From a virus, in the IMG/VR virus record IMGVR_UViG_3300017755_000077, positions 1-26,795 of that record: DNA of 26,795 bases, one strand, 5' to 3'. Under the pieces are notes generated by a model. The model did not search any database. It saw only the letters and a list, made by a program, of their open reading frames with translations, and had not been told where the DNA came from. This document shows positions 1 through 26,795 of the stretch, piece by piece; position 1 is the first letter of the stretch; every line of letters begins with the position of its first letter. The position numbers and the translations under genes were made by a program.

Positions 1-1
1 T

Positions 2-112
2 AATCCTAATGATGAATTTACTATTTATAAAATTAATAATAAAAACATTGGAGTTAAAGATAGCAATGGTGCTATGATGAGAGTTTCACCAAGTTTACTA
101 GTTAAAAAATAA
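2..112 (+). CDS. C-terminal end of a truncated unknown protein
   Basis: An open frame runs from the window edge to a TAA at 110-112 and gives the last 36 residues of a protein that starts upstream. The tail is polar and ends in SLLVKK. It has no recognisable domain, so no function can be given. The next gene starts 4 bases after the stop, which fits a shared transcript. The frame is open over the whole visible part and lies in the same direction as all neighbours, but so short a fragment could also be a chance open frame. Confidence 0.55.
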   Translation, partial: NPNDEFTIYKINNKNIGVKDSNGAMMRVSPSLLVKK

Positions 113-116
113 GATT

Positions 117-758
117 ATGAAACATATATTTTATCCACTAGCATTTGTATTAGCCCTTTCTTCATGTACTAAAGAGAATTTATTTGAAACTCCTTGTAGT
201 GGAGATTGTGGCACAAGTTATGAAGTTATTTATAAAAATGAATTGATGTCTTCTAATGGAGATGGTTATTATGAAATTGAGTGGGATGATTTAAACTATT
301 TCCAAATTTCAGGATACTTAACTCCGGTCAATGATCAATATGTTATTAATAGAGTTCCTCTTGTTGAAGCTAGATTTGATTCTGATTATTGGGTTGTGTT
401 AGATAGTTTAACATTTCAAACACCTATGTATTCATATTTGGGTTGGTTTAATGATCAGGATTTAAATACTCCAATTGCTGTCGGGAGTTATACTTACACA
501 CTAACAGATATGATTGATTTATTTCCCCCTCTTAATGTTGTAGGATACCAAATTCCAAGATTTTTTGATGTAGATCATCCTGCTGCTAGCACCCTATTAG
601 GGACATATTCAAAATATACCTACGAACCTACACAAAATATATTTTTAGATAATGAAATGGTTGGTGATACTATTAACATTTTTATTGAAACTCAATTTAA
701 TACAGATATGGGTCAAACCGAAATCATTGAAAATAAAATTTCAGTAATTGTCCTTTAA
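117..758 (+). CDS. Predicted lipoprotein, phage accessory gene
   Basis: 213 residues. The N-terminus has a basic start (MKH), a hydrophobic stretch (residues 4-14) and a lipobox LSSC with Cys17 as the likely lipidated residue, so this should be a signal-peptidase II lipoprotein. Residues after Cys17 (TKEN) are charged and polar, as often seen in exported Bacteroidota lipoproteins. A CSGDC pair (Cys27, Cys31) follows. The rest is rich in aromatic and acidic residues, has no further membrane segment, and looks like a small beta-rich domain; no family is recognised. Phage lipoproteins are known to block superinfection (for example T5 Llp), so a surface or receptor-blocking role is possible but purely inferred. 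It lies 4 bases after the preceding stop. Confidence 0.8.
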   Translation: MKHIFYPLAFVLALSSCTKENLFETPCSGDCGTSYEVIYKNELMSSNGDGYYEIEWDDLNYFQISGYLTPVNDQYVINRVPLVEARFDSDYWVVLDSLTFQTPMYSYLGWFNDQDLNTPIAVGSYTYTLTDMIDLFPPLNVVGYQIPRFFDVDHPAASTLLGTYSKYTYEPTQNIFLDNEMVGDTINIFIETQFNTDMGQTEIIENKISVIVL

Positions 759-802
759 TTTGGAGGATTAAAAAATAATTATTATATTAAAAGAAAAAAG
801 AT

Positions 803-1210
803 ATGGCAAAAAATGACTACCAAGACAATGGAACTCTAATTACATTTGGAGATGAAGGACAAACTTTACGTAAAGATGATCCTCGTACTAAAGAATATGT
901 TGATAGAAAAAAGAAAGAAATTGAAAATCGTAGCATGTTTGAAGGCATCAATTTAAGTGATAAACGTGCAGATGATGAAAATTATGAGGATTATAGAGAT
1001 CGTTTAAAAATTAATAAACAACTTTATAAAATTTATAAACAGCTAGGTAGAGATAAATGTTGGGAACAATATCCTAATGGATTTAAATCAGTTATTGATG
1101 CAATTCAAGAACAATCAAAGAACCCACCATTAACAGCTACTATGACTACCGAAGATGGTAAAGAAATTCCAGTAACAATTAAAAATGAAAAAGATGCTCC
1201 CACAGTTTAA
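803..1210 (+). CDS. Small unknown phage protein
   Basis: 135 residues, highly charged (many Lys, Asp and Glu), with no signal peptide or membrane segment, so probably cytoplasmic or packaged. The middle (about residues 28-85) is predicted helical and rich in Lys, Arg and Tyr; the C-terminal 35 residues look extended. No domain is recognised. The ATG follows an A-rich leader (AAAAGAAAAAAGAT), the usual start context in this window. A GGAGG at about 762-766 lies 36 bases upstream and is too far away to serve this start. The 3' end overlaps the next gene by 26 bases in another frame. Confidence 0.75.
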   Translation: MAKNDYQDNGTLITFGDEGQTLRKDDPRTKEYVDRKKKEIENRSMFEGINLSDKRADDENYEDYRDRLKINKQLYKIYKQLGRDKCWEQYPNGFKSVIDAIQEQSKNPPLTATMTTEDGKEIPVTIKNEKDAPTV

Positions 1211-1394
1211 AAAAGATTTTCTTGAAAAAATTAGTAGTGATGAAATGCTTAAATTCAATGAATTATGGGCAAGTGTAGAACGTCATGGTTTGACATTTGA
1301 GGTAATTCATACAGCATTAGAAGAAATGAAATCTAATCCTTCATCATCTCCACTCCTTTGTTTGCAGATTGCAGCAGAAGATTGGGATTGCTAA
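1185..1394 (+). CDS. Small unknown protein overlapping its upstream neighbour
   Basis: 69 residues, mainly helical, with no signal peptide and no recognised domain. The start is uncertain: ATG at 1185 and ATG at 1194 both lie inside the end of the preceding gene, giving overlaps of 26 or 17 bases; the second gives 66 residues starting MLPQFKKDF. Either fits translational coupling to the upstream gene. The frame continues 184 bases past the upstream stop with phage-like codon use, which supports a real gene. No function can be proposed. Confidence 0.65.
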   Translation: MKKMLPQFKKDFLEKISSDEMLKFNELWASVERHGLTFEVIHTALEEMKSNPSSSPLLCLQIAAEDWDC

Positions 1395-1403
1395 TAATTT
1401 GTT

Positions 1404-1423
1404 CGTATATTTAATTATAAATA
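1404..1423 (+). promoter_or_regulatory. Candidate promoter upstream of the 1436 gene
   Basis: CGTATATTTA (1404-1413) is followed by TATAAATA (1416-1423). Two readings are possible. TTG at 1382-1384 lies 21 bases before TATATTTA, close to the Bacteroidota TTG/TAnnTTTG promoter. TATAAATA equals the T4 late-promoter core. The ATG at 1436 is 12 bases after TATAAATA. The site is intergenic and its CGTATATT core recurs upstream of the genes at 21637 and 25245. No transcription start is known. Confidence 0.4.
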
Positions 1424-1435
1424 AAAATAAAAGTT

Positions 1436-1648
1436 ATGTCAAAAACAAAAAAAGACCCTAAAGTAGAATTAATCAATGAAATTATCCAATTATCTAAAAT
1501 TAGAGATGAATATTGGAGTTTTCATCCTGCTAATCCTCATTCTGTAGATGTTAATGTTGAAATACCTAAAATAGACAAAGCTATAGAAGAACTTCAAAAG
1601 AAAATAGAAGATATCAATAAACCTCCAACTAGGATGTTTCATAATTAA
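1436..1648 (+). CDS. Small helical unknown protein
   Basis: 70 residues, Lys/Glu-rich, with two predicted helices: about residues 8-26 (VELINEIIQLSKIRDEYW) and 45-61 (IDKAIEELQKKIEDI). The second has a heptad-like pattern, so dimerisation or protein binding is plausible. There is no membrane segment and no recognised family. The start has an A-rich leader ending AATAAAAGTT before ATG, shared with the gene at 4299. It is the last protein gene before the tRNA cluster, with tRNA-Leu starting 11 bases after its stop. Confidence 0.7.
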   Translation: MSKTKKDPKVELINEIIQLSKIRDEYWSFHPANPHSVDVNVEIPKIDKAIEELQKKIEDINKPPTRMFHN

Positions 1649-1659
1649 ATCCCTCGAAT

Positions 1660-1745
1660 GCTCGGGTGGTGGAATTGGTAGACACGTCAGACTTAAAATC
1701 TGATTCGCCGAACGGTGAGTGCGGGTTCGAGCCCCGCCCCGAGTA
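1660..1745 (+). tRNA. tRNA-Leu (anticodon UAA)
   Basis: Class II tRNA. The acceptor stem 1660-1666 pairs with 1738-1744, with a G-U first pair. The anticodon stem TCAGA/TCTGA flanks the loop CTTAAAA, with anticodon TAA at 1694-1696. A long variable arm follows, and the T-arm is GCGGG-TTCGAGC-CCCGC (1721-1737). CCA is not encoded. It reads UUA, the dominant leucine codon in the phage genes here. Confidence 0.96.
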
Positions 1746-1777
1746 CAAATCCCCAAAACGTTATTTTTTTATTATAT

Positions 1778-1852
1778 GGTGTTTATAGCTCAATTGGTTA
1801 GAGCATCGGTTTGTGGTACCGAAGGTTATGAGTTCGATTCTCATTAAACACC
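1778..1852 (+). tRNA. tRNA-His (anticodon GUG)
   Basis: The acceptor stem GTGTTTA (1779-1785) pairs with TAAACAC (1845-1851). G at 1778 and C at 1852 form the extra G(-1):C73 pair that marks histidine tRNAs. The anticodon arm is TCGGT-TTGTGGT-ACCGA with GTG at 1813-1815. The T-arm is ATGAG-TTCGATT-CTCAT (1828-1844). A full CCA is not encoded. Confidence 0.96.
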
Positions 1853-1857
1853 CATAT

Positions 1858-1934
1858 GGACTCGTAGCTCAGCTGGATAGAGCAATACCCTTCTAAGGTA
1901 TCGGTCGTAGGTTCGAATCCTACCGGGTTCACCA
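1858..1934 (+). tRNA. tRNA-Arg (anticodon UCU), CCA encoded
   Basis: The acceptor GGACTCG (1858-1864) pairs with CGGGTTC (1924-1930), with two G-U pairs. The anticodon arm is ATACC-CTTCTAA-GGTAT with TCT at 1892-1894. The T-arm is GTAGG-TTCGAAT-CCTAC (1907-1923). Discriminator A1931 is followed by an encoded CCA at 1932-1934. It reads AGA, by far the most used arginine codon in the phage genes. Confidence 0.96.
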
Positions 1935-1937
1935 CAT

Positions 1938-2014
1938 AGGCATGTATCTCCTCAAGCTTATACCTTGTAGAAAGAGTAATTGGTTACATGAGAGTTCAAG
2001 TCTCTCCTTGCCTA
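1938..2014 (+). ncRNA. tRNA-like element with acceptor stem and T-arm only
   Basis: AGGCATG (1938-1944) pairs with CTTGCCT (2007-2013) at six of seven positions (one T-T mismatch). A good T-arm GAGAG-TTCAAGT-CTCTC lies at 1990-2006, and A2014 would be the discriminator. The 45 bases between (1945-1989) have the usual length but give no 5-bp anticodon stem around a 7-base loop in any register, and no D-stem. A small GTAA-TTGG-TTAC hairpin is visible there instead. It directly follows tRNA-Arg, so it may be a decayed tRNA, a heavily diverged one, or a tRNA-like RNA. No amino acid can be assigned. Confidence 0.5.
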
Positions 2015-2024
2015 CCCATATGTA

Positions 2025-2066
2025 TAAGGGATAAAACGTTATTCTTCCCCCCTATCCTTTCCCTTA
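2025..2066 (+). promoter_or_regulatory. Inverted repeat in the leader of the 2067 gene
   Basis: TAAGGGA (2025-2031) is an exact reverse complement of TCCCTTA (2060-2066), and the second arm ends at the base before the ATG. An alternative stem, AAGGGATA with TATCCTTT, overlaps it, so two folds compete. The small ATAA/TTAT hairpin around AACG sits inside. No T-run follows, so this is not a classic terminator. It may mark the 3' boundary of tRNA processing or affect access to the start codon; neither is shown. Confidence 0.4.
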
Positions 2067-3272
2067 ATGAAAAACATATTTTTGGTTTTAATAACCATTA
2101 TGTCTTACACCACATATTCCCAAACGTGTAATTTAGAACTTATAAGTCAAACACCACCTGCTACAACAGATGATGTACATTCTTTTGTTGTTGAATTTAC
2201 TAATGCTGAAAATTGTGGATGTAATGAATTTACACAATTTGATGGAAATACTTGTGATGGTAATGGATCTAGTTCTGTAAATAATAATGAAAATGTAACT
2301 CATCTTGTTTTTGGTATTCATTATATAAATGAAATCACTGGAGAAGACTTGGGTGAAAATACAGATTGCACTTCAACAACGTTCCATCCAGGTTGGTCAT
2401 ATTCAAACGTTACAAATTGGGGAGGGTGGGAAACAGGTACAACTGCAACTATTAATATAAATCCACCATTTGCGTGGGAGTGTATTTTAGCTACTCCTCT
2501 TGAAGGATATTGTTGGGAAGTTGTAATATGGCAGATTAATTTATCCCAAACAGCAGGTGTTGATGACTTTCCAGATAATGGTTGGACTGTTGGTAATAGT
2601 TTTAACCAAACACAGACATATCCCGATATTAATATAGATGATAATAGGATAATGGTCTGTCCTAACCCTTGTATACCAGATACAATTACAGAATATATTA
2701 CTGATACTTTATATATAGAATTACCACCAGATACTATTATAGTAACACAAATTGATACCATTATAACGCAAGAATACGTGTATATAACCGACACACTCAT
2801 AGAGTATGTCAATATATATGAAATAGACACTATCGTTGAATATATCGCAGATACTTTAGAGATTGAAGTTATAGAATATGTTTTTTTAACAGATACTATT
2901 ACTGAAACTATTGAAGTAGATTGTAATACTAGTTTACCTTGTAATGAATTAATAATAGACGAATGTTGGCCCTGGAGTATTTTTATCCCTAATGTATTTA
3001 CTCCAAATAATGATGGTATAAATGATATTTGGCAAGTTATTCTTGATTTAGATTGTTGGGTTGATATAGAATTTAAAATTTACAATAGATGGGGAGGTTT
3101 GGTTTTTGAAGGATTTGGAGATGACTACAATAGTTACCCATATTGGGATGGTAGTATGCAGGGTGGACCCTCTTATGTAGCTGATGGTATATATGTTTAT
3201 ACTTTTTATGCTAGAAAACATAACTCCCCAGAAATTTATCAAAAGTCAGGACATCTTACCATTGTAAGGTAA
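2067..3272 (+). CDS. Secreted protein with T9SS type-B (CHU_C) C-terminal sorting domain
   Basis: 401 residues. A type-I signal peptide (residues 1-18; MKNIFLVLITIMSY then TTYS) is probably cleaved before Gln19. Residues 20-200 are Cys- and Trp-rich with no family recognised. Residues 204-287 form a low-complexity Thr/Asp/Ile tract with recurring TDTI/TDTL units. Residues 305-401 match the type-B sorting domain: FIPNVFTPNNDGINDIW, then FKIYNRWGGLVFE, WDG, DGIYVYTFYA and a final GHLTIVR. In Bacteroidota this domain sends proteins through the outer-membrane type IX system. The gene therefore probably makes a protein displayed on or released from the infected cell. Adhesion, surface masking and exclusion of other phages are all possible. 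It follows the tRNA cluster and looks like an accessory gene. The domain call is strong; the role is unknown. Confidence 0.88.
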   Translation: MKNIFLVLITIMSYTTYSQTCNLELISQTPPATTDDVHSFVVEFTNAENCGCNEFTQFDGNTCDGNGSSSVNNNENVTHLVFGIHYINEITGEDLGENTDCTSTTFHPGWSYSNVTNWGGWETGTTATININPPFAWECILATPLEGYCWEVVIWQINLSQTAGVDDFPDNGWTVGNSFNQTQTYPDINIDDNRIMVCPNPCIPDTITEYITDTLYIELPPDTIIVTQIDTIITQEYVYITDTLIEYVNIYEIDTIVEYIADTLEIEVIEYVFLTDTITETIEVDCNTSLPCNELIIDECWPWSIFIPNVFTPNNDGINDIWQVILDLDCWVDIEFKIYNRWGGLVFEGFGDDYNSYPYWDGSMQGGPSYVADGIYVYTFYARKHNSPEIYQKSGHLTIVR

Positions 3273-3335
3273 AAATAACTTGGAATACTAGTATTTATAA
3301 CATATATTAATGATAATTTCTATAAATTAAAAAAT

Positions 3336-3509
3336 ATGTCGGCATACGAAGATACACTAATGGAAGTCTATTTAGAGGTAGACAAAAAAGGGATTAGAAA
3401 TGAATTTGAGAAACAATGTAAAAAAATGGATTCTCAAGAAAAGCATAAATATAAAACAGTAGCTGAAAAGTGGGAGTATGCTCTTAAGAGAATTAAAGAA
3501 AAAACATAA
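3336..3509 (+). CDS. Short unknown protein
   Basis: 57 residues (MSAYEDTLMEVYLEVDKKGI at the start), Lys/Glu-rich and helical, with no membrane segment. The ATG at 3336 follows an AT-rich leader (TAAATTAAAAAAT), and the TAA at 3507-3509 is 9 bases before the next ATG, so it fits the tight same-strand gene order. The residues from about 36 (KHKYKTVAEKWEYALKRIKE) look like an amphipathic helix. No family is recognised. A TATTTATAA sequence at 3292-3300 lies 36 bases upstream and may belong to a promoter. Confidence 0.65.
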   Translation: MSAYEDTLMEVYLEVDKKGIRNEFEKQCKKMDSQEKHKYKTVAEKWEYALKRIKEKT

Positions 3510-3518
3510 AATAATTAT

Positions 3519-4013
3519 ATGGTAAGTATAGATAACATATTTGGTTTATTTTCTCATGATGATAAAGATCTTTCTGGGGAGGGGAAAACTACATATGAAG
3601 ATCTAAAAAAATCCCCAATGTATTATGTTGGAATGTATAAAAAACTGGTTTTGAATCATATTAACTTTAATAAAAAAGTATTGAATTTCTTTGCTAAAAG
3701 TAATGATGAATTAGATATTAATGATATTAAAGAAGCAGGAGAGTTTGTTACTTACGGCAGATCCTGGAGTTATATACAAAACGTTGATTTGGATGATGTC
3801 GCGCATATAAACGCATTAAAATACTATTCAGACGAATATTTAGACACGGCTCTACAATTAGGAATTAATTACTTTACTCAAAGTGAAGAATATGAAAAAT
3901 GTGCTTTTTTATATAAAATTTCCCAAAAATTAAAGACTTTTGAACCTAAGGTTGGAGACGAGAAATCCTCAGCGTACATTGGAGGTACAGAGGTTAAAGG
4001 GAAAAAGAGATAA
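3519..4013 (+). CDS. Unknown phage protein
   Basis: 164 residues, soluble and mostly helical, starting MVSIDNIFGLFSHDD. It has no signal peptide, membrane segment or catalytic motif that I recognise. Residues about 30-150 are rich in Tyr, Lys and Asp, with alternating helices (for example NALKYYSDEYLDTALQLGIN). The last 20 residues are a Lys/Gly-rich tail. It starts 9 bases after the small gene before it, suggesting a common transcript. No function is proposed. Confidence 0.7.
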   Translation: MVSIDNIFGLFSHDDKDLSGEGKTTYEDLKKSPMYYVGMYKKLVLNHINFNKKVLNFFAKSNDELDINDIKEAGEFVTYGRSWSYIQNVDLDDVAHINALKYYSDEYLDTALQLGINYFTQSEEYEKCAFLYKISQKLKTFEPKVGDEKSSAYIGGTEVKGKKR

Positions 4014-4045
4014 GTAGATAAGAGAAATGGGGTATAGGGGTACAT

Positions 4046-4063
4046 GGTACCTAAGGTACCTAA
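4046..4063 (+). repeat. Tandem 9-bp repeat / GGTACC hairpin
   Basis: GGTACCTAA occurs twice in tandem (4046-4054 and 4055-4063). Because GGTACC is its own reverse complement, the pair can also fold as a 6-bp stem with a 3-base TAA loop. A related GGGTAC lies just upstream (4038-4043). It sits in the 72-base gap between the genes at 3519 and 4086, the only GC-richer patch there. No T-run follows. Confidence 0.6.
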
Positions 4064-4085
4064 AAATAATATTAATTAAACAACT

Positions 4086-4280
4086 ATGGCATTACGCAAC
4101 GCAGAAACAATTGTTCACCTAACAAATAAAATACAAGGTCATCTAACAAATCTTAAATTAATGGTTAAATCACAACAACCAGTAGAAGATTTTGTAAAAA
4201 AAATAGAAGATACTGAAAATGTTCTTAGAGATTTAGAAACTCAATTAGAAAGAGAACATGCAGCATTAAGAAACGGATAA
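4086..4280 (+). CDS. Small coiled-coil protein
   Basis: 64 residues, almost entirely helical. Residues about 5-28 and 35-60 have hydrophobic heptad spacing (IVHLTNKIQGHLTNLKLMV and ENVLRDLETQLE), giving a likely helical hairpin or coiled coil. No signal peptide or enzyme motif is present. It precedes the HD-domain gene by 18 bases. Its role is unknown; a chaperone or scaffold function would fit size and shape but is only a guess. Confidence 0.7.
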   Translation: MALRNAETIVHLTNKIQGHLTNLKLMVKSQQPVEDFVKKIEDTENVLRDLETQLEREHAALRNG

Positions 4281-4298
4281 AATAAATAAATAAAAGTT

Positions 4299-5069
4299 AT
4301 GATACTATCAGCAGAACAAATTCAGATGAATTGGGTTGAGTTTATAAGTAATATTGATACTTATATTTCATCACCACGTAAAGAACAACTAAAATCATTT
4401 TATGAAAAGTATGAGGATCGTCTTATGATGATGCCAGCTTCACATAAGAAAGAATATCACAACGCTTTTCCAGGAGGTTATATAGACCATGTTAATAGAG
4501 TTGTTAAAGCAGCATTATCAATGTCTGCTGTGTGGGAAGGATTTGGATGTGATATGACAACATTTACCCAGGAAGAGTTGGTATTTTCAGCAATTAATCA
4601 TGATTTAGGTAAAATGGGGGATGATAAACATGAATCTTATTTACCTCAAACAGATAAATGGAGAAAAGATAAATTAGGTGAAGATTATATGCATAATAAA
4701 GAAATTGCATTTTCATCTGTACCAGACAGAGGATTATTCCTACTTCAAGATAATGGAGTTAAATATACATTTAATGAAATGGTAGCAATTCAAACACATG
4801 ATGGTTTGTATGATCCCGCAAATGATAAATATCTAAAATCATACATGCCCGAAACTAAACCAAGAACTTCATTACCTTTCATATTACACCAGGCCGATAT
4901 GTTAGCCGCAAGAGTTGAATTTGAAAAGGAATGGTTACCTAAATTTAAAAATAGCGTGGATACTAGCAAGAAAAATTATACATTGTCGAATAATAACAAA
5001 ACCACCAAGTCAAAGGCATTAGGTACAATATCAAGTCCAGGACTTAAAAACATGTTAGATAATTTATGA
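4299..5069 (+). CDS. HD-domain metal-dependent phosphohydrolase
   Basis: 256 residues, soluble. The HD signature is complete: His64 in GGYIDHVNRV, His101-Asp102 in INHDLGKMG, His167-Asp168 in QTHDG, and Asp200 in HQADMLAAR. These residues bind the metal ion(s) in this superfamily, whose members hydrolyse phosphate esters, often of nucleotides. The substrate cannot be read from sequence; dNTP or nucleotide-second-messenger hydrolysis are options. The final 40 residues (Asn/Lys/Ser-rich) are probably disordered. The leader AATAAAAGTT before ATG is the same as at 1436. The stop overlaps the next start by four bases (ATGA), suggesting coupled translation with the small membrane protein. Confidence 0.85.
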   Translation: MILSAEQIQMNWVEFISNIDTYISSPRKEQLKSFYEKYEDRLMMMPASHKKEYHNAFPGGYIDHVNRVVKAALSMSAVWEGFGCDMTTFTQEELVFSAINHDLGKMGDDKHESYLPQTDKWRKDKLGEDYMHNKEIAFSSVPDRGLFLLQDNGVKYTFNEMVAIQTHDGLYDPANDKYLKSYMPETKPRTSLPFILHQADMLAARVEFEKEWLPKFKNSVDTSKKNYTLSNNNKTTKSKALGTISSPGLKNMLDNL

Positions 5070-5341
5070 TAACAACAATAATAATACTTTCAATAATAGT
5101 CGTAGCTTTAGGGTTTACGACTATTAATCTACTACGAAAGAATGAAAAACAAGAAGATATTTTATTAGGATATTTAAAATATTTAGATAATATATCAAGA
5201 ATAATAGAGGTTTCAAATGAAAAAATTAAAAAAATAGACATTAAGGGTTCATTTGAGGGTGATGACGAAGTAGGTTTCTTCTTTAAAAATATAAAACAAA
5301 TCCAAGAAATTCTTAATGATTTTAATATCAAGAAAATTTAA
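5066..5341 (+). CDS. Small single-pass membrane protein
   Basis: 91 residues. Residues 2-24 (ITTIIILSIIVVALGFTTIN) form one strong transmembrane segment, followed by RKNEK, which suggests a cytoplasmic C-terminus. The remaining 65 residues are Lys/Ile-rich helix with coiled-coil character. The ATG overlaps the stop of the HD-domain gene (ATGA), so the two may be made together and could act together at the membrane; this is inference from layout only. No family is recognised. Confidence 0.75.
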   Translation: MITTIIILSIIVVALGFTTINLLRKNEKQEDILLGYLKYLDNISRIIEVSNEKIKKIDIKGSFEGDDEVGFFFKNIKQIQEILNDFNIKKI

Positions 5342-5347
5342 GATTAA

Positions 5348-6157
5348 ATGGATCATATAATAGAAAAAAATAAGAAGCAAAAAAAAGGAAGAGTATATTT
5401 TACAAAGGAAACAGAGGCAGCAATAGTAAAATATAATAAATCTACTGATAAAGAAGAAAGAAGTGATTTATACCAAGACCACATTCATTGGCCTTTTTAC
5501 AAACTAACTCAAAATATAATTCATACTTTTAAATTTTACTATACTGAAGTAGATAATTTAGAAGATCTTCAACATGAACTTATGGTATTTTTATTGAGTA
5601 AGATTCATTTATTCAACCCCGATAATGGGGCCAAAGCTTATTCATATTTTGGAACCATAGTAAAACGTTGGTTAATTGTATATAATACTAAAAATTATGG
5701 TAAAAAAATCCAAAATATACAAATAAATGACATTAATAACTATTCAAATTTAGATCAACTATCACCAGGATTTATAACTTCTCCTAAAATGGAAGAAGGA
5801 GTTTCAGCTTTTACAGAAAAAGAATCTGAGCATGATGAGTTAGCTATGAAAGGTTATAAATATGAAGATAAATTATCTATATTTATAGATTACTTTGTTA
5901 AAGATTGTACTGATAGAATATATACTATCTTCCCTAAGGGAAATGATGCTCAGATAGCAGATGCAATTTTAGAATTATTTAGAAAAAGAGAAAATATAGA
6001 TATATTTAATAAAAAAGCATTATATATCTACATAAGAGAAATGGTTGATGTTAAAACCCCTAAAATTACTAAAATAGCTAATGTTTTATATAAAATATTT
6101 AAGGAAAAATATTTAGTATATCTAGAACATGGTTACTACCCTCCCTCAAAAGTATAA
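5348..6157 (+). CDS. 55: Late transcription sigma factor, T4 gp55-like
   Basis: 269 residues; T4 gp55 is shorter (about 185). Residues 44-120 resemble sigma region 2: the stretch LEDLQHELMVFLLSKIHLFN followed by PDNGAKAYSYFGTIVKRWLI matches the gp55 pattern in which an aspartate/asparagine-rich turn leads into an aromatic AYF/SYF helix. gp55 family proteins replace the host sigma factor on RNA polymerase and direct it to short TATAAATA-type late promoters. The C-terminal half (about 130-269) is Lys-rich and helical and has no clear match. The gene immediately precedes the structural cassette, an apt place for a late regulator. Assignment is by motif and context. Confidence 0.75.
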   Translation: MDHIIEKNKKQKKGRVYFTKETEAAIVKYNKSTDKEERSDLYQDHIHWPFYKLTQNIIHTFKFYYTEVDNLEDLQHELMVFLLSKIHLFNPDNGAKAYSYFGTIVKRWLIVYNTKNYGKKIQNIQINDINNYSNLDQLSPGFITSPKMEEGVSAFTEKESEHDELAMKGYKYEDKLSIFIDYFVKDCTDRIYTIFPKGNDAQIADAILELFRKRENIDIFNKKALYIYIREMVDVKTPKITKIANVLYKIFKEKYLVYLEHGYYPPSKV

Positions 6158-6183
6158 TTTTTTTATATTTATAACCAAAAAAT

Positions 6184-6525
6184 ATGGGACAATTAGACTC
6201 AATAATATTTGGTGATAAAAAGTTTTCTGACATTTTAGAAGAAATCTATAATAACCAACGAAAAAAATCAGAACAAGTAACAGCATTAATATCTGAATTA
6301 AAACCATTAGTACAAGAAATAGGAGATGCTACTCTTATTGTACCTTTAATTAAAGAGTATATGGAAATCGGTGTTAAAAATGATGATGCTTTAATCAAAA
6401 TGGCTACTATTATACAAAGAGCAGTTAATACCGAAAGTGAAGATGGAGGTCTTGGGATAACAGATGAAGAAAAAGATCAATTAATGGCTGAAATGGAAAA
6501 ATTACAAGTTAAAAAAGATAAATAA
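6184..6525 (+). CDS. Small protein at the head of the baseplate cassette
   Basis: 113 residues, soluble and helical, starting MGQLDSIIFGDKKFSDILEE. The C-terminal 25 residues (TDEEKDQLMAEMEKLQVKKD) look like a coiled coil. No family is recognised. It shares its final A with the start of the next gene (TAATG), so it is probably translated with the spike candidate and may be a tail component or assembly factor. An AT-rich TATATTTATAACC lies at 6164-6176 upstream. Confidence 0.7.
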   Translation: MGQLDSIIFGDKKFSDILEEIYNNQRKKSEQVTALISELKPLVQEIGDATLIVPLIKEYMEIGVKNDDALIKMATIIQRAVNTESEDGGLGITDEEKDQLMAEMEKLQVKKDK

Positions 6526-7760
6526 TGGCTATTAGACCAACAACATCTTTAGCAAACCAAGGATCTAAATCATCATCTGGAGCAGGTGCTGCCGGGGTGT
6601 TTTCTGGAAGAGTTATGGCTGTTATGTTGGATGATCAAACAAATGCACAAGCCTTTAAAGATTTTGGAGAATGGAGTTCTATAGGGTGTATATTTTTTGA
6701 TAAATTAAATAAACCAAATGCATCCCCTCAATTTTCATCAGATAATTTTGCAAGACCTTTATTTCCAAATCAATCTATAGTTCCATTAGAAAATGAAATT
6801 GTATATTTAATGTCATTACCCAACAGTAATGTTCAAGAAAATGTAAATGAAGTAGGATATTATTATTTTCAACCTATTAATATATGGAATAGTGTACACC
6901 ATAATGCTATACCAGATCCTATTACGGGAATAACATTACCTATGTCCCAACAGCAGGATTATGAACAAACAGAAGCTGGAGCAGTAAGAAGAGTAACGGA
7001 TGGTGGAACTGAAATTGATTTAGGTGATACTTTTCAAGAAAAATTAAGTATTAGAAATCTTCTTCCCTATGAAGGAGATAATATATTTCAAGGTAGGTGG
7101 GGAAATACTATTAGATTAGGTTCAACAATATTAAATCCAAAAATACCAAATCCTTGGTCTCGTGATGGGGCAGATGGAGATCCTATAATAATATTAAAAA
7201 ATGGTCAACATGAAGAAGATACAGATCCATGGGTACCACAAGTAGAAGATATCAATACAGATAAATCTAGTATATATTTAACTTCAACACAAGCTATTCC
7301 TATTGAAGTAGCAAGTAAAAGTTATAATTCATATTTTAACCCCCCAACTTCCACAGATAAATTTACAGGGGAGCAAGTTATCCTTACTTCTGGAAGATTA
7401 TTATTTAATTCTAAAAATGATTCAATTTTATTAAGTTCATTTAGTACAATTAATTTAAATTCTTTAGAAAGTGTTAATATAGACTCACCTGAAACTATAG
7501 TAAAATCAAATAAAGTATTATTAGGAGATAAATATGCTACTGAACCTATTATTTTAGGTGATAAATTTTTAGCTGACTTTCAAGATCTATTAACAAAAAT
7601 GATTTCATTAACAGCAGCTTTACAAACTCCTATAGGATCAGGACCTCCATATGCTATAAATGCTTCAATACCTGTACCAGCAGTACAAGTACAACAATCA
7701 GCTCAAAAAATGATAGGTCAAATAGCCCAATATAAATCTAAAATTAGTAAAAGTAAATAA
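6525..7760 (+). CDS. Baseplate hub/central spike protein (gp5/VgrG-like candidate)
   Basis: 411 residues. Residues about 26-100 (FSGRVMAVMLDD ... PLENEIVYLMSLP) look like the OB-fold at the N-terminus of gp5/gpV-type spike proteins. Residues about 284-345 consist of short repeating beta strands (LLFNSKNDSILLSSFSTINL, then VNIDSPETIVKSNKVLLGD), as expected of a beta-helical needle. The C-terminus (350-411) is helical and Ala/Gln-rich. No lysozyme domain is visible, unlike T4 gp5. It starts with the TAATG overlap and ends with another, inside the run leading to gp25 and gp6. The structural role is well supported by position; the exact family is less certain. Confidence 0.6.
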   Translation: MAIRPTTSLANQGSKSSSGAGAAGVFSGRVMAVMLDDQTNAQAFKDFGEWSSIGCIFFDKLNKPNASPQFSSDNFARPLFPNQSIVPLENEIVYLMSLPNSNVQENVNEVGYYYFQPINIWNSVHHNAIPDPITGITLPMSQQQDYEQTEAGAVRRVTDGGTEIDLGDTFQEKLSIRNLLPYEGDNIFQGRWGNTIRLGSTILNPKIPNPWSRDGADGDPIIILKNGQHEEDTDPWVPQVEDINTDKSSIYLTSTQAIPIEVASKSYNSYFNPPTSTDKFTGEQVILTSGRLLFNSKNDSILLSSFSTINLNSLESVNIDSPETIVKSNKVLLGDKYATEPIILGDKFLADFQDLLTKMISLTAALQTPIGSGPPYAINASIPVPAVQVQQSAQKMIGQIAQYKSKISKSK

Positions 7761-9475
7761 TGGGATTAGAAAGAGTAATAATAAAGCAAGTAGTTAAAGT
7801 AGCTAAAGATACTGGTAAGCTAGAAACTGCTCTTTCTTTAATGGAAGAGAAATTAAAAGCACAAGGTGTTAAAGTTATTGAAAAAGCAGGAATAGATCCT
7901 TCTGTACTTCCTTTTAATTTAGAACAACTATTAGAGGGAAATATAGATAATGAAGGACAGCTTTTAACACCTGAATCTATTTGTAGTATTCCTCCCTTAA
8001 CTGAAATACAAAAAGCAAATGCTATAAAAGAAGTAGAAAATACTTTAACAAATCTTAATAATATTATTGAGAATAAAAACAAAATACAAGTAGCGCTTCA
8101 AACTATAAAAACCCCATTAACAGTATTAGCAACAACAGCTTCAACTTTAGATAGTTTAATTTCTACAGTTAAGGGAGCAATTCAAGTAATAAAAGCAATT
8201 CCAGTCCCTACTGCAATTATTCCACCCCAAATAGGAGGTATTGGTGTGCCTATAAATGTATTAACTATATTATCAGATTCATTAGATCAATTAGATAAAT
8301 TATTAACGATGGGGAAGGGAGTTACTAAATCAGTCCCAATATTAACTAGAGCTGTTCTTAATATGATAAGTTCTATTATAGATAAATTAAATGCTTTAGA
8401 TAATGTAATTCAACCTGTTATAACAACAACTCAAATTGTTCAAACTGCAGCTACAGTTGGAGAACTATGTCCTGTTTTAGAACAAGCTACAATAGATGTA
8501 GTTGCAACATCAATTTCTCAAACTATTATTGATTCTGTAGCAGCCTCCGGAGATAATTCCTCAATAGATGTTAATGTATCTTCTGACGCTGCGCTTGCTG
8601 CAGCTTTACAAGCTAATGCCTCACCAGGTGTGTATTATAATGGATTTAGATTAACATTAGAATCAAACCCAGATAATGAATTTTCATTTCCATCAAGAAG
8701 AATTTCTGCAACTAGAGATTTTGCAAAAGATCCAAATTTTATATACAAAAGAAGAGGTGGAATTGATGGTGGTTCTAATACATCAACACAAATATTAGCA
8801 GTAGTAACAATATATAATGCTCCTAAAAATGAACCACAAGGAAGATATTCATATAGTTCATCAACTCAAGTTTTATTTGAAGAAATGAAATATGCTATTG
8901 ATCTTTATATGTTAGGGGTTATGGGTAGAGCAGTAATTCAAGAAATAGATAACCCAGCAAATATTGAAATTGCGGGAGCTGGTAACAGCGATGGTAGTCA
9001 AACTGCTGTAGGAGTAGGTTCAGATCCACTTCCCCCAGGTTGGGTAGTAAATGGACCAGTTGTAGTTCAACCCTTAGACAGAAATACTGGAAATCAAGTT
9101 CAAGGAACTATATCAATAAACGAACCAGTAGTAATAACTATGAATACTTTAGGTGGAACTGATCAGGATAGTTTTACTAATAGTTTAATTACTTTTCAAA
9201 AAGGAAATAAACCTATGAATTCTCAATTAAGTAGAGAATCATTTGCTCAAAGAAATCAATCTATAACAGCACCAATTACTATATTAGCAGAAACAGGCAT
9301 ATGGAATTATACATTAGCTATAATTAATAATTTCCAAGATACAGGTAATCAAGCTAATTTTGCGGTATCAGCCGTTAGTATTGGAGGTACTGTTGGAGGA
9401 GTAGGTAGTGGAGGAAGTGCAGGAAATAATACAGTTATATTAGGTAATGACACATCTTCAAACACCCAACTGTAA
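7760..9475 (+). CDS. Putative tail/baseplate structural protein
   Basis: 571 residues. Residues 1-260 are largely helical, with long Ile/Thr/Val-rich stretches (LDSLISTVKGAIQVIKAIPV; LTILSDSLDQLDKLLTMGKG). These are too polar and broken to be clear membrane spans and may instead form extended helices. Residues about 290-400 contain a beta-rich domain ending in SSSTQVLFEEMKYAIDLYML. Residues about 430-571 are beta-rich and Gly/Asn-rich, resembling an Ig-like module. No signal peptide is seen. It lies between the spike candidate and gp25, starting by TAATG overlap, so a baseplate hub or tail-tube role is likely. No named family is recognised. Confidence 0.7.
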   Translation: MGLERVIIKQVVKVAKDTGKLETALSLMEEKLKAQGVKVIEKAGIDPSVLPFNLEQLLEGNIDNEGQLLTPESICSIPPLTEIQKANAIKEVENTLTNLNNIIENKNKIQVALQTIKTPLTVLATTASTLDSLISTVKGAIQVIKAIPVPTAIIPPQIGGIGVPINVLTILSDSLDQLDKLLTMGKGVTKSVPILTRAVLNMISSIIDKLNALDNVIQPVITTTQIVQTAATVGELCPVLEQATIDVVATSISQTIIDSVAASGDNSSIDVNVSSDAALAAALQANASPGVYYNGFRLTLESNPDNEFSFPSRRISATRDFAKDPNFIYKRRGGIDGGSNTSTQILAVVTIYNAPKNEPQGRYSYSSSTQVLFEEMKYAIDLYMLGVMGRAVIQEIDNPANIEIAGAGNSDGSQTAVGVGSDPLPPGWVVNGPVVVQPLDRNTGNQVQGTISINEPVVITMNTLGGTDQDSFTNSLITFQKGNKPMNSQLSRESFAQRNQSITAPITILAETGIWNYTLAIINNFQDTGNQANFAVSAVSIGGTVGGVGSGGSAGNNTVILGNDTSSNTQL

Positions 9476-9496
9476 AAAATTAAAATAACTAATATT

Positions 9497-9504
9497 TATA
9501 AATA
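9497..9504 (+). promoter_or_regulatory. Possible T4-type late promoter core (TATAAATA)
   Basis: TATAAATA sits in the 31-base gap before the gene at 9507, within ATATTTATAAATAAA, a string also found before 21637. With T4 spacing, transcription would start about 6 bases after the box, i.e. at or just past this ATG, so it might serve gp25/gp6 or an internal start instead. In DNA this AT-rich the octamer also occurs by chance within genes. Confidence 0.3.
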
Positions 9505-9506
9505 AA

Positions 9507-9857
9507 ATGAAGACATCAGCATTAAAAACAATTATTAAAGAAGCAGTAAAGGAAGCGATTCAAGAAGAATTGAAGGAAATTTTACTGGAAGCTGTTAAAA
9601 CTCCAAAAGTTATATCACAAGTACCAGTTGCACCTGTAGTTGAAAATTATACCCCACCAACTCCACCGCAACCTGTAATGTCAGCTGAGGATAAAAGAAC
9701 AGCATACAAGAATATATTAGGGGATACAAATATGGCTTTAAATAGTAGTAATGTCCAATCATTCCAACCTCAAGCAGGAATGGATGTAGCTAATGGAACA
9801 TTACCAGCAGGAGAAGTAGATATGTCTCAAATAATGGGATTAATGAATAATAAATAA
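9507..9857 (+). CDS. Small protein with N-terminal amphipathic helix
   Basis: 116 residues. Residues 1-31 form a strongly amphipathic charged helix (KTIIKEAVKEAIQEELKEIL). A Pro/Val-rich linker follows (about 33-57), then MSAEDKRTAYKNILGD and a Met/Gln-rich tail ending QIMGLMNNK. No enzyme motif is present. Layout between the 571-residue structural protein and gp25 (TAATG overlap with gp25) suggests a minor virion or assembly protein. If the TATAAATA just upstream is a real promoter, Met58 would be an alternative start. Confidence 0.7.
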   Translation: MKTSALKTIIKEAVKEAIQEELKEILLEAVKTPKVISQVPVAPVVENYTPPTPPQPVMSAEDKRTAYKNILGDTNMALNSSNVQSFQPQAGMDVANGTLPAGEVDMSQIMGLMNNK

Positions 9858-10264
9858 TGGCAAGAATAATACAAAATAAATGGCCTATAGATCTACAACC
9901 TAGTAGAGCTATTGGTTTTGGTTTCCCTTTAAATGGGGATGCTGTTTTTGTGCCTACATATTATACTAGAGATCAAATTAAAGCTAATATGGTTAATTAT
10001 TTGTTAACCAATAAAGGAGAAAGAGTATTTAAGCCAAGTTTTGGAGCTGATTTAAGAAATTTATTATTTGAAAATATGCAAGATATATCAAATGATGATT
10101 TAAAAAATACAATCCAAGATGATATAGCACTTTATTTCCCTAATGTAATGATTAAAGAAATAAAATTTAACAATCTACCAGATGAAAACACAGTTAATTT
10201 TACATTAGTATACCAAATTGTAAATTTTGGGGTAGATGATGAAATTAATATATTACTACAATAA
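9857..10264 (+). CDS. 25: Baseplate wedge protein gp25
   Basis: 135 residues, the usual size for the GPW/gp25 family. The N-terminal part has the typical SRAIGFGFPLNG region; the middle has MVNYLLTNKGERVFKPSFGA followed by DLRNLLFE, the family's best conserved part, where the chain leads into the inner-baseplate contact. The C-terminus is beta-rich. gp25 joins gp6 and gp53 in the wedge and helps trigger sheath contraction; P2 gpW and the T6SS protein TssE are relatives. It starts and ends with one-base TAATG overlaps, so it is tightly linked to gp6. This is one of the most secure calls in the window. Confidence 0.93.
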   Translation: MARIIQNKWPIDLQPSRAIGFGFPLNGDAVFVPTYYTRDQIKANMVNYLLTNKGERVFKPSFGADLRNLLFENMQDISNDDLKNTIQDDIALYFPNVMIKEIKFNNLPDENTVNFTLVYQIVNFGVDDEINILLQ

Positions 10265-12126
10265 TGAGTAAATTAAATAGAGACATACGATATATAAATA
10301 GAGATTTTAGTACTCTAAGGGAAAATTTAATACAATATTCTAAAACATATTTCCCAAATACTTATAATGATTTTTCAGAAACATCAACTGGAATGTTATT
10401 TATGGAAATGTCTGCATATGTGGGGGATGTGTTATCTTTTTATTTAGATAACCAAATCCAAGAAACTTTTATACAAAAAGCAAGACAAACTACAAATTTA
10501 TATTCTTTAGCTTACTCTATGGGGTATGTCCCTAAAGTAACAACTGTAGCATCTGTAGAATTAGACTTTTACCAACAAGTACCTTCAAAATTAAGTGCAA
10601 GTGTTTATGTACCTGATTATGATTATGCTGTAGTAATTCCAGAAAATACACAAATCTCTTCAAATGTAGATTCTTCAATGAATTTTATAATAGAAGATGC
10701 AGTAGATTTCCAATCATCAAGTTCATTAGATTTAACTGAAGAATCAATATATCAAATATCAGGAGTCAATCCTACCTATTTTTTATTAAAAAAGAAAAGA
10801 AAAGCAATATCTGCTACTGTTAAGTCACAAAATTTTGTATTTAACGCTTCTAAAAAATTCGATACTAGAGATCTTAAGGCTGGGAATATTATAGGTGTAT
10901 TAGATGTAATTGATAGTAATGGCAATGTCTGGTATGAAGTTCCTAATTTAGCGCAAGAAAACGTATTTAATTCAATTAGAAACACAAACACAAACGATCC
11001 TAACTACTCAATAGATACAGAAGTACCTTATTTATTAGAATTAAAATCAGTACAAAGAAGATTTGTTACAAGATTTTTAAATGAAAATACATTACAACTT
11101 CAATTTGGGGCTGGTAGCACTAGAAATATAGATGAAGAAATAGTTCCAAATCCAGATAATGTTGGTTTAGGATTACCTTTTGAAAAAACTAAATTAACAA
11201 CAGCATTTTCTCCTTTAAATTTTGTTTATACTAACACTTATGGTATTGCTCCTTATAATACAACTTTAACTGTAAGGTATTTAGTTGGGGGAGGGGCATC
11301 AGCAAATGTAGAAGCGGGAGTATTAACGGCAGTAGATGATACAAATATAAAATTTATCAACCCAGATTTATCAGATACAACATTAGCAAATCAAATCTTC
11401 AAATCTATAGCTTCTAATAATGTTAAGGCAGCAGATGGTGGGATGGATGGAGATACTATAGAAGAAATAAGACAAAATTCACTAGGTAATTTCCAAAACC
11501 AATTAAGAACTGTTACTCCACAAGATTATTTAGTTCGATCTTTATCAATGCCTTCTAATTTAGGAGTAGTTGCTAAAGCTCATGTTCAACCTTGTAAAGT
11601 AGGTGAGTATGAAGCTGGTACTTTACCATCTGTTTTAGATTTATATATTTTAACTTATGATATAAATAAAAAATTAAGAACAGCATCTGACATCTTAAAA
11701 AGAAATTTACAAACATATCTATCAGAGTATAGAATGATAAATGATTCTATTAACATAAAAGATGCTTATATTATTAATATAGGGGTAAATTTTGAAATAA
11801 TAGTTAGACCTAATTATAATAATGCAGAAACTATAACTAAATGTATAAATTCATTAACCACATTTTTCGAAATAGATAAATGGCAAATTAATGAGCCTAT
11901 TATGATGAAAGATATTTCAATTCTTTTAGATAAGGTAGAAGGAGTGCAAACAGTAAATAATATAGAAATTGTAAACCTAGCAGGAGAAAGTTTAGGTTAT
12001 AGTAAATTTTCATATGACGTTAATGGATCTACTATAGACAGTGTATTATACCCATCAATAGATCCAATGGTTTTTGAAGTTAAGAATCCAACAGAAGATA
12101 TTAGAGGTAGAGTAGTACCAATATAA
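10264..12126 (+). CDS. 6: Baseplate wedge protein gp6 (Baseplate_J family)
   Basis: 620 residues, close to T4 gp6 (660). The N-terminus (RDIRYINRDFSTLRENLIQY) and the stretch GMLFMEMSAYVGDVLSFYLD then TTNLYSLAYSMGYVPK at about residues 42-98 are characteristic of gp6/P2 gpJ-type wedge proteins. The centre (about 330-440) contains GGGASANVEAGVL and a region with IRQNSLGNFQNQLRTVTPQDYLV, also typical. Dimers of gp6 form the inner ring that ties the wedges together. It directly follows gp25, the order of P2 W-J, and precedes the structural proteins that lead to the gpI/gp7-like gene. Confidence 0.92.
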   Translation: MSKLNRDIRYINRDFSTLRENLIQYSKTYFPNTYNDFSETSTGMLFMEMSAYVGDVLSFYLDNQIQETFIQKARQTTNLYSLAYSMGYVPKVTTVASVELDFYQQVPSKLSASVYVPDYDYAVVIPENTQISSNVDSSMNFIIEDAVDFQSSSSLDLTEESIYQISGVNPTYFLLKKKRKAISATVKSQNFVFNASKKFDTRDLKAGNIIGVLDVIDSNGNVWYEVPNLAQENVFNSIRNTNTNDPNYSIDTEVPYLLELKSVQRRFVTRFLNENTLQLQFGAGSTRNIDEEIVPNPDNVGLGLPFEKTKLTTAFSPLNFVYTNTYGIAPYNTTLTVRYLVGGGASANVEAGVLTAVDDTNIKFINPDLSDTTLANQIFKSIASNNVKAADGGMDGDTIEEIRQNSLGNFQNQLRTVTPQDYLVRSLSMPSNLGVVAKAHVQPCKVGEYEAGTLPSVLDLYILTYDINKKLRTASDILKRNLQTYLSEYRMINDSINIKDAYIINIGVNFEIIVRPNYNNAETITKCINSLTTFFEIDKWQINEPIMMKDISILLDKVEGVQTVNNIEIVNLAGESLGYSKFSYDVNGSTIDSVLYPSIDPMVFEVKNPTEDIRGRVVPI

Positions 12127-12135
12127 AAAAGAATT

Positions 12136-13575
12136 ATGGCAATATATAAAATTTTCCCAACAAAAGACGCTTCCCTTTACTCTCAGTTTCCATCACAAAA
12201 TACTGGGCTTGATGAGATTTTAGATATGTCTACTCAAGTTAAAGAAGGTCATGGTCAAACAAATAGATCATTAATCCAATTTTCAACCACAGAAGTAGTT
12301 GATACTATAGATAATCTTGTAGGGAGTGGAACATCATTTATTAATGGTACAATATTGCCAATTTTTAGTACAAATGGTGGAGTACCACTTTCAGGAACAC
12401 CTGGAACATATAATAATGTTGTAATAAATGGAATAAGCAGTAAAGCTAAAAATGCTTTAGCTACCGTGATAGTTGATGGTTCGGGAGAAATTACAAGTGC
12501 CACAATTACTAACACAGGATCATTTTACCAAAAGGGAGAATTATTAAAAATATCTTCTGGAAAATTAGGAGTAAATTCACTTCAAACAGATACTACAGTA
12601 GGACTAAAATACCCAGATTTAGATTATGGGGCATCATTAAAAATGTCAGCAGCAGTTGTTAGTGGATTAAGTCAAAACAGTACAATAGAAGTATTTCCTA
12701 TATCATCTAGTTGGGATATGGGAACAGGAAGATTTTATGATGAACCAAAAACAGTAAATGGTTGTAGTTGGATTTTTTCTGACTACTCAGGATCAACAGA
12801 ATGGCAAACACAACCATTTCCAGTAGGTACTCCTTATGCAACTGCATCATTTTCATCAAGTATGGAAGGTGGAGGAAATTGGTATTATGCTGATCCATCA
12901 GGTGTAGATTATAAATTTAAACAATTGTTTTCATATGGTAATAGTATTGATATTGATATTGATATTCAAAGATCAATTAATCAACAATACCTATATGAGC
13001 AAGATTCTACAACAGGACAAAAGAATGATGGATTTATTGTAAAACAAACAGGTAGTCAAGAATTTTTAAATAATGTTAATACACAAGCAACATTTAGATA
13101 TTTTTCAATAGATACAAATACTATATATCCCCCTATGTTAGAGATAAAGTGGGATGATTATAATTTTAATACAGGTTCATCAGATAACACAATATTAAAA
13201 CAAGCAGAAGCATTTGTATCTGTTTATAATAATGCCGGAACTTATTACTCTGGAAGTATTGCTAGATTTAGGTTAGCAGGAATACCAAAATACCCAGATG
13301 TAGTATTCCAAACGGCATCATTATATACAACAAATTTTTATTTACCACCCCAAACATCATATTATTCTATAAAAGACACAGATACTAATGAGGTTATTAT
13401 TAATTTTGATGAAAAATATACTAAAATAAGTGCAGATTCAACATCAAATTATTTTGATGTATATATGAATGGTTTAGAACCTGAAAGATATTATACTATT
13501 CTTATTAAAACAACAATAGATGGTTCTACAAAAATATTCGATGAAGATATAATGTTTAAAGTAATAAATGGGTAA
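12136..13575 (+). CDS. Putative baseplate/tail protein with DNRLRE-like domain
   Basis: 479 residues. Residues 1-60 (YKIFPTKDASLYSQFPSQNT ... RSLIQFSTTEV) and 164-230 (DYGASLKMSAAVV ... VFPISSSWDMGTGRF) together resemble a DNRLRE-type beta domain. They are separated by a Gly/Thr/Ser-rich stretch at about residues 60-163 that looks inserted. Residues about 350-479 form a further beta-rich part. No signal peptide is present, as expected of a virion protein. It begins 9 bases after gp6 and shares TAATG with the following gene. A role in the outer baseplate or in binding host glycans is plausible from the fold and context; the evidence is a visual pattern match only. Confidence 0.6.
   Translation: MAIYKIFPTKDASLYSQFPSQNTGLDEILDMSTQVKEGHGQTNRSLIQFSTTEVVDTIDNLVGSGTSFINGTILPIFSTNGGVPLSGTPGTYNNVVINGISSKAKNALATVIVDGSGEITSATITNTGSFYQKGELLKISSGKLGVNSLQTDTTVGLKYPDLDYGASLKMSAAVVSGLSQNSTIEVFPISSSWDMGTGRFYDEPKTVNGCSWIFSDYSGSTEWQTQPFPVGTPYATASFSSSMEGGGNWYYADPSGVDYKFKQLFSYGNSIDIDIDIQRSINQQYLYEQDSTTGQKNDGFIVKQTGSQEFLNNVNTQATFRYFSIDTNTIYPPMLEIKWDDYNFNTGSSDNTILKQAEAFVSVYNNAGTYYSGSIARFRLAGIPKYPDVVFQTASLYTTNFYLPPQTSYYSIKDTDTNEVIINFDEKYTKISADSTSNYFDVYMNGLEPERYYTILIKTTIDGSTKIFDEDIMFKVING
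12313..12627 (+). other. Inserted beta-module within the DNRLRE-like protein
   Basis: Residues about 60-163 of the 479-residue protein separate two halves of its DNRLRE-like domain. The part ATVIVDGSGEITSATITNTG followed by SFYQKGELL has the pattern hydrophobic-x-G-x-(V/I)-x-x-(I/V)-x-(V/I)-x-N-x-G-x-x-Y. The same pattern recurs in the proteins at 23417 and, more loosely, 14095. Boundaries are approximate. Confidence 0.5.
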
Positions 13576-14072
13576 TGCAATACGATAATTCAACAAATAA
13601 TAACGCACCTAATTCTAATGCACTCCCTAATGCACCTTTAGATGATACTCAATTAAATAAATCTACAGATGAAAATACAGAAGTAACTTTAATTAGAACG
13701 GGATATAATAGAGAGTCATTTAGATCTACATTTGATACAGAATTTAAAGAATTAGGTGTAGCTGAGCAAGATTTAAGTTTTTTTGATCCTAACTTGGCTT
13801 CCGTAGAAGATTTTTTTAACATATACAACAATTTGTTTTTTATTATTCCTAAATATGGAGAAATAAATTCACATGAATATTTAATTAAAGAAAGTAGTGA
13901 TTATATAGATTATAAAGCAAATCAGGAAGAAATCCAGGCTTTATTAGATGAAATAGCAGAATTAAGAGAAACAAACTTACAACTCCAGGTGGATATGGCA
14001 AGTATATTAGGTGCAAAACAAGAAATTGATAGAGCAATTGAAGATGCAAGAGAAGTTGAATCAGGAACATAA
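13575..14072 (+). CDS. Coiled-coil protein between baseplate genes
   Basis: 165 residues. The N-terminus (1-35) is Asn-rich and probably disordered. Residues about 38-105 form a folded part with FRSTFDTEFKELGVAEQDLS and FFNIYNNLFFIIPKYG. Residues about 112-160 (NQEEIQALLDEIAELRETNL continuing with QLQVDMASIL) are a clear coiled coil. No family is recognised. It starts by TAATG overlap with the DNRLRE-like gene and ends 22 bases before the giant gpI/gp7-like gene, so a wedge or short tail-fibre attachment role fits. Confidence 0.7.
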   Translation: MQYDNSTNNNAPNSNALPNAPLDDTQLNKSTDENTEVTLIRTGYNRESFRSTFDTEFKELGVAEQDLSFFDPNLASVEDFFNIYNNLFFIIPKYGEINSHEYLIKESSDYIDYKANQEEIQALLDEIAELRETNLQLQVDMASILGAKQEIDRAIEDAREVESGT

Positions 14073-14094
14073 TCATAAAGTAAAATAACAAAAG

Positions 14095-17000
14095 ATGACA
14101 GAAATACCAGTATCTTCTTCTATGCAACAAATTAATCCTTCATTATTATTTAATGATGGGTTTGAGTTAGAAAATAGTTCTTTAATACCTAATGAAGACT
14201 ATTCAGGGTCTTTTACTCCTGGGATAAATCAAATTGAATTTTATGTTTATGATTCTCAAAAAAGTATCCAATATTCAGATTATAACTTTTTAGATTATCA
14301 AATAACTCAAAATACTACACCTGATGCTAATCCTGTAGGGGCAAATACGGAGCAATTAGCTAACCCAGTTGTAGGTAATTCTACTACAGACGTAGTAAAT
14401 ATAAACCCTGAAGAAGATATATATAATGCTGGTTATAGTAATGGAGTGTTATATGGGGTTTATAATTTTATAAATAATCAACTAAGTTCATCTATAGATA
14501 ATAAATATTTCATATCAGAAATATCAGGAGATAGAACAGAAATTAGAATAAAATCTAATTATATTACCCCAACTCAAATGAAGTCTTCATATATTTCATT
14601 TGAAAATACTCTTAATACTCCTAAATATTTCGATGAATTTTATATAACATTTGGTGAAAATGAATACCATATTGGTGTTAATAGTCAATATGATGCTGGT
14701 TTAAATACAAACACAGCAAATACTGAAGCTGATAAAACACCAGGTGAACCTTCAATTCTAATTAAGTTATTTGATCCACTTCCATCTAGATATCAAGTAT
14801 TAAATGAGTTATATGTTGTTACAAAAACAGCAGAAACTCAAGTATATGAAGTAGATTTTGTTGAAGATTTAAGTGTAATAAGTGATACAATTGCTTTAAA
14901 AGGTCCTAATATAAATTTAGACATTAAAGATTTTGTAAATAACTCAACAACTTATAAAAATAAAAATGAATTATTAAATACTGAATCTAGCGGATCTAAA
15001 GATCAATTTTTAAGTATTTTAGATCAAAAAGGTATAAAATTAACTCCTAATTACTCAACTTCATCATTTGACCAATTCGTTAATTTTTCATCAGCAAAAG
15101 AAAGAACTAAAAACTTTTATACAAAAGTATCTAGAATACAGTCATATGAAAATGATATTGCTGCTATTAATCCTATAACAGGATCGAACCCAACACCTCA
15201 AATTTCACAAAGTATAGCAGGTTTATACACTAAAATTGAAGAAGAAATAAGATCTTTTGATGGTTGGGATTATTATTTGTACTATAATACAGCCTCTGAT
15301 TCTTATCCAAAAGATTTAGCAATAAGTAATGATTTTCCATTTCCCTTATTAAACACAGGAAGTACTGAAGTATTAGAATGGCTAGGTAGTGATGTAGAAA
15401 ATAGTCAATATTATGGAGGGGTTTTATTATCAGCTTCATTATATGATAATAATAATCAAAATTATTTATATTATACTATTCCTACATTTATAACAGAGCA
15501 AAATAATAATGATAATTATGTAGATTTTGTAAATATGGTTGGTCAATCATTTGATGAACTTTGGCTGTATACAAAAACTATAACAAATAAATTAAATACT
15601 ACTAATGTTTTAGATGAAGGTGTTCCTTTATCATTAGCAGATGATGTAGTTACATCTTTAGGGTATACAGGATTTGGTAATAATTATAATAATCAAGATA
15701 ACTTTATAGGGTTAGCAGGTAATGATGATGGGGTTTATGTTCCACCAACAGGAAGTGAATTAATAAACCATTATATAGCTATTAATAATGGTGAAATAGT
15801 TAATTATTGGGATCCTAATTATTCATGGGCAGATTATGTTGAACAATTAATAACAAAAGGGTTTCCATATCCAATAGATGATGTAAGTAAAGAAATATTT
15901 AAACGTCTTTACCATAATATGTCTTATCTTGTAAAGAAAAAAGGTACAGTAGCTGGGTTAAGACAATTAATTAATATTTGGGGTATTCCAAATACTATTT
16001 TAAGAATAAATGAATTTGGAGGTAAAAATAAAGACCAAACAGATGATTATGATTTATGGTATGAAAGATATAGTTATGCTTACTCCCCAGTAGCTAATTC
16101 ATATAGAGCAAGTGCATCAGCTATAGTTCCATGGATGCCTTTAGAAAGAAATAGAATAGCAGATGCAGGAGCTTATGTAGTTCCTGATGGTGTAGCTCTT
16201 AGGTTTAAAACAACAGGTTACCCATCATCTTCATTTGCTGGAAGTTTTGATAAACAAACCATAGCAGCAAAAAAATCAAATGGGTTAGATGATAAAGAAT
16301 TTGATTGGGGGATAACACTTAATTATACAGGATCTACATCAGGCTCATATTCAGGTTCATCAAATAGTGATTATAGAGATTGGGCAGAAATGCAATTTTA
16401 TATATCAGGAGCAGCTGCGGATGGAGGTAATGCTATTTCAGATCCAATTTACTTACCATTTTACAATAAAGATTGGTGGTCTGTTATCTTACAAAGAAAT
16501 GAACACGTAGCTTATACTAACAATTCAAATAGAGTAACATATACTTTATATGTTAAAAATAAAATATATAATGGGTGGGATGGAAATAGTTTAGGATTTG
16601 AAGGATCAGCTAGTTTAGATTCTTTTGATGTTAGTGGGGGTGGATTATATGGAACAGGATTATATGGAACAGCTTTATATGGTGCCCAAATATCTGGATC
16701 TTTAAATTATGCTTGGAATAAATTTGGTACAAATGCTAATGATGGGGTTTATATTGGGGGTAGAATAAATGGAACAGAAGTAGGAGGATTAACAACAAAT
16801 TTAGCTGGTCAAGCATTTTCTGGATCATTTCAAGAATTTAGATACTATTCACATGATATAAGTGAATCTGTATTTAATGATTTTGTAATGAATCCTGAGT
16901 CAATTGAAGGTAATGCATCAGTAGGAAATGAAAGTTCATTTGATATAGTAAATTTTAGAGCACCTTTAGGAAATGAATTAGAAAGTTTATTTACTTCTTC

Positions 17001-20000
17001 TCTTCTTATAAAGCATAATGAAGTAATTCCTTCACTACATCCTGCAGTTACAGCATCGTCTGATTTATTAATAACAGGATCATTTGTAGATCCTGCTACA
17101 AATATAACTTCATCAGATTATAAAATAGTTTATGAAGCAAATACAGTAACAAGAACATATAGTAATACAAATACAGAAACTTACTTTTTAGATCAACCAG
17201 CAGTAGGATTTAGAAATAGAATTACAAATAAAATACAAAATACTAAAGATTTAAATTTTGGAACAGTATTATCAGGGCAAGTTAGTATTGAAAAAGATCC
17301 ATTTATTAGTCAAAGTTATACTGAAAATTTGAATCAATTAGAAGTTGCTTTTTCACCCCAAGATGAAATAAATGATGATATAATACAGTCTTTAGGATAT
17401 GGTGCAATACAAGAAGTATTAGCAGATCCAAGATTTAGATCATCATCAGATAGTTACTACCCTGAGTTAAGAGATATAGCAAAAGAATATTTTCAAAAAT
17501 ATGAAGGTAGTAATGTGTACGATTATTTAAGATTAATTAAATATTTTGATGATTCACTATTTAAAGCGATCAAAAACTATGTACCAGCTCGTACTAGTGT
17601 GTCTACAGGTATTGTAATACATCAAAATATGTTAGAGCGCAATAGGTATCGAGAACCACAAGTTGATTCATATACTACGCAATCTTATGGGATAACAAAT
17701 ATACCTCTAACAACACAAAATTTAGAACTAACAGGTAGTATTGAATTACATGAAATAACAGGTAGTACAGGGGGTAGTTTAAATAAATATAATATAACAG
17801 GTTCCCAATTAGGTTACTATGGGTTTACTAGAAATGGTGGAAATGCAACTGTTCAACCTTTAGAAGCTAGATCATTGCATACTACTCCATCTATAAATGA
17901 TATGGGTACAGCAACTTCACCTAATGGTAACATTTATGGTGAAATAAATAATTCATTCCCTACAGAATACAACTCAGCAAATCCTGTAGTAACTCCATAT
18001 TTTAAAACTTTAAAACCTATTAAAACAGGATTTTCAATATGGTTAGATACTAATGTGATAACACCGGTTAATGTTATGATTTCTTCATCATTAAGAGGTG
18101 AAATATTTAATCATGAATTTTCTAATGCTTTTAATGGATCTACAGTAATAACATCTCCTTTAGATATTACACCAGATGAAACTATAGCATTTTATGCTTA
18201 TAACCCATCTAATCTATCATCATTATTTTTACAAAATTATGTTGTTAAAACACATGATTATGAAACACCAAATAATCCAATAACACTTCTTCCATTAGGA
18301 GACATTTCATCATCAGCTGATCCATCAGATCAAGCTTATATTGAATATAATCAAACACAAGTAGGATTATTAGGTGAAGTTATAGATAATCAAGAAGAAT
18401 TTTATGATGGAGAATTTAGTGGTAGTACACTTAATGTGGGTCAATTTTATAATACTCAATATAATCCTTACTTAAGAGTAAATAAAGACAGTATAGCAAA
18501 TGATAGAGCAGTTAACTTACCAGTAGTTGATTTTACAAGTGGAACTACTCAAATAAATCCAAGATTAAAACAAGGTGTAAGTTTGGTAACATCTTTATTT
18601 CCAGGTGCATTAAGTACTGGTGTAACAACAGCAGCAGGATTTACGTTTCCAACAACTTTTACTAATGTTCCTATTACAATTACATCTGGAACAGTTACAG
18701 GAACTATATTAGCTACAGTTAAAATCTGTAGCCTAATTGGGAATTCATATGTATGCGAACTTACGATTACAAATACACCACCTCCTTATATAACTGTAGG
18801 AACAACACTCCAAATTCCAGCAAACACAATGACTGGGGTTACTAGTGATGTTGATATGCAAGTAACAGATTCTTCTTTGAATCAATTTAGTAGTATAACT
18901 GCTAATGGTTTTGCAGTTACAAATACAGCTAATAGTTATTATATATTTCTAGCTGGTCAACCTTCAAATTTATTAAATGGTAGAAAATATAATATATCAT
19001 TTGAAGTTTCAAATTATAGTGGAGGTGGTGTAATAGGTCTTTCAACAAAAGATTCAACAGGAATATATAATTTATTTACATTAGGAGCTCCAAATACAAC
19101 ATATGGAATTTATTCTGCTTCATTCCAAACAGCATTTATACCAAATGGCCCAGAAACATTAGCAGCAAGAGTATCAGTATCCCCTGGATTTGGAGGAATT
19201 ATTACTGATTTTAATATTTCACCTAATTATGCAGGTGATTCTTGGTGGGATGATGTTTATGCAGATATTTACTTAAACCCATTACAGCAAGATCAATGGC
19301 AAATTCAAAATACACAAAGTATTATATTTGATAATTCTGATTACAGCCCATTAAACAATAATGTTAATTTAAATAGAAGTAGTAGTACTAGGTTATTATT
19401 ATCATATAATGATGAACAATATCAACCTGAAAACTTTCAAAATGTTGTTACTTACTCATTAAATAATACTAGTGAGTCAATGTTTGCTGATGTACCAGAT
19501 AGTAATTATACACAACTAGCAAGTATAAATCCTAGATATAATGGATCTAGAATAACAAGTTTAGATTACAATAATTTCACTCCATCAGGTACTATAGGTA
19601 TAGTAGATTCTTTACCAGTTCAACCATTTAATAAAAGACAAAGATTACCTTATCAATCTACAGTAGCTCAAAAGTTTATAAATGGAGTTTCAAAATCCGC
19701 AGTAACAGGTTTAGATTCTTGGGAAGGAGATAATTCTTATGGAAAAACAGCAGTAATTAATAAAAATCCTGCTTACATAGCTCATTTCCAAGATTCATTT
19801 GAACAATATAATTATTGGGATTCATATGAATATAATATTGATTCTGTTATTTTTATTCCAACAGAAAGTATAGCATCAAAAAATTATATACCTGATAGTA
19901 TAGGGATAGATGGTACTAACTTTAATAAAAAATTAATGTCATCTGTATTTGAACCTGGTAGAAAAATGGGGATTAGTTATGACCAACAACAATTTTTATA

Positions 20001-21585
20001 TAAAAATATTATAAATAATTCACAATCTATTATAAACTATAACAATTTAACACCAAAAGTAGGATTAGGAAGTAGTATAGATATAGGTGGTGGTTCTACT
20101 AAATTTAAAATTATAAATGGAAATGCAGCAAGTAGATTAGATCTTGCAGTATCATGGTCATATAATTACCAATCTCAAGCTACAGGATCAGGTAATGTGC
20201 CACCAGCTGCATCACCAGGAAATCCATATATTCAATTAAAAGCTCAATTAAATACAATAAAAGATTATGCTCAACCCGGAAACCCTTCAGTAACAAGTGC
20301 AGGATTTTTATTAAGTGGTAGCCGATCTAGTAGGCTTGACTATGCTAGAACTCAAGGTGGATATATTAGTAGGGGGGGATTAAATGAAACTTATTTAGAA
20401 ATATATGGACCTCAATTAGCAAATTTCCACACATTTAATTGCGCAGTATCTGGAGGGTGGTCAGCACCTGAAGCCCAATGTTATTCTAACCCCTACTTAG
20501 TTAGATTTGCTAATAATAATGGAAGTAAATTCCCTGCTTGGGTAGCAAAAGCAAATAAAAGGGATGCACAAAGTTATTATAACTTTACTCCATCAGGTTC
20601 TTTAATGCCCGGGTATGAAGATACTGGTACACCTTATTTAATACAAAGAGGAGATGTTATTAGAGCTGAAGGTACAATTCAAACAGGTGAAGATAGTGAT
20701 GGAGAAAGTTTAGTTAGAGTTGAAGAAAGAGGATTTATTGAAGATTTTACAGTAATGGATGTTCAAGATTATTACTACTCAGCTTCTATGGAATTAGCAC
20801 AGTTAATGACTGGGAATGATGGAGGTAGTAATGCTAGTTCAACATTTGGAGAAGTTGGTACTTTGTATAATACAAGTGGAAATTCAATTGCATCCCAAAA
20901 TATATCAGCTACTAATGCAATTGGATTTGAAAAACCCATAGGAACTGGAGGGGCTACAGTAAGATTTATTTCAGATGGTAGTACTATTACTGAAGCTTAT
21001 ATTAATTATGGAGGTGTTTCGACATTTGCTGCTTCAAATCCCAATTATGCAGTTGGTCAAACATACACATTTGCGGCAAATACCTTAAACACCCCAGGAG
21101 GTGGTTTAGGAGTATCACAAGCAATTACAGTAGAAATACAAGTATGTAATATGAAAAACCATATTGTTGTTGTTGGGGGTGTTAGTACTTTACAATCAAA
21201 TACGGGATCTGATAATAATTTTGAGATTTGTACTATAAATGCTTGTAATGACCCAATTACATTTCAATGTTATAGTGCAGGAACATATGCTGTAAGATAT
21301 CCTACATTTCTTAAAACAGACAGAAATCCATTAGAAGTTCTTGCAGGACTTACTGATTATCATGTTACTAAATTTACAATTCGAAGACAATTAGAAGATG
21401 AAACATCAGTTATGGGTTATAATATAAGTCCACCTTCTGGCTCAGAGGGGGCATTTACCCCATCTGGACCTGGATTTTTAATACCAGATGATTTAACTAC
21501 AATTCAAAAGGATAATGCTTTAAATATTATTAATGATTTAAGAGCTAAAAATGCATTTCCAGGTAAAGCAGAAAATAAATCATAA
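14095..21585 (+). CDS. Giant baseplate protein, gp7/P2 gpI-like with LamG-like region
   Basis: 2496 residues, more than twice T4 gp7 (1032). Residues about 570-640 contain NYWDPNYSWADYVEQL, then KRLYHNMSYLVKKKGTVAGL and RQLINIWG, which match the P2 gpI (T4 gp7-like) signature of a Trp-rich start and a KGT...LR...G helix. Residues about 660-950 form a LamG/jelly-roll-like region ending QEFRYYSHDISE, with LYGT repeats near 850. Residues 1117-1187 (ELRDIAKEYFQKYEGSNVYD ... FVPAR-like NYVPARTS, then GIVIHQNMLERNRYRE) look like a conserved wedge segment. About 1483-1600 and 2287-2350 are beta modules, the second like those in other proteins here; 1606-1712 is CBM-like. It probably forms the outer wedge and carries adhesin-like domains. 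Confidence 0.75.
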   Translation: MTEIPVSSSMQQINPSLLFNDGFELENSSLIPNEDYSGSFTPGINQIEFYVYDSQKSIQYSDYNFLDYQITQNTTPDANPVGANTEQLANPVVGNSTTDVVNINPEEDIYNAGYSNGVLYGVYNFINNQLSSSIDNKYFISEISGDRTEIRIKSNYITPTQMKSSYISFENTLNTPKYFDEFYITFGENEYHIGVNSQYDAGLNTNTANTEADKTPGEPSILIKLFDPLPSRYQVLNELYVVTKTAETQVYEVDFVEDLSVISDTIALKGPNINLDIKDFVNNSTTYKNKNELLNTESSGSKDQFLSILDQKGIKLTPNYSTSSFDQFVNFSSAKERTKNFYTKVSRIQSYENDIAAINPITGSNPTPQISQSIAGLYTKIEEEIRSFDGWDYYLYYNTASDSYPKDLAISNDFPFPLLNTGSTEVLEWLGSDVENSQYYGGVLLSASLYDNNNQNYLYYTIPTFITEQNNNDNYVDFVNMVGQSFDELWLYTKTITNKLNTTNVLDEGVPLSLADDVVTSLGYTGFGNNYNNQDNFIGLAGNDDGVYVPPTGSELINHYIAINNGEIVNYWDPNYSWADYVEQLITKGFPYPIDDVSKEIFKRLYHNMSYLVKKKGTVAGLRQLINIWGIPNTILRINEFGGKNKDQTDDYDLWYERYSYAYSPVANSYRASASAIVPWMPLERNRIADAGAYVVPDGVALRFKTTGYPSSSFAGSFDKQTIAAKKSNGLDDKEFDWGITLNYTGSTSGSYSGSSNSDYRDWAEMQFYISGAAADGGNAISDPIYLPFYNKDWWSVILQRNEHVAYTNNSNRVTYTLYVKNKIYNGWDGNSLGFEGSASLDSFDVSGGGLYGTGLYGTALYGAQISGSLNYAWNKFGTNANDGVYIGGRINGTEVGGLTTNLAGQAFSGSFQEFRYYSHDISESVFNDFVMNPESIEGNASVGNESSFDIVNFRAPLGNELESLFTSSLLIKHNEVIPSLHPAVTASSDLLITGSFVDPATNITSSDYKIVYEANTVTRTYSNTNTETYFLDQPAVGFRNRITNKIQNTKDLNFGTVLSGQVSIEKDPFISQSYTENLNQLEVAFSPQDEINDDIIQSLGYGAIQEVLADPRFRSSSDSYYPELRDIAKEYFQKYEGSNVYDYLRLIKYFDDSLFKAIKNYVPARTSVSTGIVIHQNMLERNRYREPQVDSYTTQSYGITNIPLTTQNLELTGSIELHEITGSTGGSLNKYNITGSQLGYYGFTRNGGNATVQPLEARSLHTTPSINDMGTATSPNGNIYGEINNSFPTEYNSANPVVTPYFKTLKPIKTGFSIWLDTNVITPVNVMISSSLRGEIFNHEFSNAFNGSTVITSPLDITPDETIAFYAYNPSNLSSLFLQNYVVKTHDYETPNNPITLLPLGDISSSADPSDQAYIEYNQTQVGLLGEVIDNQEEFYDGEFSGSTLNVGQFYNTQYNPYLRVNKDSIANDRAVNLPVVDFTSGTTQINPRLKQGVSLVTSLFPGALSTGVTTAAGFTFPTTFTNVPITITSGTVTGTILATVKICSLIGNSYVCELTITNTPPPYITVGTTLQIPANTMTGVTSDVDMQVTDSSLNQFSSITANGFAVTNTANSYYIFLAGQPSNLLNGRKYNISFEVSNYSGGGVIGLSTKDSTGIYNLFTLGAPNTTYGIYSASFQTAFIPNGPETLAARVSVSPGFGGIITDFNISPNYAGDSWWDDVYADIYLNPLQQDQWQIQNTQSIIFDNSDYSPLNNNVNLNRSSSTRLLLSYNDEQYQPENFQNVVTYSLNNTSESMFADVPDSNYTQLASINPRYNGSRITSLDYNNFTPSGTIGIVDSLPVQPFNKRQRLPYQSTVAQKFINGVSKSAVTGLDSWEGDNSYGKTAVINKNPAYIAHFQDSFEQYNYWDSYEYNIDSVIFIPTESIASKNYIPDSIGIDGTNFNKKLMSSVFEPGRKMGISYDQQQFLYKNIINNSQSIINYNNLTPKVGLGSSIDIGGGSTKFKIINGNAASRLDLAVSWSYNYQSQATGSGNVPPAASPGNPYIQLKAQLNTIKDYAQPGNPSVTSAGFLLSGSRSSRLDYARTQGGYISRGGLNETYLEIYGPQLANFHTFNCAVSGGWSAPEAQCYSNPYLVRFANNNGSKFPAWVAKANKRDAQSYYNFTPSGSLMPGYEDTGTPYLIQRGDVIRAEGTIQTGEDSDGESLVRVEERGFIEDFTVMDVQDYYYSASMELAQLMTGNDGGSNASSTFGEVGTLYNTSGNSIASQNISATNAIGFEKPIGTGGATVRFISDGSTITEAYINYGGVSTFAASNPNYAVGQTYTFAANTLNTPGGGLGVSQAITVEIQVCNMKNHIVVVGGVSTLQSNTGSDNNFEICTINACNDPITFQCYSAGTYAVRYPTFLKTDRNPLEVLAGLTDYHVTKFTIRRQLEDETSVMGYNISPPSGSEGAFTPSGPGFLIPDDLTTIQKDNALNIINDLRAKNAFPGKAENKS

Positions 21586-21607
21586 CTTGGAGTAAAAACA
21601 AAAAAAA

Positions 21608-21623
21608 CGTATATTTATAAATA
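21608..21623 (+). promoter_or_regulatory. Candidate promoter upstream of the 21637 gene
   Basis: CGTATATTTATAAATA (21608-21623) lies in the 51-base gap after the giant baseplate gene. TTG at 21587-21589 is 20 bases before TATATTTA (21610-21617), matching the Bacteroidota TTG/TAnnTTTG spacing. TATAAATA (21616-21623) also equals the T4 late core. Either gives a short leader to ATG 21637. This is the best of the candidate sites. Confidence 0.5.
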
Positions 21624-21636
21624 AAAATATTATAAC

Positions 21637-22320
21637 ATGGGATATTTAAATAATCAAGTCATAACCGTAGATGCTATTTTGACCAAAAAAGGAAGAGAAT
21701 TATTAGCAGCCGGTGACGGATCTTTCAATATTACACAATTTGCATTATCAGATGATGAAGTGGATTATACATTATATAATCCAAATCACCCATCAGGATC
21801 AGCTTATTATGGAGAGGCAATTGAAAATATGCCTTTATTAGAAGCATTTCCGGATGAAAATCAAATGATGAAGTATAAATTGGTAACTTTAAATAGAGGA
21901 ACTCAAGTAATGCCTATCATAGCAGGTGTTCCTCCATCAATTAAAGAAGCACAATTATCACCAATTACCATTTCCCCAAATACTTTAAATTATTTAAGTG
22001 GGACACAAACAGAACCATCAGGATATTCATTTACTCTTTCAGATGCAAGAATTGTAACAAATAATGGATTTGTAGGTACAGGAATTGCTACTAAAGCAGC
22101 AGATAGTTTAGCTGTTCAAAATAATAACCAAACTATAACAAATGGTACTTCTACTTCATTAACAGTAATAGGTACTTCTTGTACATTAACCCCAACGGGA
22201 AATAATGTAATATTTGGTACTGGTACTACATTATATGCTACTTTAATTGTTGTTGGATTAGATAGTGGAGCAAGAGTTCAAATTCCAGTATTAGTAACAA
22301 GAACAACTTTTACATCTTAA
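21637..22320 (+). CDS. Putative virion structural protein
   Basis: 227 residues. The N-terminal 95 residues (MGYLNNQVITVDAILTKKGR, then ITQFALSDDEVDYTLYNPNH and EAIENMPLLEAFPDENQMMK) form a compact segment that I recall as common in uncultured T4-like phage structural genes, without a defined function. Residues 110-227 are beta-rich and Thr-rich, resembling an Ig-like domain. There is no signal peptide. It opens a group of three structural genes behind its own promoter-like site, so it may be made at a different level from the baseplate genes. The call is by position and composition. Confidence 0.7.
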   Translation: MGYLNNQVITVDAILTKKGRELLAAGDGSFNITQFALSDDEVDYTLYNPNHPSGSAYYGEAIENMPLLEAFPDENQMMKYKLVTLNRGTQVMPIIAGVPPSIKEAQLSPITISPNTLNYLSGTQTEPSGYSFTLSDARIVTNNGFVGTGIATKAADSLAVQNNNQTITNGTSTSLTVIGTSCTLTPTGNNVIFGTGTTLYATLIVVGLDSGARVQIPVLVTRTTFTS

Positions 22321-22333
22321 TAAATAATAAATT

Positions 22334-23410
22334 ATGGCAGATACATCAACACAAACAGTAAAAGGAGCATATGTTACTTTAACATCAGATGATAAAGTAC
22401 TTACTACAGATGCTGTAACAGCAGCAATGTGGAGTGGTAATAATCCCACTTTAAAATCTTTTTACTCAAGCTCAGTTCAAGCATCCAGTAATGCATCTCA
22501 ATATTATATAACAGTTTATCAAACAGCCTCTACAGAAGTAAGTGCTGAAGTTCAGTTTGATGTAGCTTATTGTGATTCAGTTGGAAGTGGAAGTGAATTT
22601 TTAAATAACTTAGTAACAGGATCAACTCCTACAAGAACCAATTATGGTCAATATAGAAATTTAGTATTAGGTGATGAAAATGCTTCATTTATATTTGGTA
22701 ATCAATCATCATCATATTTTTATGCTTTACCTATAGAAAGAGCAAGATATAAACAATCTATATTACCTGGTACTTGGACAATGAATATATCAGGTACACA
22801 AGTTGCTAATGAATTAACTCTAACAGATGATAGTAAAGCTTCAACAACAGTAACATTTACAGATGCTGGTAGAGTATATAATATAGTATCAGGTTCAGCA
22901 GGAGTTGTTAATCAAACAGTTAATACCAGTGGGTGGACTGAAAATTCAGGATCTTATGGTTGGGTATTACCAGATGTAGATTTATTATTATTAAATGGAG
23001 AAGCTTTAGATGGTTTAAAAGCTGATGGAGGTTTAGAATTAGCAACAAGTCGTTCATTTGATACATTAGGTAATAATCCATTTAGAGTAATTGATGCTTT
23101 GAGAAGAGCTGGTAATCAAAATAATGATACTAAAGGATTTACTCTTAATTCTAAAGAAGATTTATCATCTGATTTTTATTTTTGTAGAGCAAGAAATAGT
23201 GAATATAATTATTCCTCAAACCCATCATTTATATCATCATCAACTGGTGCTATAGTATTTGATTCATTTATTGATAACCCAACAACATATATTACAACAG
23301 TTGGATTATATAATGATGCACAAGAATTATTAGCTGTAGCTAAATTATCAAGACCATTAGAAAAAGACTTTACAAAAGAACTTCTTGTAAGAGTTAAATT
23401 AGATTTTTAA
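22334..23410 (+). CDS. Putative tail/virion structural protein (paralogue 1)
   Basis: 358 residues, beta-rich, rich in Ser, Thr and Asn, with no signal peptide. The C-terminal 78 residues (FYFCRARNSEYNYSSNPSF ... GAIVFDSFIDN ... PTTYITTVGLYNDAQELLAV followed by AKLSRPLEK) closely parallel the end of the next protein. The two therefore share a C-terminal module, probably by gene duplication. Residues about 85-160 include PTRTNYGQYRNLVLGDENAS and IERARYKQSILPGTW, also suggestive of a virion fold. Candidates are a tail sheath-associated, fibre or decoration protein. It begins 13 bases after the previous stop. Confidence 0.7.
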   Translation: MADTSTQTVKGAYVTLTSDDKVLTTDAVTAAMWSGNNPTLKSFYSSSVQASSNASQYYITVYQTASTEVSAEVQFDVAYCDSVGSGSEFLNNLVTGSTPTRTNYGQYRNLVLGDENASFIFGNQSSSYFYALPIERARYKQSILPGTWTMNISGTQVANELTLTDDSKASTTVTFTDAGRVYNIVSGSAGVVNQTVNTSGWTENSGSYGWVLPDVDLLLLNGEALDGLKADGGLELATSRSFDTLGNNPFRVIDALRRAGNQNNDTKGFTLNSKEDLSSDFYFCRARNSEYNYSSNPSFISSSTGAIVFDSFIDNPTTYITTVGLYNDAQELLAVAKLSRPLEKDFTKELLVRVKLDF

Positions 23411-23416
23411 AATGGA

Positions 23417-24733
23417 ATGGCTGTATTTAAACAATTTAATACAAATCAAGTAGTTGTAGCTCCATTTAATGCTAATAAAAGATTTGCATATAGTGGCTAT
23501 GAAGTAACAGCATCTGATGTTGGGATAGAATACTATCAAACAGTACAAGGTCCTTACAAATCAGGTTCTTACTCAACAGGGTTTACTAGTATAACAGATG
23601 GTGTATTAGTATTTAATAGTGTAAAACAGTTATATTATAGTAATTATTTAACATCATCAACTGGAGATGAAGTTTCAACATCAAGTTTATTTCCTGGTGC
23701 TTCTGAGGCTTATGATCAACAAGTTGGAATTATAACAGGTCCAAGATATGAAAATTACTTACAAACATCATTAACTCAATCTAGATATTTTTCACAATTT
23801 AATTCTCAATTTAACACTGTAGGACCATCTGTCATTTCAATTCCTTCAAAGTTATTTGGTGAACAAATTCCACCCACTTGCTTTCAATTTGAATATACAT
23901 CATCACAAAACCAAACAAGAAGTTTAGTCACAGATGATGGTGAAGGTAATCTAATGGTTACTTATAATAGTGGAGAAGCTAGACTAGGGGTATCCGACCC
24001 AACATTACAAGAAAAAGTAGGTGATATATTTTATTCACAAGGTATAGCAGTATTTACAGGACCAGATAGTGGTTCTTTGCAAGACTTTCCAAAAAGAATG
24101 GGGCTTAGTGGTAATACTGGTTTTAATAACAATGTATATTCATCATCAATACAATTCTCATCTTCAATACAAATTAGAGAAAATCAATATAAATGTGTTG
24201 TAAGAGACAATGAATATTCATATACTACCAACCCATCAGCATTAAGACCTTTAGGGGAATTAAATAGAACACCTAACCAATTATCAGGATCAATAGTTGT
24301 ATCAAGTTTCAATGATGGAGGTTCAGTTGGGGTATATGAACTTCCTTTAATTAATAGTAGTGGTTTTGAGGGAAGTGGGGGTTCTGTAAATGTAACAATA
24401 GCATCTGATGGAACTGTATCAGATATAACAGTAGTAAATGTAGGTAAAGGATATTCCCCAAATGACAAATATGGTATTAATTTATCATCAACAGGTGGAG
24501 TAGGAATAATTGGTTTTGAACTAACATTAGCAGATGTTACAAATTTAGGAACAGAAAATACAAATGAAACATATTATGATTTTGCAACAGGATCATATTT
24601 TAGCCCCTATGTAACTACCATAGGACTTTATAATGAAAGCTATCAATTAGTAGCAGTAGGTAAGTTATCACAACCAATACCTATTTCATTATATGTGGAT
24701 ACAACATTCGTAGTTAATTTTGATACATGGTAA
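23417..24733 (+). CDS. Putative tail/virion structural protein (paralogue 2)
   Basis: 438 residues, beta-rich. The region from 258 (YKCVVRDNEYSYTTNPSA) and the end (PYVTTIGLYNESYQLVAVGK) match the paralogue at 22334. Between them, about residues 301-396 hold an extra Gly/Ser-rich stretch that the paralogue lacks. The start at 23417 is one of two in-frame-independent ATGs: an ATG at 23412 lies in another frame and is ignored. The stop is 6 bases past the next gene's first ATG. Function as a virion surface or fibre protein is inferred from the neighbourhood. Confidence 0.7.
   Translation: MAVFKQFNTNQVVVAPFNANKRFAYSGYEVTASDVGIEYYQTVQGPYKSGSYSTGFTSITDGVLVFNSVKQLYYSNYLTSSTGDEVSTSSLFPGASEAYDQQVGIITGPRYENYLQTSLTQSRYFSQFNSQFNTVGPSVISIPSKLFGEQIPPTCFQFEYTSSQNQTRSLVTDDGEGNLMVTYNSGEARLGVSDPTLQEKVGDIFYSQGIAVFTGPDSGSLQDFPKRMGLSGNTGFNNNVYSSSIQFSSSIQIRENQYKCVVRDNEYSYTTNPSALRPLGELNRTPNQLSGSIVVSSFNDGGSVGVYELPLINSSGFEGSGGSVNVTIASDGTVSDITVVNVGKGYSPNDKYGINLSSTGGVGIIGFELTLADVTNLGTENTNETYYDFATGSYFSPYVTTIGLYNESYQLVAVGKLSQPIPISLYVDTTFVVNFDTW
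24317..24604 (+). other. Inserted beta-module absent from the paralogous gene
   Basis: Relative to the protein at 22334, residues about 301-396 of the 438-residue protein are extra: the matching sequence stops at SSFND and resumes at SPYVTTIGLY. The insert holds GSVNVTIASDGTVSDITVVN then VGKGYSPNDKYG, the same pattern seen in the 479-residue protein. Boundaries are read by eye and could shift by several residues. Confidence 0.65.
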
Positions 24734-25218
24734 ACATGCCCACAACCGCAACCTGGACACACCAGGGAAGGGTTATAACATCAATAAAGGATATGCCAGA
24801 AGGTACTTACGGATTTATATATGAAGTAATATATAAACCAACAGACGTAAGATACATTGGTAAAAAAGTGCTTTATTTTGAACGAAATAAAAGATTAGGA
24901 AAAAAAGCATTAAAAATTCTACAAGAAGAAAGATCCAAACAAGGTCTTAGAGGACGTACTCCCGCAAAACAAAAAGTAATTACTGAATCAGATTGGAAAG
25001 ATTATTTTGGATCCCAAAAAGAAATACTTACATTATCCAAAAAAGATAATTCTGGTAAAAATTGGGAAAAACGCATACTACAATATGTTCCTACTAAAAA
25101 ATTACTTACATATTATGAAACTAAATACTTATTTGAAAAAGGAATATTAGAAAATAAGTATAGTTCTCACATTAATGACAACATTTTAGGTAAGTTTTTT
25201 AGGAAAGACTTTGATTAG
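24727..25218 (+). CDS. GIY-YIG-like nuclease
   Basis: 163 residues. YGFIYEV (residues 28-34) and YIGKK (43-47) form the paired GIY-YIG signature with usual spacing. Further features of phage members follow: SDWKDYFGS (about 92-101), a likely catalytic Glu in YYETKYLFEKG and Asn-rich NDNILGKFF near the end. GIY-YIG enzymes cut DNA using a divalent metal. Possible roles are host-DNA degradation, DNA repair or homing. It bridges the structural and replication genes. The first ATG overlaps the previous stop by 7 bases; ATG 24736 (Met4) is an alternative start without overlap. The motif match is good but the exact subfamily is open. Confidence 0.72.
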   Translation: MVNMPTTATWTHQGRVITSIKDMPEGTYGFIYEVIYKPTDVRYIGKKVLYFERNKRLGKKALKILQEERSKQGLRGRTPAKQKVITESDWKDYFGSQKEILTLSKKDNSGKNWEKRILQYVPTKKLLTYYETKYLFEKGILENKYSSHINDNILGKFFRKDFD

Positions 25219-25230
25219 CAAAATATTTTT

Positions 25231-25240
25231 CGTATATTAC
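25231..25240 (+). promoter_or_regulatory. Candidate promoter at the start of the primase gene
   Basis: CGTATATTAC (25231-25240) lies in the 26-base gap before ATG 25245. TTTG at 25210-25213 is 19 bases before TATATTAC, the preferred Bacteroidota -33/-7 spacing. The box ends 4 bases before the ATG, so transcription would begin near or past it; the mRNA may be leaderless or the site may be coincidental. Confidence 0.4.
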
Positions 25241-25244
25241 CGTT

Positions 25245-26174
25245 ATGATAAATGAACTATTAGTTAATTTGGTAAATTCTGTACTTGGTACTGGAAAAAG
25301 AACTGCAAGAGGCAATCAAGCTTATTGTTGCCCTTTCTGCCACCATTCAAAGCCAAAATTAGAAGTTAATTTTTCTGAAAATAAAAAAGGATATAATCCA
25401 TGGCATTGTTGGGTTTGTGGTAAAAAAGGTACAAGAATATCTACATTATTTAAACAGTTAAAAGCATCATCTGATAAATTTGCTGAATTGTATAAATTAG
25501 TAGCTGAAGAAAAAGAATACCAAACAGTAGAAAATAAAATAGAAGTAAAACTACCTAATGAATTTAAACCTATTAGTAATAATTCTACAGATTTAACAGG
25601 TAAAAAAGCATGGAATTATTTAAAAAATAGAGGAATTACTATAGATGATGTGTTAAAATATAATTTAGGATATTGTGAATATGGGAATTATAGTAATATG
25701 ATTATTATTCCCTCTTATGATAATAATGGTAAATTAAACTACTTTACAGGTAGATCATTTGAAAAAGATCCATATAGAAAATATAAAAATCCTGAATCAT
25801 CACGTAATATTATTCCTTTTGAATTATTCATTAATTGGGATTTACCTTTAATTTTATGTGAAGGTCCATTTGATGCTATAGCTATTAAACGAAATGCTAT
25901 ACCTTTATTAGGTAGTAACATACAGGGTTCTTTAATGAAAAAGATAGTGACATCAACAGTTAAAAAAATATATATAGCACTAGATTCTGATGCAATTAAA
26001 AAAGCAACCAAATATGCAGAAGAATTTATAAATGAAGGTAAGGAAGTTTACATGGTAGAACTTCAGGGGAAAGACCCTAGTGAAATGGGATTTACCGATT
26101 TTACTCAATTAATCCAAAATACCATTCCATTAACACAATATGATTTAATGGAAAAGAAATTACAACTTATATGA
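25245..26174 (+). CDS. DnaG-type DNA primase (T4 gp61-like)
   Basis: 309 residues, near T4 gp61 (342). The N-terminal zinc-binding domain shows CPFC (Cys29, Cys32) and HCWVCG (Cys55, Cys58). The TOPRIM catalytic core shows LILCEGPFDAIAI at about 202-214, with the catalytic Glu, and IALDSDA at about 244-250, with the paired Asp residues. The protein makes RNA primers on single-stranded DNA for lagging-strand synthesis. A separate helicase-interaction domain is not obvious, in line with phage primases that bind a separate helicase. The 3' end overlaps the nuclease gene by ATGA, suggesting a replication/recombination operon. The family call is secure. Confidence 0.92.
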   Translation: MINELLVNLVNSVLGTGKRTARGNQAYCCPFCHHSKPKLEVNFSENKKGYNPWHCWVCGKKGTRISTLFKQLKASSDKFAELYKLVAEEKEYQTVENKIEVKLPNEFKPISNNSTDLTGKKAWNYLKNRGITIDDVLKYNLGYCEYGNYSNMIIIPSYDNNGKLNYFTGRSFEKDPYRKYKNPESSRNIIPFELFINWDLPLILCEGPFDAIAIKRNAIPLLGSNIQGSLMKKIVTSTVKKIYIALDSDAIKKATKYAEEFINEGKEVYMVELQGKDPSEMGFTDFTQLIQNTIPLTQYDLMEKKLQLI

Positions 26175-26795
26175 GCAAGAAAACAATCAAAAAATCCTAC
26201 AACAGGATTTTAGAAATTAGTGAAGATGCTAAACAAATTACTTTACCTGACTCTAGGTATTATCAAAGGAATGGTGAGTATTACCCATCAATAACTTATG
26301 TTTTAAGTTGTTATCCAAAAGGAAAACACTTTCAAGATTGGTTAAAAAAGGTAGGATACTCTGCAGATTGGATTGTTAAAAAAGCAAGTGAAGAAGGAAC
26401 TCAAGTACACGAAATGTGTGAGGATTATCTTAATGGTAAAGAATTAAATTTTTTACAAAATGGAATTCCAATGTATAATCCCTTAGTATGGCAAATGTTT
26501 TTACGTTTTGTTGATTTTTGGGAGACTTATAACCCAACATTAATTGAAACTGAAGTACATTTATTTTCAGATGAAATTAGAGTAGCAGGTACTTGTGATA
26601 TGGTATGTGAAATTAATGGTGAATTATGGATTATAGATTTTAAAACATCTAATCATTTACAAACTACTTATGATTTACAAACATCTATTTATGGTAAATG
26701 TTATGAAGAATGTTTTGGTAAAAAAGCGGATCGTTATGGCATATTATGGTTAAAATCATCTAAAAGAGGGCCTAAAGAAGGTGCTATTCAAGGTA
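26171..26795 (+). CDS. PD-(D/E)XK nuclease, RecB/Cas4-like (3' end cut by window)
   Basis: At least 208 residues; the gene runs off the window end. Motifs in order are GTQVHEMCEDYL (His and Glu, about 77-88), AGTCDMVCEINGELWIIDFK with the catalytic Asp of GTCD, then DFKTS (Asp and Lys) and YDLQTSIYGKCYEE (Gln). This is the order of the Cas4/RecB-nuclease branch of PD-(D/E)XK enzymes. Members act as exonucleases in recombination or as DNA-end processing enzymes. The start is ATG 26171, overlapping the primase stop by four bases. The C-terminal part is missing, so any iron-sulphur cysteines cannot be checked. Confidence 0.87.
   Translation, partial: MSKKTIKKSYNRILEISEDAKQITLPDSRYYQRNGEYYPSITYVLSCYPKGKHFQDWLKKVGYSADWIVKKASEEGTQVHEMCEDYLNGKELNFLQNGIPMYNPLVWQMFLRFVDFWETYNPTLIETEVHLFSDEIRVAGTCDMVCEINGELWIIDFKTSNHLQTTYDLQTSIYGKCYEECFGKKADRYGILWLKSSKRGPKEGAIQG

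Follow-up and report, generated by a model that had tools for sequence, protein, structure and literature searches.

A multi-lineage phage gene family encoding putative cell-surface display proteins with a type B T9SS sorting domain

A type B cargo gene in a flavobacterial virus

The window, by which is meant the whole stretch of DNA analysed, is an IMG/VR virus record of 26,795 bases, and its only CHU_C domain lies in the gene at 2067-3272. This open reading frame is real, and its G+C content of 31.8% falls inside the range of the neighbouring genes. The anatomy of its product is set out in Table 1, together with the tRNA genes that the first-pass annotation had already noticed beside it.

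Table 1. Features of the type B cargo gene and of the adjoining tRNA cluster.
Feature	Positions	Strand	Basis
Whole gene, phage-encoded T9SS type B cargo, 401 amino acids (aa)	2067..3272	+	ORF list, profile matches, homologues
Sec signal peptide, aa 1-18 (MKNIFLVLITIMSYTTYS), Q at +1	2067..2120	+	sequence; xx[A/S/G]Q site in 67/67 homologues
N-terminal domain (head), aa 19-201, 183 aa, beta-rich, almost phage-only	2121..2669	+	alignments, viral versus bacterial scans, AF2
Stalk, aa 202-303, eight DT[IL] sites, length varies among homologues	2670..2975	+	motif counts; low-confidence AF2 region
Type B T9SS sorting domain (CTD), aa 304-401 (CHU_C / TIGR04131)	2976..3269	+	PF13585, TIGR04131, CTD alignment
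tRNA-Leu(taa), tRNA-His(gtg), tRNA-Arg(tct)	1660..1934	+	directly upstream of gene, where many homologues have a partner gene

The same record carries T4-type baseplate wedge proteins (phrog_261/43 at 9857, phrog_219 at 10264), a DNA primase (phrog_47 at 25245) and a SegE-type GIY-YIG nuclease. Its nearest cultured relative is Flavobacterium phage immuto, a myovirus (gp6 43.5%, primase 49.5%), and the window is a virus of marine flavobacteria. The T4-like context proposed in the first-pass annotation holds for the baseplate but is a loose description of the whole phage, because the best cultured relative is immuto. Immuto itself lacks the cassette, which is therefore not essential for such phages. 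The T4 late-promoter sequence TATAAATA occurs at 9497, close before the 9507 gene, at 21616, close before the 21637 gene, and also at 1416; no site of this kind precedes 2067, and that gene is not assigned a late promoter.

Could the contig be bacterial chromosome mis-called as a virus? IMG/VR may hold misclassified contigs, and Bacteroidota genomes typically carry T9SS signals, but the baseplate, primase, tRNA and SegE-type nuclease genes share one strand of the 26.8-kb record, and relatives of the gene have terminase, portal, prohead protease and head genes as neighbours. This evidence contradicts a mis-call, whose probability is close to negligible, and the gene is phage-borne, as had been claimed for it from the letters.

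Elsewhere in the window, 117-758 encodes a small predicted lipoprotein with an LSSC lipobox-like start and no significant family match; its first 30 residues resemble the Cor superinfection exclusion family weakly and below significance (E 0.078). Positions 1937-2016, 3' of tRNA-Arg, hold a tRNA-like sequence with near-complementary TAGGCAT / TTGCCTA ends, recognised by eye and without an ARAGORN call, and 14095-21585 is a 2496-aa tail-region open reading frame with no Pfam or PHROG match.

Head, stalk and sorting domain

The C-terminal domain matches PF13585 (CHU_C) over aa 306-398 (E=6.4e-16, 58.7 bits against a curated cut-off of 27) and TIGR04131 over aa 307-400 (E=1.5e-10, 41.1 bits against a curated cut-off of 35). 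These profile scores bear out the type B sorting domain of the first-pass annotation, and the C-terminal motifs it had quoted (FKIYNRWGG, WDG, DGIYVYTF and GHLTIVR) are present; the signal peptide and TDTI-rich stalk that it described are likewise found. Of the two findings that it had named as fatal to its claim, the lack of a significant type B profile hit and a bacterial origin of the contig, neither holds. The 401-aa protein has no PHROG match at all. Type B export needs five conserved motifs, A-E (PMC12618676), whose letters are not printed in that paper; five stretches of the domain look conserved, their match to A-E being our own mapping, and 17 columns, in the PNxxTPNxDGxND, NRWG, W and GxY stretches, are invariant in 13 divergent phage homologues.

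The N-terminus resembles a signal peptide, and a hydrophobic N-terminus ending in xx[A/S/G]Q is seen in every homologue tested, a call made on sequence pattern rather than by a trained predictor. A lipoprotein in place of a secreted protein was rejected: Gln or Thr precedes the cysteine, so there is no lipobox. Ten of the 13 cysteines are invariant across 33 homologues, which suits an oxidised, exported protein. Pairs with usable dS give dN/dS values (NG86) below about 0.35 over the whole length of the gene, for example 0.15 for the window against locus L005 and 0.07 for L010 against L011, and the family is under purifying selection.

The full-length structural model is poor (mean pLDDT 57) because of the low-confidence stalk, and it has no fold match below 1e-3. 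Modelled alone (AF2, 63 homologues), the N-terminal domain reaches pLDDT 85.8 and pTM 0.86; it has no PDB match by sequence and no PDB fold match at E <= 0.001. Two virus models match it at E <= 0.001, the first a 91% identical protein of Virus NIOZ-UU157, the second distant and unnamed.

The eight DT[IL] sites of the window's stalk begin at aa 205, 213, 222, 230, 242, 254, 262 and 276. Across 62 homologues, 511 of 541 stalk D[ST] dipeptides (94%) precede A/I/L/M/V/T; stalks have 4.9 sites per 100 aa, whereas the head and the C-terminal domain have 0.39 and 0.05, and 61 of the 62 stalks lie above residue shuffles (z 3.6-9.6). D[ST] followed by one of these residues is the Bacteroidota O-glycosylation motif, belonging to a system for non-cytoplasmic proteins (PMC12871550), and the stalk is probably O-glycosylated. 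This is put as a prediction because repeat expansion or beta-strand alternation could account for part of the pattern instead.

Family spread and partner genes

Scans of IMG/VR returned 79 relatives of the whole protein in 76 loci, about 89 viral-contig stretches with the N-terminal domain and 378 stretches with the type B domain; homologues in other phages, which the first-pass annotation had suggested looking for, exist in several lineages. In 84,980 bacterial and archaeal species genomes a pattern scan, which was not exhaustive, found the N-terminal domain on one contig, from a 'Pseudomonadales' MAG; phage-type neighbours lie on that contig too, and an elemo-like terminase has a 49% relative encoded in the same genome. 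No relative of the domain is present in 50,697 deposited phage records, a set from which near records may be left out. The domain is nearly confined to phages. Among the carriers are an immuto-like myovirus, elemo-like podoviruses and a T4-like head-module locus (L112), where the genes are bracketed by those for a T4-type prohead protease and the major head protein, and every record holding the full gene has exactly one CHU_C domain. The family is large, spans several phage lineages and has a head specific to phages. Contigs L064-L067, four in number and 33-170 kb long, all stop at one base inside the gene (position 8310), a shared endpoint that suggests assembly breaks arising from head-domain variation.

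Two other readings of the gene meet this evidence. A host gene carried by chance, of no benefit to the phage, would fit a host-type C-terminal signal and the existence of immuto without the gene; it is contradicted by the low dN/dS values and by the recurrence, in several phage lineages, of one gene family whose head is almost phage-only, and is highly improbable. Slightly less so, though still very unlikely, is a virion structural protein (a fibre or whisker) that uses the type B domain for folding and not for secretion. The beta-rich head on a repetitive stalk and the position of the genes near or inside structural modules favour such a protein; the signal peptides of all homologues, the invariant cysteines and the conserved type B stretches argue against it.

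In 45 of 69 non-redundant loci the gene is accompanied by a second secreted gene (median about 120 aa). It lies directly upstream in 30, where it overlaps the start of the putative display-protein gene by exactly 10 or 13 nt. This small partner consists of a signal peptide, a conserved core (QHVFTSVGAEKW...) and a dockerin-like tail, so named by eye: the partners tried gave no match to Pfam dockerin (PF00404) and a weak one to NF041540. Other loci have an adjacent M43 metallopeptidase or a fragment of one (L111/L112, L107/L191, L108, L165, L182, L213 and L223), or an M43 domain fused N-terminally to the display protein (L024, L025 and L110), with PF05572 (Peptidase M43) matches of 1e-11 to 1e-23 in the partner genes. 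The zinc site HExxHxxxxxH is intact in all M43 copies except the L165 fragment, the glycine of HExxHxxGxxH being replaced in some. The N-terminal domain is present in 77 of 101 non-redundant type B proteins, and these divide into 42 with the small partner, six with an adjacent M43 gene, three fused and 26 with neither, some of the last at contig ends. The window has neither gene, its tRNAs standing upstream instead, and a search for a partner-gene remnant gave no significant match.

Such pairings raise the question of which protein does the work. The display protein could mainly anchor or partner a secreted protease, with M43 as the working part and the small-partner forms, such as those of the window's relatives, derived from it. 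Cleavage of extracellular matrix or of proteins on the host surface would then help the phage to spread or strip away receptors. M43 genes overlap or abut eight of the 101 type B proteins and are fused to three, the zinc site is kept almost throughout, the L112 protease has both the small partner's start (QHVFSSV..EK) and its dockerin-like tail, and the L182 protease matches Dockerin_1 at 2.3e-6. Yet more than half of the N-domain proteins have the small partner only and no protease, the window has neither, and the N-terminal domain is conserved even where there is no protease; dockerin-like tails are a common motif, and sharing one says little by itself about descent. A principal role in serving a protease is accordingly doubtful. 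Cohesin-dockerin pairing with the partner was rejected, as cohesin appears only among the low-scoring matches of the full-length model and is absent from the matches listed for the confident head-domain model.

Additional genes occur in this neighbourhood. A DUF285/BspA-type leucine-rich repeat gene lies between small partner and display gene and overlaps both (L147:7416-9905, 829 aa), with a shorter relative in the same place, again overlapping both neighbours (L082:6607-7896). A DUF5675 gene is inserted at this position in L028, L137, L141, L039 and L142. A small lipoprotein gene (family 43, six loci) usually follows 3' of the display gene with a 4-nt ATGA-type overlap (L100, L108, L110, L024 and others).

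Probable export and display, and comparison with known systems

The signal peptide, the ten cysteines, the O-glycosylation-type stalk, the conserved C-terminal domain and purifying selection together argue strongly that the protein reaches, or passes beyond, the infected cell's surface. That this export and display make use of the host's T9SS and of one of its PorP/SprF-type shuttles is quite probable. In hosts, type B cargo leaves through the T9SS and passes to PorP/SprF-like shuttles; these are in limited supply and take adhesins to static or gliding positions (PMC12618676, PMC9143113). A cognate shuttle is normally required for type B C-terminal domains, and its gene is usually the next one downstream, an arrangement that is common and not obligatory. 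In F. johnsoniae, orphan type B substrates, which have no shuttle gene next to them, are exported all the same (PMC12618676), so a missing neighbour does not exclude type B membership. A phage-encoded shuttle was rejected: an exported gene of 220-420 aa lies directly downstream in 0 of 57 loci, and PF11751 was absent from 34 records in a search whose positive control likewise gave no match. With no shuttle-like gene downstream in the 57 loci, a host shuttle is assumed.

Taken as a whole, the gene is best explained as making a cell-surface display protein, an account that seems likely. An infected Bacteroidota (flavobacterial) cell would send the phage protein through Sec; in the periplasm it would be oxidised, and sugars would probably be O-linked to its DT[ILV] stalk. 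Recognition of the type B domain would then move it through the host T9SS to a host PorP/SprF-like shuttle, which would receive it and anchor it at the cell surface, presenting the phage-specific N-terminal domain at the end of a stalk that bears glycans. Other phages may display a second secreted protein alongside it, either a dockerin-like one or an M43 metalloprotease.

What would such display be for? Fold and family matches do not reveal the purpose of the protein, and the most likely one, remodelling of the infected cell's surface, is the least certain part of the account. As candidate purposes, the protein may compete with host adhesins, exclude superinfecting phages, change adhesion or take part in proteolysis; the first-pass annotation had likewise suggested that it might block other phages, change adhesion or alter gliding. 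By competing with host type B adhesins for limiting shuttles, the phage protein might reduce superinfection or alter adhesion and gliding; exclusion or adhesin competition as the purpose is a tentative proposal. A more sweeping surface takeover, in which glycosylated display protein floods the limiting shuttles and displaces host gliding and adhesion proteins and phage receptors, in some phages with a tethered M43 protease, is unlikely. The spread of the family suggests that marine Bacteroidota phages routinely remodel the outside of the infected cell, and the head domain, the stalk, the type B signal and the M43 partner offer testable targets for phage effects on gliding, adhesion and superinfection in Bacteroidota.

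The host type B adhesins SprB and Fjoh_3952 (PMC12618676, PMC9143113) share with the phage proteins a Sec signal and a type B C-terminal domain, and are the hosts' own T9SS-exported, PorP/SprF-like-anchored proteins. Their genes usually have a shuttle directly downstream, whereas the phage genes lack one and carry a phage-specific head. A0A7S9STS8 of Virus NIOZ-UU157 is a 406-aa family member, the 91% identity extending over the N-terminal domain; it has a database annotation only ('gliding motility-associated C-terminal domain-containing protein') and is not discussed in the literature found naming that virus. No description of the type B family, its phage-specific head or its M43 or dockerin-like partner was found in the open-access literature.

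Phage-encoded T9SS cargo as such has precedents. BACON ORFs of crAss-like phages also carry T9SS sorting domains, mentioned in passing for one phage cluster (PMC6949934); these are BACON repeats, and neither a type B stalk family nor an M43 or dockerin-like partner is described there. Cryophage encodes T9SS type A cargo (endoglucanase, GH39 and PA14) thought to use the host system, for which its authors proposed competition or superinfection exclusion (PMC7468147). Like the present family, these are phage-encoded proteins with sorting domains and a presumed use of the host system, but the Cryophage genes are type A, three in number, highly variable and confined to one phage, whereas here many phages share a single conserved head, stalk and type B family, and a second secreted gene is often paired with it. 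An earlier curiosity thereby becomes a conserved, widespread gene family with recognisable parts.
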